Positions 1-64,000 of a stretch of 64,000 nucleotides of DNA are shown here, piece by piece. The notes beneath the pieces were generated by a model. The model made no database searches and was not told the DNA's origin. It was given only the letters and a program-made list of their open reading frames with translations. A program made the translations under genes and the position numbers. Every line of letters begins with the position of its first letter. Positions within the stretch are counted from its first letter, which is position 1. The DNA comes from Hyphomicrobiales bacterium. Its GTDB lineage: Bacteria; Pseudomonadota; Alphaproteobacteria; Rhizobiales; Beijerinckiaceae. The stretch lies in contig CANGIS010000010.1 in assembly GCA_947454055.1 (NCBI GenBank), positions 1 to 64,000 of the forward strand, written 5' to 3'.

Positions 1-77
1 ACGCGGCCCTTGCGACGAACCAGCTGGTTGTCACGGTGACGGGTGCGAAGGCTCTTCAAACTGTTGCGGATCTTCAT
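1..77 (-). CDS. rpmJ: 50S ribosomal protein L36 (5' end only)
   Basis: The first 25 codons read on the minus strand begin MKIRNSLKSLRTRHRDNQLV and continue VRRKGRV, the typical start of the longer alphaproteobacterial L36 type that lacks the zinc-binding cysteines in this part. The rest of the gene (normally about 41 residues in all) lies beyond the window. An AGGATA Shine-Dalgarno sequence sits just upstream of the ATG at 77. It is a structural component of the large ribosomal subunit. The identification rests on the high lysine/arginine content and the RNSLKSL and HRDNQLVRRKGR motifs. Confidence 0.9.
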   Translation of the reverse strand, partial: MKIRNSLKSLRTRHRDNQLVRRKGR

Positions 78-181
78 GGCCGTATCCTATCCAAAATTCT
101 ATGCAGTTGCCTGCCTGTAATCGTCTTATCCCAGAATTTGTGCCGTTACCAGCGCCAAACCCTCAAAATTCTGTCACCAAA

Positions 182-256
182 TGGTGGGCGCGACAGGGAT
201 CGAACCTGTGACCACTACGATGTCAACGTAGTGCTCTACCGCTGAGCTACGCGCCC
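182..256 (-). tRNA. tRNA-Val (anticodon GAC), CCA encoded
   Basis: The minus strand folds as a full cloverleaf. The acceptor stem starts GGGCGCG at 256, the D arm carries AGCTCAGCGGTAGAGC, the anticodon stem CTACG/CGTAG encloses the loop TTGACAT (anticodon GAC), and the T arm carries GGTTCGATCC. The terminal CCA is encoded at 182-184. It reads GUC/GUU valine codons. Confidence 0.96.
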
Positions 257-289
257 ATTACGGGCAAGCCCGTTCCAAGGTGTGGACGG

Positions 290-318
290 CGTATACCGGC
301 ACTTGGCGCCGCTTGCAA
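290..318 (-). promoter_or_regulatory. Probable sigma70 promoter of tRNA-Val
   Basis: On the minus strand TTGCAA (313-318) is followed after exactly 17 bases by TATACG (290-295), about 34 bases upstream of the tRNA 5' end. Element quality and spacing fit a housekeeping promoter. This is inferred by eye. Confidence 0.6.
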
Positions 319-344
319 GCCATTGACGACAAATTTCTGTCGAC

Positions 345-725
345 TCAGGCCGCAACCAGCAGCTTTTGTACCTCATTGACCAAATCCTTGAGGTGGAATG
401 GCTTGGAAAGAATTTTGGCATCCCGCGGCGCGTCCGAATCGGGATTCAATGCAACGGCGGCGAAGCCTGTGATAAACATCACTTTAATTTCGGGATCGAG
501 CTCGGTTGCCCGGCGCGCGAGCTCGATGCCATCCATCTCCGGCATGACAATATCCGTCAGCAAAAGCTCGAAGGGTTCTTCGCGCAACCGGTTATAGGCC
601 GAAAGCCCGTTATCGAACGAGGCGACCTGATAGCCCGCCTGCTCCAGCGCACGGACAAGGAAGCGACGCATGTCATTGTCATCCTCGGCCAGCAGGATAC
701 GCCTTGAAAGCTCGTTCTCGATCAT
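345..725 (-). CDS. cpdR: Single-domain response regulator, CpdR-like
   Basis: This 126-residue protein consists only of a receiver domain. It has the acidic pocket LLAEDDND near residues 11-18, the phospho-acceptor aspartate in LLLTDIVMPEMDG near residue 58, the switch threonine in MFITGFAAVALN near residue 85 and the conserved lysine in LSKPFHLKDL near residue 108. The MFITGFAAVALN stretch and the lack of an output domain match CpdR. In Caulobacter and rhizobia CpdR controls ClpXP-dependent proteolysis during the cell cycle and is phosphorylated through the CckA-ChpT relay. A GAGG Shine-Dalgarno precedes the ATG. It is transcribed divergently from the amidohydrolase at 890. CpdR is the best call; a generic receiver is the alternative. 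Confidence 0.85.
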   Translation of the reverse strand: MIENELSRRILLAEDDNDMRRFLVRALEQAGYQVASFDNGLSAYNRLREEPFELLLTDIVMPEMDGIELARRATELDPEIKVMFITGFAAVALNPDSDAPRDAKILSKPFHLKDLVNEVQKLLVAA

Positions 726-889
726 TACGCCTCACTCCTCGTCAGGCTCCTTATGGGCATGATCTGGTAAACAACCCGTGAAAGAATGAGAGAGCATCTG
801 AAATGCTTTTCCGCCAAAATGCTGGACTATTCGCCGGCAAACGCGCAAACTTCGGGTTCAATCCCTGTGACAGGAATGAGCATTTGGCG

Positions 890-1780
890 ATGCAGTTTGG
901 GGCTTCCGATTCGTTTGATCCCCCGTTCAGGCTTGATACCCCGCTTTCCGGGGTAACCCCTGTCCTATTCAATTCACCCCATTCGGGTTCGATCTACCCC
1001 CAGGCCTTGCTCGATGCCGCGCGCCTTGATCGCTTGGCCCTGCGCCGGTCCGAGGATGTCGATGTCGACCGGTTGTTTGAGGGCGTTATTGCGCAAGGCG
1101 GCTCCCTGATGCGGGTCGAGTTCCCCCGCGCCTATGTCGATGTCAACCGCGAACCCTACGAACTCGACCCTAAAATGTTCGGCGGAAGGCTCCCCCCCTT
1201 TGCCAATACCCGCTCGCTGCGGGTCGCCAGCGGCTTGGGCACCATTCCGCGGACCGTCGGCGAGGGACTAGACATCTATCACACGCCGCCGACCCTTGAT
1301 GAGGCCCTCGAGCGGATCGAAGCGCTTTATAAGCCCTATCACCGCGCCTTGGCCCGGGCGTTGGTGTCGGCGCAACGCCGGCACGGCCTCGCCGTGCTGG
1401 TCGATTGCCATTCCATGCCGTCCGCCGCGGTAGCCCGCAGCGAGGCCTTGCACTGCGATATGGTGATCGGGGATCGCTTCGGCACCAGCGCCGACCCGTC
1501 CATCCCGGATTGCATCGAGACAAGTCTGCGCGCCATGGGCTACCACGTTACCCGCAACCGCCCCTATGCGGGGGGCTTCATCACCGAACATTACGGCAAC
1601 CCGATCGCCGGCGTTCACGCCGTCCAGATCGAAATCAACCGCAGCCTGTATCTGGATGAACGGCGGATCGAACGGTTGCACGGATTTGACGGGCTGCGCG
1701 AGGATCTGACCCGCATGGCCACAGAATTGATCGCATTCGTCGAAAGCCAATGGCAGCCTTATGGATTGGCGGCCGAATAA
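890..1780 (+). CDS. N-formylglutamate amidohydrolase family protein
   Basis: The product of about 296 residues belongs to the N-formylglutamate amidohydrolase family (PF05013). Visible motifs are the N-terminal metal-site segment LFNSPHSGSIYP, RVEFPRAYVDVNREPYELD, LVDCHSMPS, the GDRFGTS segment and ITEHYGNP near the C-terminus, followed by HAVQIEINRSLY. Family members hydrolyse N-formyl-L-glutamate to formate and glutamate in histidine breakdown, but many alphaproteobacterial copies have no neighbouring hut genes and an uncertain substrate, as here. I chose the ATG at 890, preceded by AGGAATGAG; an upstream ATG at 803 would add a 29-residue tail that looks non-conserved. Confidence 0.85.
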   Translation: MQFGASDSFDPPFRLDTPLSGVTPVLFNSPHSGSIYPQALLDAARLDRLALRRSEDVDVDRLFEGVIAQGGSLMRVEFPRAYVDVNREPYELDPKMFGGRLPPFANTRSLRVASGLGTIPRTVGEGLDIYHTPPTLDEALERIEALYKPYHRALARALVSAQRRHGLAVLVDCHSMPSAAVARSEALHCDMVIGDRFGTSADPSIPDCIETSLRAMGYHVTRNRPYAGGFITEHYGNPIAGVHAVQIEINRSLYLDERRIERLHGFDGLREDLTRMATELIAFVESQWQPYGLAAE

Positions 1781-1807
1781 ACGCCTGTTCAACGCCGAAA
1801 TTTGAAC

Positions 1808-1880
1808 AAAAAAAAGGCCGCCCGGAAGGCGGCCCAAGTCTAGGGAGGAAACGCCCAAAAAGGGCTGCGGATATCACTGA
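1808..1880 (-). ncRNA. mmgR: suhB/mmgR (alpha-r8) family small RNA
   Basis: Read on the minus strand, this segment has a 5' hairpin GCCC-TTTTT-GGGC (1853-1865), then the unpaired decamer TTTCCTCCCT (complement of 1842-1851), then the terminator hairpin GGCCGCC-TTCCG-GGCGGCC (1816-1834) followed by eight Ts. This is the architecture of the alpha-r8 family (Rfam suhB RNA; MmgR in Sinorhizobium meliloti, about 77 nt), whose hallmark is an exposed UUUCCUCCCU anti-Shine-Dalgarno stretch. MmgR limits PHB granule accumulation in S. meliloti. The neighbouring plus-strand gene is an inositol-monophosphatase family member, the classical context of the family. The 5' end is estimated from the expected length; no minus-strand protein gene explains the terminator. 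Confidence 0.85.
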
Positions 1881-2172
1881 TACAGCAATATCGCACTGCA
1901 ATAAAATGCGCGTGCAGCGCACAAAATGCAAGCTTAATATAACTCCTGTTTTTAGGTTGCAGTCGGATATACCTTATTTTTGATTGTTTTTATGATTATT
2001 TTTCAATGGCTTAATGAATATTTTATAAAAAATGCATAGCTGCAATGCAAGCCATGCAAAATGTGATTTTGGTTCGAGCAGCCCTCTTTTTTGACGTTCC
2101 AATCGGCAGGGAATTGCGAATCCGGCCATATCACGCTATCGAAACCTACCCTTTGTGAACCGGAGCGTTGCC

Positions 2173-2955
2173 ATGTCAGCCGTCGACTTTGAAGCTTTCG
2201 TCGATGAGCTTGCGACCGTTTCGGGTTCAGCCATTTTGCCGTTTTTCCGTTCATCTTTGGCCGCCATCGACAAATCCGATGGCGGCCTGTTCGATCCGGT
2301 AACGGAAGCCGACCGGGCCAGCGAATCGGTGATGCGCGCGCGGATCAAGTCGACCTTCCCGGAACATGGCATTATCGGCGAGGAATTCGGCTCCGAGCGT
2401 CCGGACGCCGAATTTGTCTGGGTGCTTGATCCGATTGACGGCACAAAGGCCTTTATTTCCGGCCTCCCGCTCTGGGGAACGCTGATCGGCCTGACCCGCA
2501 ACGGCAAGCCGGCCTACGGCATGATGAACCAGCCCTACACCAAAGAGCGGTTTTTCGGTGACGGCGGCGCCGCCAAGCTTCGGACACCGCAAGGCGAGCG
2601 GATCTTGAAATCGCGGAGCTGCGCGTCGCTGGCCGAGGCCACCTTGTCGTGCACGTCCACCACAATGTTTGATGCGGCTGGGCTCGAGGCGTTCCAGCGC
2701 GTTGAGAAGGCCGCGCGCCTGACGCGCTTCGGCTATGATTGCTATGCATTCTGCATGGTGGCTGCGGGATTCATCGATCTCGTGATCGAGTCCAATCTGA
2801 AGCCCTACGATATTGTCGCGCTGATCCCCATCATTGAGGGCGCAGGCGGCATCGTAACCGATTGGCAAGGCGGTTCGGCTGCCAATGGCGGCTCCATCAT
2901 TGCGGCCGGCGACAAGCGCGTCCATGCCGAAGCGATGAAGCTGCTGAACGGCTGA
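2173..2955 (+). CDS. hisN: Histidinol-phosphatase, inositol-monophosphatase family
   Basis: The 260-residue protein has the Mg2+-dependent phosphatase motifs of the IMPase family: GEEFGSE near residue 70, the metal-binding WVLDPIDGTKAFISG near residues 84-98 and the C-terminal KPYDIVALIPIIEGAGG with the conserved aspartate. The DPIDGTKAFI variant is typical of HisN, which dephosphorylates histidinol phosphate in histidine synthesis; a general inositol/nucleotide phosphatase remains possible. The ATG at 2173 has GGAG seven bases upstream, so the in-frame GTG at 2155 is less likely. The sRNA at 1808-1880 is encoded on the opposite strand upstream. Confidence 0.85.
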   Translation: MSAVDFEAFVDELATVSGSAILPFFRSSLAAIDKSDGGLFDPVTEADRASESVMRARIKSTFPEHGIIGEEFGSERPDAEFVWVLDPIDGTKAFISGLPLWGTLIGLTRNGKPAYGMMNQPYTKERFFGDGGAAKLRTPQGERILKSRSCASLAEATLSCTSTTMFDAAGLEAFQRVEKAARLTRFGYDCYAFCMVAAGFIDLVIESNLKPYDIVALIPIIEGAGGIVTDWQGGSAANGGSIIAAGDKRVHAEAMKLLNG

Positions 2956-2957
2956 AA

Positions 2958-3905
2958 CTAGCCGACAAAGGCATCGAAAGCCTGCCAGAACGCGGCGCGA
3001 ACGGGTTCCACCTCCAACAGAATTTCGTGCTCCGACTGCGGGAGGGCCAAAAAGCGGCCATTCGGCAGACGGGCGGCGAATGTTTCAGCCATCGGCGTCG
3101 ACGTGATGCGATCATCCGGCCCCGCCGCAATCAAAATCGGCGTCGGGATCGATGGAGCAATCGAGGGCTGCTGCAATGCAGCCATTGCGGCAAAGCTGGT
3201 GGCCGCCCACCCGATGGTCGGACTGGCAAGCGCAAGATCCGGTGCAACGCTGAATATTTTTCCTGCAATGCCGTGCCGCGCCTCGTCCCTGGTCAAGGGA
3301 TTGTCCGGAAACGGAATGGTCGTCTGATCCGTCCCGCCCGGCACATAACGGGCTGAGAAGCCGAGGGCCGCGAGCATGCGCGCGGCGAAATGGGCGGCTT
3401 TCGGACGTTTGACCATCGACAGGCCAATCATCGGCGCCGATAGCACGCAGCGTTCAAAGGTCTGCGGGTCGCGTTGCAAGGCGTGCAACAGCACCGCGCC
3501 GCCCATCGAATGGGCCAAGGCGATCCGGGGCATCGGCCCGAGCGGAGCGACCACGGACGTCATCACAGCATCCAGATCCAGCAGATAATCGTCAAAACGA
3601 TCGACATGCCCCCTGTTTCGATCCGCCAGGAGGCGATCGGAACCGCCCTGCCCGCGCCAGTCAAACGCAACGACATGAAAGCCGCGCTTGAGCAGGGCAT
3701 CTACTGTCTCGGCATAACGCTCGATAAATTCGGTCCGGCCCTGCAGAATGACGGCAAGCTTGCCATTCGCCGTCAGCGCGGGCTGCCAATGGGCCGCGCG
3801 CAGACGCAACCCGTCCGGCGTCCGGACATGGAGGACCCGCCCACCCTCCGGCAACGGATTTTCCGGAATCGAGACAAGATCCTGCCGCGGCGCCTTCAGC
3901 ATCAT
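2958..3905 (-). CDS. Alpha/beta hydrolase, lysophospholipase-like
   Basis: A roughly 315-residue alpha/beta hydrolase. The nucleophile elbow HSMGGAV carries the serine, the oxyanion-side strand reads VAFDWRGQGGSD, and a late SEHEILLE supplies the likely catalytic histidine, with AAGPDDRIT before it holding the acid. The pattern matches the PldB/monoglyceride lipase (Hydrolase_4) group. The substrate cannot be fixed from sequence. The stop lies two bases beyond the convergent hisN stop. AGAGAGG precedes the ATG at 3905; an in-frame GTG six bases earlier is too close to that site. Confidence 0.8.
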   Translation of the reverse strand: MMLKAPRQDLVSIPENPLPEGGRVLHVRTPDGLRLRAAHWQPALTANGKLAVILQGRTEFIERYAETVDALLKRGFHVVAFDWRGQGGSDRLLADRNRGHVDRFDDYLLDLDAVMTSVVAPLGPMPRIALAHSMGGAVLLHALQRDPQTFERCVLSAPMIGLSMVKRPKAAHFAARMLAALGFSARYVPGGTDQTTIPFPDNPLTRDEARHGIAGKIFSVAPDLALASPTIGWAATSFAAMAALQQPSIAPSIPTPILIAAGPDDRITSTPMAETFAARLPNGRFLALPQSEHEILLEVEPVRAAFWQAFDAFVG

Positions 3906-3920
3906 TTTCACCTCTCTCCC

Positions 3921-3950
3921 CTTGAAGCCATGCGTGTCGCACCCTACCTC
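3921..3950 (+). promoter_or_regulatory. Probable RpoH (sigma32) promoter of hsp20
   Basis: CTTGAA at 3921-3926 is followed 15 bases later by CCCTACCT, close to the alphaproteobacterial RpoH consensus (CTTGAA, then a CCYTAT-like element). Transcription from here would give a leader of about 100 bases that contains the ROSE-like element ahead of the small heat-shock gene. Confidence 0.6.
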
Positions 3951-3954
3951 AACC

Positions 3955-4058
3955 GTGGGCAGACCATTCCGGTTGCCTATCGACGGTTTGGGCCCAATGG
4001 GACGAACCCGGGAACAGCGTCGTTATCCCATCATGTCGCTTCTTTTGGAGGATATGCT
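3955..4058 (+). promoter_or_regulatory. ROSE-like RNA thermometer in the hsp20 leader
   Basis: The 3' end of the leader has the ROSE arrangement: an anti-Shine-Dalgarno TCGCT (4036-4040), a short loop, and TTGGAGGAT (4045-4053) holding the ribosome-binding site seven bases before the ATG. In rhizobial ROSE elements a U(U/C)GCU tract pairs with this AGGA at low temperature and melts on heat shock. Upstream bases contain further complementary GC-rich stretches. The family link is by motif only; no fold was computed. Confidence 0.72.
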
Positions 4059-4517
4059 ATGCGTCATTTTGATCTTTCTCCCCTCTACCGGTCAACCATC
4101 GGCTTTGACCGTGTCTTCTCGCTGCTCGATCAGGCGGCAGGGCCAGAAGGAACCACCTACCCGCCCTACAATATCGAGCGCACCGACGAGAATACCTACC
4201 GCATCACGGTAGCGGTTGCAGGCTTTGCCGAGCCCGATCTCTCGATCGAGGTGAAGGAAACCACGCTGACCATTTCGGGCGGCAAGAAAGCGCCTGGCAC
4301 CGCGCCTAAGCTTGAAATCCTGCATCAGGGCATCGCCGCGCGCGCCTTTGTGCGCCGCTTCCAGCTTGCCGATCATGTTCAGGTAACAGGCGCCAGCCTC
4401 GAAAACGGCCTGCTGCATGTCGATCTCGTCCGCGAAGTGCCGGAAGCCAAAAAGCCGCGCGTTATTCCGATTGCGGCCAATTCACAGGCCAAAGTGATCG
4501 AGGCCAGCGCGGCCTGA
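4059..4517 (+). CDS. Small heat-shock protein, Hsp20/IbpA family
   Basis: The 152-residue protein begins MRHFDLSPLYRSTIGFDRVF, a typical class A rhizobial IbpA-like N-terminus, followed by an alpha-crystallin domain (PPYNIERTDENTYRITVAVA, DLSIEVKETTLTISG) and the C-terminal strand GLLHVDLVREVPEAKKPRVIPI, whose IPI is the I-X-I oligomerisation motif. It acts as an ATP-independent holdase for unfolding proteins in the cytoplasm. GGAGG is ideally spaced from the ATG and probably masked by the ROSE-like leader; an RpoH promoter lies upstream. It converges on the aldolase gene across a strong hairpin. Confidence 0.92.
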   Translation: MRHFDLSPLYRSTIGFDRVFSLLDQAAGPEGTTYPPYNIERTDENTYRITVAVAGFAEPDLSIEVKETTLTISGGKKAPGTAPKLEILHQGIAARAFVRRFQLADHVQVTGASLENGLLHVDLVREVPEAKKPRVIPIAANSQAKVIEASAA

Positions 4518-4535
4518 GCGCGTTTCATCAAACAG

Positions 4536-4562
4536 GTCCTTCTCCCGGAAAGGGAGAAGGAC
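4536..4562. terminator. Perfect 11-bp inverted repeat between convergent genes
   Basis: GTCCTTCTCCC and its exact complement GGGAGAAGGAC flank a five-base GGAAA loop, between the 3' ends of hsp20 (+) and ltaE (-). There is no long T tract, so it is either a weak bidirectional terminator or a dispersed palindrome; similar short CCTTCTCCC palindromes are common in alphaproteobacteria. Confidence 0.6.
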
Positions 4563-4569
4563 ACCCGGC

Positions 4570-5637
4570 CTATCCCCTTGCCAGCGCAATCACCTGATCA
4601 ATCTCCTCGGGCTTCGTCGCGAAACTCGTTACAAAACGCCAGAAAACCTCGTTCGGACCAATCGCCTCGCCCGATGGCAGGCTGACACTCAACTCATACC
4701 AGGGTGCGGCCCGCACCCCCGCTTCGGACAGGACGTTCGCCACAGCCTTCGGCAAAACCGCAAAAACCTCGTTCGCCTCCGTTGGCCATGCCATCCGAAC
4801 GCCGGACAAGGCGCTGAGCCCTTCATTCAAGCGCGTTGCCATCGCGTTGGCGTGCTTTGCGTTATCCAGCCAATGGCCATGCCGCAGATAGGCCGTCATT
4901 TGGGCACCCAAGAGGCGACCCTTGGAAACCGTATGGCCGGAACGCTTGCGGCGAAAGCCGAAATGCTCGGCCCGTGCGGGATTGAAGAAAATCACCGCCT
5001 CGCAGGCAAAACAGCCATTTTTGGTCGCCCCAAACGAGACAACATCCACGCCCGCCTTCCACGTCATCTCGGCTGGCGTGCAGCCCAGCGATACCAGCGC
5101 ATTGGCAAAGCGTGCACCATCCAAATGGAAGCCAAGCTCGTGCTTGCGGGCAATTTCGCCAATCCGCGCAATTTCGGCCAAGGAATAGAGCGTGCCTGAT
5201 TCTGTTACTTGCGAGATGGAAACGGCTGCCGGTTGCACCGCCTTCACAACGCCTTTCGGATAACGCGCAATCGCGGTCTCGAGCCGCGCCGGCGTAAACT
5301 TGCCATTGACGCCCGGCAAGCCGATCAGCTTGGCGCCATCCGTGAACATTTCCGGTGCGCCGCATTCATCATCGGCGACATGGCTTTCCTCGTGGCAGAA
5401 AATCGCGCCCCAAGGCGGCGAAAGCGCCGCGAGGGCCAAGGCATTCGCGCCCGTACCCGTGGCCACCAGAAAGACTTTCACCTCATGTTCAAAAATTTCG
5501 GCCAGCATCGCCTCGGCCTCGGCCGTGTGATGATCCGAGCCATAGGCCGCCTCGGGCCCGTTATTGGCGGCAATCAAGGCCTCAAGCACCTGTTGCGAGG
5601 CTCCCATCACATTGTCACTGGCTAAATTGATCATCAT
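4570..5637 (-). CDS. ltaE: Low-specificity L-threonine aldolase
   Basis: This PLP-dependent fold-type I enzyme of about 355 residues starts MMINLASDNVMGASQQVLEA. It has AAYGSDHHT, the phosphate-binding ATGTGANALAL, the aspartate in LGFHLDGARFANAL and the Schiff-base lysine in VSFGATKNGCF. It cleaves L-threonine/allo-threonine to glycine and acetaldehyde, supplying glycine. AGAGGGG lies just ahead of the ATG at 5637; an extended reading to 5700 adds a non-conserved cysteine-rich tail and was not used. It is transcribed divergently from gltB. Confidence 0.88.
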   Translation of the reverse strand: MMINLASDNVMGASQQVLEALIAANNGPEAAYGSDHHTAEAEAMLAEIFEHEVKVFLVATGTGANALALAALSPPWGAIFCHEESHVADDECGAPEMFTDGAKLIGLPGVNGKFTPARLETAIARYPKGVVKAVQPAAVSISQVTESGTLYSLAEIARIGEIARKHELGFHLDGARFANALVSLGCTPAEMTWKAGVDVVSFGATKNGCFACEAVIFFNPARAEHFGFRRKRSGHTVSKGRLLGAQMTAYLRHGHWLDNAKHANAMATRLNEGLSALSGVRMAWPTEANEVFAVLPKAVANVLSEAGVRAAPWYELSVSLPSGEAIGPNEVFWRFVTSFATKPEEIDQVIALARG

Positions 5638-6096
5638 TGCCCCCTCTGATTCTGGCGCGCACAGTGCACCGTGGCAGTGCGCTTGAAAAGAGCATGTCAA
5701 AACGGCAAAGATTCCGGTTTGCGCCCCCTTGTGCAGCTAAAAAAAACATGTAATTGTCGGCACGAAATAGGACAGTCTTGCTGTCCCATTTTATCGGGGA
5801 ATTTCTGGCATCGCCAACGGGGTTTGGGCCAGTAGGGTTTGGAAGTATCATGCGGCTCAACGGCAACTCACTTTCGCTGACGACGCAAAAGCGCACCACC
5901 CTTGGCGGCGTTAAACGTGCCGCCCGCAAAACGCGGGCCACGAAACTGGCATAGGGCGCGTATCGGCTTTCAGCCATGTGCGCCCGCAAGGAGCGGGCGC
6001 AAGACGGGGCGCGACCCACCTCCTCATACCAAACGGCCCCAGACCGAGCGGCTTTACCGATAACCGGCAAAGTCGCCTCTACACGGGGAGAGAGCT
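5638..6096. other. 459-base divergent intergenic region upstream of gltB with three hairpins
   Basis: No convincing protein gene is present. I see a 6-bp perfect hairpin GGACAG/CTGTCC (5770-5786), a short CCCGC/GCGGG hairpin near 5928-5940 and a 9-bp perfect hairpin TGCGCCCGC/GCGGGCGCA with loop AAGGA (5979-6001). They lie on the gltB side and could form an untranslated leader. I could not place a promoter with confidence and found no sigma54 (GG-N10-GC) element. Confidence 0.5.
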
Positions 6097-10812
<4,716 letters not shown>

Positions 10813-10816
10813 TCCG

Positions 10817-12235
10817 ATGGGCAAAGTAACTGGATTCATGGAAATCGACCGTCGCGACCGGCGTTATGCGCCAGCGGCTGACCGTATCCGTCATTATAAA
10901 GAGTTCGTGATCCCGCTCTCGGAAGAGGCGACCAAGGATCAGGCGGCGCGTTGCATGAATTGCGGCATTCCGTATTGCCACAATGGCTGCCCGGTGAACA
11001 ACCAGATCCCCGACTGGAACGATCTCGTTTATCACGACGATTGGCAGGAAGCCTCGCGCAACCTGCATTCCACCAATAATTTCCCCGAATTCACCGGCCG
11101 CATCTGCCCAGCGCCTTGCGAGGCAAGCTGCACCTTGAACCTCAATGACAGCCCCGTCACGATCAAATCGATCGAATGCGCCATCGTTGATCGCGCATGG
11201 GAAGAAGGATGGATCGTCCCAGAGCCGGCGGCAAAACTCACCGGCAAGCGGGTGGCCATCGTCGGCTCCGGCCCCGCAGGTCTTGCGAGCGCCCAGCAAC
11301 TCGCCCGCGCAGGCCACGAAGTCCATGTGTTTGAGAAGAACGGCAAGCCCGGCGGCCTGATGCGCTATGGTATTCCCGACTTCAAAATGGAAAAGCATCT
11401 CATCGACCGCCGCGTGGCGCAGATGGAAGCCGAGGGCGTGGTATTCCACTGCAACGTCCATATCGGTGTCGACAAGACGATCAAGGAACTCAAAGCGGCC
11501 TATGATGCGGTCATTCTGGCAGGTGGCTCGGAAAAGCCGCGCGATCTGCCGGTACCGGGTCGCGATCTGCACGGCATCCATTTCGCGATGGATTTTCTGC
11601 CGCAGCAGAACCGCCGCGTCTCGCATGAGGCGCTCAAATCCAACGAGCCGATCCTGGCCAATGGCAAGCATGTCGTGGTCATCGGCGGCGGCGATACGGG
11701 CTCGGATTGCATCGGCACCTCGATCCGTCAGGGTGCGTTGTCGGTGACGCAAATCGAGATCATGGCCAAGCCGCCGGAGAAGGAAAACAAGCTCCTGACT
11801 TGGCCGAACTGGCCAATGAAAATGCGCACCTCGTCGTCGCAGGAAGAAGGCGCGGAGCGTGATTTCGCGGTCAACACCGTGTCGTTTTCGGGCGAAGACG
11901 GAGCAGTTAAGGCGTTGCATTGCGTGCGGGTGGACGAGAAGTTCCAGCCCATCCCCGGCTCGGAATTCGAGCTGAAGGCCGATCTCGTCCTGCTCGCCAT
12001 GGGCTTTGTCGCACCCGTTGCTGAAGGAATGTTGGCGGAAGCGGAAGTAAAACTCGATCCGCGCGGCAATGTGGCAGCCGATATGGTGGCCTACAAGTCG
12101 AGCGTCGATAACATCTTCGCCTGCGGCGACATGCGCCGTGGCCAGTCGCTGGTGGTTTGGGCCATCCGCGAGGGCCGCCAAGCAGCGCACAGTGTCGATA
12201 AGCAGTTGATGGGGAAGACGACACTGCCGAGGTGA
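10817..12235 (+). CDS. gltD: Glutamate synthase (NADPH), small subunit
   Basis: This 472-residue FAD/NADPH-dependent subunit passes electrons to GltB. The N-terminal cysteines ([17 protein letters not shown] and [12 protein letters not shown]) bind two 4Fe-4S clusters, then come the FAD-binding [18 protein letters not shown] and the NADPH-binding [13 protein letters not shown], ending with the FAD-contact segment [18 protein letters not shown]. The gene starts four bases after gltB with GGGGGAG as ribosome site. Its 3' end faces the palindromic repeat at 12240-12444. Confidence 0.97.
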
Positions 12236-12239
12236 GGGC

Positions 12240-12444
12240 GTAGGGTTTAGGGTTTAGGGTGTATAATTTATCCGTCACTGCGAGCGAGAGCGAAGCGGCC
12301 CAGATGATGGTTAGCAAGTAAGCGCTAGACTTCGATTGTACCGGACCAACTACCACCAACTGGGTGGCGACACTCTCGCTCGCCATGACGGTTTGGTTTT
12401 ACACCCTACGCCCTACGCCCTACTCCCTACACCCTACACCCTCA
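12240..12444. repeat. Palindromic repeat copy 1 with telomere-like flanks
   Basis: A 118-base core (12273-12390) starts CGTCACTGCGAGCGAGAGCG and ends with the near-complement CTCTCGCTCGCCATGACG. The core is bordered by TAGGGTTTAGGG-type units on the left (12241-12262) and CCCTAC/CCCTACG units on the right (about 12402-12442), themselves inverted relative to each other. It fills the space between the convergent genes gltD and the transglycosylase. The core arms are shared with a second copy at 38252-38369. It could form a very large hairpin in RNA from either strand. No coding capacity. Confidence 0.9.
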
Positions 12445-13647
12445 TCTAACCCTTAACGCTTCCAGCACCCTGCGACCCGCATAGCCATCCGGCCGCAAGC
12501 CGTGTTTGTCCTGAAAATCGCGGATCGCTTCTCGTGTCCGCGATCCGATACGGCCATTGGGCTCGCCGACATCATAGCCCAGCGCCACAAGCTGCTCTTG
12601 CAATTGCACCCGCTGTTGAAGCCCTAAAATAGGATCATCCACCGGCCAAGCGGCACGAACCGGGCCGGCGCCATAAATCCGGTCCCCCAGCATGGCGACG
12701 CCCAGCGCATAGGCATCCGAATTGTTGTAGCGCTTGATCACATCGAAATTGTCCGTCACGAGAAACGCCGGACCGTCCGCCCCTGCGGGAAAAAACAGGT
12801 TGGCCTCCCCGCTTCTCGGCATGGCTTGACCATCGGCCCGCCTTACGCCCTGCCGCGTCCAATCGTCAAACACCAAGCGGGTCATATGGTAGTCAAAGCC
12901 ATGCGGAATGCTGACCTCGAACCCCCATGGTAATCCGGCCTGCCAGCCATTCAGCTTGAGATAATTGGCGGTGGATGCCAGCGCATCGGGCACATCGGTC
13001 CAGATGTCTTTCTTGCCGTCACCATCGAAATCAACGGCGAATTTCTGGAACGAGGACGGCATAAACTGCGTCTGCCCCATTGCCCCCGCCCAGGAGCCCT
13101 TGAAATCGGCCCTCGCGACATGGTGCTGTTGCAGGATGAGCAAGGCGCCGATCAACTCGTCGCGAAAATAGGTGCCGCGATAGCCGACCGAGGCCAAGGT
13201 GGCGAGCGATCGGATCACATCCTTGCCGCCAGTAAAGCCGCCGAAATTCGTCTCCATTCCCCAGACGCCTAAAATCACCGAGCGGTCGACGCCGTAGCGG
13301 TTTTCGATCGCATCCAGCGTGGAGGCATTGACGCCGGCCATTTTTGCACCGCGATCAAGGCGGTTGGCTGACGTTGCCGAGGCGAGATATTCCCAGATCG
13401 GCTTGACGAATTCGGATTGTTTCTTGGTCAGATCGACAACATCCTGATCCGGCGTTACTCCGGAAAGGGCGGCGGCAAACGTCTCATGGGTTACACCGCG
13501 CGCATGGGCCAAGGGCCATAGCCGGCCCAAAAATCCCTGAAATCCGCTTGAAGGAGCCGGTTTCGCCATGGGTGAGGCCGTGGCAACAGAACTGACACCC
13601 ATCAGCAAAAGAGCAAAAACAGCGGCAAAAGGAGTCAGGCGGGACAT
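12442..13647 (-). CDS. Lytic murein transglycosylase, MltB-like, with peptidoglycan-binding domain
   Basis: The precursor of about 401 residues begins with a signal peptide (MSRLTPFAAVFALLLMGVSS, likely cleavage after ATA) without a lipobox. The SLT_2 catalytic domain carries the glutamate in VWGMETNFGGFTGG and the motifs AGAMGQTQFMPSSF and DGDGKKDIW. A C-terminal peptidoglycan-binding domain follows (LQEQLVALGYDVGEPNGRIG, REAIRDFQDKHGL). It cleaves MurNAc-GlcNAc bonds giving 1,6-anhydro products, in the periplasm. The start at 13647 fits the signal peptide although the ribosome site is weak; a longer reading from 13749 adds a non-signal leader. Confidence 0.9.
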   Translation of the reverse strand: MSRLTPFAAVFALLLMGVSSVATASPMAKPAPSSGFQGFLGRLWPLAHARGVTHETFAAALSGVTPDQDVVDLTKKQSEFVKPIWEYLASATSANRLDRGAKMAGVNASTLDAIENRYGVDRSVILGVWGMETNFGGFTGGKDVIRSLATLASVGYRGTYFRDELIGALLILQQHHVARADFKGSWAGAMGQTQFMPSSFQKFAVDFDGDGKKDIWTDVPDALASTANYLKLNGWQAGLPWGFEVSIPHGFDYHMTRLVFDDWTRQGVRRADGQAMPRSGEANLFFPAGADGPAFLVTDNFDVIKRYNNSDAYALGVAMLGDRIYGAGPVRAAWPVDDPILGLQQRVQLQEQLVALGYDVGEPNGRIGSRTREAIRDFQDKHGLRPDGYAGRRVLEALRVR

Positions 13648-13831
13648 GGCGTTCTGCTTTGTGGGAAAAAATGACGAAACCATTGAGCCGCAAAATGGTT
13701 TATTTAGTCTTGATATCCCCTTCCCATCGGGTGATTGGCCGCCTGCCATTCCCCCGCACCGTGATTTGCGCTAAACGAAACCAAGCGCTCCGGCGTATGT
13801 GTCATTCGAGTTTCAAGCAAAAAGCTCCCCC

Positions 13832-14698
13832 ATGTCCAAAATTCGCAAAGCCGTGTTTCCCGTCGCAGGCCTTGGCACCCGCTTTTTGCCGGCCACAAAG
13901 GCCGTGCCCAAGGAAATGCTGCCCGTCGTGGACCGGCCCGTGATCCAGCATGTGGTCGACGAGGCGCGTGCTGCCGGCATCGAGCAGTTCATTTTCATCA
14001 CCGGACGCAACAAAGGCGCCATCGAAGACCATTTCGACATCGCCTATGAACTCGACCGGACGCTCAAGGAGCGCCATCGGACCGATGATCTCGCCGAACT
14101 GGCGCGGGATCTGCCGGCAGCCGGCATGACCAGCTTTACCCGCCAGCAAGAACCGCTCGGTCTAGGCCATGCGGTGTGGTGTGCGCGCGAGATGGTCGGC
14201 GACGAGCCCTTTGCCGTGTTATTGCCCGATATGCTGCATCAAAGTGCTATTCCGTGCCTCAAATCGATGATCGAGGCACAGGCCGAGCATGGTGGCAACA
14301 TGATTGGTGTCTATGAGGTGCCTTTCGAGGACACGCATCGCTACGGCATAGTCGATGTTGGCGATGGCCCCGCATCGGCACTGCCGATCCGTAAAATGGT
14401 AGAAAAGCCCAAACAGGGCACCTCGCCCTCCAATCTGGCAATTTCGGGCCGGTATATTCTGTCGCCGAAGATTTTTGAGCTGTTGGGAAACCAACCCCGC
14501 GGCACCGGCGGCGAAATCCAGCTCACCGATGCCATGGTAACCCTGCAGCAATCAGAGCCTTTTCATGCCCATGTCTTCAAGGGCCGGGTCCATGATACAG
14601 GGACAAAAATCGGCTTTCTGACGGCCAATATCGCCTACGCCCTCGAACGTGATGAGCTGGGCAGCGAATTACGGGCAGCCCTTCGCACTCTTCTATGA
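13832..14698 (+). CDS. galU: UTP-glucose-1-phosphate uridylyltransferase
   Basis: The 288-residue nucleotidyltransferase starts with the signature KAVFPVAGLGTRFLPATKA and PKEMLPVVDRPVIQHVVDEA, followed by FITGRNKGAIEDHFD, QEPLGLGHAVWCA, VLLPDM and KPKQGTSPSNLAISGRYIL. It makes UDP-glucose for exopolysaccharide, LPS and glucan synthesis. The ATG at 13832 fits the normal N-terminus. kpsF starts 13 bases after its stop, suggesting an operon for surface polysaccharide precursors. Confidence 0.97.
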   Translation: MSKIRKAVFPVAGLGTRFLPATKAVPKEMLPVVDRPVIQHVVDEARAAGIEQFIFITGRNKGAIEDHFDIAYELDRTLKERHRTDDLAELARDLPAAGMTSFTRQQEPLGLGHAVWCAREMVGDEPFAVLLPDMLHQSAIPCLKSMIEAQAEHGGNMIGVYEVPFEDTHRYGIVDVGDGPASALPIRKMVEKPKQGTSPSNLAISGRYILSPKIFELLGNQPRGTGGEIQLTDAMVTLQQSEPFHAHVFKGRVHDTGTKIGFLTANIAYALERDELGSELRAALRTLL

Positions 14699-14711
14699 TG
14701 GATAATTTCCT

Positions 14712-15683
14712 TTGAAACATGATCAAGCCACCCTTTCCGCCCGCCGGACGCTTTCGACCGAGGTTGAAGGACTAAATGCCCTCATGGAAGCGATGGAAGG
14801 CGAGCTCGGCTCTGCCTTCACCAAAGCCATTGATACGATTTTGGCTGCATCCGGCCGCGTTATTATTTCCGGCATGGGTAAATCGGGCCATGTCGGGCGC
14901 AAAATTGCGGCCACGCTGGCCTCGACAGGCACACCCGCCCATTTCGTCCACCCCGGCGAGGCAAGCCACGGCGATCTGGGCATGATCCAGCCCGATGATG
15001 TCATTCTGGCCATGTCATGGTCGGGTGAATCCTCCGAACTTGCCGATATCATCGCCTATGCGGAACGCGATCAGGTGACCCTTATTGCGATCACCTCCCA
15101 AGCCGAAAGCACGCTGGGCAAGGGGGCCGATATTTGTCTGGCCCTGCCGCGCGCCAAAGAGGCCTGCCCCAACGGGCTGGCACCCACGACATCAACGACG
15201 ATGCAGCTTGCTTTGGGAGATGCTCTCGCGGTCGCTCTACTGGAGAGCCGCGGCTTCACCAGTCAGGATTTCCGCCGCTACCATCCGGGCGGCAAGCTCG
15301 GCGCCCAATTGCGGCAGGTCCGCGCCGTCATGCACACGGGTGATCGCCTTCCGCTGATCCGTTCGGGTATGCCCATGTCGGAGGCCGTTCTTACCATCAG
15401 CGCCAAGGGGTTGGGTTGCGTCATCGTGACCAAGGCCGATGGCACGCTGGCGGGCCTTGTGACCGATGGCGATTTGCGCCGCCACATGGCGCCCGATCTG
15501 CTCGGAAGGTCGGTGGATGACATCATGACCCAATCGCCCAAAACCGTCTCTCCCGACACGCTGATCGCCGAGGCGCTCGAGATCATGGAAAGCCGGAAGA
15601 TCAGTTCGCTTCTGGTGGTGGAAGGAGCGAGGCCCGTGGGCCTCATCCATATTCTCGATCTGCTGCGGATCGGCGCTGCCTGA
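14712..15683 (+). CDS. kpsF: Arabinose-5-phosphate isomerase (KpsF/GutQ family)
   Basis: The 323-residue protein has a sugar isomerase domain (VIISGMGKSGHVGRKIAATLASTGTPA, HGDLGMIQPDDVILAMSWSGES, PTTSTTMQLALGDALAVALL) followed by two CBS domains (from about residue 210). It converts ribulose-5-phosphate to arabinose-5-phosphate, the precursor of KDO. Translation most plausibly begins at the TTG at 14712: an in-frame stop lies nine bases upstream and the first ATG (at about residue 25) would cut into the conserved N-terminal helix. The TTG and the lack of a clear ribosome site suggest coupling to galU. Its stop abuts the convergent hemH stop. Confidence 0.93.
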   Translation: MKHDQATLSARRTLSTEVEGLNALMEAMEGELGSAFTKAIDTILAASGRVIISGMGKSGHVGRKIAATLASTGTPAHFVHPGEASHGDLGMIQPDDVILAMSWSGESSELADIIAYAERDQVTLIAITSQAESTLGKGADICLALPRAKEACPNGLAPTTSTTMQLALGDALAVALLESRGFTSQDFRRYHPGGKLGAQLRQVRAVMHTGDRLPLIRSGMPMSEAVLTISAKGLGCVIVTKADGTLAGLVTDGDLRRHMAPDLLGRSVDDIMTQSPKTVSPDTLIAEALEIMESRKISSLLVVEGARPVGLIHILDLLRIGAA

Positions 15684-16745
15684 TCAGATCCAGCCTTGCA
15701 ATTCGCGCAAGACCACCTGTTCGATAACATCGATGCCGGGCTCGGAATCGTTCAAGCACGGCACATAGGCGAACTTCTCGCCGCCGTGATGCATGAAATG
15801 TTCGCAGTTTTCGCCTTCAATTTCCTCAAGCGTTTCAAGGCAATCAGCCGCAAAGCCCGGCGCAATCACCAGCACCTTCTTGATGCCCTTGGCGGGCAGT
15901 TCGCCCATCGTGTCGATCAGATAGGGCTTTAACCACTCCTCCGTCCCGAAGCGAGATTGGAAGCAGACCATGAATTTTTCCTTTGAAAGCCCCAAGGCCT
16001 CGCGCAGAAGGCGGCCGGTCTTCATGCATTGGCAATGATAGGGGTCGCCCTTCATCAGATAGGATTTTGGCACGCCATGGAACGAGGCTACGATCAAATC
16101 CGGCTCGAAATCGAGCGTCGCCTGTTTTTCCCGAATGGACGTCACGAGCGAGGCGATATAGGCCGGATCATCATGCCAAGGCGCTGCCACACGCACCGCA
16201 GGCTGCCAGCGCATGGTCATCAGCGTTTCAAAAGCCTTGTCGCACGCCGTGGCCGTGGTTGCCGCACATGATTGCGGGTAGAGTGGCACGAGCAAAATCC
16301 GGTCACAGCCTTCCGCTTGCAAGGCCTTGATCCGCTCCGGCGTTGAAGGATTGCCATAACGCATTCCCCAATCCACCACGATCCGGTCATCCACCCCTTT
16401 CAGCCGCTCTGCGAGCTTTTCGGCCTGCGCGCGGGTGATGGTTTTGAGCGGGCTCTCATTGCGCTCTTTGTTCCAGATCGTATCATAATCCTTGCCTTTG
16501 CGGCCCGGACGAACCGTCAGGATAATGAGATTGAGGATCGGCCACCACAACCAGCGCGATACTTCGATCACCCGTCGATCCGACAAAAACTCCTTCAGAT
16601 AGCGACGCATCGACCAGTAGTCTGTTGCGTCGGGCGTACCCAGATTGAGCAGTAAAACGCCAATCTTGCCCAGTTTCACCGGCGGGTGATCGCTCGGAAG
16701 CCTAACCTCGGCGCGGTGGGCAACAGGTCGTAACATCTCAGTCAT
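15684..16745 (-). CDS. hemH: Ferrochelatase
   Basis: About 353 residues. Motifs are KIGVLLLNLGTPDATDYWSM, VDWGMRYGNPSTPERI, RILLVPLYPQSCAATTATAC, the active-site histidine in VASFHGVPKSYLMKGDPYHCQCM, CFQSRFGTEEWLKPY, and VLVIAPGFAADCLETLEEI. It inserts ferrous iron into protoporphyrin IX in the last step of heme synthesis. ATGs at 16757 and 16745 are both possible; I prefer 16745 because an AGG lies eight bases ahead. The cysteines in PYHCQCM and near the C-terminus (GFAADCLE, GENCEH) could support a 2Fe-2S cluster, as in other alphaproteobacterial ferrochelatases. Confidence 0.96.
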   Translation of the reverse strand: MTEMLRPVAHRAEVRLPSDHPPVKLGKIGVLLLNLGTPDATDYWSMRRYLKEFLSDRRVIEVSRWLWWPILNLIILTVRPGRKGKDYDTIWNKERNESPLKTITRAQAEKLAERLKGVDDRIVVDWGMRYGNPSTPERIKALQAEGCDRILLVPLYPQSCAATTATACDKAFETLMTMRWQPAVRVAAPWHDDPAYIASLVTSIREKQATLDFEPDLIVASFHGVPKSYLMKGDPYHCQCMKTGRLLREALGLSKEKFMVCFQSRFGTEEWLKPYLIDTMGELPAKGIKKVLVIAPGFAADCLETLEEIEGENCEHFMHHGGEKFAYVPCLNDSEPGIDVIEQVVLRELQGWI

Positions 16746-16993
16746 CAGAAACCTCATTCAGGCAGTGCTATGGTTAGGATACGGGTCCGGCCCCTATTGG
16801 ATCGTCAAGAGCGCGATTTAGCCGCCAATGGCAAGCTTTTCTGACAGGGATGAGCAAGATCTGCTAGACCCGAGCAGGCCGGTTCTGGTCGCAACGGCAA
16901 GGGGATGATTTGACCCGACAAGCCGGTTTCAAACGCTTGCGCTGGGCACAAGATCGCGATACGTCGTAAGAGACTGAACATGAGGATAAGACG

Positions 16994-17230
16994 ATGGCCA
17001 AATCCAGCCGGATCAATGTCAAGAACCTGCTTACGCTGATCAGCGTTGGCATTCTGGTTGGCACCGAGTTTATCGGCGTGGCGATTGCGGCCGGCTGGGC
17101 GATTGCAGGCCTGTTTCAGCTGGGCAACACCATTGCCCTTGTCTTGATGGTGGCCTTCGGCATGGTCAGCCTTTACGCCCTGTTCGAATTCATGAAACGC
17201 GCTGTTTCACTCGAACCTGTCCGCGGCTGA
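16994..17230 (+). CDS. Small hypothetical inner-membrane protein
   Basis: A 78-residue protein with two predicted membrane spans (about residues 12-34, LLTLISVGILVGTEFIGVAI, and 42-66) and short basic ends (MAKSSRINVKN at the start, FMKRAV near the end). GAGGATAAG gives a plausible ribosome site. I recognise no family; the arrangement resembles conserved short membrane proteins found in Hyphomicrobiales. It lies just ahead of the Zur box but on its upstream side, so it is probably not part of the zinc operon. Confidence 0.65.
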   Translation: MAKSSRINVKNLLTLISVGILVGTEFIGVAIAAGWAIAGLFQLGNTIALVLMVAFGMVSLYALFEFMKRAVSLEPVRG

Positions 17231-17249
17231 GGCCGAACGCTGCTGATTT

Positions 17250-17269
17250 TGTAATGTTATAATATTACA
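17250..17269. promoter_or_regulatory. Zur-type operator
   Basis: A 20-base near-perfect palindrome made of TGTAAT, GTTATAAT and ATTACA, followed by TTTC, lies 66 bases upstream of the His-rich gene at 17335. It resembles the alphaproteobacterial Zur box (ATGTTATAnTATAACAT type). The AT-rich centre stands out from the surrounding GC-rich sequence. It would repress the zinc uptake genes downstream under zinc-replete conditions. Confidence 0.75.
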
Positions 17270-17334
17270 TTTCTCTTTCGACCCCGCGGTCGAAGTGGTA
17301 GTCAATCAACCTCCGATACCGGTTGATGACCAGC

Positions 17335-17535
17335 ATGTCCCACACCCACTCCCATCATAGCCATTCCGATTCGTCCCATTCCCATCACGCCCATTCTCAT
17401 CACGTCCATTTTCATGCGCCTTCGCGCACGGCAAAGGGCCGTTCGCTGATGCAGTTGTCCGTCTCGGCGCGGCTTTTGGGGGCAGGTATTTTGGCCGCCA
17501 TCCTTTGGATGGCTGTGCTGGCGGTGATGCTATGA
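17335..17535 (+). CDS. Small histidine-rich single-span membrane protein of the znu locus
   Basis: A 66-residue protein. Thirteen of its first 27 residues are histidine, arranged as HS/HH repeats, followed by a basic linker (SRTAKGRSLM) and one hydrophobic segment near the C-terminus (LLGAGILAAILWMAVLAVML). It overlaps the znuC start by four bases (ATGA), which argues for translation as the first gene of the operon. The histidine tract is a likely zinc-binding segment on one face of the inner membrane. An ATG at 17326 is an alternative start; neither has a strong ribosome site. I know no named family; the role is inferred. Confidence 0.75.
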   Translation: MSHTHSHHSHSDSSHSHHAHSHHVHFHAPSRTAKGRSLMQLSVSARLLGAGILAAILWMAVLAVML

Positions 17536-18281
17536 ACAATCCACGTTCCAATGCCATCCATCTTCACGATCTGACCCTTGGTTATGACCGGCATCCTGCT
17601 GTGCACCATCTCGACGGTTGTTTTAAGGCGGGCAGCTTAACCGCCATTATCGGCCCGAATGGCGCGGGCAAATCGACCCTCTTGAAAGCACTTGCTGGCA
17701 CGTTACGGCCCTTAAGCGGTTCACTTTCCATCCCCTCGCACGACAGGCGGATCGCCTATTTGCCGCAATCAGCCGAGATCGATCGTGATTTTCCCATATC
17801 GGTCGAGGATCTCGTGGCGATGGGACTATGGCGCAAGACCGGCCCCTTCGGGACGGTTGCCAGACAGGACCGTGCGGCCATCGGCCATGCGCTTGATAGC
17901 GTTGGCCTTGCTGGTTTCGAGGACCGCATCGTTGGCACGCTGTCGGGTGGACAGATGCAGCGCGTTCTGTTTGCACGCCTGATGCTGCAAGATGCCGAAA
18001 TCATCCTGATCGACGAACCTTTTGCCGCCATCGATACCAAAACGGTGCAAGACCTGATGCAGCTTGTGCGGCACTGGCACGGCGAGGGACGTACCATTTT
18101 AGCCGTATTGCACGACATGAATGTGGTTTCCGAGTTTTTTCCCGATTGCCTGATGATCGCGCGTGAACCTGTGGCTTGGGGCAAGACTTCGGACGTGTTG
18201 ACCCCAGCCCATCTTGCCAAAGCCCGGGCTATGATCGAGGCCAATGATCCCCACGCCGATTTTTGCGAGCGGGCCGCATAA
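17532..18281 (+). CDS. znuC: Zinc ABC transporter, ATP-binding protein
   Basis: A 249-residue ABC ATPase with Walker A IIGPNGAGKSTLLKAL (about residue 37), Q-loop AYLPQSAEIDR, signature LSGGQMQRVLFAR, Walker B IILIDEPFAAID and switch histidine AVLHDMN. It belongs to the metal-chelate ABC group energising ZnuB. Its start overlaps the His-rich gene and its TAA overlaps the ATG of znuB, indicating a single transcript under the Zur box. Manganese transport is possible by family alone, but the operator points to zinc. Confidence 0.9.
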   Translation: MNNPRSNAIHLHDLTLGYDRHPAVHHLDGCFKAGSLTAIIGPNGAGKSTLLKALAGTLRPLSGSLSIPSHDRRIAYLPQSAEIDRDFPISVEDLVAMGLWRKTGPFGTVARQDRAAIGHALDSVGLAGFEDRIVGTLSGGQMQRVLFARLMLQDAEIILIDEPFAAIDTKTVQDLMQLVRHWHGEGRTILAVLHDMNVVSEFFPDCLMIAREPVAWGKTSDVLTPAHLAKARAMIEANDPHADFCERAA

Positions 18282-19162
18282 TGGTCATGACCACCCTTTA
18301 TGATCTTGTCATCGGTCCCTTTGTCGAATTTGCCTTTATGCGGCGGGCGCTGGTAGGCGCTGTCGCTCTGTCACTGGGCGCAGGTCCGATTGGCGTGTTC
18401 TTGATGCTGCGCCGCATGAGTCTGGTCGGTGACGCCATGGCACATGCCATTTTGCCGGGGGCAGCCCTTGGCTACCTCATCGCCGGACTCTCGCTGGGCT
18501 TTATGACGGCAGGCGGATTGATCGCAGGCTTTGTGGTTGCCCTGCTCGCAGGGCTCGTTACCCGCGTGACCGTTCTGAAAGAAGATGCAGCGCTTGCCTC
18601 GTTCTACCTGATCTCGCTGGCGGGCGGTGTCGTGCTGGTGTCGTTGCGCGGATCCAATGTGGATCTGCTTCATGTCCTCTTCGGCTCAGTGCTGGCGCTG
18701 GACGACCCGACCTTGCTGCTCTTGGCAGCCACCGCCACGATCAGCCTTGTTGCCTTGGCGGTGCTCTATCGCCCGCTGGTGCTGGAATGTGTCGACTCGC
18801 TCTTTTTGCGAACCGTCAGTCGGAGCGGGGGAGCAACCCATCTCGGCTTTCTCGCACTGGTCGTGCTCAATCTGGTCGCAGGCTTTCATGCGCTCGGCAC
18901 GCTGCTCTCGGTCGGCCTGATGATGCTGCCCGCTTTCGCCGCCCGCTTCTGGAGTACGACGCTGGAGGGCATGATGATGTGCGCGACCGGCATCGGAATC
19001 CTGTCCAGTGCCATCGGAATCATGCTTTCTTATCATTTAAGCACGCCAACAGGGCCTACCATTATTCTAACGACTGGCCTTATTTATCTCATATCCCTTC
19101 TGATCGGCCTCAAAAATGGCCTGTTGCTGCGCCTCCTGCCGCGCAAACATCTGGTCGGCTGA
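18281..19162 (+). CDS. znuB: Zinc ABC transporter, permease
   Basis: A 293-residue polytopic permease of the ABC-3 family. It includes the motifs FMRRALVGAVALSLGAGPIGVFLMLRRMSLVGDAMAHAILPG (N-terminal third), EDAALASFYLISLAGGVVLVS, and ALGTLLSVGLMMLPAFAARF, with about eight hydrophobic segments. It forms the membrane channel for the metal captured by ZnuA. The ATG overlaps the znuC stop (TAATG) and its TGA overlaps the znuA ATG. Confidence 0.92.
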   Translation: MVMTTLYDLVIGPFVEFAFMRRALVGAVALSLGAGPIGVFLMLRRMSLVGDAMAHAILPGAALGYLIAGLSLGFMTAGGLIAGFVVALLAGLVTRVTVLKEDAALASFYLISLAGGVVLVSLRGSNVDLLHVLFGSVLALDDPTLLLLAATATISLVALAVLYRPLVLECVDSLFLRTVSRSGGATHLGFLALVVLNLVAGFHALGTLLSVGLMMLPAFAARFWSTTLEGMMMCATGIGILSSAIGIMLSYHLSTPTGPTIILTTGLIYLISLLIGLKNGLLLRLLPRKHLVG

Positions 19163-20043
19163 TGATACGCCTCCTCATCCTGATCGGGCTTTTGGTGGGA
19201 TGGTTTGAACCGGTCCACGCCACCGAACCGGTCCGAATTGTCACCAGCTTTTCAATTTTAAGCGACATCGTCCAACAGATCGGCGGAGAACGGGTAGTGG
19301 TCGACACCCTCATCGGCCCCGAAGAAGATGCCCATATGTTCGATCCGGCCCCCAAAGATGCCGCCCGGATCGCCGCCGCAAAACTATTGGTTATCAATGG
19401 GTTGGGCTTTGAAGGGTGGATCGACCGGTTGATTAAAGCGTCGGGTGGATCGCCTTATCTCGTTATCGCCTCCGACGGAATTGCATCCCATCGCGCTACA
19501 ATCGACGGTCGAAATATCATTGACCCGCACGCTTGGCAGGACGTCGGCAATGTCAGGCTTTATGCCGAAAATATCGCAAAAGCGTTGATTTTGATCGATC
19601 CAGAAGGCGAAAACACCTATAAAAATCAATTATCGCGTTACGATGCCGATCTCGTAACCCTTGATCGCGAAATCCGGACAGACCTTGCTAAAATTCCGTC
19701 AGATCGCCGCAAAATCGTCACCACTCATGATGCGTTTGGCTATTTTTCCCGCGCTTATGGGGTTGAAATGATGGCACCGCAGGGTGTTTCAACGGAATCC
19801 GAACCCTCCGCCAAAGATGTCGCGCGCATCATTCGGCAGATAAAAGCCGACCATATCCCCGCAGTTTTCCTCGAAAACATCTCCGACCCGCGTTTAGCGG
19901 AAAGAATTGCATCCGAATCTGGAGCCAAACTGGGCGGAAAACTCTACTCCGATGCACTTTCCCGCGAAAAGGCGCCGGCGGGGACTTACATCGCGATGAT
20001 GAAAACCAATATAAGGGAACTGACCAGGGCGCTGATGCCGTAG
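19162..20043 (+). CDS. znuA: Zinc ABC transporter, substrate-binding protein
   Basis: The 293-residue precursor starts with a signal peptide (MIRLLILIGLLVGWFEPVHA) and mature TEPVRIVTSFSILSDIV. Metal ligands typical of the cluster 9 family are visible: histidines in DAHMFDPAP, IDPHAWQD and TTHDAFGYFSRAYG, and a late acidic ligand in GGKLYSDALS. It lacks the long His-rich loop of many ZnuA proteins; the small His-rich protein at the start of the operon may replace that function. The ATG overlaps the znuB stop. Confidence 0.9.
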   Translation: MIRLLILIGLLVGWFEPVHATEPVRIVTSFSILSDIVQQIGGERVVVDTLIGPEEDAHMFDPAPKDAARIAAAKLLVINGLGFEGWIDRLIKASGGSPYLVIASDGIASHRATIDGRNIIDPHAWQDVGNVRLYAENIAKALILIDPEGENTYKNQLSRYDADLVTLDREIRTDLAKIPSDRRKIVTTHDAFGYFSRAYGVEMMAPQGVSTESEPSAKDVARIIRQIKADHIPAVFLENISDPRLAERIASESGAKLGGKLYSDALSREKAPAGTYIAMMKTNIRELTRALMP

Positions 20044-20078
20044 TCCGGCCCGCCAAACCTTTCCGTCCGGAGAACCCT

Positions 20079-21038
20079 ATGTCCGAAAAAATTCCTGTCA
20101 CCGTGCTCACCGGCTATCTCGGGGCGGGCAAGACAACGCTCTTGAACCGCATCCTAACCGAGCCGCACGGCAAGAAATTTGCCGTCATTGTCAATGAGTT
20201 CGGCGAAATCGGCATCGACAATGATCTCGTCGTCGGTGCGGATGAAGAAGTCTTCGAAATGAACAATGGCTGCATTTGCTGCACGGTGCGCGGTGATCTG
20301 ATCCGCATCATCGAAGGTTTGATGAAGCGCAAGGGCAAATTCGACGCCATCATCGTGGAAACCACCGGCCTCGCCGATCCTGCCCCCGTCGCCCAAACCT
20401 TTTTCGTCGACGAGGATGTGTCCGCCCGCGCGCGGCTCGACGCCGTCATCACCGTTGTCGACGCTCGCTGGCTGAAAGATCAGCTCAAAGACGCTCCGGA
20501 AGTTAAAAACCAGATCGCTTTTGCCGATGTCATCGTGCTGAACAAGATAGATCTCGTCAGTGGGGAAGAACTCGCCGACGTCGAGAAAAGCATCCGTTCG
20601 ATCAATGCCTATGCCACCATCCACAAGACAACGCGCTCAGCCGTATCACTGGACGCGGTGCTCGGCAAAAACGCGTTTGATCTTGATCGCATTCTCGATA
20701 TAGCGCCCGAATTCCTTGAAGATGTGCATGTTCATCACGATGACACGATGCAGTCCGTTGCTCTCACCTTGTCCGGCGAAATCGATCCTGAAAAATTCAT
20801 GCCGTGGATCAACGAGTTTACGCAGGCCGAGGGGCCAAATATCCTTCGCTGCAAAGGAATTCTCGCTTTTAAAGACGAACCCAAGCGCTTCGTTTTCCAA
20901 GGCGTTCATATGATTTTGGATGGCGATCTCCAGCGCGAATGGAAGCCTGACGAAGTACGTCAGTCCAAAATGGTCTTTATTGGCCATCATCTTAACCGCG
21001 CGGCGATTGAGAAGGCCGTTGAGGCGTGCCGCGTATGA
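20079..21038 (+). CDS. CobW/COG0523 family GTPase (putative zinc chaperone)
   Basis: A 319-residue P-loop GTPase. It has Walker A TGYLGAGKTTLLNRIL, the CXCC metal-binding motif in NNGCICCTVRGDL (residues about 65-78), the ETTGLADP segment, NKID as guanine-specificity motif, a histidine-bearing stretch DVHVHHDDTM, and a CobW C-terminal domain (FKDEPKRFVFQGVHMILDG). Several COG0523 proteins deliver zinc to client enzymes and are Zur-regulated. Here the gene follows znuA by 35 bases with GGAGAA as ribosome site and overlaps the WD40 gene, so it is most likely part of the zinc operon rather than a cobalamin gene. Confidence 0.9.
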   Translation: MSEKIPVTVLTGYLGAGKTTLLNRILTEPHGKKFAVIVNEFGEIGIDNDLVVGADEEVFEMNNGCICCTVRGDLIRIIEGLMKRKGKFDAIIVETTGLADPAPVAQTFFVDEDVSARARLDAVITVVDARWLKDQLKDAPEVKNQIAFADVIVLNKIDLVSGEELADVEKSIRSINAYATIHKTTRSAVSLDAVLGKNAFDLDRILDIAPEFLEDVHVHHDDTMQSVALTLSGEIDPEKFMPWINEFTQAEGPNILRCKGILAFKDEPKRFVFQGVHMILDGDLQREWKPDEVRQSKMVFIGHHLNRAAIEKAVEACRV

Positions 21039-22030
21039 GCGAGACGCAGGAATCGCTTACCCAGCGTGTGGAGCCTATTCATGCAGGCGCCCACGTCATT
21101 GCGGCGCGCTTTATCGGCGACGAGCTAGCCCTCGTTTTAGCCGATGGCGTGGTTATCATCGGTTCACATGGTACACGCCTTCACCCCCATGGCGAGGCGG
21201 GCATTCTCGTGTCGGCGGCTGATGACACCATGCTGTTGACCGGCGGTGACGACGGTAAAATCGTATACACCCGAGTGGATGGCAGCGCCACGATTCTGGG
21301 TGATGAAAAGGGCCGCTGGATTGATGCCGTCGCCATTGGCGCCTCAGGGGCGGTAGCCTGGTCAACGGGTAAGAAGGTCGTGGCCCGCGACGGTAAAGGC
21401 GGGCTGAAAGAATGGCTGGCGCCAACCACTGCTCAGGGCCTTGCTTTCGCCCCAAAAGGCTATCGGCTAGCGGTCAGCCATTATAACGGCGCAAGCCTTT
21501 GGTTCCCCAACACCGAAGGTAAGCCCGAAATGCGAGAATGGAAGGGCTCGCATCTTGATGTAACCTTCTCGCCTGACGGCCGTTTTCTGGTCACCTCGAT
21601 GCAGGAAAATACCCTGCATGGCTGGCGGCTAGCCGATGGCAAAGACATGCGCATGTCCGGCTATCCGTCCAAAACCCGTAGCTTCGCCTGGTCGCATGAT
21701 GGCTATTGGCTCGCCACCTCGGGCGCTGATGCGGCGATTATCTGGCCGTTCAAAGACAAAGACGGGCCGATGGGCAAAGCCCCGCGCGAATGTGGCGTGC
21801 GGCACTCGAAAGTGAGCGCCGTGGCGTTTCATCCGCGCGCCTTGGTGGTCGCCATTGGGTATGAAGACAGCTGTATTTTGCTCTGTCGTCTCACCGACGG
21901 CGCCGAGTTGCTGGTGCGCCCAGCCAAGCAAGAGGAAGGTCGGGTAACATCCATGGGCTGGAGCAAAGCCGGCCATCGGATGATCTTTGGAACCGAAGAG
22001 GGCGCGGCAGGTGTTTTGACGCTGCCTTGA
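21035..22030 (+). CDS. WD40 repeat protein coupled to the COG0523 GTPase
   Basis: The 331-residue protein is built of about seven WD40-like blades, seen as repeated segments ending in short W/F motifs (AGILVSAADDTMLLTGGDDGK near residue 55, LAFAPKGYRLAVSHYNGASLWF, VTFSPDGRFLVTSMQENTLHGW, FAWSHDGYWLATSGADAAIIWPF, VAFHPRALVVAIGYEDSCILLC). No signal peptide, so cytoplasmic. The start ATG overlaps the GTPase stop (ATGA), implying translational coupling and perhaps a physical partnership. A beta-propeller of this type usually serves as a protein-binding platform. The function is unknown. Confidence 0.85.
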   Translation: MSETQESLTQRVEPIHAGAHVIAARFIGDELALVLADGVVIIGSHGTRLHPHGEAGILVSAADDTMLLTGGDDGKIVYTRVDGSATILGDEKGRWIDAVAIGASGAVAWSTGKKVVARDGKGGLKEWLAPTTAQGLAFAPKGYRLAVSHYNGASLWFPNTEGKPEMREWKGSHLDVTFSPDGRFLVTSMQENTLHGWRLADGKDMRMSGYPSKTRSFAWSHDGYWLATSGADAAIIWPFKDKDGPMGKAPRECGVRHSKVSAVAFHPRALVVAIGYEDSCILLCRLTDGAELLVRPAKQEEGRVTSMGWSKAGHRMIFGTEEGAAGVLTLP

Positions 22031-22054
22031 TGGCGGCGTCAGTCATATCGAGCC

Positions 22055-23476
22055 TTAGCGAACCAGGATATTCTTGAACTGCCACGGATCGGAGGAATCG
22101 ATATCCTCCGGAAAAAGACCCGGCCGGCCTTTAAGTGGCGTCCAATCGGTATAATGCCCCTCGACCGAGCCGAGATAAGGCATCTGCACCTCGAGACAAC
22201 GGCGGAAATCCAGATCATCCGCCTCTACAATGCCGGCTTCGGGATTTTCCAGCGCCCAAACCATGCCCGCAAGCACGGCAGAGGTAACCTGCAGGCCTGT
22301 AGCGTTCTGATAAGGAGCGAGCTTTCGTGTCTCTTCGATCGACAGCCTAGAACCATACCAATAGGCGTTCTTGGCATGGCCATAGAGCAATACGCCCAGT
22401 TCATCGACACCATCGACGATCTCGTTCTCATCGAGGATTTTCCATTCGGGCTGGCGTTGCCCCTCCTGTCCGAACATCTCGTGTAGTGACAAAACGGCAT
22501 CGTCGCACGGATGATAGGCATAATGGCAGGTCGGGCGATAAACAGCCTTGCGGCCGGCATCATGGACAGTCAGATAATCTGCGATCGATATTGCTTCATT
22601 GTGAGTGACAAGAAAACCGAATTGCGCGCCCGGTGTCGGCGTCCATGAGCGGACGCGGGTATTCGCGCCCGGTTGCAGCAAATAGATTGCCGATTGGCAT
22701 CCCGTTGCATGGGTGCGGCCATTTTCCGGCATCCATTTTTCATGGCTTCCCCAGCCGAGCTCGGCAGGCTGCAAGCCTTCGGAAATAAAGCCTTCAACCG
22801 ACCAGGTGTTGACGAAGGTGCCGCGTGATTTGGGGCTGTTAGCCCGCTGCGTATCACGTTCGGCAATATGAATGCCCTTAACGCCCAACAGTTGCGCCAA
22901 CCCCGCCCATTCGGCCTTCGTTTGTGGTTCTTCCCCGGCAACGCCCATATCTTTTTGGAGATTAAGCAAAGCCTGCTTGACGAACCACGACACCATACCC
23001 GGGTTAGCGCCACAGCATGAAACAGCGGTCGGCCCGCCGGGCGATTGACGGCGAAGCTCCAGAATGACCTCGCGAAGCGCGTAATTCGAACGATCTCCGG
23101 GGCCTTTGGAGGAGTCAAAATAAAAGCCGAGCCACGGCTCTGCCACGGTGTCGATGTAAAGCGCGCCCAAAGACCGCGACAAATCCATAATATCGCGCGA
23201 GGACGTATCGACAGACAGGTTGATACAGAAGCCCTGTCCGCCGCCAGCGGTTAACAGCGGACCTATAAGCTCGCGATAATTTTCACGCGTTACCGCCGAC
23301 TGAACAAATTGAATGCCGCGTTCGTCAAGCAGGTACCGATCGGAATCGGAGGGATCAATCACGACGAGGCGCTTGGGATCAAATTCGATATGGCGTTCGA
23401 GCAGAGGTAGAATTCCCCGTCCAATTGAACCGAAGCCAATCAGCACAATAGGGCCTTCAACACGAGCTAACTTCAT
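22055..23476 (-). CDS. hss: Homospermidine synthase
   Basis: This protein of about 473 residues has an N-terminal NAD-binding Rossmann motif IVLIGFGSIGRGILPLLERH and the motifs VDTSSRDIMDLSRSLGALYIDT, ALREVILELRR, PTAVSCCGANPGMVSW, and ATGCQSAIYLLQPG, typical of bacterial homospermidine synthases. It converts two putrescines to sym-homospermidine plus ammonia in the cytoplasm. I used the ATG at 23476. A GGAGAGG site lies about 20 bases upstream and would better suit in-frame TTG starts slightly earlier, so the N-terminus is uncertain by up to 16 residues. It is the last gene of a decarboxylase-GNAT-hss run on the minus strand. Confidence 0.93.
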   Translation of the reverse strand: MKLARVEGPIVLIGFGSIGRGILPLLERHIEFDPKRLVVIDPSDSDRYLLDERGIQFVQSAVTRENYRELIGPLLTAGGGQGFCINLSVDTSSRDIMDLSRSLGALYIDTVAEPWLGFYFDSSKGPGDRSNYALREVILELRRQSPGGPTAVSCCGANPGMVSWFVKQALLNLQKDMGVAGEEPQTKAEWAGLAQLLGVKGIHIAERDTQRANSPKSRGTFVNTWSVEGFISEGLQPAELGWGSHEKWMPENGRTHATGCQSAIYLLQPGANTRVRSWTPTPGAQFGFLVTHNEAISIADYLTVHDAGRKAVYRPTCHYAYHPCDDAVLSLHEMFGQEGQRQPEWKILDENEIVDGVDELGVLLYGHAKNAYWYGSRLSIEETRKLAPYQNATGLQVTSAVLAGMVWALENPEAGIVEADDLDFRRCLEVQMPYLGSVEGHYTDWTPLKGRPGLFPEDIDSSDPWQFKNILVR

Positions 23477-23584
23477 ATTCTCGACCAAGATCAACACCTC
23501 TCCAAAGGACACCAGACCGATCAACCGGTCAGGTCCGCTCCAGTTTATTCAATGATTAGGCAGGCCGAAGTGCCCCCTATCGTT

Positions 23585-24145
23585 TTAGGCTGCGTCACGT
23601 AACCTCTCAACCTCGACCCGGATCTCGGCAAATAGGCCTTCTTGTCCTGCGCTCTCACCCGTTGCCTTAACAGGTCCGAAGGCACAAGAAAGGGCCGAGG
23701 CCTTCAATTCAAATGCCAGAAACCGTTCCCGCTCAACGGGGCCCGGCATCCAAAGTCCATCCGTCAGTGCAGCCGAGAAGCCGAAGCGGGCATAATAGGG
23801 TGCATCCCCGACGAGAAGGACAGCCGAATAACCGGCGAGCGAAGCCCGATTGAGGGCTGCCCGCATCAAGCGAGCGCCAATGCCCATCGATTGATAGGCC
23901 TTTGCAACAGCCAGCGGGCCAAGCACCAAAGCGTCACGAACACCGCCCGCATCAATGTGCCAAAGCCGGACCGTACCGACAATTTCACCATTGATTTCAG
24001 CGACGAGCGCCAGCCCGCGGGCCGGCAAGCGACCTGCTCGCAAACGTTCGCAGGTTTTTTCAAACCGCTCGACGCCAAACACCTCGTCCAGCAGGGCTTC
24101 CCGAGCCGACATATCGGCTGCATTTTCGTCACGGATCGTGATCAT
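23585..24145 (-). CDS. GNAT family N-acetyltransferase (polyamine cluster)
   Basis: A 186-residue acetyltransferase starting MITIRDENAADMSAREALLD. The acetyl-CoA pyrophosphate loop is VAKAYQSMGIGARLMRAAL (motif A), preceded by LVLGPLAV and followed by DAPYYARFGFSAAL. GGAG precedes the ATG at 24145. Its place between the decarboxylase and homospermidine synthase is a recurring arrangement in Hyphomicrobiales and suggests an amine substrate, but that is inference. Confidence 0.85.
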   Translation of the reverse strand: MITIRDENAADMSAREALLDEVFGVERFEKTCERLRAGRLPARGLALVAEINGEIVGTVRLWHIDAGGVRDALVLGPLAVAKAYQSMGIGARLMRAALNRASLAGYSAVLLVGDAPYYARFGFSAALTDGLWMPGPVERERFLAFELKASALSCAFGPVKATGESAGQEGLFAEIRVEVERLRDAA

Positions 24146-24264
24146 GTCCGAACTCCTTACCCGGCCCATCAGGCCCGGGCCGTTCCGATTGTCGTATGAG
24201 GGTGACAGAAGGACAGTTCTGGCGAAGGCCGCCAGAACTTGAGGATTGGCGCCGGAGCGCCGTT

Positions 24265-25395
24265 TCAGATCGTGTACGATCGGAGTGGTGGGAAACCATT
24301 AAAGGCAACGGCCGAATAGGTCGTCGTATAGGCCCCCGTTCCTTCGATCAGTACCTTATCGCCAATCTGGAGGGAAACAGGCAGCATATAGGGCACCTTT
24401 TCATAAAGGACGTCGGCGGAATCGCAGGTCGGACCGGCCAGCACGCAAGGTGCCATTTCCGACTCATCATGACGGGTACGAATGGGGTAGCGGATCGACT
24501 CATCCATCGTTTCGGCCAGACCACCGAACTTGCCGATATCGAGATAGACCCAACGCACATCATCGTCGTCCGATTTCTTTGAAATCAGAATAACTTCCGA
24601 TTCGATGATACCGGCATCACCCACCATACCTCGGCCCGGCTCAATGATGGTTTCCGGCATGTGATTGCCAAAATGCTTCACAAGGCCACGGAAAATGGCC
24701 TCGCCGTAGTTTTCAACACCCGGGACCGGCTTGAGATATTTGGCCGGAAAGCCACCACCAAGATTGACCATCGAAAGCTGCATGCCCCGTTCGGCGCATT
24801 CGCGGAAGATGGCAGAAGCGGAGCCAAGGGCCTGATCCCAAGCCTCGACATTGCCCTGCTGGGAACCGACATGGAACGATACACCATAGGCCTCCAGACC
24901 TAATCGGTGAGCATGTTCGAGTACGTCCGCCGCCATTTCAGGTACACAGCCGAACTTTCGCGATAAAGGCCATTCAGCACCCGCGCCATCGCACAAGATG
25001 CGGCAGAAGACACGGGCTTCAGGAGCCGCACGAGCTACCTTGTCTACTTCAGCCATACAATCGACGGCGAAGAGGCGAACGCCCAACGTGTAGGCAGTGG
25101 CAATATCGCGCTCTTTCTTGATCGTGTTGCCAAACGAGATGCGGTCAGCCGTCGCACCCGCAGCAAGTGCCATTTCGATCTCGACCACGGAGGCCGTATC
25201 AAAGCAGGACCCGAGAGCGGCGAGCAACCGCAAGACTGCAGGATCAGGATTAGCCTTCACCGCATAATAAACGCGGGTATCCGGCAAGACCTTGGCAAAG
25301 GTACGATAGTTTTCGCGAACGACGTCAAGGTCGACAACAACGCAAGGACCATCCTCACGGCGGTTACGCAGAAATTCACGGATGCGTGCGGTCAT
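24265..25395 (-). CDS. Ornithine/lysine decarboxylase, fold-type III PLP enzyme
   Basis: A 376-residue alanine-racemase-fold decarboxylase (group IV). The PLP lysine is in YYAVKANPDP (about residue 47), with SFHVGSQQGNVEAW, the glycine-rich NLGGGFPAKY, EPGRGMVGDAG, and the second active-site motif TCDSADVLYEK. It probably makes putrescine (from ornithine) or cadaverine (from lysine); feeding homospermidine synthase argues for putrescine. GGGAG lies upstream of the ATG at 25395. A leader of nearly 400 bases with consecutive hairpins precedes it, indicating RNA-level control. Confidence 0.9.
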   Translation of the reverse strand: MTARIREFLRNRREDGPCVVVDLDVVRENYRTFAKVLPDTRVYYAVKANPDPAVLRLLAALGSCFDTASVVEIEMALAAGATADRISFGNTIKKERDIATAYTLGVRLFAVDCMAEVDKVARAAPEARVFCRILCDGAGAEWPLSRKFGCVPEMAADVLEHAHRLGLEAYGVSFHVGSQQGNVEAWDQALGSASAIFRECAERGMQLSMVNLGGGFPAKYLKPVPGVENYGEAIFRGLVKHFGNHMPETIIEPGRGMVGDAGIIESEVILISKKSDDDDVRWVYLDIGKFGGLAETMDESIRYPIRTRHDESEMAPCVLAGPTCDSADVLYEKVPYMLPVSLQIGDKVLIEGTGAYTTTYSAVAFNGFPPLRSYTI

Positions 25396-25479
25396 GGCAC
25401 GAACTCCCTCAATCGAAGCCGCTAGGCTTCCTATTACAGAACATCGGGTGACGACTTCCCGCACCGGCGCGTTGGAAAC

Positions 25480-25790
25480 GCCAGAGGGGTCAGGTCAACC
25501 GCGTGAACTGCCTTAGATTGGAAGGGAAAACCCCGCCGCACTGTTGGCAAGATGGACAAGCCTCTTCGGGTTCTCTGCCTTTGGAGGGCAGAGAGAGACG
25601 AAAAAGCCCGATCCGTCGTTGCTTTAAGTCGCGTCCCTCGGGGAGAACGAGGTGCGCCGGTTTCGCCTCCGGCTGCCAGTTGATTATCGGATTCGCCGAG
25701 AAGTCTGACGAACCCGGGCGGCTGTCCGGCCTCTTGTCCGGATGCCCACCAACCGACACACGACCACAGGCACGTGCGAAATTGGGCAAG
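25480..25790 (-). promoter_or_regulatory. speF-like structured leader of the decarboxylase gene
   Basis: On the minus strand the leader has three successive perfect hairpins: GCCGG/CCGGC (25656-25673), CCTCG/CGAGG (25636-25652) and CTCTGCC/GGCAGAG (25573-25593). Between them lies the unpaired block GGGACGCGACTTAAAGC followed by AACGACGGATCGGGC and five Ts. The layout and the GACGCGACTTAAAGCAACGA-type block resemble the speF motif described upstream of alphaproteobacterial ornithine decarboxylases. A polyamine- or ornithine-responsive attenuator is the natural hypothesis. The match is from memory; a covariance-model search would decide it. Boundaries are approximate. Confidence 0.7.
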
Positions 25791-25793
25791 GGG

Positions 25794-25822
25794 GGAATAG
25801 GGGCATTACCCCCCCATTGCAA
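25794..25822 (-). promoter_or_regulatory. Probable promoter of the decarboxylase leader
   Basis: On the minus strand TTGCAA (25817-25822) and TATTCC (25794-25799) are separated by exactly 17 bases, giving a start near 25787 and a leader of about 390 bases. Confidence 0.5.
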
Positions 25823-26018
25823 GTGTTTTTTTCGTCATAATTTGTATGACAGAAGCGGAGCCCAAAACAGGGGTTAAGATTCTGAAAATCCAAGCGTATT
25901 CCCGTATGGCGCAACGGGGTATTCTTGGACAGGCTTACGATCGGCTGCAACAGCCCCGTCGGCAGGAGAGGTAAGCCGGTCCCGCCGTGTGAAACCGCAG
26001 GGCATACGTCCAAATCCG
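25823..26018. other. Intergenic stretch with no recognised gene
   Basis: About 200 bases between the decarboxylase promoter and the 3' end of the allantoinase-like gene. Reading frames in it are short and share no recognisable motif; codon use does not look coding. No terminator-like hairpin with a T tract is evident. Confidence 0.4.
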
Positions 26019-26930
26019 CTATTTGGCGGGATGCACTTTCCGCCAGTGCCGTGCAATATCGATACGTTTGGCGACCCAAACCTTGTCGTGGCTTTGCACA
26101 TAATCAAGAAACCGCTCCAGCGCCAAGGCCCGGCCTGGCCGGCCGACAAGTCGGCAATGCAGGCCGATATTCATCATTTTCGGGGCGCCCTCCGCGCCTT
26201 CGCGCCAGAGTAGATCAAAGCTATCCTTGAGGTACTGGAAGAAGTGGTCTCCGGTATTAAAGCCCTGCGGTGTGGCAAAACGCATATCATTGGCATCGAG
26301 TGTATAAGGGATGATCAAGTGGGAGCCATGAGGCCCTTTCACCCAATAGGGAAGATCATCGGCATAGGTATCCGATGAATAGAGAAATCCCCCTTCCTCC
26401 ATCACCAGAGCCTGCGTATTCATCGAGCATCGGCCCGTGTACCAACCCAGGGGACGTTCGCCGACCACCTCGGTGTGCAGACGGATGGCTTCCGCAATTT
26501 GGGCGCGCTCTTCATCGGCCGACATGTCTTTATGCTCGACCCATTTGAGGCCATGGGATGCTATTTCCCAATCGGCCTCCTGCATCGCCTTCACCTGATC
26601 AGGACTGCGGGCCATGGCGGAAGCAACGCCATAAACGGTGACGGGCATCTGGCGCTTGGTGAACATCCGCCACAACCGCCAAAATCCGGCGCGGGCGCCA
26701 TACTCGTAAATCGATTCCATATTCCAATGCCGCTGGCCTGGCCATTGCGCCGCTCCGACGATTTCCGAAAGGAAGGCTTCTGACGCCGCATCGCCATGAA
26801 GAATATTGTTCTCGCCACCCTCTTCGTAATTCACCACGAACTGCACACAGACATTCGCGTCGCCAGGCCATTTCGGATCAGGGGTTAGGCGGCCATAGCC
26901 ACGCATGTCACGGGGATATTCGGTCGTCAT
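26019..26930 (-). CDS. puuE: Allantoinase PuuE-like polysaccharide deacetylase family enzyme
   Basis: The 303-residue protein begins MTTEYPRDMRGYGRLTPDPK, the usual start of the cofactor-independent allantoinase PuuE. The NodB-like barrel shows VQFVVNYEEGGENNILHGD, NMESIYEYGARAGFWRL, WEIASHGLKWVEH and GWYTGRCSMNT. It hydrolyses (S)-allantoin to allantoate in purine breakdown. GAGGAG precedes the ATG at 26930. No other ureide genes are beside it, so a related amidohydrolase activity cannot be excluded. Confidence 0.85.
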   Translation of the reverse strand: MTTEYPRDMRGYGRLTPDPKWPGDANVCVQFVVNYEEGGENNILHGDAASEAFLSEIVGAAQWPGQRHWNMESIYEYGARAGFWRLWRMFTKRQMPVTVYGVASAMARSPDQVKAMQEADWEIASHGLKWVEHKDMSADEERAQIAEAIRLHTEVVGERPLGWYTGRCSMNTQALVMEEGGFLYSSDTYADDLPYWVKGPHGSHLIIPYTLDANDMRFATPQGFNTGDHFFQYLKDSFDLLWREGAEGAPKMMNIGLHCRLVGRPGRALALERFLDYVQSHDKVWVAKRIDIARHWRKVHPAK

Positions 26931-26957
26931 GGAAATCTCCTCACCATCGTTCATGGA

Positions 26958-28295
26958 TTAAAAGAGCCCAACACTGAGAGGAAAAGCAAGCCGGATCACC
27001 AAACCGGCGACCGTCGTTGCCAAAAGCGTGACGCTGAGACCCCTGTGCAGAACCAAGAGCAAAACGAAAGCAAGGGCCGAGAGGAGCAACGCATCGAGCC
27101 TCAAGGTTGCAACAACCACCATCGGTATCCGAACAAAGCCCAGCGTCACCTCGTTGACCTCGCCAAACAGGACATGGAGTCCGAACCAGAAGGCGACCCA
27201 AGCCACGACGCCCACAACCGCCGCCGTAATCGCGGACAAGGACGCCGAAAGCCGACGGTTTGATCGCAACCGCTCGAGATAGGGGGCCAACGAAAAAATC
27301 CAGAGAAAGGAGGGAGCAAACGTCATCCAGATTGTCAGGAAGGCTCCGAGTATACCGGCAAAGAGAGGATTCAATCCACCCGGCGCGCGCACGGCCGCAA
27401 GAAATCCGATGAATTGGGTGACGAGAATCGTCGGGCCGGGCGTCGTTTCGGCGAGCCCCAAGCCATCGAGCATTTCAACCGGAGCCACCCAGCCTTTGGT
27501 CTCGACGGCCGCTTGCGCCAGCCAGGCCAGAAGCGCGTAAGCTCCGCCAAAGGTAAGGGCTGCGAGCCGGGCAAAAAATAGCCCGATCTCGATGAGCCGG
27601 TGCTCGGGACCAAGCAACAAGGCCAACAAAGCCAGCGGCGCAAACCAAATACCGATCCACAACAGCACGGTCCGCACCGTTCGGATCCACTGCCCTTTAT
27701 CGCTCGCTTCAAGAAGGGCTGAGGGTTCTGCCAATGCGAAGGCCCACGGAACCAACGGCCCCACGCCATACGCCAGAACAGCCACCGCCAAAATCAGCAG
27801 TGGAAAGGGTAAATTCAGCGCGCCGATGGCGACAAAGGACAGAACGGACACGCCCATCAGGGCTCGCGTTTTGAACGCGCGTCGGGCAATCCGGACCACT
27901 GCTTCAACCACGATGGCCAATACAGCCGCCTTCAGCCCGAAAAACAGGGCAGCCACGAACGAAATCTGGCCAAACAGAACATAGATCAGGGATAGTCCCA
28001 GCATAACGAGGGCTCCGGGAACGATAAACAGCACGCCGGCTGCCAAGCCCCCCTTCACCCCATGCAAGCGCCAACCGATATAGGTCGCCAATTGCTGCGC
28101 CTCGGGTCCGGGCAACAGCATGCAGAAATTCAGAGCATGGAGAAAGCTTTCCTCATCGATCCAGCCGCGCTCCTCGACCACCGCTTTTTGCAACATGGCG
28201 ATCTGTGCGGGCGCGCCGCCAAACGATTGCAAACCGATTTTGGGCCATAACCGGACGGCTTCGCCAAAATCGGGAGGTCGCACCCCATGTATCAT
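26958..28295 (-). CDS. chrA: Chromate transporter, ChrA (long two-domain form)
   Basis: The 445-residue membrane protein contains two homologous CHR domains: the N-terminal one with SFGGAPAQIAMLQKAVVEERGWIDEESFL and LLPGPEAQQLATYIG, the C-terminal one with TFGGAYALLAWLAQ and ETTPGPTILVTQFIGFLAA. About ten hydrophobic segments are visible. ChrA exports chromate across the inner membrane and confers resistance; sulfate limitation often influences it. GGAG lies nine bases ahead of the ATG at 28295. The allantoinase-like gene follows at 27 bases on the same strand. Confidence 0.93.
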   Translation of the reverse strand: MIHGVRPPDFGEAVRLWPKIGLQSFGGAPAQIAMLQKAVVEERGWIDEESFLHALNFCMLLPGPEAQQLATYIGWRLHGVKGGLAAGVLFIVPGALVMLGLSLIYVLFGQISFVAALFFGLKAAVLAIVVEAVVRIARRAFKTRALMGVSVLSFVAIGALNLPFPLLILAVAVLAYGVGPLVPWAFALAEPSALLEASDKGQWIRTVRTVLLWIGIWFAPLALLALLLGPEHRLIEIGLFFARLAALTFGGAYALLAWLAQAAVETKGWVAPVEMLDGLGLAETTPGPTILVTQFIGFLAAVRAPGGLNPLFAGILGAFLTIWMTFAPSFLWIFSLAPYLERLRSNRRLSASLSAITAAVVGVVAWVAFWFGLHVLFGEVNEVTLGFVRIPMVVVATLRLDALLLSALAFVLLLVLHRGLSVTLLATTVAGLVIRLAFPLSVGLF

Positions 28296-28432
28296 CTCGA
28301 TCAAACTCCGATACCCAAGCTGGAAATCTATTCATCAGCCGTGACGGCGATGCAACGGTGCTCCGCCTCCCGTGCCGTCGCGAAACCTCCGATAACCGGT
28401 TAGAAGACAATCTGTTCCGTTGCCCCCGGTAA

Positions 28433-29359
28433 ATGATGTCCCGCTCCACGACCCCTGCCCAGACCTCCTCCGACACGAACCGTCAACGCCTGATGGGCAT
28501 CGGATTGATGTGCGCTGCCTATATTTGCTTCACATTGCTCGACACGACCGCAAAATGGTTGAACCATTCCATTCCGACGCCTCAAACGGTCTGGGCGCGG
28601 TATGTTTGTAGCGTGTTGATCATTACCGCCTTTATCAATCCGCGGTCTCATCCCGGCGTGTTGCGGACCAGACGTCCCGTTTTGCAAATGATTCGCTCGA
28701 TGCTGTTGTTCGCGTCTACCGTGATGAATTTTATTGCCGTCAACTATCTGCAATTGTCGCAAACCATGACCATCGCACTGGCTACCCCTCTTCTGGTCGC
28801 CCTGTTTTCCGGCCCTGTCCTTGGCGAAACCGTTGGCAAAGGGCGCATGACGGCCATTGTCATTGGTTTTCTGGGCGTCCTCTTGGTCGCACGCCCCGGC
28901 TTTGGCGGCATTCATCCGATCGCCATCCTCTCGGTCATCGGCGTGTGTTGCTATGCCGCTTTTGCCCTGATGACGCGGCATCTGGCCGCCTATGATTCGA
29001 CCGAGACAACGCTGGTCTATTCCGGCCTTATCGGAGCCGTGATCTTATCCTTCGGCCTACCCTTTTTCTGGCAGGATCCGCCCTCCACCCTCGTATGGTG
29101 CATGATGGCAGCCACGGGGCTCTTCGGGGCGGTCGGCCATTTCTGTCTCATTCTGGCCCACCGCCATGCACCAGCCAATGTGCTTTCGCCCTTCATGTAT
29201 ACGCAACTGCTCTGGATGACGCTTTCGGGCTTTATCGTCTTTGGCGACGTGCCGGACGCCTTCACCATTGCGGGTGGGTTGGTTGTTGCGGGTTCAGGGC
29301 TTTATCTTCTTAACCGTGAACGCAAACGGCAGGGAATGATCCCTGCCGCTGCCGATTAA
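28433..29359 (+). CDS. DMT (EamA) family transporter
   Basis: The 308-residue protein has ten hydrophobic segments in two five-helix halves typical of drug/metabolite transporters (MGIGLMCAAYICFTLLDTTAKW, the motif LQLSQTMTIALATPLLVALFS with GETVGKGR, and a second half ending GDVPDAFTIAGGLVVAGSGLY). Cytoplasmic basic tail RERKRQG. The substrate is unknown; relatives export amino acids, S-adenosylmethionine or other small metabolites. ATGs at 28433 and 28436 are equivalent. It is transcribed divergently from chrA. Confidence 0.85.
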   Translation: MMSRSTTPAQTSSDTNRQRLMGIGLMCAAYICFTLLDTTAKWLNHSIPTPQTVWARYVCSVLIITAFINPRSHPGVLRTRRPVLQMIRSMLLFASTVMNFIAVNYLQLSQTMTIALATPLLVALFSGPVLGETVGKGRMTAIVIGFLGVLLVARPGFGGIHPIAILSVIGVCCYAAFALMTRHLAAYDSTETTLVYSGLIGAVILSFGLPFFWQDPPSTLVWCMMAATGLFGAVGHFCLILAHRHAPANVLSPFMYTQLLWMTLSGFIVFGDVPDAFTIAGGLVVAGSGLYLLNRERKRQGMIPAAAD

Positions 29360-29363
29360 AGTC

Positions 29364-29385
29364 GGGTTTGAACCCTTATTTTTTC
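29364..29385 (+). terminator. Weak terminator after the DMT gene
   Basis: A short GGGT-TTGA-ACCC hairpin followed by TTATTTTTT lies just past the stop. The stem is only four base pairs, so efficiency is doubtful. Confidence 0.4.
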
Positions 29386-29390
29386 TAGTC

Positions 29391-30293
29391 TTATTTTTTC
29401 TCGAGCGAAGTTCCGTTTGCTTCGGCAATCACATCGGCCAGCATCGGCACGAAGTCGTTCGCGCGGCCACCATTGATCGCCACGGCGTAAGCATTCTTGA
29501 CGGCATTGCCGAGCGGGTTGGCAATACCTGCGTCATCGGCCATGGATTCCAGATAGCGCATATCCTTGAACGCATTGCCGAGCGTGAATTTATGCGCATC
29601 GCGATCCCGCTCAAGCGTGTATTTCATAAAGGTCTGGTAGAAACCGCAATCCATACGACCGCCACGGATGACGCTGTCGAACCGGTCCGGCGTAATGCCA
29701 ACCTTCTGCGCCAAGACCATCGCTTCGGAATAAAGCGCGGCATAGCCCAGCGAGAGGAAGTTGTTGATCAGCTTCATCTTATGACCGTCTCCAGGGCCTC
29801 CAATATGGACCGCACGACCGGACCATGTCGCCAACACCGGCTTCAACCGTTCAAAAACAGCATCGGTTGCGCCGACCATGGTGTCTAACGTACCTTCCCA
29901 TGCCTCTTTCGGCGTGCGTCCGAGTGGCGCGTCCACCAAGGTGATGCCGTGCGCTTCACATTCCTTGAACAGCGCCATGGTCGACGTCGGATCAGAGGTC
30001 GAGCAATCAACGACCAGCGAACCCTTCGGGAGATTGGCCACGAGGCCATCAGGTCCGCGTAAAACGGCTTCAACTTCCTTCGACCCCGTTACGCAGAGAA
30101 ACACGATGGTTGACGCCTGAGCGAGTTCCTTGACACTTTTCGCCTCTTTGGCGCCGCGTGTGACGAGATCGTCGACCGGCGCGCGGTTACGATGGCCCAT
30201 AACGGTGAGCGGATAGCCCTTTTCCACGATATTTTTGGCCATGCCATGGCCCATAAAGCCCACGCCGATAAAGCCGATTGTTTCTTGAGTCAT
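29391..30293 (-). CDS. NAD(P)-dependent beta-hydroxyacid dehydrogenase (3-hydroxyisobutyrate dehydrogenase family)
   Basis: A 300-residue Rossmann enzyme with GFIGVGFMGHGMAKNIVEKG at the N-terminus, the substrate motif VDAPLGRTPKEAWEGTL, and the catalytic lysine in GHKMKLINNFLSLGYAALYSEA. Family members act on 3-hydroxyisobutyrate, tartronate semialdehyde, or sugar-derived beta-hydroxyacids. In this sugar-acid neighbourhood a tartronate semialdehyde or related reductase is likely, but the specific substrate is not visible. AAGGA precedes the ATG. The next gene upstream on this strand (ltnD) is a distant paralogue. Confidence 0.85.
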   Translation of the reverse strand: MTQETIGFIGVGFMGHGMAKNIVEKGYPLTVMGHRNRAPVDDLVTRGAKEAKSVKELAQASTIVFLCVTGSKEVEAVLRGPDGLVANLPKGSLVVDCSTSDPTSTMALFKECEAHGITLVDAPLGRTPKEAWEGTLDTMVGATDAVFERLKPVLATWSGRAVHIGGPGDGHKMKLINNFLSLGYAALYSEAMVLAQKVGITPDRFDSVIRGGRMDCGFYQTFMKYTLERDRDAHKFTLGNAFKDMRYLESMADDAGIANPLGNAVKNAYAVAINGGRANDFVPMLADVIAEANGTSLEKK

Positions 30294-30311
30294 GGTAGTG
30301 TCCTTCCCTGA

Positions 30312-31193
30312 TTATTTTTTTAATCCGGCTATATGCCGATAGGCTTCAACGACCTGGCTGTCATCTTTGGCACCCAGCCCCATAGCGGACGCGGCCAAAA
30401 ACATCTGCAATGCGGCAGAGGCAATAGGCAGCGGGGTTTTGGAAGCGCGTCCCGCATCCACGACAATGCCAAGGTCTTTGACAAAAATATCAACAGCGCT
30501 GGCCACAATCGGTTCTTCCTCAAACATACGAGGGCCACGATTGTTTAACATCCAGCTTCCTGCCGCCGATCCGCCCAAAATCTCGAGCGCCAATTTGCCG
30601 TCGATGCCCGCCTTCTCGGCCAGCGCAAACGCTTCGGCCGCGACCGCGATGTGAACACCGCAGAGCAATTGGTTGACGGTTTTAACCGCCGCACCCTGTC
30701 CAGGCTCTTCACCCACATGGAACAATTTGTCGCCCAGCGTGACAAGAACCGGATGCATTGTGTCGAAGACCGCTTTTGACGCCGCAGCCATGATGGTCAG
30801 CGTGCCGCCCTTGGCACCGATCGTTCCACCGGAAACGGGCGCGTCGACGATATGGCGGCCTGAGGCCTCGACACGGGCTGCAATGGCTTTGACGGCCGAA
30901 GGCGCACAGGTTGCCATCAACACCACGGTACCGCCTGGCGCCAAAGCATCCAAGGCCCCCGCATCGAACAGCACGCTTTCGGCTTGGGTGGCATTGACCA
31001 CCATCACGATCAGCACGTCCGCATCCCGCGCCGCTTCCGCGGCCGTTGCGGCCCCTTTACCGCCTAAAGACTCAAACGCGCGGATATTGTCCGCCCGCAC
31101 ATCAAAGCCCGTAACGGCGAATTGCTTTTTGACAAGATTTTCCGCCATGGGCATTCCCATAGCGCCAAGACCAACGAAACCGATGCGTGTCAC
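30312..31193 (-). CDS. ltnD: L-threonate dehydrogenase-like (LtnD family)
   Basis: A 293-residue beta-hydroxyacid dehydrogenase: RIGFVGLGAMGMPMAENL, VDAPVSGGTIGAKGGTL, catalytic lysine in AAVKTVNQLLCGVHIAVAAEA, and a C-terminal DLGIVVDAGRASKTPLPIASAALQMFLAASAMG that closely follows LtnD. LtnD oxidises L-threonate to 2-oxotetronate in four-carbon acid-sugar catabolism. I chose the GTG at 31193 (a TTG lies immediately before it) with GAGGGG upstream. Other genes of the threonate route (otnK/otnC/otnI) are not seen in the window. Confidence 0.8.
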   Translation of the reverse strand: MTRIGFVGLGAMGMPMAENLVKKQFAVTGFDVRADNIRAFESLGGKGAATAAEAARDADVLIVMVVNATQAESVLFDAGALDALAPGGTVVLMATCAPSAVKAIAARVEASGRHIVDAPVSGGTIGAKGGTLTIMAAASKAVFDTMHPVLVTLGDKLFHVGEEPGQGAAVKTVNQLLCGVHIAVAAEAFALAEKAGIDGKLALEILGGSAAGSWMLNNRGPRMFEEEPIVASAVDIFVKDLGIVVDAGRASKTPLPIASAALQMFLAASAMGLGAKDDSQVVEAYRHIAGLKK

Positions 31194-31345
31194 CAACGAG
31201 CCCCCCTCGACATCAACCGACTGTTCTTCTAATTTTTACGATCTTGCCATCCGTTGCGCGGAAATCAAGAAAAGGCCATACCGAATTAACGCAACCCACC
31301 CGGTCATTTGTTGAATTCAAGTGCCGCAACATAGTGAAAATAACC

Positions 31346-32314
31346 ATGACAGCTACCGAAATTCTTGCCCCGAAGCCAATGATGCCGCTGATCATGGAGG
31401 GGTTAAAAGCCACCGGACACCTGCACTGTCTCTGGGAAATGCCTGATCCAGAGGCCTTTATCAAAGAAAACGCGGCCAAAATCGGGGCTATTGCGACAGG
31501 TGGTCACATCAAGGTGGATGGCGCCTATATGTCGCAGTTTCCGAACCTGAAAATTGTCGCCAATTTTGGTGTGGGATACGACACGGTCGACGCAAATTGG
31601 GCTGGCCAGCATGGCATTACGGTCACCAACACGCCCGACGTGCTCACCGAGGAAGTAGCCGACACCGCGCTCGGCCTCCTGATCATGACGATGCGCGAAC
31701 TTCCGCAATCCGAGCGTTATCTGCGTGCCGGACATTGGGCGGCCAAAGGCCCCTATCCGCTGACGCACAATACGTTGCGCGGTAAGACGATCGGCATTCT
31801 GGCCCTCGGCCGGATCGGCAAAGCGATTGCAACCCGCTGCGAAGCCTTCGGCTTGAAGGTCGTCTATCATGGCCGCAGCGAGCAGACGGATGTTGCCTAT
31901 CGCTATTATCCGACGCTTGTCGGCATGGCCAAAGACGTCGATATTCTGATGAGCGTCGCACCGGGCGGCACGTCGACCTTTCACACAATCAATGCAGATG
32001 TATTGGCGGCGCTCGGCAGCCAGGGCGTGCTGATCAATATCGGGCGCGGTAGCGTTGTGGATGAGAAGGCGTTGATCCAAGCCTTGCACAACAAGGTCAT
32101 TTTCTCCGCCGGTCTCGACGTGTTCGAGGACGAACCGCATGTCCCCACCGAGTTGATCGCGATGGAAAATGTCGTTCTTCTGCCGCATGTGGGATCAGCG
32201 TCGCATCATACGCGCAATCTGATGGGGCAACTCGTCGTTGATAATATTCTGGCCTACTGCGCCGGCAAAGCGCCGTTAACGCCCGTGGCCGAGACGCCTT
32301 TCAGCGGCTGGTAA
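31346..32314 (+). CDS. D-isomer-specific 2-hydroxyacid dehydrogenase (glyoxylate/hydroxypyruvate reductase-like)
   Basis: A 322-residue protein with the NAD-binding GILALGRIGKAIATRCEAFG, the substrate arginine in NIGRGSVVDEKALIQ, the glutamate in DVFEDEPHVP and catalytic histidine in LLPHVGSASHHT. The N-terminal catalytic half contains the GVGYDTVDANWAGQHGI stretch with the hydroxyacid loop. It likely reduces glyoxylate or hydroxypyruvate, which fits a sugar-acid catabolic area. The ATG at 31346 has a poor ribosome site; a GTG at 31334 is the alternative. A strong terminator follows. Confidence 0.88.
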   Translation: MTATEILAPKPMMPLIMEGLKATGHLHCLWEMPDPEAFIKENAAKIGAIATGGHIKVDGAYMSQFPNLKIVANFGVGYDTVDANWAGQHGITVTNTPDVLTEEVADTALGLLIMTMRELPQSERYLRAGHWAAKGPYPLTHNTLRGKTIGILALGRIGKAIATRCEAFGLKVVYHGRSEQTDVAYRYYPTLVGMAKDVDILMSVAPGGTSTFHTINADVLAALGSQGVLINIGRGSVVDEKALIQALHNKVIFSAGLDVFEDEPHVPTELIAMENVVLLPHVGSASHHTRNLMGQLVVDNILAYCAGKAPLTPVAETPFSGW

Positions 32315-32333
32315 GGCGATCATCCTACCGATT

Positions 32334-32367
32334 AAAAAAAGGGGCAGCTGGTTGCTGCCCCTTTTTT
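32334..32367. terminator. Strong bidirectional rho-independent terminator
   Basis: GGGGCAGC-TGGTT-GCTGCCCC (32341-32361) is bordered by seven As on the left and six Ts on the right, so it can stop transcription of both the hydroxyacid dehydrogenase (+) and the erythronate dehydrogenase-like gene (-). Confidence 0.95.
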
Positions 32368-32390
32368 CGTTACGTCCTTACAACCGTAAA

Positions 32391-33371
32391 TCAGGCAATC
32401 TTACCGCCGAGTTCATCCTCGATATGGACGCGGATGATCTCCTCAAACGAGGTTTCCGCCTTAAAGCCCAGTGCGGTCGCGCGTTTGGCATCCAGACGCG
32501 TGGCCCAACCGTCGACGATCTTGATGATGGCCGGATCAGGCTCGCGCCGAATACGGGCCACGACCTTATCGCCAGCAACCTTGCGCAAGGCATCGATTTG
32601 CTCGCCCACGGTCACCGAGAGGCCCGGCATGGCCAGCGCACGCCTTGGGCCGACAAGGTTCAAATCAAGCGTTGCGGCATGCATCAGAAAGCCAACCGCC
32701 GAGCGCGGGCTTGCGTGCCAGTGACGAACGCTTTCCGATACCGGCAGCACGGCTTCGTGCCCTGCCAGAGGTTCGCGGATGATGTTGGAGAAAAAGCCGG
32801 AGGCTGCCTTGTTCGGCTTGCCCGGACGGACGCAAATGGTGGGCAAGCGGATGCCGATGCCATCGAAAAAGCCTTTGCGCGAATAATCCGACAGCAACAA
32901 CTCGCCAATCGCCTTCTGGGTGCCGTAGGAGGTGAGCGGTGTGGTGAAGAACTCGTCCCCAATCGCTTCCGGAAACGGTGCGCCATAAACGGCGATCGAC
33001 GAGGTAAAGACGACCCGTGGCCGATACCCGTCACCAACCGCACGAATGGCGGCGAACAATTCCATCGTGCCGTGAAGATTGATGCGGTAGCCGAGATCGA
33101 AATTCTGCTCGGCCTCGCCGGACACAATCGCCGCGAGATGGAAAATCACATCAGGACGACCCGCAACCAGCTTTGCCGCTTCGCCCGGCAACGAGAAATC
33201 CGACGCCATCAAGGTTGACGAGAATTTAGCACCTTCCGGCGCGGATGGTTCGACAACATCGTGCAAGGTTGCCTTCGTGATCTCATGGCCACCGAGATGG
33301 CCATCTTTGGCCAGCCGATCCGCAAGCTTGCGGCCAACCATACCTGCCGCACCAATGATGAGAATATGCAT
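32391..33371 (-). CDS. denD: D-erythronate dehydrogenase-like NAD-dependent epimerase family protein
   Basis: The 326-residue extended SDR has the N-terminal GAAGMVGRKLADRL glycine motif, HLAAIVSGEAEQNFDLGYRIN, VFTSSIAVYGAPFP, and the catalytic YGTQK. The overall pattern, including HHAA-less RHWHASPRSAVGFLMHAA and the C-terminal KIVDGWATRLDAKRATALGF, matches DenD, which oxidises D-erythronate to 2-oxo-D-erythronate. AGGGG precedes the ATG. The adjacent SDR starts within 25 bases upstream, giving a two- or three-gene unit. Confidence 0.82.
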   Translation of the reverse strand: MHILIIGAAGMVGRKLADRLAKDGHLGGHEITKATLHDVVEPSAPEGAKFSSTLMASDFSLPGEAAKLVAGRPDVIFHLAAIVSGEAEQNFDLGYRINLHGTMELFAAIRAVGDGYRPRVVFTSSIAVYGAPFPEAIGDEFFTTPLTSYGTQKAIGELLLSDYSRKGFFDGIGIRLPTICVRPGKPNKAASGFFSNIIREPLAGHEAVLPVSESVRHWHASPRSAVGFLMHAATLDLNLVGPRRALAMPGLSVTVGEQIDALRKVAGDKVVARIRREPDPAIIKIVDGWATRLDAKRATALGFKAETSFEEIIRVHIEDELGGKIA

Positions 33372-33392
33372 GTGCTTTACCCCTGTCCCGAA

Positions 33393-34885
<1,493 letters not shown>

Positions 34886-34932
34886 TTTTATGCCCTGAAA
34901 GTGGAAGTTTGCGATCGCCCAGGCCGAACGAA

Positions 34933-34966
34933 CGAGGCAACCCGGATTGCATACTGGATTGCCTCG
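34933..34966 (-). terminator. Probable terminator after the xylonate dehydratase gene
   Basis: CGAGGCAA (34933-34940) pairs with TTGCCTCG (34959-34966), with two further G-C pairs inside, in the 123-base gap below the dehydratase stop. The tail is short in T, so efficiency is uncertain. Confidence 0.5.
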
Positions 34967-35008
34967 TCCTTGTTGCGTCCTGCGGCATAAATACCGAGCC
35001 TGATGGCG

Positions 35009-36928
35009 TCAGTGGTTATCTCTCGCCACGCCATATTTCTGCGCGACGCGTTGATATTTTACCGCTGGCTTCAGCACCATACCGTCGGAGAGTTGATCGA
35101 CCATCCCGCGCTGGATTTCCTGCCATGGTGTTTGGCTGGCCGGATATTTGAACCCGCCATTTTTCATCAGATCGGCACGCCGTTGGGCAAGCTCTTCCGC
35201 CGTGATCAAAATGTCGGCGGTGCCCCGCTTCAGATCAATGCGGACCTGATCTCCGGTCTTGAGAATGGCCAGCCCGCCATTGGCCGCCGCTTCCGGCGAG
35301 GCGTTCAAGATCGAAGGCGAACCCGACGTGCCGGACTGACGCCCATCGCCGATGCATGGCAACGCCATAATGCCCTTTTTGAGCAAGGCCGCCGGTGGCT
35401 GCATATTGACGACTTCGGCCGCACCCGGATAGCCGATCGGGCCGGTACCCCGGATGAAGAGCATGCAGTTTGCATCGATCTTGAGTTTCGGATCATCAAT
35501 GCGGTGGTGATAATCTTCCGGCCCTTCGAAGACGATCGCGCGGCCCTCAAAGGCTTCCGGATCTTTCGGGTTGGAAAGATAGCGGGCGCGGAATTCGTCC
35601 GAGATCACGCTCGTCTTCATCACGGCGCTGTCGAAGAGATTGCCCTTCAGCACAAGGAAGCCGGCATCTTTCTTGAGAGGCTTGTTGACGGGGAAAATGA
35701 CATCCGCGTCGATAACCTTGGTGTCCTTGCAGTTTTCACCAATGGTCTTGCCATTGGCCGTCAGCGCGCCTTCGCGAACCAGCTTCTTTTTCATCAATTC
35801 ATTGACGACGGCAGGAACGCCGCCCGCCCGGTGAAATTCCTCACCCAGATATTTGCCGGCTGGCTGAAGATTAACGATCAGCGGAACCTTGTGGCCGTAT
35901 TTCTGCCAATCCTCGACCTTGAGATCAACGCCGATATGACGTGCGATCGCGTTGATATGGATCGGTGCGTTGGTCGAGCCGCCGATGGCCGAATTGACAA
36001 TGATGGCATTTTCAAAGGCTTCGCGCGTCATGATGTCGGAGGGCTTCAAATCCTCCCAGACCATTTCGACCGCACGGATGCCGGTCTCGTAAGCAATCTG
36101 GCCACGCTCGCGATAAGGGGCTGGAATGGCCGCGCAACCCGGCAAGGTCATGCCCAGCGCCTCGGCCAGCGAATTCATGGTCGAGGCCGTGCCCATTGTA
36201 TTGCAATGGCCGACGGATGGCGCCGACGACGCCACGATCTGCATGAATTCCTCATAATTAATCTCGCCCGCGGCCAGTCGCTCGCGTTGGCGCCACACGA
36301 CTGTTCCAGATCCCGTGCGCTCACCCCGGTACCAACCATTCAACATCGGTCCACCGCAGAGTACAATCGACGGAATATTGACCGTAGCGGCCGCCATGAT
36401 GCAGGCAGGTGTCGTTTTATCGCAGCCCGTCGTCAGCACAACGCCGTCGAGCGGATAGCCATAGAGCACCTCGACAAGGCCCAAATAGGCGAGGTTACGA
36501 TCCAGCGACGCAGTGGGCCGCTTGCCGGTTTCCTGAATCGGATGCACGGGGAATTCAAACGCCACACCGCCCGCAGCCGTAATGCCTTCGCGCACGCGTT
36601 TGGCCAGCTCGAGATGGTGGCGGTTGCACGGCGAGAGATCGGAGCCCGTCTGGGCGATGCCGATGATCGGCTTACCGGACTGGAGTTCCTCGCGCGTCAG
36701 GCCGAAATTGAGATAACGCTCCAGATATAGCGCGGTCATGCCGGGATTTTCGGGGTTATCAAACCACTGCTTCGAGCGGAGTTGGCTTTTCTTGATTCTT
36801 TTCCGCGCAGGAGCTCCGGCACTCACAACGACCGATGGCGCCGCCAGCTTGGCTTTTTTAGCCACCCCTTTTTTAGAATCAGCCTTTGCAGCAACCTTCT
36901 TTTCCGAGGTTTTTTTAGATACGGCCAT
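35009..36928 (-). CDS. xylD: D-xylonate dehydratase-like (IlvD/Edd family) with lysine-rich N-terminal extension
   Basis: The 639-residue IlvD/Edd protein aligns by eye with Caulobacter Xyl[85 protein letters not shown], and [26 protein letters not shown]. Cysteines in [16 protein letters not shown] and GHCNTMG are the Fe-S cluster ligands. It dehydrates D-xylonate (or a related aldonate) to the 2-keto-3-deoxy acid. Unusually, about 50 residues precede the conserved start, rich in K and A ([20 protein letters not shown]). A strong GGGAGGA site favours the ATG at 36928; the first internal methionine is inside the conserved domain. Confidence 0.85.
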
Positions 36929-37063
36929 GTCGTCCTCCCAAATTTCGCCAAGCGCATAGGTGCCATTGACGAAGCACGCGTTGATTTCTTCCCTACCATC
37001 GCCCTAAATGGATGGATAAATCAATAACCACAGTCCATCGCCACGGACGGAGGAGCCCTGCCC

Positions 37064-38248
37064 ATGCTGCACATCATCGACGCCTTCTCCCGTATTGGCG
37101 AAGAAAATGCCTTCGCTGTCTTGGCGCGCGCCACCGAATTGCAGCGCCAGGGCAAGGACATTATTAATCTAGGCATTGGCCAGCCGGACTTCCGGACGCC
37201 TGAGAACATTGTCGAGGCCGCGATCAAGGCGCTACGCGACGGGCACCATGGCTACACGCCCGCAACCGGCATTTTACCGCTGCGGGAAGCGGTTTCCGCC
37301 GACCTCAAAAAGCGGTTCAACGTCGAGGTCTCCCCCGAACTCGTGATGATCGTGCCGGGTGGCAAGGTCACGATGTTCATGGCGATTTTGATGTTCGGTG
37401 AACCGGGCGCGGAAATTCTTTATCCCGATCCCGGCTTTCCGATCTATCGCTCAATGATCGAATTTACCGGTGCCAAAGCCGTACCGGTTCCGATCCGCGA
37501 GGAAAACGGATTTGCCTTTTCGGCCGAAGAGACGCTGGCGCTGATTACGCCCAAGACGCGCCTTCTCATCATCAATTCGCCGGCCAACCCGACGGGCGGC
37601 GTCACGCCGAAATCGGAAATCGACAAACTCGTGAAGGGTCTCGAACGCTTTCCTGACGTCGCGATCATGTCCGACGAGATTTACGCACAGATGACCTATG
37701 ATGGCGAAGTGCATCAAACATTGCTGGCCTATCACGAAATTCGCGACCGGCTGATCTTGCTTGATGGCTGGTCGAAGACCTATGCGATGACCGGTTGGCG
37801 GATGGGCTATTCGGTCTGGCCGAAGCCGCTTTATGACGCGGCGCGCAAGCTGGCCGTCAATTCGTTCTCATGCGTTAACGCCTCGGCGCAATATGCCGGT
37901 CTTGAGGCGCTTACCGGCCCGCAAGACGCCGTGCATGCGATGGTCGCCGAGTTTGATCGCCGCCGGAAAGTCGTGGTCGAAGGATTGAACAGACTGCCGA
38001 ATGTGTCGGCGGCAACACCAAAGGGCGCGTTCTACGCCTTCCCGAATATTTCCAAAACCGGCTGGCGGGCCAAGCCGCTTGCGTCGGCCTTACTCGAGGA
38101 AGCGGGCGTTGCCACCATTGGCGGGCCGGATTTCGGCGTTCATGGCGAGGGCTATATCCGCCTCTCTTATGCCAATTCCACCGAGAATATTCTGCGCGCG
38201 CTGGAGCGGATCGAGAAGTTTTTGGTAGAGCGCAGCCAGCAAAAATAA
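37064..38248 (+). CDS. Pyridoxal-phosphate-dependent class I aminotransferase
   Basis: The 394-residue fold-type I aminotransferase has NLGIGQPDFRTP, GYTPATGILPLREAVS, the tyrosine/aspartate segment INSPANPTGGV and DEIYAQMTYD, the Schiff-base lysine in DGWSKTYAMTGWRMGYSV, and the carboxylate-binding arginine in GYIRLSYANS. It most likely moves amino groups between an amino acid and 2-oxoglutarate. GGAGGAG lies upstream. Substrate cannot be fixed. It is transcribed divergently from the dehydratase and ends just before repeat copy 2. Confidence 0.88.
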   Translation: MLHIIDAFSRIGEENAFAVLARATELQRQGKDIINLGIGQPDFRTPENIVEAAIKALRDGHHGYTPATGILPLREAVSADLKKRFNVEVSPELVMIVPGGKVTMFMAILMFGEPGAEILYPDPGFPIYRSMIEFTGAKAVPVPIREENGFAFSAEETLALITPKTRLLIINSPANPTGGVTPKSEIDKLVKGLERFPDVAIMSDEIYAQMTYDGEVHQTLLAYHEIRDRLILLDGWSKTYAMTGWRMGYSVWPKPLYDAARKLAVNSFSCVNASAQYAGLEALTGPQDAVHAMVAEFDRRRKVVVEGLNRLPNVSAATPKGAFYAFPNISKTGWRAKPLASALLEEAGVATIGGPDFGVHGEGYIRLSYANSTENILRALERIEKFLVERSQQK

Positions 38249-38251
38249 ATT

Positions 38252-38369
38252 CGTCACTGCGAGCGACGGCGAAGCAGCCTAGCTGAGCTATCAAAACAAA
38301 ATGCTATGACGACGTAGCATACCAACCACAACCATCAGCTGGGTGGCTTCGCGTTCGCTCGCCATGACG
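38252..38369. repeat. Palindromic repeat copy 2 (118-base core)
   Basis: Starts CGTCACTGCGAGCGACGGCG and ends TTCGCTCGCCATGACG, the same arms as the core at 12273-12390. Both copies are exactly 118 bases long, and most differences are in the central part. The centre contains its own hairpin ATGCTA/TAGCAT. It lies between the convergent aminotransferase and eda genes, four bases after the aminotransferase stop. No ORF. This looks like a non-autonomous palindromic repeat of the alphaproteobacterial kind; a transposase is not nearby. Confidence 0.9.
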
Positions 38370-38376
38370 GATCGGC

Positions 38377-39009
38377 TTATCGCAACGCCGCACACTGTTT
38401 CGCAAGCTCGGTAATGCGTGGCCAATCGCCCGCTTTCACCGCATCGGCAGGCGTTACCCATGAGCCGCCGACGCAAACGACATTGGAAAGCGCGAGGTAG
38501 GATTTTGCCTTCTCAGCATCAATGCCACCCGTCGGGCAGAATGTCAGATGTGGCAAGGGCGCGCCAAGTGATTTGAGATAGGCGGTGCCGCCAGCCGGTT
38601 CGGCCGGAAAAAACTTCAAGACATGATGGCCCATTTCTGCCATCGCCATCGCTTCAGATGCCGTGGCCACGCCGGGCAATAAAGGTGTGCCCGATTGGGC
38701 TGCGGCTTCCGAAAGCTTGATGGTCGAGCCGGGGCTGACCAGAAAATTTGCACCTGCCGATTTTGCTTCCCAAACCTGCGAGGCCGTTAACACCGTCCCC
38801 GCCCCTAAAATCGCTTCCGGCACCTCGCGCGCCATTGCCTCGATCGCCTTCAGCGCACCGTCGGTACGAAGCGTGACTTCAAGCACATCGAGACCACCCG
38901 CCACCAATGCCCTGGCCAGCGAAACGGCCTCGTACGGATCGTCGACCGTTAGCACGGGGATGACAGGCACACGCTTCAGAATGGCAAGCAGGGCGGCGTT
39001 GGTCGGCAT
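38377..39009 (-). CDS. eda: KDPG/KHG aldolase (2-keto-3-deoxy-6-phosphogluconate aldolase)
   Basis: A 210-residue class I aldolase: VPVIPVLTVDDPYEAVSLARAL, LEVTLRTDGALKAI, ILGAGTVLTASQVWEAKSAG, VSPGSTIKL, the Schiff-base lysine in HHVLKFFPAEPAGGTAYLKS, and FCPTGGIDAEKA. It splits 2-keto-3-deoxy-6-phosphogluconate into pyruvate and glyceraldehyde-3-phosphate (Entner-Doudoroff). The related Edd dehydratase is not in the window, though the xylonate dehydratase is close. GGAG lies nine bases ahead of the ATG at 39009. Confidence 0.93.
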   Translation of the reverse strand: MPTNAALLAILKRVPVIPVLTVDDPYEAVSLARALVAGGLDVLEVTLRTDGALKAIEAMAREVPEAILGAGTVLTASQVWEAKSAGANFLVSPGSTIKLSEAAAQSGTPLLPGVATASEAMAMAEMGHHVLKFFPAEPAGGTAYLKSLGAPLPHLTFCPTGGIDAEKAKSYLALSNVVCVGGSWVTPADAVKAGDWPRITELAKQCAALR

Positions 39010-39061
39010 GGTCATCAGCTCCGAGGGGCAACAATTAATTTGAACGCTATCCATGAAACGA

Positions 39062-39094
39062 GAGAGCCCGACAGGTCAATCCTATCGGGCTCTT
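39062..39094. terminator. Hairpin terminator between eda and the RND gene
   Basis: AGAGCCCGACAGG and CCTATCGGGCTCT pair with one mismatch around a TCAAT loop, followed on the plus side by TTTT. It sits downstream of the RND gene (minus strand); the T tract favours the plus direction, so on the minus strand termination is probably weaker. Confidence 0.6.
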
Positions 39095-39121
39095 TTCATT
39101 TCGTGGTGGCAGGAACGGGGA

Positions 39122-42100
39122 CTATTCGGCGGCCGTTGGTGAAAGCGACGTGCCGCCCCTCGCCATCCGCTTAACTTCCCGCCGGGCGAGCCGCCGCTGC
39201 TTGCGGGCGGTGAACCAGTCGCCGATATCGGAAACCATCATCAAAGCAGCAGGCGTCACGACGAGCGTCAGGATGGTGGCAAAGCCCAATCCGAACACGA
39301 TCGCCGAGGAAAGGTGCACCCACCATTGAGTCGAAGGCGCACCAAACGCAATGTCGCGGTTGACGAAATCAAGATTGATACCGAACGCAATCGCCAAGAC
39401 ACCAAGGATAGCGGTAACGGCTGTCAGCACCACCGGACGTGCCCGCTCGCGACAGGTTTCGATGATGGCATCATAGGCACTCATGCCTTCATGGCGGCAT
39501 CGGTCATAGGTATCGATCAACACGATATTATTGTTCACGATAACCCCGGCATTGGCGATGATCCCGATCCCGGTCATCACCACACCAAACGCCTGCCCCA
39601 TAATCATCAGACCCAACAGCACACCGATGGTCGACAGCACAACGGCGGTCAACACCAAGATCACGCTGGTGAACTTGTTGAACTGGGCCAGCAGAATGGC
39701 GAAGATCAGGAACATCGCCGTGCCAAATGCCTTACCCAAGAACGCGCCAGCCTTGGCCCTTTCCTCGTCCTCGCCCTTCAGCTTGAAGGTGATACCGGGT
39801 CCGAGATCCATGGCATTGAGATCCGTCATGACCTTTTGCTGAACGTTAGCCGATTGCACCCCTTCGGCGACATTGGCCGACACGGTGATCACCCGGCTTC
39901 CCGCCACGCGATTCAATTGGCCTACCCGTGGCGACGGCGTCCGCGTCACGAAATTGCCAATCGGCACCGAGCCAACCGGCGTATTGATCCGCAATTCCTC
40001 GATGTCGTCCAGCGTCCTTTTGTCTTCCGGAAAACGCAGAATGAGATCAACCGATTTGTCGGTCTCGTTTGGCCGGTATTCGGAAATCTTCAGCCCATTG
40101 GTCACAAGCTGCAACGCAGAACCGACGCTTGTTGCGCTGGCGCCATATTTGGAGGCCTCCGCCTTGTCGACATTGATGGTCCAGTCGATACCCGGCAGCG
40201 AAAGCCCGTTGTCGATGTCGCGAATATCACGGTTTTCTTCGAGATAGGCCGACACTTTCTTCGCCGCAGGAATAAGGAAAGCGGGATCAACCGCTGCAAG
40301 CTGAACCTGAATCGCCTTACCCGTTGGAGGACCGCCTTTCGGGGCCGTGACTTCGATCGAGACACCCGCAATATCGGATGTGCGATCCCTGATCTCGTCC
40401 ATGATTTTCGACGCTGCGCGGCGGTGTTGCCAATCGATGAATTCGAACTGAATCGAACCAATCGTATCCTCGGAAACTTCGCTCGAGCCCTTCTGGCTTT
40501 CGCCTGAGCGCGCATACACCGTCCGCAATTCTTTCATCGGCAGAATGCGTTCTTCGACACGACGGACGAACTCGTCCTTTTCGGTGATCGAAAGATTGCC
40601 CCGCGCGTGAACTTGAACAATGCCGAAATCGGGTTCGACATTCGGGAAGAACTCGACGCCGTGGCCAAAGACGCCATAGGCCTTGATGACGGTAACGAGC
40701 AGCAAGAACGTCGCCGATAACGTCAGGCCCGGATGCTTTACGCAAAACCGAACCACATTCATATAGGCGCCCTTTTCACTCGCCCGATCATCATGTGGCT
40801 TAACCGATGCCTTGCCCAACAAGGCGCCCAAGGTTGGCGTAAAGAACAAGGCGACAACCAGAGATGCCGACAAGGTCGCAATCAGGGTCAGCGGCATATA
40901 TTTCATGAATTGGCCGACAATGCCGGGCCAAAACAGCAGGGGTGAAAAGGCAGCCACGCGGGTAAGCGTTGCTGCAATCACTGGACCCGCCATACGCTTG
41001 GCCGCCATCGAGAAGGCCAGCTTCGGATCCATTCCCTCCGCCATCCGGCGCTCGGCGAATTCGGACACGATGATCGCGTCATCCACCAACATACCGACGG
41101 CCAAAATCAGAGCAAACAGAACAACGATGTTGACCGTCAAGCCCGCCATTTGCAGCGCCAAGATGCCCGCCAGAAACGAACCCGGAATGGCAATGCCGAT
41201 AAAGAGCGACGGCCGGCCACCCAGCACCATCATCATGATCACCAGCACCAGAAGCACCGCCGTGATGACGCTGTTTTGCAATTCATGCAGCATGTCACGA
41301 ATGGTCTTGGACTTGTCCTGACTGAACGAAACCGAAACCGTTCCCGGCCAAGCCTTTTGCAATTCGTCGATCACATATTTTACCGTATCGACCGTCTCGA
41401 TGAGGTTCGATCCTGTCCGCTTTGAAACTTCAATGGCGATCGCAGGCTTGCCATTGACGCGCGTGATGGAAGTTGCGTCCTTAAAGGTCGGGCGGACTTC
41501 GGCTACATCGCCCAAGGTCACGCTGGCGCCCGGCGATGCGGTAACCGGAAGCTTCAAAATATCTTCGGGACGTTCGATCAGGGCCGGCACTTTGACGGCG
41601 AACCGCCCTGTGCCACCCTCAAGGGCACCCGCCGCAACAAGGCTGTTGCTTTGACCTACCCCTCCGATCAAGCCATCAAGGCTGATCCCGTAGCTTTTCA
41701 TCAGCATCGGCTCGGCGATGATTTCAACCACTTCATCGCGCGCGCCGCGAAGATCGGCAGACAAGACGCCGGGAATTTGCTCGATATAGTTTTTGGCGCT
41801 GCGCGCAATGTGCAGCAGGGTCCGTTCCGGTACATCGCCCGTCAGAGCCACCACGAGAACCGGAAAGAGTGAGAGGTTAACTTCACGCACCGCCGGTTGA
41901 TCCGCATCCTTTGGCAAATCGCGCTTGGCGTCATCGACCTTGGCACGGACATCGGCGACCGCTTTGGTCGAGTCAAAACCCGCTTCAAATTCGAGCAAAA
42001 CAAAGCCGCCGCCTTCAAACGCGGTGGAGCGCATTTCCTTGACATTGGCGACCGATTTCAACTGGGTTTCCATCGGACGCAACAAAAGGCGCTCGGAATC

Positions 42101-42274
42101 CTCGGGGCTGATGCCGCGCTGCGACAATTGCACATAAACGATCGGAACCTTGACGTCAGGCTCGGCTTCTTTCGGGATCGTTTGATAGGCGACGAAGCCC
42201 GCCAGGAGCAAAAAGACAAGAACCGCAAGCGTCAGCCTTGCATGAGAAATGGCATAGTCGACCGGGTTTTTCAT
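39122..42274 (-). CDS. RND-family multidrug/solute efflux permease
   Basis: A 1050-residue inner-membrane RND transporter: N-terminal NPVDYAISHARLTLAVLVFLLLAG, periplasmic porter segments (e.g. EMRSTAFEGGGFVLLEFEAG), the central six-helix bundle with proton-relay aspartates in LILAVGMLVDDAIIVSEFAERR, and the second bundle with GVVMTGIGIIANAGVIVNNNIVLIDTYDR. It belongs to the HAE-type subset of proton-driven exporters and would pair with the adaptor at 42301; no outer-membrane channel gene is adjacent. Substrate unknown. It is the last gene of the tetR-adaptor-pump operon. Confidence 0.93.
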   Translation of the reverse strand: MKNPVDYAISHARLTLAVLVFLLLAGFVAYQTIPKEAEPDVKVPIVYVQLSQRGISPEDSERLLLRPMETQLKSVANVKEMRSTAFEGGGFVLLEFEAGFDSTKAVADVRAKVDDAKRDLPKDADQPAVREVNLSLFPVLVVALTGDVPERTLLHIARSAKNYIEQIPGVLSADLRGARDEVVEIIAEPMLMKSYGISLDGLIGGVGQSNSLVAAGALEGGTGRFAVKVPALIERPEDILKLPVTASPGASVTLGDVAEVRPTFKDATSITRVNGKPAIAIEVSKRTGSNLIETVDTVKYVIDELQKAWPGTVSVSFSQDKSKTIRDMLHELQNSVITAVLLVLVIMMMVLGGRPSLFIGIAIPGSFLAGILALQMAGLTVNIVVLFALILAVGMLVDDAIIVSEFAERRMAEGMDPKLAFSMAAKRMAGPVIAATLTRVAAFSPLLFWPGIVGQFMKYMPLTLIATLSASLVVALFFTPTLGALLGKASVKPHDDRASEKGAYMNVVRFCVKHPGLTLSATFLLLVTVIKAYGVFGHGVEFFPNVEPDFGIVQVHARGNLSITEKDEFVRRVEERILPMKELRTVYARSGESQKGSSEVSEDTIGSIQFEFIDWQHRRAASKIMDEIRDRTSDIAGVSIEVTAPKGGPPTGKAIQVQLAAVDPAFLIPAAKKVSAYLEENRDIRDIDNGLSLPGIDWTINVDKAEASKYGASATSVGSALQLVTNGLKISEYRPNETDKSVDLILRFPEDKRTLDDIEELRINTPVGSVPIGNFVTRTPSPRVGQLNRVAGSRVITVSANVAEGVQSANVQQKVMTDLNAMDLGPGITFKLKGEDEERAKAGAFLGKAFGTAMFLIFAILLAQFNKFTSVILVLTAVVLSTIGVLLGLMIMGQAFGVVMTGIGIIANAGVIVNNNIVLIDTYDRCRHEGMSAYDAIIETCRERARPVVLTAVTAILGVLAIAFGINLDFVNRDIAFGAPSTQWWVHLSSAIVFGLGFATILTLVVTPAALMMVSDIGDWFTARKQRRLARREVKRMARGGTSLSPTAAE

Positions 42275-42300
42275 GGCGTTATTCCAGTTTCCCGCAAGGA

Positions 42301-43368
42301 TTAAGGGGCTTTAGCTGCAACAGCTTCAACGATCTGGCCTTCTTTAACAAAGTCCTGACCCTGAACGATCATTTTCGTGCCCGCGGCAATACCGGAGACA
42401 TAGAGATAATCGGTCTGGTCTTCGACAAGGCCTACCGGAACAAAGGCCACTTTGCCCTGATCATCGACAACGCGCACGCCAAGTTTGCCCTCGGCCGAGA
42501 AGGTCAGCGCCGAGCGGGCGACCTTGGTGGCATCAACGGGCGCCAAATAAAGGGTAACCTCCGTCGTGACACCATCAGCGATTTTACCCTCCGGATTGGC
42601 CAGACTGACATCGATGCGATAGGTCCGCGTCTGCGGGCTCGCCCGATTGGAGATGAAGCGGACCGAGCCCTTCACTTCATCGCCGCCGATGAAACGGACA
42701 TCGGCACGATCGCCTACCTTGACGCCGCTCAATCGACGCTCCGAAATTTCGACCACCGCCAGCATCGGATCGAGCGACATCACCTCGGCCACCTGCGCGC
42801 CGGGCTGCAGGCTCTGGCCCAAATTGGCGGGAACTTCATTGATGACACCGGCGACAGGAGCACGAACCATACCGCGGTCGCGCTCGGCTTCGGCCTGCGC
42901 CAAGAGGGCCTGCGCGCCCTTCAGATCCGCCTCGAACTGGGCCAGATTGAGCTTGGCCAGATTGCCGCTTTCAACCAGCAACCGCTTGGCATCATATTCT
43001 TTCTGGCGTTGCTCAAGGCGGGCCGCCGCCTGTGCAACGTTTGATTCACGGGCCTCATCCGAGAGAACCGCGATAATTTCATCCGCTTTCACAATCGACC
43101 CGCGCCGAACATTGAGTTGGGTGACGGTTCCGTTCGTGCGCGCGACAGCCATCGTTCGGACATCCGCCTCAGTCCGGCCCGAAAGCGTCAGCTTGCGGGA
43201 GCGCGGCTCGACTATCGCCGGTAAAACGGAAACGGCAAAAGGCTTTGCCTCGGTTTGCGATACGGGACCCGTTGGAGCGGGAGCTTCCTTCCGACCAATC
43301 TGGCCCGAAGCGATCCAGAGCACGGCAATAACAACAAGGGCGATAGCAGTAAGGCGGCTCCAAAGCAT
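42301..43368 (-). CDS. Periplasmic adaptor (membrane fusion protein) of the RND pump
   Basis: A 355-residue HlyD-type adaptor. It has an N-terminal membrane anchor (LTAIALVVIAVLWIASGQIG), beta-barrel and lipoyl-like halves (GSIVKADEIIAVLSDEA and VRAPVAGVINEVPANLGQSLQPG), and a coiled-coil hairpin of about 60 residues between them (SNVAQAAARLEQRQKEYDAK). It bridges the RND pump and an outer-membrane channel. The ATG follows the tetR stop by two bases. Confidence 0.9.
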   Translation of the reverse strand: MLWSRLTAIALVVIAVLWIASGQIGRKEAPAPTGPVSQTEAKPFAVSVLPAIVEPRSRKLTLSGRTEADVRTMAVARTNGTVTQLNVRRGSIVKADEIIAVLSDEARESNVAQAAARLEQRQKEYDAKRLLVESGNLAKLNLAQFEADLKGAQALLAQAEAERDRGMVRAPVAGVINEVPANLGQSLQPGAQVAEVMSLDPMLAVVEISERRLSGVKVGDRADVRFIGGDEVKGSVRFISNRASPQTRTYRIDVSLANPEGKIADGVTTEVTLYLAPVDATKVARSALTFSAEGKLGVRVVDDQGKVAFVPVGLVEDQTDYLYVSGIAAGTKMIVQGQDFVKEGQIVEAVAAKAP

Positions 43369-43370
43369 GG

Positions 43371-44006
43371 TCAGATTCCAGTTGTAAGGTCAGAAGGACA
43401 GGAAGATAATGCGACGGCTCCGTTGAGTAAGGCGCCAATTAGACACATGACAGTGTCGACTTCACGACCGCTGTCAAAATCTCGATCAATGGCCCGACGG
43501 CGGATCAAGCCGTCGGAAAGAGTCAGAATGAGGCTCGCCAACGCGTCCACATCGACATCGGGATGGATATCGCCGGAGCGCTTCGACTTTTGGCATACGG
43601 TGATAATGCCGTTTCGGACTTCCCGATGGATGGTGGCACACAGCGCAGCAATATCAGGATTGCGCGCCGCTTCCGCCCAAATTTGGAGAGCCAGCACGGC
43701 CTTTTCCCTCGGCTGCTCGACAAGGTGCTTGCGGCCAATCTGTTCAAAGGCGCTGATCAGGTTCGTTGCATCCGAAAGGGCTGCAAAATCAGCCGCAATC
43801 GCAGCACGGTCACGCTCGATCAAGCCTGCGATCATCGCGTCCTTTGACGGAAAATAGCGATAAAGATTGCCCGGAACCATGCCTGATTCCCGCGCAACGT
43901 CCTGCATTGTGGTATGATGAAACCCGGCTTGCGAGAAACAACGCTCCGCCGCGTCCAGAATTTGTGGCCGGCGGTCAACTTGGCGGGGTGGTTTGGTTTC
44001 CAACAT
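43371..44006 (-). CDS. TetR-family repressor of the RND operon
   Basis: The 211-residue regulator has an N-terminal helix-turn-helix (RRPQILDAAERCFSQAGFHHTTMQDVARESG and YRYFPSKDAMIAGLIER) and a helical ligand-binding domain. The ATG at 44006 gives the usual short tail; a reading from 44036 would start inside the operator-like palindrome. It is separated by only two bases from the adaptor gene, typical of local autoregulation of efflux operons. Confidence 0.88.
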   Translation of the reverse strand: MLETKPPRQVDRRPQILDAAERCFSQAGFHHTTMQDVARESGMVPGNLYRYFPSKDAMIAGLIERDRAAIAADFAALSDATNLISAFEQIGRKHLVEQPREKAVLALQIWAEAARNPDIAALCATIHREVRNGIITVCQKSKRSGDIHPDVDVDALASLILTLSDGLIRRRAIDRDFDSGREVDTVMCLIGALLNGAVALSSCPSDLTTGI

Positions 44007-44022
44007 AGTCGAGATCAGTAGT

Positions 44023-44038
44023 GAATGAACATTCATTC
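44023..44038. promoter_or_regulatory. Operator-like palindrome upstream of tetR
   Basis: GAATGAA-CA-TTCATTC, a perfect 7-bp inverted repeat with a two-base centre, lies 17 bases ahead of the tetR ATG. TetR proteins commonly bind such short palindromes to repress their own operon. Confidence 0.65.
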
Positions 44039-44135
44039 GTCAAGCAACCAACAGTTGTGCGCATAGGTAATGGTCTGAGTGAACTTAGTCCGCTCAACCC
44101 GCTAGCATAGCAGTCACAGGATAAAAGGAGCTAAC

Positions 44136-45302
44136 ATGCGTTGGTCAATCACCTTAGGCGCGATTGCGGGAACCGCCATTCGGGTACACGTTACGTTTCT
44201 GCTTTTTCTACTCTTTATTGGCGTTGTTGTGTATCGGGCCAACGGCCCCGCCGCCGCATGGGACACCCTTGCCTTCGTCACGCTCATTTTTATCTGCGTT
44301 GTTCTTCACGAATTCGGCCATATCCTGATGGCGCGCCGTTTCGGCATTAAAACGCGCGACGTGACGCTCTTTCCCATCGGGGGCGTCGCCAGCATGGAGC
44401 GGATGCCTGACAAGCCATGGCAGGAATTAATGGTGGCCATTGCCGGTCCCGCCGTCAATTTGGTGATTGCCGCGGTGATCTTAGCTGTCATGGGGACAAG
44501 CTTGAATATCGACGACCTGGCTGGCATTGGCAATGTCAGTACCAGCCTCGCGATGCGGATCGCGGCCGCCAATCTGATTTTGATGGTGTTTAACCTGCTT
44601 CCTGCCTTCCCGATGGATGGTGGGCGGGTGCTGCGGGCCTTACTCGCGACGCAAATGGGCAAAGCCCGTGCAACGCGAATTGCAGCCGGAATTGGTCAAG
44701 CCTTCGCCTTTGTACTCGGCTTTCTCGGCTTTTTTGGCAATCCGATGCTCATCTTCATCGCTTTTTTCATCTTCATCGCCGCTGGTGCCGAAGCCGACAC
44801 CGCCGCCTTGCACGATGCCACCAGCGATCTGTCGGTTGGCGATGCCATGATTACGACACTCACGCCGCTTAGGCCGTCCGATACGATCCGCGAAACCGTC
44901 GATCGGCTTTTACGCTCGACCGATGATGATTTCCCCGTGATAGACGAGCAAGGCACCGCCTTCGGCCTCGTCACGCGCAACGAAATCTTGCTGGCGCTTA
45001 GCCAGAACAGCGACATGACGCCGATCTCTGCTCTCATGCGTACGGCAGACTTTGTGTTGAATGCCAATGACCCGCTCGAAAAAGCGCTGGTAGCTTTTGA
45101 AACCTTAAACGTGCCTGCCCTTTTGGTCGTTGACACGACAGGCCAGGCCACCGGCATGATAACCCGTACCTCCATTGCGCAGATAATGCTGGTGCGAACG
45201 GCCCGTCCGGGATGGGCCCTTCACCGCGGTGGAATACTGGCCGAAAACCTGCCCGGTGTTAGCCGCGGCCCGCGAGCGGCATCTTCGTCGCCATCACGGT
45301 GA
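44136..45302 (+). CDS. Site-2 protease family (M50) metalloprotease with CBS domains
   Basis: The 388-residue membrane protease has the zinc motif HEFGH in [17 protein letters not shown] (residues about 60) and the second ligand site [20 protein letters not shown], with six hydrophobic segments. Two CBS domains follow (from about residue 235, [21 protein letters not shown] and [20 protein letters not shown]). Members perform intramembrane proteolysis of regulators, and CBS domains may sense adenine nucleotides. AAGGAG precedes the ATG. The last 15 codons ([12 protein letters not shown] end) run into the convergent SDR gene, a 44-base tail overlap. Confidence 0.88.
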
Positions 45303-46017
45303 TCGTCGACACATTGGCATCGAGCGGAAGGCTGGCCATGAAGATGACGGCATTGGCAACATTGCCGACATCCATGGTCGGCTCGACCGCTAGTTCGAGA
45401 TTGGGCTGAAGCACGCCAGTGCTCATTTTCTGCGTCATATTGGTCGACGCATTGCCGATATCGATCTGACCACAGGCGATATCGTATTTACGACCATCAA
45501 GCGAAGTCGATTTCGTCAAGCCCGTGATCGCGTGTTTTGTCGCCGTGTAGGGAGCAGAATTTGGCCGCGGTGTCTGCGCCGATACCGAGCCATTATTGAT
45601 GATGCGTCCGCCGCGCGGCGACTGGTCCTTCATAATCCGGAAGGCTTCCTGTGTGCACAAAAACGCAGCCGTCAAATTGGCACCCAGCACGGCCTGCCAT
45701 TGCTCGAAGCTCAACTCCTCAAGCGGGATCGGCGGAGCATTGGTTCCAGCATTGTTGAACAGCACATCCAGACGGCCAAACTTTTCTTTGGTCTTGGCAA
45801 AGAGATTTTTGACCGAAACAGGATCGGCAAGATCGGTCGAAACGGCAAGCGTCGGCGTGCCATACTGAGCGCCGAGCGCAACCGTCTCATCCAGCGCCTC
45901 TTGCCGACGACCGGCCAGAACAACGCTATAGCCTTCCTTCATCATCGCTAACGCCACCGAGCGGCCGATGCCCGATCCGGCACCCGTGATCATCGCGATT
46001 TTTCCGTTGCCGCTCAT
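45259..46017 (-). CDS. Short-chain dehydrogenase/reductase
   Basis: A 252-residue classical [38 protein letters not shown], catalytic [23 protein letters not shown]. The C-terminal part ([34 protein letters not shown]) is typical of the family but does not identify a substrate. GGAGG lies ahead of the ATG. Its 3' end overlaps the convergent protease gene by 44 bases. Confidence 0.87.
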
Positions 46018-46058
46018 GTGATGTCCTCCGCTAGCGTTTTTTATTTGGCTTAATGAGA

Positions 46059-47417
46059 TCAGGCCGTCAGCCGGTCGAGTGCACGTCCGAAGCGGTCGAA
46101 AATATCATCAACCTGCTGCTCGGAAATGATCAAAGGCGGGCAGAAGGCGAGGATATCGCCGATTGGCCGGAAGATAACGCCTTCCTCATGGCCAAGCTCG
46201 GCCAGCTTCAAGCCGGTTGCGCCCGGCTTTTCAAAGCCAGCCTTGGTCTTTTTGTCGGCAACCAACTCAATGGCTCCGATCAAGCCGACGCCGCGCGTTT
46301 CGCCCACCAGCGGATGATCCTTGAACGAATGCAGACGCTTCAGGAATTGCGGGCTCAATTCATTTACCCGACCCATCAAATTACGTTCTTCGATGATATC
46401 GAGATTTTCCATCGCAACCGCCATCGCAAGTGGATGCCCTGCGGTGGTGAAACCATGCGCAAACGTGCCAATCTTGGCCGTATTATCGGCGATCACATTG
46501 TAAATTTCATTAGTGAAGGTGATCGATGCCAATGGCACGTAGGACGAGGTGATCTGCTTTGAACACACCATGATATCCGGCGTAATGCCGTAAGTATCCG
46601 AACCCCAAGTGTTTCCGGTGCGGCCAAATCCGTTGATCACCTCGTCAACGACGATCAAAATATCGTATTTACGGCAAACCGCCTGCATCTTTTCCCAATA
46701 GGTGCGCGGTGGAATGAATACGCCGCCTGCGCCCATCACCGGCTCGCCGATAAAGGCCGCAACCGTCTCTGGGCCCTCAGCGAGGATCTTGTCCTCGAAT
46801 TCTTTGGCCAGACGGGTGGCAAATTCTTCCTCGGTCTCGCCCTCTTCCGCAAAGCGGTAATGGTGCGGGCAACCGACATGCTTGATTTGCGGGAAAGGCA
46901 AATCAAAATCGCGGTGGTTGTTGGGCAGTCCCGTCAGGCTGGCCGACATCATGGTGATGCCGTGATAGGCCTTGATGCGGGAGATGATCTTCTTCTTCTC
47001 GGGCTTGCCGCGGGCATTGTTATAAAACCAGATCATCTTGACGACGGTATCGTTCGCCTCTGATCCAGAATTCACGAAATGGGCCTTGCCCATTTTGCCC
47101 GGCGACATCTTCACCATACGCTCGGCCAGCGCGATCGCGGTCGGATGCGATTTGTGCGAAAAGGAGTGATAGAAGGGCAGTTCGCTCATTTGCTTGGTGG
47201 CCGCTTTCACGAGCCGGTCTTCGCCAAACCCGACGGCCACGCTCCACAGGCCGGCCATGGCCTCGATATATTCCTTGCCCATGTCATCATAGACATAGAC
47301 GCCCTTGCCCTTGGCAATGATCATCGGACCGACGTCTTCATGCCTGCGGGCATTCGTGACCGGATGAAAATAATATTCAATATCGCGAGCAGCGGGGGAA
47401 TTAGGCAACGCGGTCAT
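46059..47417 (-). CDS. Class III (omega) aminotransferase
   Basis: A 452-residue PLP enzyme starting [21 protein letters not shown]. It shows [73 protein letters not shown], and the Schiff-base lysine in [16 protein letters not shown]. Relatives use beta-alanine, putrescine or other omega-amines with pyruvate. GGAG is six bases before the ATG at 47417. Substrate not determined. Confidence 0.9.
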
Positions 47418-47512
47418 GAGGGACTCCGAAATTAAGGCCATGGACAGTACATTTTCTCCGACACCATAGACTTTCAGGCGATGAAAGGAAAACCCCCCTC
47501 AGGGGGAATGAG

Positions 47513-48685
47513 CTATGCCGTACCGGCAAGGCGTCGAAGGACAAGCAGGGCACCGCCCGCCAGCAATCCCCAAAAAGCGCCGCCGATCCCAAAAAGCGAA
47601 AGCCCCGAAGCCGCGACTAGGAAGGTAACAATCGCAGCCTCCCGATCGTGGGTGTCGGCTAAGGCCGTGTGAAGCGACGATCCAAACGCACCGATCAGGG
47701 CCAGACCCGCTACCGCCTCGATGAGAACAGGCGGGGAAAGGTTGATCAGCGCGGTAGCACCGCCGGCCAGAAGGCCGAACAGAATGTAGAGGACACCGGA
47801 CGCGATACCGGCCCAATAGCGTCGCGCGGGATCGGGGTGAGCATCAGGCCCCGCGCACATCGCAGCCGTGATCGCCGCCAGATTGACCGCGTGCCCGCCA
47901 AAGGGCACCGAGGCCAAGCTCAATAATCCCGTCACGGTAAAAAGCGGCCCCGGTTCGGGCTTAAAGCCATTGATCGCCAGCACCGCCACACCGGGAATAT
48001 TCTGCGAAGCCATGGTCACGATGAACAGCGGAACAGCGACACTGATCACATTCGCGAGCGAGAAAACGGGCCAGATCAAAACGGGATGAGGAAAAATAGC
48101 GCTAATCGGTATCGGAGCGCCTGCCCCCGTCATCACAATCAGAAAGATCGTGATGATAAAAGCCGCGGGAACCGCATAAATCCGTTTAAACCGCGCCACA
48201 ACCGCCCATACGACGACAATCGCCATGCCCATCAACGGTTTTTCTGCAACCGCGTGCACTGGCGCAAGGCACAGATGCAGCAATATGCCGGCCAGCATCG
48301 CATTGGCCAATGAAGCCGGAATCGCCGCAATGGCTTGCCCAAGCGGCTTCCAGATTCCGGCCATCACGAGAAACAGAGCCGAGATCAAAAACGCCCCGAC
48401 CGCTCCGGCAAAGCCCCCCTCGATCAAGCCGGTACTAACCAGAAGGGCGGCGCCCGGTGTTGACCAGGCCACACTCACCGGCATCCGTGTTTTCAGGCTC
48501 AGGATCATCCCGCCCAAGCCCATCGCGATGGAAAGCGCCATGAGACCCGAGGCAGCCTCTGCATCAGTTGCTCCTGCCGCCCGCAACCCCTGCACCACGA
48601 TGGCGAAGGAACTGGCGAAGCCTACAAACGCGGCTAGGAAGCCGGCAGCACAGGCTTGAAGAGAGATTGAACGAAACATCGGCAT
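47513..48685 (-). CDS. benE: BenE-family benzoate/H+ symporter-like transporter
   Basis: A 390-residue polytopic membrane protein with about eleven hydrophobic segments. Family stretches include the N-terminal SLQACAAGFLAAFVGFASSFAIVVQGL, PVSVAWSTPGAALLVSTGL, and FGGHAVNLAAITAAMCAGPDAHPDP near residue 280. BenE proteins are thought to carry benzoate or similar aromatic acids with protons; no benzoate catabolic gene is nearby. The ATG at 48685 lacks a clear ribosome site. Confidence 0.88.
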   Translation of the reverse strand: MPMFRSISLQACAAGFLAAFVGFASSFAIVVQGLRAAGATDAEAASGLMALSIAMGLGGMILSLKTRMPVSVAWSTPGAALLVSTGLIEGGFAGAVGAFLISALFLVMAGIWKPLGQAIAAIPASLANAMLAGILLHLCLAPVHAVAEKPLMGMAIVVVWAVVARFKRIYAVPAAFIITIFLIVMTGAGAPIPISAIFPHPVLIWPVFSLANVISVAVPLFIVTMASQNIPGVAVLAINGFKPEPGPLFTVTGLLSLASVPFGGHAVNLAAITAAMCAGPDAHPDPARRYWAGIASGVLYILFGLLAGGATALINLSPPVLIEAVAGLALIGAFGSSLHTALADTHDREAAIVTFLVAASGLSLFGIGGAFWGLLAGGALLVLRRLAGTA

Positions 48686-48764
48686 TTTAAACCCAAGCGC
48701 AAGAATATCTCTCTTAATGCCGCTATCCTCATGCCGTGTCGAGAGCCTCACGCTTCATGGCGCG

Positions 48765-49247
48765 CTAAAGACGCCCCATTTCAAAATCGCTGCATGATTC
48801 ACCAAATTCCGAAAGCGCCGTTTCGAGATAATCCGACAAAAGCGGCGTTCCGAGCAGATATTGGCTCACCGGCCCTGAACGCCTTGCCCGTGCCTCGGCC
48901 ATCGCCAGCTTCCAGTCGGGCGCATCATAATCACCCCGCCCGATCCACATCATCGCAACCAAGGCCGTTTGTTCGTCTTCGTCCATCGCATTGATAAAAC
49001 CTTTAAGCTCGGCCTCGGTTGGCGCTTCGCCATCCTTGGTCAAGATGCTTTGGAAACGGTCATCGCTTGCATTGGAAGCATCAGCCTCGACGCCGCTGTC
49101 CTCGGCCGCAAGTTCGCGCGCTTTAACAATGACGAAGCATATTTTCTCAGGATTGATGTCGGGCATCCCTTCATCAAGGGGAACTGCCGGTTCTTCGCCG
49201 AGATCGGGGGCGGGATGCCCTTTAAACAATTTGCCGGATTCACTCAT
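48765..49247 (-). CDS. DUF3775 domain-containing protein
   Basis: A 160-residue cytoplasmic protein with a long acidic N-terminus and the DUF3775 core: DEDEQTALVAMMWIGRGDYDAPDWKLAMAEARAR, then TPLLSDYLETALSEFG. GGAGGG precedes the ATG at 49247. The domain is common in alphaproteobacteria and has no known function. Confidence 0.85.
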   Translation of the reverse strand: MSESGKLFKGHPAPDLGEEPAVPLDEGMPDINPEKICFVIVKARELAAEDSGVEADASNASDDRFQSILTKDGEAPTEAELKGFINAMDEDEQTALVAMMWIGRGDYDAPDWKLAMAEARARRSGPVSQYLLGTPLLSDYLETALSEFGESCSDFEMGRL

Positions 49248-49415
49248 GTCCAACCCTCCATCTCAGCTGACATCAACTCTGCAAGGTCAATGATCGGCTT
49301 CGAATGTGGTTCCATCGACCTTCGATATACCCCTTACAACTGACACGGATCAAAGCCTCCCCGTCTGAAAGCCCGGTATGGGATCCCCATCGTTTCACCG
49401 TCGGAGTAAACAACC

Positions 49416-49928
49416 ATGACCAATCACGCCAAACTGAGAGGAATTATGTCTGCCGCGGTTCTCACCCTGATGGTGGCACCCTTTTCTGCCCATGCGGCCG
49501 AAGGTCCGGGATGGGGTCCCGGTCACGGGATGATGTGGGGCGGACCAACCCGAAACTGGTTCGGTTGGGGTACGTCCGAACATTTTTGTGGCGAAGAAGG
49601 CCAACGGAATGTCGACCGTTTCATGGCCTTGATCGATCGCCACATTGCACCGACCGAAGCCCAAAAGCCGGCTGAAGACGCGCTTAAATCCGCCTTTGTA
49701 TCGGCCGAGGAACAACTCGCAAGCTTATGTGAAAAGCCCCATACCGGCCGATGGTCGCCCGTTGAGCGGCTTACCGTTGCCGAAGCCCACCTCAATGCAA
49801 TGCTCACTGCGATCCATTCCATCAAGGGCCCTCTCGAAACCTTCTATAACGGCTTGAGCGATGATCAAAAGGCCAAAATGGATGCATTAAAGCCCGATTG
49901 GCGCATGCGCTTGCCTTGGTCGAAATAA
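49416..49928 (+). CDS. Spy/LTXXQ-like periplasmic protein
   Basis: The 170-residue precursor has a signal peptide (KLRGIMSAAVLTLMVAPFSAHA) and a glycine/methionine-rich mature start (GPGWGPGHGMMWGGP). The helical body has an LTXXQ-like element (IAPTEAQKPAEDALKSAF) and a second KPDWRMRLPW tail. Spy/CpxP-type proteins act as periplasmic chaperones or sensors. The GHGMMWGG stretch could bind a metal. GGAG precedes the ATG. phaC starts 17 bases after the stop. Confidence 0.75.
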   Translation: MTNHAKLRGIMSAAVLTLMVAPFSAHAAEGPGWGPGHGMMWGGPTRNWFGWGTSEHFCGEEGQRNVDRFMALIDRHIAPTEAQKPAEDALKSAFVSAEEQLASLCEKPHTGRWSPVERLTVAEAHLNAMLTAIHSIKGPLETFYNGLSDDQKAKMDALKPDWRMRLPWSK

Positions 49929-49945
49929 GAGCCGGATCAAGCGAC

Positions 49946-51667
49946 ATGGCGTCCAACCTTCATGATAGCGCGGTCATCGACCGAATTCTCCATGCGGCGA
50001 CCGCGCGCCTCACGGGCGGCGTGTCGCTGATCAGTCTGGACCTGGCGTGGTTCGACTGGGCAGGCCATCTGGCCACTTCCCCCGGTCGACAGGCCGAGCT
50101 CGTTCACTGCGCCACGATTGAAGCGTTGCGGCAATGGGATGTCCTGACCGCCGAATGGCGCGGTTTGGCGCCGCTCGGCGCCTTGGAGGGCGGGGATCGC
50201 CGGTTTTCGGGGGACGCATGGCAAAAGCCCCCGTTCTCCACCTTCGCGCGAAACTTTCTGTCGATCGGCCATTGGTGGAACGAAGCCGTGCGCGTCCACG
50301 GTGTGAGTGACCGGCATCAGGCATTGCTGGCCTTTTTGGGCCGGCAATATCTCGATATTTTTGCGCCGAGCAATGGCATTCTGACCAATCCGGAGATCTT
50401 GACCCGCACGGTTGAAACAGGCGGCCTCAATCTGTTCAATGGTTGGCTCAATGCCCTTGATGATATGGCGGCCTTGGCCCTATGCGGCGGTCAAAGGCCG
50501 GTCAGCGACAAGCTCGTCATCGGCACGGATATCGCCACCACCCCCGGCGTCGTGGTAGCGCGAACGTCGATCGCCGAAATCATTCAATATACCCCGACAA
50601 CAGCGAAAGTTCACGCCGACCCCGTCGTGATCGTGCCCGCATGGATCATGAAATATTATATCCTTGATCTGTCGCGCCAGAATTCACTCGTCCGCTATCT
50701 CGTCGAGCAAGGCTTTACGGTCTTTATGGTGTCATGGAAAAATCCCGGTCCGGAAGATCGCCACACAGCTTTCGATGATTATCGTACCCAAGGCGTCATG
50801 GCCGCGATCGACGCCGCAACGGCGATAACAGGCGCCCAACAGGTTCATGCGACGGGGTATTGCCTCGGCGGCACCCTGCTCGCCATCGCTGCGGCAACCA
50901 TGGGACGCGACGGCGATCACCGTCTGAAAACACTTAGTCTTTTTGCATCCCAAACCGATTTTCATGAAGCTGGAGAGTTACGGTTATTTATCAATGATAG
51001 CCAATTGGCCTTGATCGAGGACATGATGTGGATGCGCGGTTATCTCAAGGCCGATGAAATGGCCGGCGCCTTCCATATTTTGCGCTCCAACGACCTCATC
51101 TGGTCACGCATGATCGCCGACTATGCGATGGGTGAACGCGAAAAACCGCTCGACATCATGTTATGGTCCGAGGACGCAACCCGCATGCCTTACCGGATGC
51201 ATTCCGAGTATCTTCGTCAACTCTATCTTGAAAACCGATTGGCAGAGGGAGCCATGATCGTGGACGGCAATCCCGTTGCCTTGCGCGATATATCGGTGCC
51301 GATGTTTGTGGTGGGAACCGAATGGGACCATGTGGCGCCCTGGCGATCCGTCTTCAAAATTCATCTTGCGGCCGAAGGAGATGTCACCTTCGTTCTGACC
51401 AATGGCGGGCACAATGCCGGCATCGTATCCGAGCCGGGCCATCCCGGCCGCCATTACCGGATGGCGACCCAATCAGCCACGGCCACTTATGTCGACCCTG
51501 ATCGCTGGCTCGAGCTTTCCGACCATGCTGAAGGGTCGTGGTGGCCGGCCTGGACCAAATGGCTCGACCAAAAGGCCCCCAAATGGGTCGATCCACCGAC
51601 GCTTGGCGCCCCCGAGGCCGGATATCCAAGCCTTGGCCCTGCACCCGGCTCGTTCGTCAGAGGTTAG
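49946..51667 (+). CDS. phaC: Class I poly(3-hydroxyalkanoate) synthase
   Basis: The 573-residue enzyme has the PhaC N-terminal domain (QKPPFSTFARNFLSIGHWWNEAV) and the catalytic alpha/beta core: lipase box with cysteine GYCLGGTLLAIAAA, the aspartate in GTEWDHVAPWRSVFK and the histidine in TNGGHNAGIVSEPG. It polymerises (R)-3-hydroxybutyryl-CoA into storage polyester on granule surfaces. The ATG at 49946 fits the family start. The mmgR-like sRNA at 1808-1880 belongs to a family that controls granule accumulation in rhizobia; a link here is not shown by the sequence. Confidence 0.93.
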   Translation: MASNLHDSAVIDRILHAATARLTGGVSLISLDLAWFDWAGHLATSPGRQAELVHCATIEALRQWDVLTAEWRGLAPLGALEGGDRRFSGDAWQKPPFSTFARNFLSIGHWWNEAVRVHGVSDRHQALLAFLGRQYLDIFAPSNGILTNPEILTRTVETGGLNLFNGWLNALDDMAALALCGGQRPVSDKLVIGTDIATTPGVVVARTSIAEIIQYTPTTAKVHADPVVIVPAWIMKYYILDLSRQNSLVRYLVEQGFTVFMVSWKNPGPEDRHTAFDDYRTQGVMAAIDAATAITGAQQVHATGYCLGGTLLAIAAATMGRDGDHRLKTLSLFASQTDFHEAGELRLFINDSQLALIEDMMWMRGYLKADEMAGAFHILRSNDLIWSRMIADYAMGEREKPLDIMLWSEDATRMPYRMHSEYLRQLYLENRLAEGAMIVDGNPVALRDISVPMFVVGTEWDHVAPWRSVFKIHLAAEGDVTFVLTNGGHNAGIVSEPGHPGRHYRMATQSATATYVDPDRWLELSDHAEGSWWPAWTKWLDQKAPKWVDPPTLGAPEAGYPSLGPAPGSFVRG

Positions 51668-51768
51668 CGGCGGGAAGTCTCGCTTGACGCGCGTCAATGA
51701 CAACGAGCCGGCAATCGTTGGAAATGTAAGCTCTCATCCACCGGCCACCAAACGAAGGAGTCATAGCG

Positions 51769-52413
51769 ATGAACGACAGTGATTTACGGCAAGTTGTGAT
51801 TGACGAATTGGAATTCGAACCCTCGGTCGATGCCTCCAATATTGGCGTCGCGGCCAAGGATGGCATTGTGACCCTTTCCGGCTTTGTTTCGAGCTATGCC
51901 GAAAAAATGGCGGCCGAACGGGCTGTCCGGCGTGTCAAAGGTGTGCATGCCATTGCTGAGGAAATTGAAATCCGTTATTCGACCGACAAGAAAATCAATG
52001 ACGACGAAATTGCCCGCCGCTGCGTTAATATCATCACCTGGGACACAACCTTGCCGGAAGGCAAACTTACGGTGAAAGTCGAACGGGGCTGGGTGACGCT
52101 TTCAGGTGAGGTGCCTTGGCATTTCCAGCGCGTAGCGGCGGAATCAGGCGTTCGCAAAATTACAGGCGTAACCGGAATTACCAACCTCATCACGATCAAG
52201 GCCCGCGTTCAAGCCTCTGATATTAAAACAAAAATAGAGGACGCTCTCAAACGCAGTGCCGAAGTCGAGGCCAACGCCATCCGCGTTGTCGTCACCGATT
52301 CGCGGGTTCGGCTTGAGGGCAAGGTTCATGATTGGCGCGAACGCGAAATCGTCGAGAAGGCCGCCTGGAGCGTTCCCGGCGTAATGGCTGTTGAAGATCG
52401 CCTGACCGTCTAA
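51769..52413 (+). CDS. Protein with three BON domains
   Basis: A 214-residue protein of three consecutive BON domains (from about residues 3, 78 and 147), each with the DGIVTLSG / RGWVTLSGEV / SRVRLEGKV turn and conserved glycine. No signal peptide is apparent at MNDSDLRQVVIDEL, so it may be cytoplasmic. BON domains bind phospholipid or other ligands and occur in OsmY and secretins. GGAG precedes the ATG, and it lies 101 bases after phaC. Confidence 0.88.
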   Translation: MNDSDLRQVVIDELEFEPSVDASNIGVAAKDGIVTLSGFVSSYAEKMAAERAVRRVKGVHAIAEEIEIRYSTDKKINDDEIARRCVNIITWDTTLPEGKLTVKVERGWVTLSGEVPWHFQRVAAESGVRKITGVTGITNLITIKARVQASDIKTKIEDALKRSAEVEANAIRVVVTDSRVRLEGKVHDWREREIVEKAAWSVPGVMAVEDRLTV

Positions 52414-52426
52414 ACCCACAGACCAA

Positions 52427-52454
52427 GGGGGCCATGTTGGAGATCATGGCTCCC
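52427..52454. terminator. Bidirectional hairpin after the BON gene
   Basis: GGGGGCCATG and CATGGCTCCC pair around an eight-base loop with one G-T wobble, in the gap between two convergent genes. There is no long T tract. Confidence 0.6.
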
Positions 52455-52457
52455 TTA

Positions 52458-53321
52458 TCAGGCTGAAAAGGGAAGCTGGTAGGCTTTGATGGCCGTTCCA
52501 CGCCAGAATTGCCGCTTTTCGGCTGCGCTTGAGCTTGCGAGAACCTCGTCAAGAATATCGACCCATGTCGGATAATCGAGAGCAAGCGTTGCCACCGTCC
52601 AGTCACTGCCGAACATCCCGCGGTTAAAGCCAAAGCTTTCAATCACATGTTCAATGTAGGGACGGAGCTGCTCCCGCGTCCAGGCCTTGTGATCAGCCTC
52701 GGTCGCCACCCCTGAAATCTTGCACACAACATTCGGAAGCTTGGCCATTTCACGAATTTGGCTTTTCCACGGTTCAACAAGGCCGTTTTTGATGTCCGGT
52801 TTGGCGATATGATCGAGAATGAAACTCACATCAGGGCATTTTTTGACCAGTTCGATGGCGTAGGCCAGCTGGTAATGGCGGATGCAAATATCAAAACTCA
52901 TGCCGAAACGGGGCAATAAATTGACCCCTTCAACGAAGGCCGGAGCGATGCACATTGACGGGTCAGCCTCGCCTTGAATGAGCCGGCGCACGCCCGTAAC
53001 CCCTTTGATTTGCTTTAGTTTTTCGAGGTCTTCGGCAACCGCTGCGCCCTTTTCAAGCGGCGCATGGGCCACAATACCGGCCAGTCGGGAATCGGATTTT
53101 GCCAGTCCGGCAACAAATTCGGCTTCCTCGATATGGAGGCCTGGGTCGATGTCGACCTCGACAAAGACGATGCCGTCCACCGCCACCTTTCCCCGCGCCT
53201 GATCAAAATCGCTGATCAGCGAGGTATGGTTGAGACTCGGAACGTTGGGCATCCAAGAATAATTCAATTTTTCAATATCATAGAGATGAACATGGGAATC
53301 AATAATCGGAAAATCGGGCAT
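52458..53321 (-). CDS. Amidohydrolase-2 family lactonase-like protein
   Basis: The 287-residue TIM-barrel hydrolase has the metal motif IDSHVHLYD, FVEVDIDPGLHIEEAEF, VTGVRRLIQGEADP, FILDHIAKPDIKNG, and GMFGSDWTVATLALDYPTWVD near the C-terminus. The pattern fits the L-fucono/rhamnono-lactonase group. It could open a sugar lactone ahead of aldonate dehydration. GAGGA is eight bases before the ATG at 53321. Confidence 0.83.
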   Translation of the reverse strand: MPDFPIIDSHVHLYDIEKLNYSWMPNVPSLNHTSLISDFDQARGKVAVDGIVFVEVDIDPGLHIEEAEFVAGLAKSDSRLAGIVAHAPLEKGAAVAEDLEKLKQIKGVTGVRRLIQGEADPSMCIAPAFVEGVNLLPRFGMSFDICIRHYQLAYAIELVKKCPDVSFILDHIAKPDIKNGLVEPWKSQIREMAKLPNVVCKISGVATEADHKAWTREQLRPYIEHVIESFGFNRGMFGSDWTVATLALDYPTWVDILDEVLASSSAAEKRQFWRGTAIKAYQLPFSA

Positions 53322-53507
53322 GAACATTTCCTCAGAGCGTCATCTTGATCGGGCCGAGTATCCGCTACGCTCCGCCCCCGAGGCAAGGCCTGTTGTGGAT
53401 CTATTTGCACTGATTTGAAGGAGAGAAAAACGGCTGAATGGTGGTCCAGAGCGTCGATGAGCTTGGTAAAGCCGGTCTTCAGATCAATCTCATCGATTGC
53501 CGCTCGC

Positions 53508-54344
53508 TTAGAGGCTGGCAATGCTCTGGGTGAGGGCATCAAGCCTCACAAAGCGGACATCCTGATCAAGCAATGCACGCACGCCGGCGATCACGCCATG
53601 GCCGCTCGGCCGGTTGGGTTGGTTGGTGTGGGCGATGATCACATCGCCATCAACGGCCTGCCGGATGCGCGAGGCAACCGCATCGGCGGGGAGCGATGCC
53701 CCCATGTCGGCGTTCAGCGAAAAGCCCGCGATCGAAAATCCCATGCCCTCGATCATCGGCACCGCGGCCGGACTATAAAGTGCGGTGGCGCCGCGATACC
53801 AGACCGGCTTGGAGCCGGTGGCGGACAGGATGGCCGCCTCCCCGCTTCCAACTTCCTCCCGGATCGCGTCGAGATCACCGGCAACCCGAAGCCCGAAAAT
53901 GCTGCGCGCACCGAGCACGGCCGGCACATGGTGGGCGCCGTGATTGCCAACCGCGAACAGATCGGGATGCGCCAGAATGGCCGCAACCCCCGACGGGTTG
54001 GAATGGATCCAGGCCCCCGTCATAAAAATCGTCGCGGGAACGCGCCATTCGACCAGCGCGGCGATGATTTTGGCGTCGAACCCGCCGGGGCAAGCGTCCA
54101 GCGTCAGGCCAACCGTCCGCCGGCCATCCCTTGGCGTTTTCAACTGGAGGCGGGGCTCAAGCAATCTCCCATCGCCCGCCATTTGGGCGCGGGCTTGCTG
54201 AACGGTCAGGCCCGCCCCTCCCGCAACCGCCAAGGCTACCATACCCGCGATAAACTGGCGTCGCGACGAGCGGGGGACGCAACACGAACAGGCCCCGTGC
54301 GAGGGACCGGAATCGGCTGAAAAGGGTGCCTGATATGGCTTCAT
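53508..54344 (-). CDS. Polysaccharide deacetylase with Tat-type signal
   Basis: A 278-residue protein with an N-terminal twin-arginine sequence (SSRRQFIAGMVALAVAGGAG) followed by a NodB-like domain (VGLTLDACPGGFDAKIIAAL, ATIFMTGAWI, VGNHGAHH, WYRGATALYSP). The metal site shows LDACPGG and NHGAHH. Export by the Tat system is inferred. Substrate may be peptidoglycan or a secreted polysaccharide. The catalytic aspartate pair is DAC rather than the usual DDG, so activity deserves testing. Confidence 0.8.
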   Translation of the reverse strand: MKPYQAPFSADSGPSHGACSCCVPRSSRRQFIAGMVALAVAGGAGLTVQQARAQMAGDGRLLEPRLQLKTPRDGRRTVGLTLDACPGGFDAKIIAALVEWRVPATIFMTGAWIHSNPSGVAAILAHPDLFAVGNHGAHHVPAVLGARSIFGLRVAGDLDAIREEVGSGEAAILSATGSKPVWYRGATALYSPAAVPMIEGMGFSIAGFSLNADMGASLPADAVASRIRQAVDGDVIIAHTNQPNRPSGHGVIAGVRALLDQDVRFVRLDALTQSIASL

Positions 54345-54559
54345 CGTGCTCTAAGACCTCGGGAACGGCGTGTGCCACCCATCAAAGGCTGAGGCATAAC
54401 GATCAAAGTCGAAGAAATCGTGAAGGAAACGAGGCGGTTTAAGGGCGGATCTACATTCGGCGAACGACGTCCGGCGGCACCGATGTGATATTCCGATGGC
54501 CAAACCGGTCGGAAGCCCCTAAAAATGCCGTTGTCAACGAGCACCGATAAGGCTTTGGA

Positions 54560-55990
54560 ATGAGTTCGCGCAGTGTCCTAACGCCTGGCCGGCTGGTGGC
54601 GGCCCTCGTGGTGTTTCAATGTCTTGTCCTTGTGGCTATCCCTTACGCCTTCAGTTCGGCACCGCCGCTCGATGTGGTCGAAGGCTTGGTGTGGGCGCCC
54701 CATTGGCTGATCGGAACCTATAAACATCCGCCTTTGCCAGCCTGGATGATCGAAATTTCGGTGCTGGTGTTCCGAGATGTGATTTTGGGGCCCTATCTGG
54801 TCGCGCAGCTGTGCATGGCCCTGACCTATTGGTTTATTTACCGCCTTGGTCGTTTGTTCCTCGATCCGCTTCGTGCGGCGGCGGGAACAATTCTGATGGC
54901 GGGGTCGTATTATTTCACGGTCCCAACGCTCGAATTCAACCACAATGTCGTCCAGCTTCCGCTCTGGTCGGGCGCTTTGCTGGTGTTCGCCTATCTGCGG
55001 CGCCAACCGAATTCGTGGACGCTGTGGCTGGGGCTCGGAGCCTTGGGGGGCTTTGCCCTTTATGGCAAATATACCTTCGCCCTGCTGCTCATCGTGCTGC
55101 TGGCCTTGGCGCTTTACGAGCGCGGCACACGGCAAGCTTTTGCGACGCTCAAACCCTATCTCGCGATGCTGATCGCGCTTTTGCTGTTCTCGCCGCATCT
55201 GGTGTGGCTGATAAACCATCATTTCGAGCCGTTTACCTACGCGCTTGAACGCTCCGGCGGCGGATCGACGTCCAATCCCTTTCGCTTCCTGCTCGCGCAA
55301 GTGGCCGATCATCTGCCCATGGCTATTTTGCTTGCAGCAGCGGGAATTCGCGGAATTTGGCGATCGGAAAGAGTCGATCGCAGCCTGGAGGCGCTTTCCT
55401 TTGTCCGCCTGATCAGCTTTGGGCCGATCCTGCTCACCCTTGTTCTTTTCGTGTTCAGCTCCTCATCGGCAAAGGATATGTGGGGGATGCCGATGTTCAC
55501 GCCTTTGGGCTTGTGGCTTGTGATGGAACTGGGCCGCGAATGGTCCTTGCCGCAGGTCAAGCGCGCAACCTTGGCGGCAATGGCGCTTATCCTTCTGGTG
55601 GGCGCGGGATTTGCCGTCCAATCGCTGCATCCCTATCGCGGCATTCCACCGCGCACCAATTGGCCGATGCGCGAATTAGCCAACAAGGTTGACCAACTTT
55701 GGCAGGCCCGCACCGAAAAGCCGCTTCGCCTCATTGGCGGCGCACCGTTTGTGGCGGGGTTGGCGGCTCTTGGTCATCCGGCTCGTCTGCCGGTCATGAT
55801 TGGGCTGGACGGCCGCCATTCGCCTTGGGTTAACGCAACCGAGATTGCCGATACCGGCATTGTGTTTCTCTTCCCGTCGGATGCCCCCGTACCGGCCCTT
55901 TGCGGCACCGACCATGACAAGAGCACAATCACGTTTTCCGATCCCCTGATACCGGACGTAACCGCGATCGTGTGCCCGCCCGCTCCTTAA
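54560..55990 (+). CDS. Membrane glycosyltransferase of the GT39/ArnT type
   Basis: A 476-residue polytopic protein. The first luminal loop has DVVEGLVWAPHWLIGTYKHPPLPAW, the usual position of the catalytic acidic residue, followed by about ten hydrophobic segments (for example LLLIVLLALALYE). A C-terminal soluble tail carries ADTGIVFLFPSDAPVP. It likely transfers a sugar from a polyprenyl-phosphate donor onto a lipid or glycan outside the membrane. The acceptor is unknown. Confidence 0.82.
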   Translation: MSSRSVLTPGRLVAALVVFQCLVLVAIPYAFSSAPPLDVVEGLVWAPHWLIGTYKHPPLPAWMIEISVLVFRDVILGPYLVAQLCMALTYWFIYRLGRLFLDPLRAAAGTILMAGSYYFTVPTLEFNHNVVQLPLWSGALLVFAYLRRQPNSWTLWLGLGALGGFALYGKYTFALLLIVLLALALYERGTRQAFATLKPYLAMLIALLLFSPHLVWLINHHFEPFTYALERSGGGSTSNPFRFLLAQVADHLPMAILLAAAGIRGIWRSERVDRSLEALSFVRLISFGPILLTLVLFVFSSSSAKDMWGMPMFTPLGLWLVMELGREWSLPQVKRATLAAMALILLVGAGFAVQSLHPYRGIPPRTNWPMRELANKVDQLWQARTEKPLRLIGGAPFVAGLAALGHPARLPVMIGLDGRHSPWVNATEIADTGIVFLFPSDAPVPALCGTDHDKSTITFSDPLIPDVTAIVCPPAP

Positions 55991-55994
55991 CCGG

Positions 55995-57416
55995 TCAGGC
56001 CAGCACGCGGGGCAGGATCGGGGTTACCGTATCGAGGCCCAATATGCCTTCCAGATGGTGGGCGTGGGCCAGCAATCCGGCATCCCCGTTGGACGGGCCG
56101 ATCATCTGCAAGCCGACCGGCAAGCCCGAGGCTGTAAAGCCGCAGGGCAAGGACAAAGCCGGACATCCAGCGAGCGTGGCCACGCCGACAATCAGGAGCC
56201 AATCGACATAGGTTTTAAACGTCACCCCGTTACACGAGGCGACATACCGCTCGCCGACCGGAAACGGCGGCACAATTGTGGCCGGGCATAACAAGCAATC
56301 ATAATGCTCGAAAAACCGGGCGACCCTTTGCATCAGGGCGGTTCGTCCGGCTTCTGCATTCGCCACATCTTCCATGCGCAGCGCCAGACCCTTTTCGATG
56401 TTCCAGATCACTTCCGGCTTCAAAGCGTCGCGATGATCGCGCAGCAAACCCGCCATGCCGATGGCAAAGCCTTCGGCACGGATGGTCTGGAAAATTTCAT
56501 AGGCGTCGTGCACATCGGGATGCGCCTCTTCCACAATGACACCATGGGACGACCATTGCTCCGCCGCACGGCGGGTCAGGGCTGCGACCTCCGGATCAAC
56601 CGGTGTGATGCCGAGATCGGGGGAGTAGGCAACCCTTAGCGGCTTTTTACCCGCAAGCACCGCGGCATGGAACGAGGTGGCGGGGCGCGGCTTCGAGATC
56701 GGATCACGCGGGTCATCCCCGCTCATCGCGTCGAGAAACAGGGCCACATCCTCGACGTTGCGTGCCATCGGTCCTTCAACGCCGAGGCTTGAATCAAGGC
56801 GGCCGCCGCGGCTATGTGCCACCCGACCGGGGGTCGGCCGCAAGCCGACAATATGGTTGAAACTCGCGGGATTGCGCAGGCTGCCGCCCATATCCGAGCC
56901 CTGCGCCAGCCACGCCATGCCGGTGGCCAATGCCACCGCCGCTCCGCCCGACGACCCCGCCGCCGATAGCCGCGTGTCATAGGGATTGAGGGTCGCGCCA
57001 AACACCTCGTTGAAGGTATTGGCGCCTGCGCCGAATTCAGGCGTGTTGGATTTCGCGTACACAATGGCGCCTTCGCCTTCGAGATGCTCGACCATAACGT
57101 CGGAGGCATCCGGAACAAGATCCGCAAAAATGGGCGAGCCCTGGGTGGACCGGACGCCGGCGACATTGGTGAGATCCTTGATCGGGACCGGCATGCCCTT
57201 CAGCAGGCCGCGCTCGGCCATCGGCTTTTTCATCAGCGCTTTGGCGTGATCGCGGGCCCGATCAAAACAAAGAATGGGCAACGCATTCACCAGAGGATCA
57301 ACCGCCGAAATCCGCGCTTCGAGCGCATCGAGAAGATCAAGGGGGGTAATTTCGCTCCGGCCCAGACGTTTAATCAGAGAAGTTGCGGAAGCACCTATCA
57401 ATTCCTCGCTCGCCAT
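55995..57416 (-). CDS. Amidase signature family enzyme
   Basis: The 473-residue amidase has the Ser-cisSer-Lys triad: lysine in GMPVPIKDLTNVAG (about residue 78), the glycine-rich AAGSSGGAAVALATGMAWLAQGSDMGGSLRNPAS with both serines. It hydrolyses an amide of unknown identity; GatA-type and nicotinamidase-like uses are possible. No gatB or gatC is adjacent. It converges on the glycosyltransferase gene, with four bases between the two stops. Confidence 0.9.
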   Translation of the reverse strand: MASEELIGASATSLIKRLGRSEITPLDLLDALEARISAVDPLVNALPILCFDRARDHAKALMKKPMAERGLLKGMPVPIKDLTNVAGVRSTQGSPIFADLVPDASDVMVEHLEGEGAIVYAKSNTPEFGAGANTFNEVFGATLNPYDTRLSAAGSSGGAAVALATGMAWLAQGSDMGGSLRNPASFNHIVGLRPTPGRVAHSRGGRLDSSLGVEGPMARNVEDVALFLDAMSGDDPRDPISKPRPATSFHAAVLAGKKPLRVAYSPDLGITPVDPEVAALTRRAAEQWSSHGVIVEEAHPDVHDAYEIFQTIRAEGFAIGMAGLLRDHRDALKPEVIWNIEKGLALRMEDVANAEAGRTALMQRVARFFEHYDCLLCPATIVPPFPVGERYVASCNGVTFKTYVDWLLIVGVATLAGCPALSLPCGFTASGLPVGLQMIGPSNGDAGLLAHAHHLEGILGLDTVTPILPRVLA

Positions 57417-57574
57417 TTTAAACCTTTTTCAAGTTCGACGCGTAAATCGTCATGATTTTGTCTAGAGTGCGATGTAATTGTCGGTTCGTCCATCAGCCCG
57501 ACCGATTTATTTTAGTGTTTGAATTGCATTCCTGTCGCCGATTGGTGCATGGAATGATGATTATTATGTGAGTT

Positions 57575-58132
57575 ATGCCCTTGAAATCGATCCTTCTGAT
57601 CCGCCACGGTCAATCCACCTTCAACGCCCATTATGAAGCCACCGGCGAAGATCCGGGGCATTTTGACGCACGCTTGACCGAGCGTGGCGAACGCCAAGCC
57701 GAGGAAGCGCGAAAAGTGCTGGCCGACGAACCCGTTGATCTCGTCATCACTTCGCCTTTGACCCGCGCCATCCAAACCGGGCAATCCATTTTCGGTCACC
57801 GCAACCTGCCCTTTCACATCACCTGCCGCCATCGCGAGCGGCTGGAAAGCAGTTGTGATGTGGGTCGGGCACCCGGCGAATTGAAGACCGATTTTCCGCA
57901 TCTCGATTTCGACCATCTCGACGAGATCTGGTGGCATCATGTGCCGGGCGAAAAGGGCCCGTTTTCAACCGAACCGCTCGGTGTGTTCGAGGCCCGCGTT
58001 GATGCGTTTCGGGAGTGGCTGCGGGCGCATGAGAGCCAGCGGATTGCGGTGGTCGGACATGGCACTTTTTTCCACGCCCTGACGGGACACTGGATGCAGA
58101 ATTGCGAAGTTCAGCGCTGGAAAGCGGATTGA
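57575..58132 (+). CDS. Histidine phosphatase family protein
   Basis: A 185-residue enzyme with the RHG motif in ILLIRHGQSTFN (residues about 8), LTERGERQAEEARKVL, TSPLTRAIQTGQSI, the proton donor region ERLESSCDVG and second histidine in IAVVGHGTFFHALTG. It may act on sugar phosphates or nucleotides. It is transcribed divergently from the amidase. Confidence 0.87.
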   Translation: MPLKSILLIRHGQSTFNAHYEATGEDPGHFDARLTERGERQAEEARKVLADEPVDLVITSPLTRAIQTGQSIFGHRNLPFHITCRHRERLESSCDVGRAPGELKTDFPHLDFDHLDEIWWHHVPGEKGPFSTEPLGVFEARVDAFREWLRAHESQRIAVVGHGTFFHALTGHWMQNCEVQRWKAD

Positions 58133-58215
58133 TGGCTGAAAGGCCGAAACGCTCCCCTATCCCTCAACGAGCCGACGAACCTATTTCGCATCGCACCTGC
58201 TGACTGAAAGTCCCC

Positions 58216-59679
58216 ATGTCCAAAGCCCCTTCTTCGCACGCCCACCCCGCCCACGCACCGCTGCCGGCCAAGACGATCTGGACCATCCTCACCGGCACCA
58301 TGATTGCCATGTTTTTGAGTGCACTGGATCAAACCATCATCGCCGCCGCCTTGCCGACCATGGCGCGCGAATTGGGAGATTTCAATTCGATCTCGTGGGT
58401 GGCAAGTCTTTACCTTCTGGCAACAACGGCCGTTACCCCGCTTTATGGCAAGATCAGCGACATTCACGGCCGCCGGATCACGATGCTGGCGGCGATTTCC
58501 ATTTTCGTGGTCGGTTCGGTAGCCTGTGCGCTGGCCCCTACCATGCTGGCGCTGATCCTCGCACGCGGGCTTCAGGGGCTCGGTGGTGGCGGCCTGATCT
58601 CGCTCTCCCAAACCATTATTGCCGATATTGTGGCCCCCAAAGAACGCGGCAAATATCAGATCTTTTTTGCCAGCGTCTATCTGCTGGCGAGCCTGATGGG
58701 GCCGATGCTTGGCGGATTTCTGACCGAACATCTGCACTGGTCGTTGATTTTCTGGATCAATCTGCCGATCGGTCTTGTGGCGTGGGCGATGACCACCAAC
58801 ACGCTGAAGCTTCTGCCCGCCCATCACCGCCCGCACAAGCTGGATATACCGGGTGCCGTGCTGATTGTGCTGGCAACCGTGACCTTGATGTTGGCCCTCG
58901 ACCAGGGCGGCAGCCGCGCAGCATGGCTTTCGCCAACGATATTGGGCATGCTCGGCGCCTCCTTGATGCTCTGGATCGGATTTGTGGCGCGGATCAGGGT
59001 TGCCGCCGAACCTCTCATCCCGATCGACATTCTGGCCAATCCGGTGGTGGCGAGCGCCACCACGGCGGCGTTGTTCAGCATGGGAACCTATGTGGCGACC
59101 ACCATTTTCATGCCGGTTTATTTTGAAACGGCGCGGAATATGAGCGCAGCGGATTCAGGTCTTGCCCTGATCCCCTTCATGGTGGGCACCGTCGTCGGCG
59201 CTACCATGGCGGGCCAGACCATGGGCCGCATTGTGCATTACAAGCGCCTTCCGCTCGCAGGAACGCTGGTTGCCGCCTTGGCAGCCCTATGCATTGCCTT
59301 CTTCCAGAACCGGATGACGATTGTCGAACTGGAGGCGCTGTTCACCGTGATTGCGATCGGCTTAGGCACGGTGCTGCCCACCACAACGGTTGCCATTCAA
59401 AACGCCGTGCAGCCGCATCAACTGGGCACGGCAACGGGGGCGATGAATTTCTTCCGCCAACTGGGCAGCGCCTTGCTGGTGGCGGTGTTTGGCACGATCT
59501 TGCTGAATGCCGGAGAAATGGCGGCGAGCACCAATAGCGAAGCGGGGGACCGGTTTTTCGTGATGTTCCTCGCAACCGGAATTGGTTTTGCCATATCGTT
59601 CATGGCCCTGCTCTTCATGGAAGAAAAACCGCTCCGGTCGAGTGCAAAACATGCCGCCGAGGCTATTATCGTCGACTAG
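58216..59679 (+). CDS. DHA2-family MFS efflux transporter
   Basis: The 487-residue protein has the 14-segment DHA2 layout. The MFS signature YGKISDIHGRR follows segment 2, and ALDQTIIAAALPTMARELGD is the family N-terminal motif. The N-terminus is histidine-rich (SHAHPAHAP). Relatives export drugs, dyes or siderophores. No adaptor gene is adjacent. Confidence 0.9.
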   Translation: MSKAPSSHAHPAHAPLPAKTIWTILTGTMIAMFLSALDQTIIAAALPTMARELGDFNSISWVASLYLLATTAVTPLYGKISDIHGRRITMLAAISIFVVGSVACALAPTMLALILARGLQGLGGGGLISLSQTIIADIVAPKERGKYQIFFASVYLLASLMGPMLGGFLTEHLHWSLIFWINLPIGLVAWAMTTNTLKLLPAHHRPHKLDIPGAVLIVLATVTLMLALDQGGSRAAWLSPTILGMLGASLMLWIGFVARIRVAAEPLIPIDILANPVVASATTAALFSMGTYVATTIFMPVYFETARNMSAADSGLALIPFMVGTVVGATMAGQTMGRIVHYKRLPLAGTLVAALAALCIAFFQNRMTIVELEALFTVIAIGLGTVLPTTTVAIQNAVQPHQLGTATGAMNFFRQLGSALLVAVFGTILLNAGEMAASTNSEAGDRFFVMFLATGIGFAISFMALLFMEEKPLRSSAKHAAEAIIVD

Positions 59680-59699
59680 CCCCGGCGGTTTTGATCGGC

Positions 59700-60599
59700 T
59701 CAGCCCATCTTCTTCATTTCGTCGCGCCAATTGTGCTCTTCCTTGAAGCCGAGCACTTCGCGGGTTTTCTTGTTGGATAGCGGTGCCTCCCATTCGCCCA
59801 TCGGGCGGGTGACGGGAATGTTCGGGCAATATTTTTTCAAGAACTCGGCGGTAGGCACCTCAGCCGTGATCGTGTCGTTGACCGCGTTGAAGACCTGGAA
59901 GCCCAGACCATCCTTTTGCAGACCGAGATGGACGATCTGCGCCAGATCGCGCGCATCGATATAGGCCCATGCGTTGCGCTTGCGTGACATCGGGTCTTTC
60001 AGGAAGCCGGGGAACATCGTGTATTCGTGCGGCTCGATGACATTGCCGATGCGCAGCGCATAAATGTCCGACTTGTACCGCATCGCGAACGTGCGCGAGG
60101 TCAGCTCGTTGACCACCTTGGAATGGCCGTAGCTGTCCATCGGGTCAACATCATAGCTCTCGTCGAGCGGGAAGGAATGGTAATCCTTGTCCCCTTCCGC
60201 AAAGCAAACGCCGTACGTGGTCTCGCTGGAGGCGACAATCACCTTGCGGATGCCGAGCTTCATCGCGGCCTCAAGCACATTATAGGTGCCCATGACATTG
60301 ACGCGGAAGGTCTCGTTGTCCGGATTGATCAGGATGCGCGGAACAGCGGCGAAATGAACGACCGCATCCACCGGCGCAGGCGCCTTGCCCGCTTTCAATC
60401 CGTCGAAATTGAAATGGGTGGTCATCGCGTTAAAAACCTGACCACTATCGGTAATATCGCCGACAAGGTTTGAAATGCCCGGATGATCGAAGGGCTTCAA
60501 ATCGAAATTCAAAATGTCATAGCCCTTGGCTTTCAGCCACGGCATGACGTGCCGGCCCGCTTTGCCTGTGCCACCGGTGAATAGAATGCGCTTGGTCAT
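59700..60599 (-). CDS. NAD-dependent epimerase/dehydratase family protein
   Basis: A 299-residue extended SDR: RILFTGGTGKAGRHVMPWLKAKG, HFAAVPRILINPDNETFRVNVMGTYN, the SSETTYG stretch and catalytic YGHSKVVNELTSR, ending EVLGFKEEHNWRDEMKKMG. It could act on a nucleotide sugar. AGGGG precedes the ATG at 60599. A near convergent MFS gene ends 20 bases away. Confidence 0.87.
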   Translation of the reverse strand: MTKRILFTGGTGKAGRHVMPWLKAKGYDILNFDLKPFDHPGISNLVGDITDSGQVFNAMTTHFNFDGLKAGKAPAPVDAVVHFAAVPRILINPDNETFRVNVMGTYNVLEAAMKLGIRKVIVASSETTYGVCFAEGDKDYHSFPLDESYDVDPMDSYGHSKVVNELTSRTFAMRYKSDIYALRIGNVIEPHEYTMFPGFLKDPMSRKRNAWAYIDARDLAQIVHLGLQKDGLGFQVFNAVNDTITAEVPTAEFLKKYCPNIPVTRPMGEWEAPLSNKKTREVLGFKEEHNWRDEMKKMG

Positions 60600-60717
60600 A
60601 ATGTTTCCCCTCACGGATTTTCTGATGGATTCCGATGCGCGCAATGTGTCGCGTCACACCGATGGATGCAACCTATGAGACGGCATGGCAGATCGTCGCA
60701 GGAGGCGGCGGAGTAAA

Positions 60718-61062
60718 TCAAGCGGCGCGGGCAGCTGCCAAGGCGGCCAAGGCGGCATCTGGATCACGTGCAATCAGGATCAAAAGCGACCGCCCTGCCG
60801 GATCAATCGCGTTGCGGCCCTGCTCCCAATTGCGCAGCGTTGCAACCGGCAAGCCAATGGCTTCGGCAAATTGTTCCTGCGTCATCTGAAGCCTGCGCCG
60901 AAGATTCTTGGGAGCAATCAACTGATCGAGCGTAGCCTCGGGTGCCACGTCGGAATCGCTGGCTATGGCGCGCGCAATTTCCGAATCGGACGCCGGTTGA
61001 AGGCGAGGCCGTGCCAATTTGGCGCCCCGTAGTTCGGCTAGCGATTGACGAACAAGTGCCAT
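60718..61062 (-). CDS. HTH antitoxin of the brnT-type toxin-antitoxin pair
   Basis: A 114-residue protein with a BrnA-like stretch (DSEIARAIASDSDVAPE, residues about 26-42) followed by a C-terminal XRE helix-turn-helix (RRRLQMTQEQFAEAIGLPVATLRNWEQGR) and an alanine-rich tail. It overlaps the toxin gene by 25 bases. Such partners repress the operon through their HTH domain. GGAG is eight bases upstream of the ATG. It lies in the right place to be an antitoxin, but the toxin next to it is defective. Confidence 0.8.
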   Translation of the reverse strand: MALVRQSLAELRGAKLARPRLQPASDSEIARAIASDSDVAPEATLDQLIAPKNLRRRLQMTQEQFAEAIGLPVATLRNWEQGRNAIDPAGRSLLILIARDPDAALAALAAARAA

Positions 61063-61313
61063 ATCTCGCGCTCCTTTTTGTTGGCGTGAAGGGCGGAGAT
61101 GATGCGTCTCACCTCATCGCGATCTGTGTAGACGACGACCAGAACAACGCCATCGACCTCTCCTAGGGCAATGATCCGCTCTTCGCCATAATCCCCCCGA
61201 TCATCCGTTGTCGTTTGAACCGGGCCATCGAAAATCATGGCTGCGCTTCCAAAATCAAGCTGCCGCTCGCGGAAATTACGACTGCTTTCCGCCTCATCTC
61301 ATTCGAACAGCAT
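61038..61313 (-). pseudogene. brnT: BrnT-family toxin gene with an early in-frame stop
   Basis: From an ATG at 61313 the reading frame gives MLFE, then TGA (61299-61301), then DEAESSRNFRERQLDFGSAA and MIFDGPVQ...DDRGDYGEERIIAL and VVVYTDRDEVRRIISAL. The consensus of BrnT proteins has FEWDE at this place, so TGA replaces a TGG tryptophan codon. The C-terminal two thirds, from the ATG at 61238, is intact and ends with the expected NKKEREIW. It would lack the N-terminal strand. BrnT is an RNase-type toxin of the RelE superfold; the product is probably inactive unless the stop is read through. Confidence 0.75.
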
Positions 61314-61318
61314 CACAT

Positions 61319-61343
61319 AAAACTACGTTATTCGCGTAGTTTT
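61319..61343. promoter_or_regulatory. Operator-like palindrome of the brnT locus
   Basis: AAAACTACG and CGTAGTTTT form a perfect 9-bp inverted repeat with a seven-base spacer, six bases upstream of the brnT ATG at 61313. It is the natural binding site of the HTH antitoxin. Confidence 0.7.
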
Positions 61344-61361
61344 ATCAACAATGATACGCGC

Positions 61362-62312
61362 TCACCTGAACCCGTCCGTCACCTCGAGAATGGTATCCAG
61401 AATCCCGGGCTCGGTGCCGGCGTGGCCTGCATCGGGCACGATCCGGAAATCGGCTCTCGGCCAGGCTTTGTGCAAATCCCATGCGTTTTTGAGCGGCGTT
61501 ACGACATCATAGCGGCCATGAATAATCGCACCGGGGATGTGGGCAATCTTGCTCACATTGGCCAACAATTGATCATCCCGATCGAAAAAGCCGTTATGGA
61601 TGAAATAGTGACACTCGATACGGGCAAAGGCGAGCGCGAAGTCTTCCTCGCCGAACAGGCTGACGCGTTCCGGATCGGCCAGAAGCGAGATGGTTTTACC
61701 TTCCCACTGGCTCCACGCGCGGGCAGCCTCACGCTGCACGGCGCGATCGGGCGAAGTGAGGCGTTTGTAATAGGCGCCGATCATATCGCCGCGCTCCTCC
61801 TCGGGGATCGGCTCGATATAACGCTCCCATGCGTCCGGATAAAGCCAATGGCAGCCCGATTGATAGAACCAGAGCAATTCTTCGCGGCGCAGCATGAAAA
61901 TGCCGCGCAGCACCAGTTCGGTCACGCGGTTGGGGCATAATTGCGCATAGGCCAGCGCCAGTGTCGAACCCCATGAGCCGCCCATCACTTGCCAATGCTC
62001 GATCCCGAGATGTTCGCGCAGCCGCTCGATGTCGGCCACGAGATCCCATGTCGTGTTCTCGCGCAATTCGGCATGCGGGGTCGAGCGACCGGAGCCGCGC
62101 TGGTCGAACAGAATGATCCGGTATGCCGACGGATCATGCATACGACGCATGAACGGGGTTGAACCGCCGCCGGGCCCGCCATGCAGCTGCACCACCGGCT
62201 TGCCGTTCGGATTGCCGCACTCCTCGAAATACAGCTCGTGCAGATCGGAGACGCGAAGGCGTCCCGTCCGATAGGGCTCAATATCGGGATAGGCCTGTCG
62301 CAATCCAACCAT
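61362..62312 (-). CDS. pip: Proline iminopeptidase
   Basis: The 316-residue alpha/beta hydrolase (peptidase S33) has LHGGPGGGSTPFMRRM, the nucleophile motif VMGGSWGSTLALAYA, and the histidine in PDAGHAGTEPG. It releases N-terminal proline from peptides. The ATG at 62312 fits family length with AGGAA upstream. It is 11 bases downstream of the dehydrogenase-like gene on the same strand, suggesting one transcript. Confidence 0.9.
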   Translation of the reverse strand: MVGLRQAYPDIEPYRTGRLRVSDLHELYFEECGNPNGKPVVQLHGGPGGGSTPFMRRMHDPSAYRIILFDQRGSGRSTPHAELRENTTWDLVADIERLREHLGIEHWQVMGGSWGSTLALAYAQLCPNRVTELVLRGIFMLRREELLWFYQSGCHWLYPDAWERYIEPIPEEERGDMIGAYYKRLTSPDRAVQREAARAWSQWEGKTISLLADPERVSLFGEEDFALAFARIECHYFIHNGFFDRDDQLLANVSKIAHIPGAIIHGRYDVVTPLKNAWDLHKAWPRADFRIVPDAGHAGTEPGILDTILEVTDGFR

Positions 62313-62323
62313 GATGTAATTCC

Positions 62324-64000
62324 TTAGGCGCGAAGCCGTTCGTTTTTCGGGTCCCATGCGGGATCGGCCAACACCTGCGCTTTGCACATCTGGCCCATCA
62401 TCATGATCTCAAAGTCAGTGCCGGGTTTGGCCAGCGCCGGTTCCACATAGGCAAAGGTCAGCGACTTGCCCGTGGCGTGACCAAAGGCACCGCTGGTCGT
62501 CAAACCGACGATGCGCCCGTCATGATAGATCGGCTCATTGCCATAGCAATCATTATCCACCGCCGCGACCTCAAGATAGACGAGTTCGATGCGCGGACCT
62601 TCCTGCTTCGATTTCACGGTACCAGGCTTGCCGATGAAGTCCTTGTTGAGGTCAACGAAGCGTTCCATCGCGCCCTCGATCATGGTCACCTCGTTGGTGA
62701 GTTCTGAACCCCAGCCGCGATAGGCTTTTTCCATCCTGAGCGAGTTCATCGCATAGGTGCCGAACAACTGGATGCCATGCGGCTGACCGGACGCCATCAA
62801 GGCCTGATAGACCTTCGGCATATCGGCCATCGGGCAGTGGATTTCCCAGCCCAATTCACCGACATAATTGACGCGAACCAGACGCACGCCATGAACACCC
62901 GCAACGGTCGCTTCCTTGCCGGTCAACCAGCGGAAGGCGGGGTTGGTCAGATCGGTATCCGTCAATGGTGCCAACACGTCACGCGCGTGCGGACCCGCCA
63001 GAACCAGAACGCCGTAATCATCGGTCACATCTTTGATTGTAACCTTTTCGCCCTTCTCCAGACGCCATGTCAGCTGATCAAAATCATGCAACTGCGCAAC
63101 GGCTGCGGAGAGCACATAAAAATGATCCTCTGCCAACCGCGTCACGGTGATTTCCGACTCGATAAAGCCATTGGCATTCAGAAGGTGGCCCAAAATAACG
63201 CCGCCATCTTTCGCCGGAATCTTGTTGGCGCAGATGCGGGTGAGATAGGATAGCGCATCGGGGCCGGTGACTTCGAATTTCGAGAAGGTCGAGAGGTCCA
63301 TCAGGCCTACGCGGTTACGCACCGCCTCGCATTCGCTCTTCACCGCATCCCACCAGTTGGAACGCTTGAAGGAGAACACCTCGCCCTTGCCGCTCTTGTC
63401 ATACCAGCGTGCCCGCTCCCAGCCGAAAATCTGGCTGAATTGGGCGCCCTCGGCAGCCAAAGTGTCATGCAACGACGATTTGCGGATACCGCGCCCCACC
63501 GTGTGCTGCTCGCCGGGCTTGTAGCAGTAATACATGTGGTGATAGTCGGCGATCGAGACTTCATCGGTATAGTCTTTGTCCGCCCAATTGCCGAAGCGAC
63601 GCGGATCGAATTCGCGCATGTTGATTTCGGCTTGGCCATGCACCATCCATTGCGCCAGATATTTGCCTGCGCCGCCGCCCTGACAGATGCCGACCGATGC
63701 ACCGCAATGCATCCAGTAGTTTTTCGCTCCCGGAGCGGGACCGGACAGATAGGTGCCATCGGGCGTATGCGTGATCGCGCCTGAAATGACGCTCTTGATA
63801 CCGGCCTCACCAAACAGCGGGAAGCGCTCGATGCAACGCTCGAGATACGGCATCAGGCGATCGAGTTCGGGGGCAACGAGTTCGCTCTCGAAATCCCATG
63901 CCGGCGGCTTGCCATCCCAGCAGACATGCGCCGTGCCAGTCTCGTACGGCCCGATCAGCACGCCATTGGTTTCCTCGCGCAGATAGGCATGCGACCACGG
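62324..64000 (-). CDS. Dimethylglycine/sarcosine dehydrogenase-like FAD protein (5' end outside the window)
   Basis: About 559 codons reach the right edge, which is in frame (PWSHAYLREETNGVLIG), so the N-terminus with the FAD site is missing. Visible are the end of the FAD domain (GICQGGGAGKYLAQWMVHG), then a GcvT-type aminomethyltransferase fold (VGLMDLSTFSKFEVTGPDAL, YVGELGWEIHCPM, GTYAMNSLRMEKAYRGWGSEL) with its C-terminal barrel. Such enzymes oxidise N-methyl groups and pass the C1 unit to tetrahydrofolate. The exact substrate (dimethylglycine, sarcosine, or related methylated amines) is not clear. Confidence 0.88.
   Translation of the reverse strand, partial: PWSHAYLREETNGVLIGPYETGTAHVCWDGKPPAWDFESELVAPELDRLMPYLERCIERFPLFGEAGIKSVISGAITHTPDGTYLSGPAPGAKNYWMHCGASVGICQGGGAGKYLAQWMVHGQAEINMREFDPRRFGNWADKDYTDEVSIADYHHMYYCYKPGEQHTVGRGIRKSSLHDTLAAEGAQFSQIFGWERARWYDKSGKGEVFSFKRSNWWDAVKSECEAVRNRVGLMDLSTFSKFEVTGPDALSYLTRICANKIPAKDGGVILGHLLNANGFIESEITVTRLAEDHFYVLSAAVAQLHDFDQLTWRLEKGEKVTIKDVTDDYGVLVLAGPHARDVLAPLTDTDLTNPAFRWLTGKEATVAGVHGVRLVRVNYVGELGWEIHCPMADMPKVYQALMASGQPHGIQLFGTYAMNSLRMEKAYRGWGSELTNEVTMIEGAMERFVDLNKDFIGKPGTVKSKQEGPRIELVYLEVAAVDNDCYGNEPIYHDGRIVGLTTSGAFGHATGKSLTFAYVEPALAKPGTDFEIMMMGQMCKAQVLADPAWDPKNERLRA

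Follow-up and report, generated by a model that had tools for sequence, protein, structure and literature searches.

The ar45 and speF RNA motifs look like parts of one ornithine decarboxylase leader in Hyphomicrobiales that may adopt two competing folds

What kind of RNA precedes the decarboxylase gene of this Hyphomicrobiales bacterium, and could it respond to polyamines? The window, by which we mean the whole 64,000-nucleotide stretch of DNA that was analysed, carries on its minus strand the gene odc (24265-25395, start codon ATG 25395-25393), encoding an ornithine/lysine decarboxylase-like PLP enzyme of 376 amino acids whose nearest solved structures, by sequence comparison, are lysine/ornithine and ornithine decarboxylases. 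Downstream of odc on the same strand are an open frame that by eye has the look of an acetyltransferase and the homospermidine synthase gene hss (22055-23476, minus strand; 7.9e-257 to solved homospermidine synthases), and the allantoinase gene puuE lies upstream of the leader, also on this strand (26019-26930, 551 bits). A sequence-only reading had described a speF-like leader of about 390 nucleotides before a complete homospermidine pathway and had put it forward as a candidate polyamine sensor, calling feedback by ornithine or polyamines plausible. Such a leader does run on the minus strand from a promoter-like pair to the odc start codon, and the pathway claim holds for odc plus hss, with odc assigned by its nearest solved enzymes. 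Elsewhere the window contains a complete model match to the suhB/mmgR small RNA (RF00519; 1801-1872, minus strand, 70.5 bits), a short tandem array of TACACCC repeated 6.1 times (12400-12442) and a 15-nucleotide tandem repeat of the CACGCCCATTCCCAT type (17341-17415).

Since 2005, speF has stood as an orphan among riboswitch candidates; ar45 was described apart from it, as a small RNA. Both are found here, and all leader features given below lie on the minus strand. The covariance model RF00518 matched positions 25448-25594 with 53.7 bits (E 2e-10), over its cut-off of 37 bits, which bears out the speF identity; an absent covariance match had been named beforehand as one half of what would speak against that reading, and this did not occur. 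Immediately before it, the ar45 model RF02347 matched positions 25787-25602 with 59.3 bits (E 2.4e-10, cut-off 40 bits) across model positions 1-148 of 148, comprising helices P1 and P2, a multibranched variable insert and an end at a T tract. The two matches stand back to back upstream of the odc start codon, with 52 nucleotides from the end of the speF match to the ATG of what is, by sequence, a COG0019-type ornithine decarboxylase gene. In the available text of Corbino et al. 2005, the speF motif occupies the same place before a COG0019 odc, with conservation from near the putative transcription start, and an “extended speF element” is described as a stem with a large insertion, after which about 80 conserved nucleotides form a long bulged stem-loop with invariant outer pairs. 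The current RF00518 model (153 positions) matches only the part of our leader after the T tract. Additional conserved speF sequence and structures are attributed to Greenlee et al. 2018 by the available portion of a later review (PMC7266159). The ar45 RNA (RF02347; SmelC706, smrC45) appears as a separate small RNA in the portions of the literature available; in the window, it has its promoter, its structure and one strand in common with the odc leader.

A scan with Rfam models of 17 related loci found speF in all 17 and ar45 directly upstream in 15; at the other two, a contig end cuts the sequence 29 nucleotides before speF. We then used two larger sets. The first holds 121 loci collected by either Rfam family, the window copy included, and in 117 of them the ar45 end motif and the speF core motif are 32-42 nucleotides apart; four loci failed the motif search, namely L074 and L116, whose element has a changed core, and L102 and L103. 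These 117 include the window copy and duplicate genomes (for example L002/L054, L017/L061 and L031/L062), and dereplication left 81 leaders. The second set comprises at least 116 named stretches located by the ar45 5' end alone. The motif search placed the core in 105 of the 116 named stretches listed, eight others being cut short (three are too short, and L141, L147, L193, L196 and L212 end before or inside the core) and three having a core that by eye is a variant (L124, L154, L183). This set is partly dependent on the first, 14 of its 105 cores being identical to a first-set locus. By order, the at least 116 named stretches fall into Hyphomicrobiales (105), Rhodobacterales (2) and Rhodospirillales (2), with 7 unplaced; the leader is widespread in Hyphomicrobiales and also occurs in a few further alphaproteobacterial orders.

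An odc gene follows the leader at all 117 loci with both motifs and in 103 of the 116 named stretches, among the matches listed. The other 13 end 289-408 nucleotides (L133, L140, L164, L177, L228) or 29-299 nucleotides (L135, L141, L147, L162, L193, L196, L206, L212) after the 5' motif, that is, 29-408 nucleotides overall, and therefore show no exception to odc. A different downstream gene that might betray the ligand was found neither at the 117 loci nor in the 103 stretches with a gene to inspect. A covariance model built from the joined region scored the window at 118.7 bits (E 1.5e-29), compared with the 53.7 bits of RF00518, the window itself being in the seed, and gave a single match in the window's genome under the same dependence. 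Searches of more than 40 genomes, with the Rfam families or the new model, were run with stricter filters that lose weak matches. One divergent leader comes from another order (L253, about positions 1480-1710 of its minus strand), has odc downstream and leaves a short gap to the odc start; under those filters, no match came from the remaining 42 genomes of that order. Together, the comparisons suggest that ar45 and speF look like parts of one RNA that Rfam carries as two families.

The tie between the two parts is a helix. In the composite alignment of the 81 leaders, the strongest covarying column pair links the final nucleotides of ar45 to the speF core; in the window, GGAT (25614-25611) faces GTCC (25554-25557). 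We found 95.9% of 319 cells of this joining helix paired, versus 67.2% in shuffled alignments (81 sequences; none of 500 shuffles as good), and a covariation score of 0.686 versus 0.224 shuffled (sd 0.023), which no shuffle of 500 reached and which fell to at most 0.161 when the pairing was slid. The pairs occur in the classes GGUG/CACC, GUAG/CUAC, GUAA/UUAC, GGAN/NUCC and GAAC/GUUU, the window having GGAU/GUCC, and one class (2 of 81 leaders) has a U-U mismatch. Pairs changed on both sides (3 versus 3.1 shuffled, reached by 485 of 500) and further pair types (8 versus 7.2, reached by 182 of 500) showed no excess; these two of five covariation measures sit at the shuffle level, as is to be expected of a helix of only four pairs. 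With every locus, in both sets, scored at whichever of two offsets paired better, four pairs form at 98 of the 117 first-set loci, three at 18 and two at one, and the corresponding counts were 88, 16 and one of the 105 named loci listed. Without the 14 identical cores, and scored in this way, 76 of the 91 listed loci were fully paired, 14 had three pairs and one had two, whereas swapping 3' strands between leaders left 34.4 fully paired on average and 47 at most. A tree of the decarboxylase proteins places seven changes of the two middle pairs on each strand and seven joint ones; support for this tree is weak, with 23 of 78 branches starred.

RNAalifold extends the joining helix by GCAA with UUGC (TTGC at 25547-25550; invariant in 81 of 81). 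Both strands of this extension are invariant, as is P1 in the aligned set, and covariation therefore neither supports nor opposes either of them. For the four-pair helix itself, the comparative data show compensatory change that preserves the predicted pairing of the ar45 end with the speF core, which lies about 50 nucleotides further downstream, beyond the T tract; the leader thus has the conserved structure supported by covariation that is looked for in riboswitches. The present Rfam boundary cuts this helix in two. A further closing helix taken from the fold of the 5' domain plus core, between 5' UUGCC and core GGCAG, was rejected: it showed no covariation, with standard pairs in 48 of 77 leaders versus 50.7 shuffled, four leaders without the core GGC being left out. 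The long stem-loop of Corbino et al. 2005 probably includes the same joining helix; the speF portion of that text available names no second fold with a common strand, no hairpin corresponding to P7 below and no Shine-Dalgarno partner. The joining helix and P7 may already be part of the update by Greenlee et al. 2018, and we claim no structural novelty. Our contribution is to put numbers, checked in a second set of loci, on the evidence that the two Rfam families are one leader with a contested strand, and to add the P7 hairpin and a link to the Shine-Dalgarno sequence.

The contested strand is GCAACGAC-GGAT-C-GGGC (25606-25622), for which the 5' end of the leader (ar45 fold) and the core (speF fold) appear to compete. 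All 115 of 115 leaders have its outer blocks, GCAACGAC and GGGC, having been picked by these motifs with one mismatch allowed, and the P1 strands GCCC and GGGC are likewise in all 115, picked by near matches to such motifs. P1 pairs GCCC (25787-25784) with GGGC (25609-25606), and P2 pairs GGTCGTGT (25758-25765) with ACGCGACT (25627-25634), both P2 arms being backed by the computed fold and by covarying columns. The earlier description of GGGACGCGACTTAAAGC (25637-25621) as an unpaired block next to a T5 tract does not hold: the 3' arm of P2 makes up its middle and pairs with GGTCGTGT at 25765-25758, the shared strand GCAACGACGG starts with its last two letters, and 15 nucleotides separate it from the tract. 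The T5 tract itself is where it was said to be, at 25605-25601, directly after the 3' arm of P1 at the end of the ar45 model. What that description missed is the main feature of the leader, the two competing long-range folds predicted for it.

In computed structures, the partner of the strand GCAACGACGG-N-GGGC depends on the core: without it, the strand pairs upstream, at the 5' end (P1, UCG, UGC), and with it, downstream, to a CACC-type strand and UUGC of the core itself. The mean pairing probability of P1 exceeds 0.5 in 115 of 115 isolated ar45 domains. Once the core is included, the best nested fold holds at least three joining-helix pairs in 70 of 81 leaders and P1 in one of 81, and in forced folds the downstream arrangement is better by a median of 7.7 kcal/mol; these energies ignore pseudoknots. 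The two nested folds exclude each other at GCAA, which is claimed by the 5' strand or by UUGC, and P1 and the four-pair joining helix alone could coexist as a pseudoknot. For the window, the 182-nucleotide 5' domain folds with a z score of -2.2 (6 of 200 shuffles equally stable) and the 291-nucleotide 5' domain plus core with -3.4 (none of 200). In the divergent leader L253, both helices are changed and by eye complementary, P1 as CCGUC/GACGG and the joining helix as GUAAG/CUUAC. The alternation between upstream (ar45) and downstream (speF) pairing is, in these predictions, attenuator-like.

Transcription of the whole element from one start is suggested by a promoter-like pair, TTGCAA (25822-25817) and TATTCC (25799-25794) with 17 nucleotides between them (25794-25822), which would place the start near 25788-25790. 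TTG and TA 22-26 nucleotides apart occur just before ar45 in 111 of 115 first-set leaders and in 102 of 103 named leaders listed, versus 6-8% of shuffled sequences. In a scan of the window with E. coli consensus patterns, this promoter was not among the hits, nor was any terminator at the T tract; what the scan did list was one promoter-like site inside ar45 (25711-25683; 0.1 expected by chance) and one terminator-like site in the core (25553-25530; 0.5 expected by chance). At least five of eight letters at the T tract are T in 71 of 80 leaders, and the tract is broken in some loci (CCUUUCU in the family coded f196; Mesorhizobium L193). Given these broken tracts and the absence of the tract from the terminator scan, cleavage is a live alternative source of ar45. 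The downstream strand is complete a median of 61 nucleotides after the 3' arm of P1, only past the T tract. This strand can therefore be no antiterminator of the usual kind there; a possible role is to fix the fold in transcripts that have escaped. Between core and ATG there is no second conserved intrinsic terminator, the longest T run being under four in 47 of 80 leaders, four in 28 and five or six in five.

Published transcripts accord with a 5' part that also exists on its own. SmelC706 of S. meliloti is a 148-nucleotide RNA listed with RF00518 in the available text of PMC2873474, and the part of PMC7717549 at hand reports ar45 as a separate RNA in Bartonella, with speF on a transcript of more than 700 nucleotides, and in S. 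meliloti an ar45 RNA that accumulates separately and co-precipitates with Hfq. A separate ar45 RNA is on record in the available publications for S. meliloti, Bartonella and Methylosinus only. We infer that ar45 is an early-ended or cleaved product of the odc leader.

The leader carries hairpins of several kinds. The perfect hairpins of the sequence-only reading exist, as TCTCTGCC/GGCAGAGA at 25594-25572 and as CCTCG/CGAGG and GCCGG/CCGGC in the computed fold of the 182-nucleotide 5' domain. The one at 25572-25594 is P4, with a perfect 8-bp stem and the loop CTCCAAA. P6 (25520-25537), in the core, belongs to a set of covarying pairs, and its 3' arm is complementary to the Shine-Dalgarno-like GAGGGAG before odc (25404-25410). 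Across leaders this complementarity scored 16.55 versus 12.31 with shuffled sequence, the strongest of eight segments tried, and the arm scored 15.9 with its own site versus 14.16 with the sites of other genomes; none of 40 permutations was as high, a comparison from which relatedness is not removed. P7 (25464-25484), between core and odc, has the loop TTCCAAC in the window and CUCCA as family consensus. Our definition, a CUCCA or UUCCA loop, was widened after a first look, which moved the first-set count from 61 of 80 (shuffled mean 2.7) to 66 of 80 (3.1). The wider definition was used for the named set, where 72 of 98 listed leaders have P7 (4.2 shuffled; 61 of 85 without shared cores), seven of the 105 having been dropped, five cut short and two without an ATG at the expected place. 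The tabulated stems were chosen by pairing, and the shuffled counts are therefore the fair test. P4 and P7 have a UCCA loop in common, and P6 has UUCCAA at its 3' foot; the recurrence of this motif has the look of a binding site or of a mimic of an anti-Shine-Dalgarno sequence. P6 and P7 together suggest, from comparative evidence, a second, translational layer of control.

Which signal might set such a leader? In the order sample of 397 genomes, ar45 was found in 169 and hss, at E 1e-60, in 216; hss was present in 162 of the 169 genomes with ar45 versus 54 of the 228 others, an association confounded by descent. The new leader model matched 35 of those 54, one match being partial, so that 197 of the 216 hss genomes carry the leader; the search behind this count covered hss genomes, and a further 174 genomes of the sample have neither hss nor an ar45 match. 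The leader goes with the homospermidine pathway, subject to that confounding. Seven of the 169 ar45 genomes, one of them 58% complete, had no synthase match at E 1e-60, and the new model found the leader again in all six of the seven that were searched. Homospermidine from this synthase is therefore unlikely to be the universal signal. Within one family (f201), eight genomes have an hss match and no match to ar45 or to the new model (G429, G470, G505, G535, G563, G586, G628, G680), and two have ar45 (G608, G647). The proposed polyamine sensor draws indirect support from two observations, the constant presence of odc downstream wherever the DNA allows and the association with hss.

The sequence-only reading took the speF ligand as not settled, which agrees with the literature. 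In the available text of Corbino et al. 2005, probing of the Agrobacterium speF RNA found no binding of six pathway compounds, homospermidine not among them; a 2020 review suggests, in its available part, that missing motif parts may explain failed binding tests (PMC7266159), and a 2024 review states in the portion available that there is no strict evidence of a speF riboswitch (PMC11477304). A 2026 paper on S. meliloti measured hss and casdh fusions, as far as its available text goes (PMC13293326). On the regulation of odc, we found no data in the openly licensed literature.

We consider the chances roughly even that the element is one regulatory odc mRNA leader with two competing folds that acts as an attenuator-like switch, perhaps one responsive to polyamines. 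Several other explanations draw on the same evidence. That the 5' domain or core is a metabolite riboswitch, binding homospermidine, putrescine, ornithine or another compound directly and setting termination or translation, would suit the block UCGCACGUGCC, which lies partly in an internal loop of the ar45 fold and is identical in 115 of 115 leaders, as well as the covarying long-range helix, the constancy of odc where the DNA allows and the link with hss. The six compounds left unbound in the published probing, as far as its text is available, count against it, and the ar45 genomes without a synthase match (7 of 169) count against homospermidine in particular, for which uptake or another synthase is possible; on balance, we regard direct binding as unlikely, though a serious candidate. 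A peptide offers another route to a small-molecule signal. In E. coli, the speF/SpeFL leader controls an ornithine decarboxylase gene through an ornithine-sensing peptide, and ribosome stalling of that kind could be imagined here, given 39 candidate frames that fall at one place, a core UUG with a purine-rich stretch before it in the leaders inspected. However, 15 of 80 leaders lack a candidate frame, the UUG frames of four inspected leaders run to 38, 12, 25 and 26 codons, and core loop lengths differ by single bases. No upstream frame keeps a constant place and length across the 80 leaders, in which this family differs from the peptide-based SpeFL, and we hold this mechanism to be very improbable.

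Two further readings shift the weight to one end of the element. If ar45 were chiefly a trans-acting, Hfq-dependent small RNA, the odc mRNA would be read-through and the composite structure would protect or mature the small RNA. Its separate accumulation and Hfq co-precipitation in S. meliloti, as given in the part of PMC7717549 available, fit this; yet the joining helix, one strand of which lies outside ar45, is kept by compensatory change, and the element stays beside odc wherever this can be checked, which a free small RNA would not need, and we judge this reading to be distinctly unlikely. At the other end, a protein or the ribosome could operate the leader through the UCCA loops of P4 and P7, with P6 masking the Shine-Dalgarno sequence; control would then lie chiefly in translation or mRNA decay, with an RNase site at the T tract. 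The frequency of P7 in the two sets over its shuffled counts (66/80 against 3.1; 72/98 listed against 4.2) and the complementarity of the P6 arm to the Shine-Dalgarno sequence above shuffled and swapped sites speak for this. Its standing is lowered by leaders where P7 was not found (14 of 80, and 26 of 98 listed), by variable distances to the start codon, by a permutation that keeps relatedness and by the divergent L253, in which neither P6 nor P7 is recognisable by eye; we think it rather unlikely.

Under the switch with two competing folds, a single promoter would yield a transcript that begins with the ar45 domain. While the core is still absent, pairing with the 5' end would close a stable domain just upstream of the T tract. 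A polymerase at the tract would meet the first fold alone, which would favour an early end and might release the separate ar45 RNA of Sinorhizobium and Bartonella. A polymerase that escapes would make the core, which would take over the shared strand and give the odc mRNA, where P6 and P7 probably add control of translation. The choice of fold may depend on the cell's polyamine state, with a ligand, an ion effect or a protein as candidate mediator. A narrower version, which we put forward tentatively and think improbable as a whole, makes ar45 a sensor within a long-range terminator: polyamine-dependent closure of P1 would pick between small RNA and odc mRNA, the core would lock the escaped transcript, and the element would represent a new class of riboswitch or polyamine-sensing RNA, with an Hfq-bound small RNA as its “off” product. 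Terminator-embedded riboswitches of the HMP-PP class likewise have a conserved domain that is a terminator-like structure. The comparison is one of mode of working, and in that class, unlike here, the ligand is known.

If ar45 and speF form one switch, previous binding assays and work on the small RNA may both have dealt with only a portion of it, and the shared strand offers precise sites at which mutations would separate termination, translation and small-RNA functions. Such a switch, if real, would also place polyamine synthesis in alphaproteobacteria, nodule symbionts among them, under control at the RNA level.
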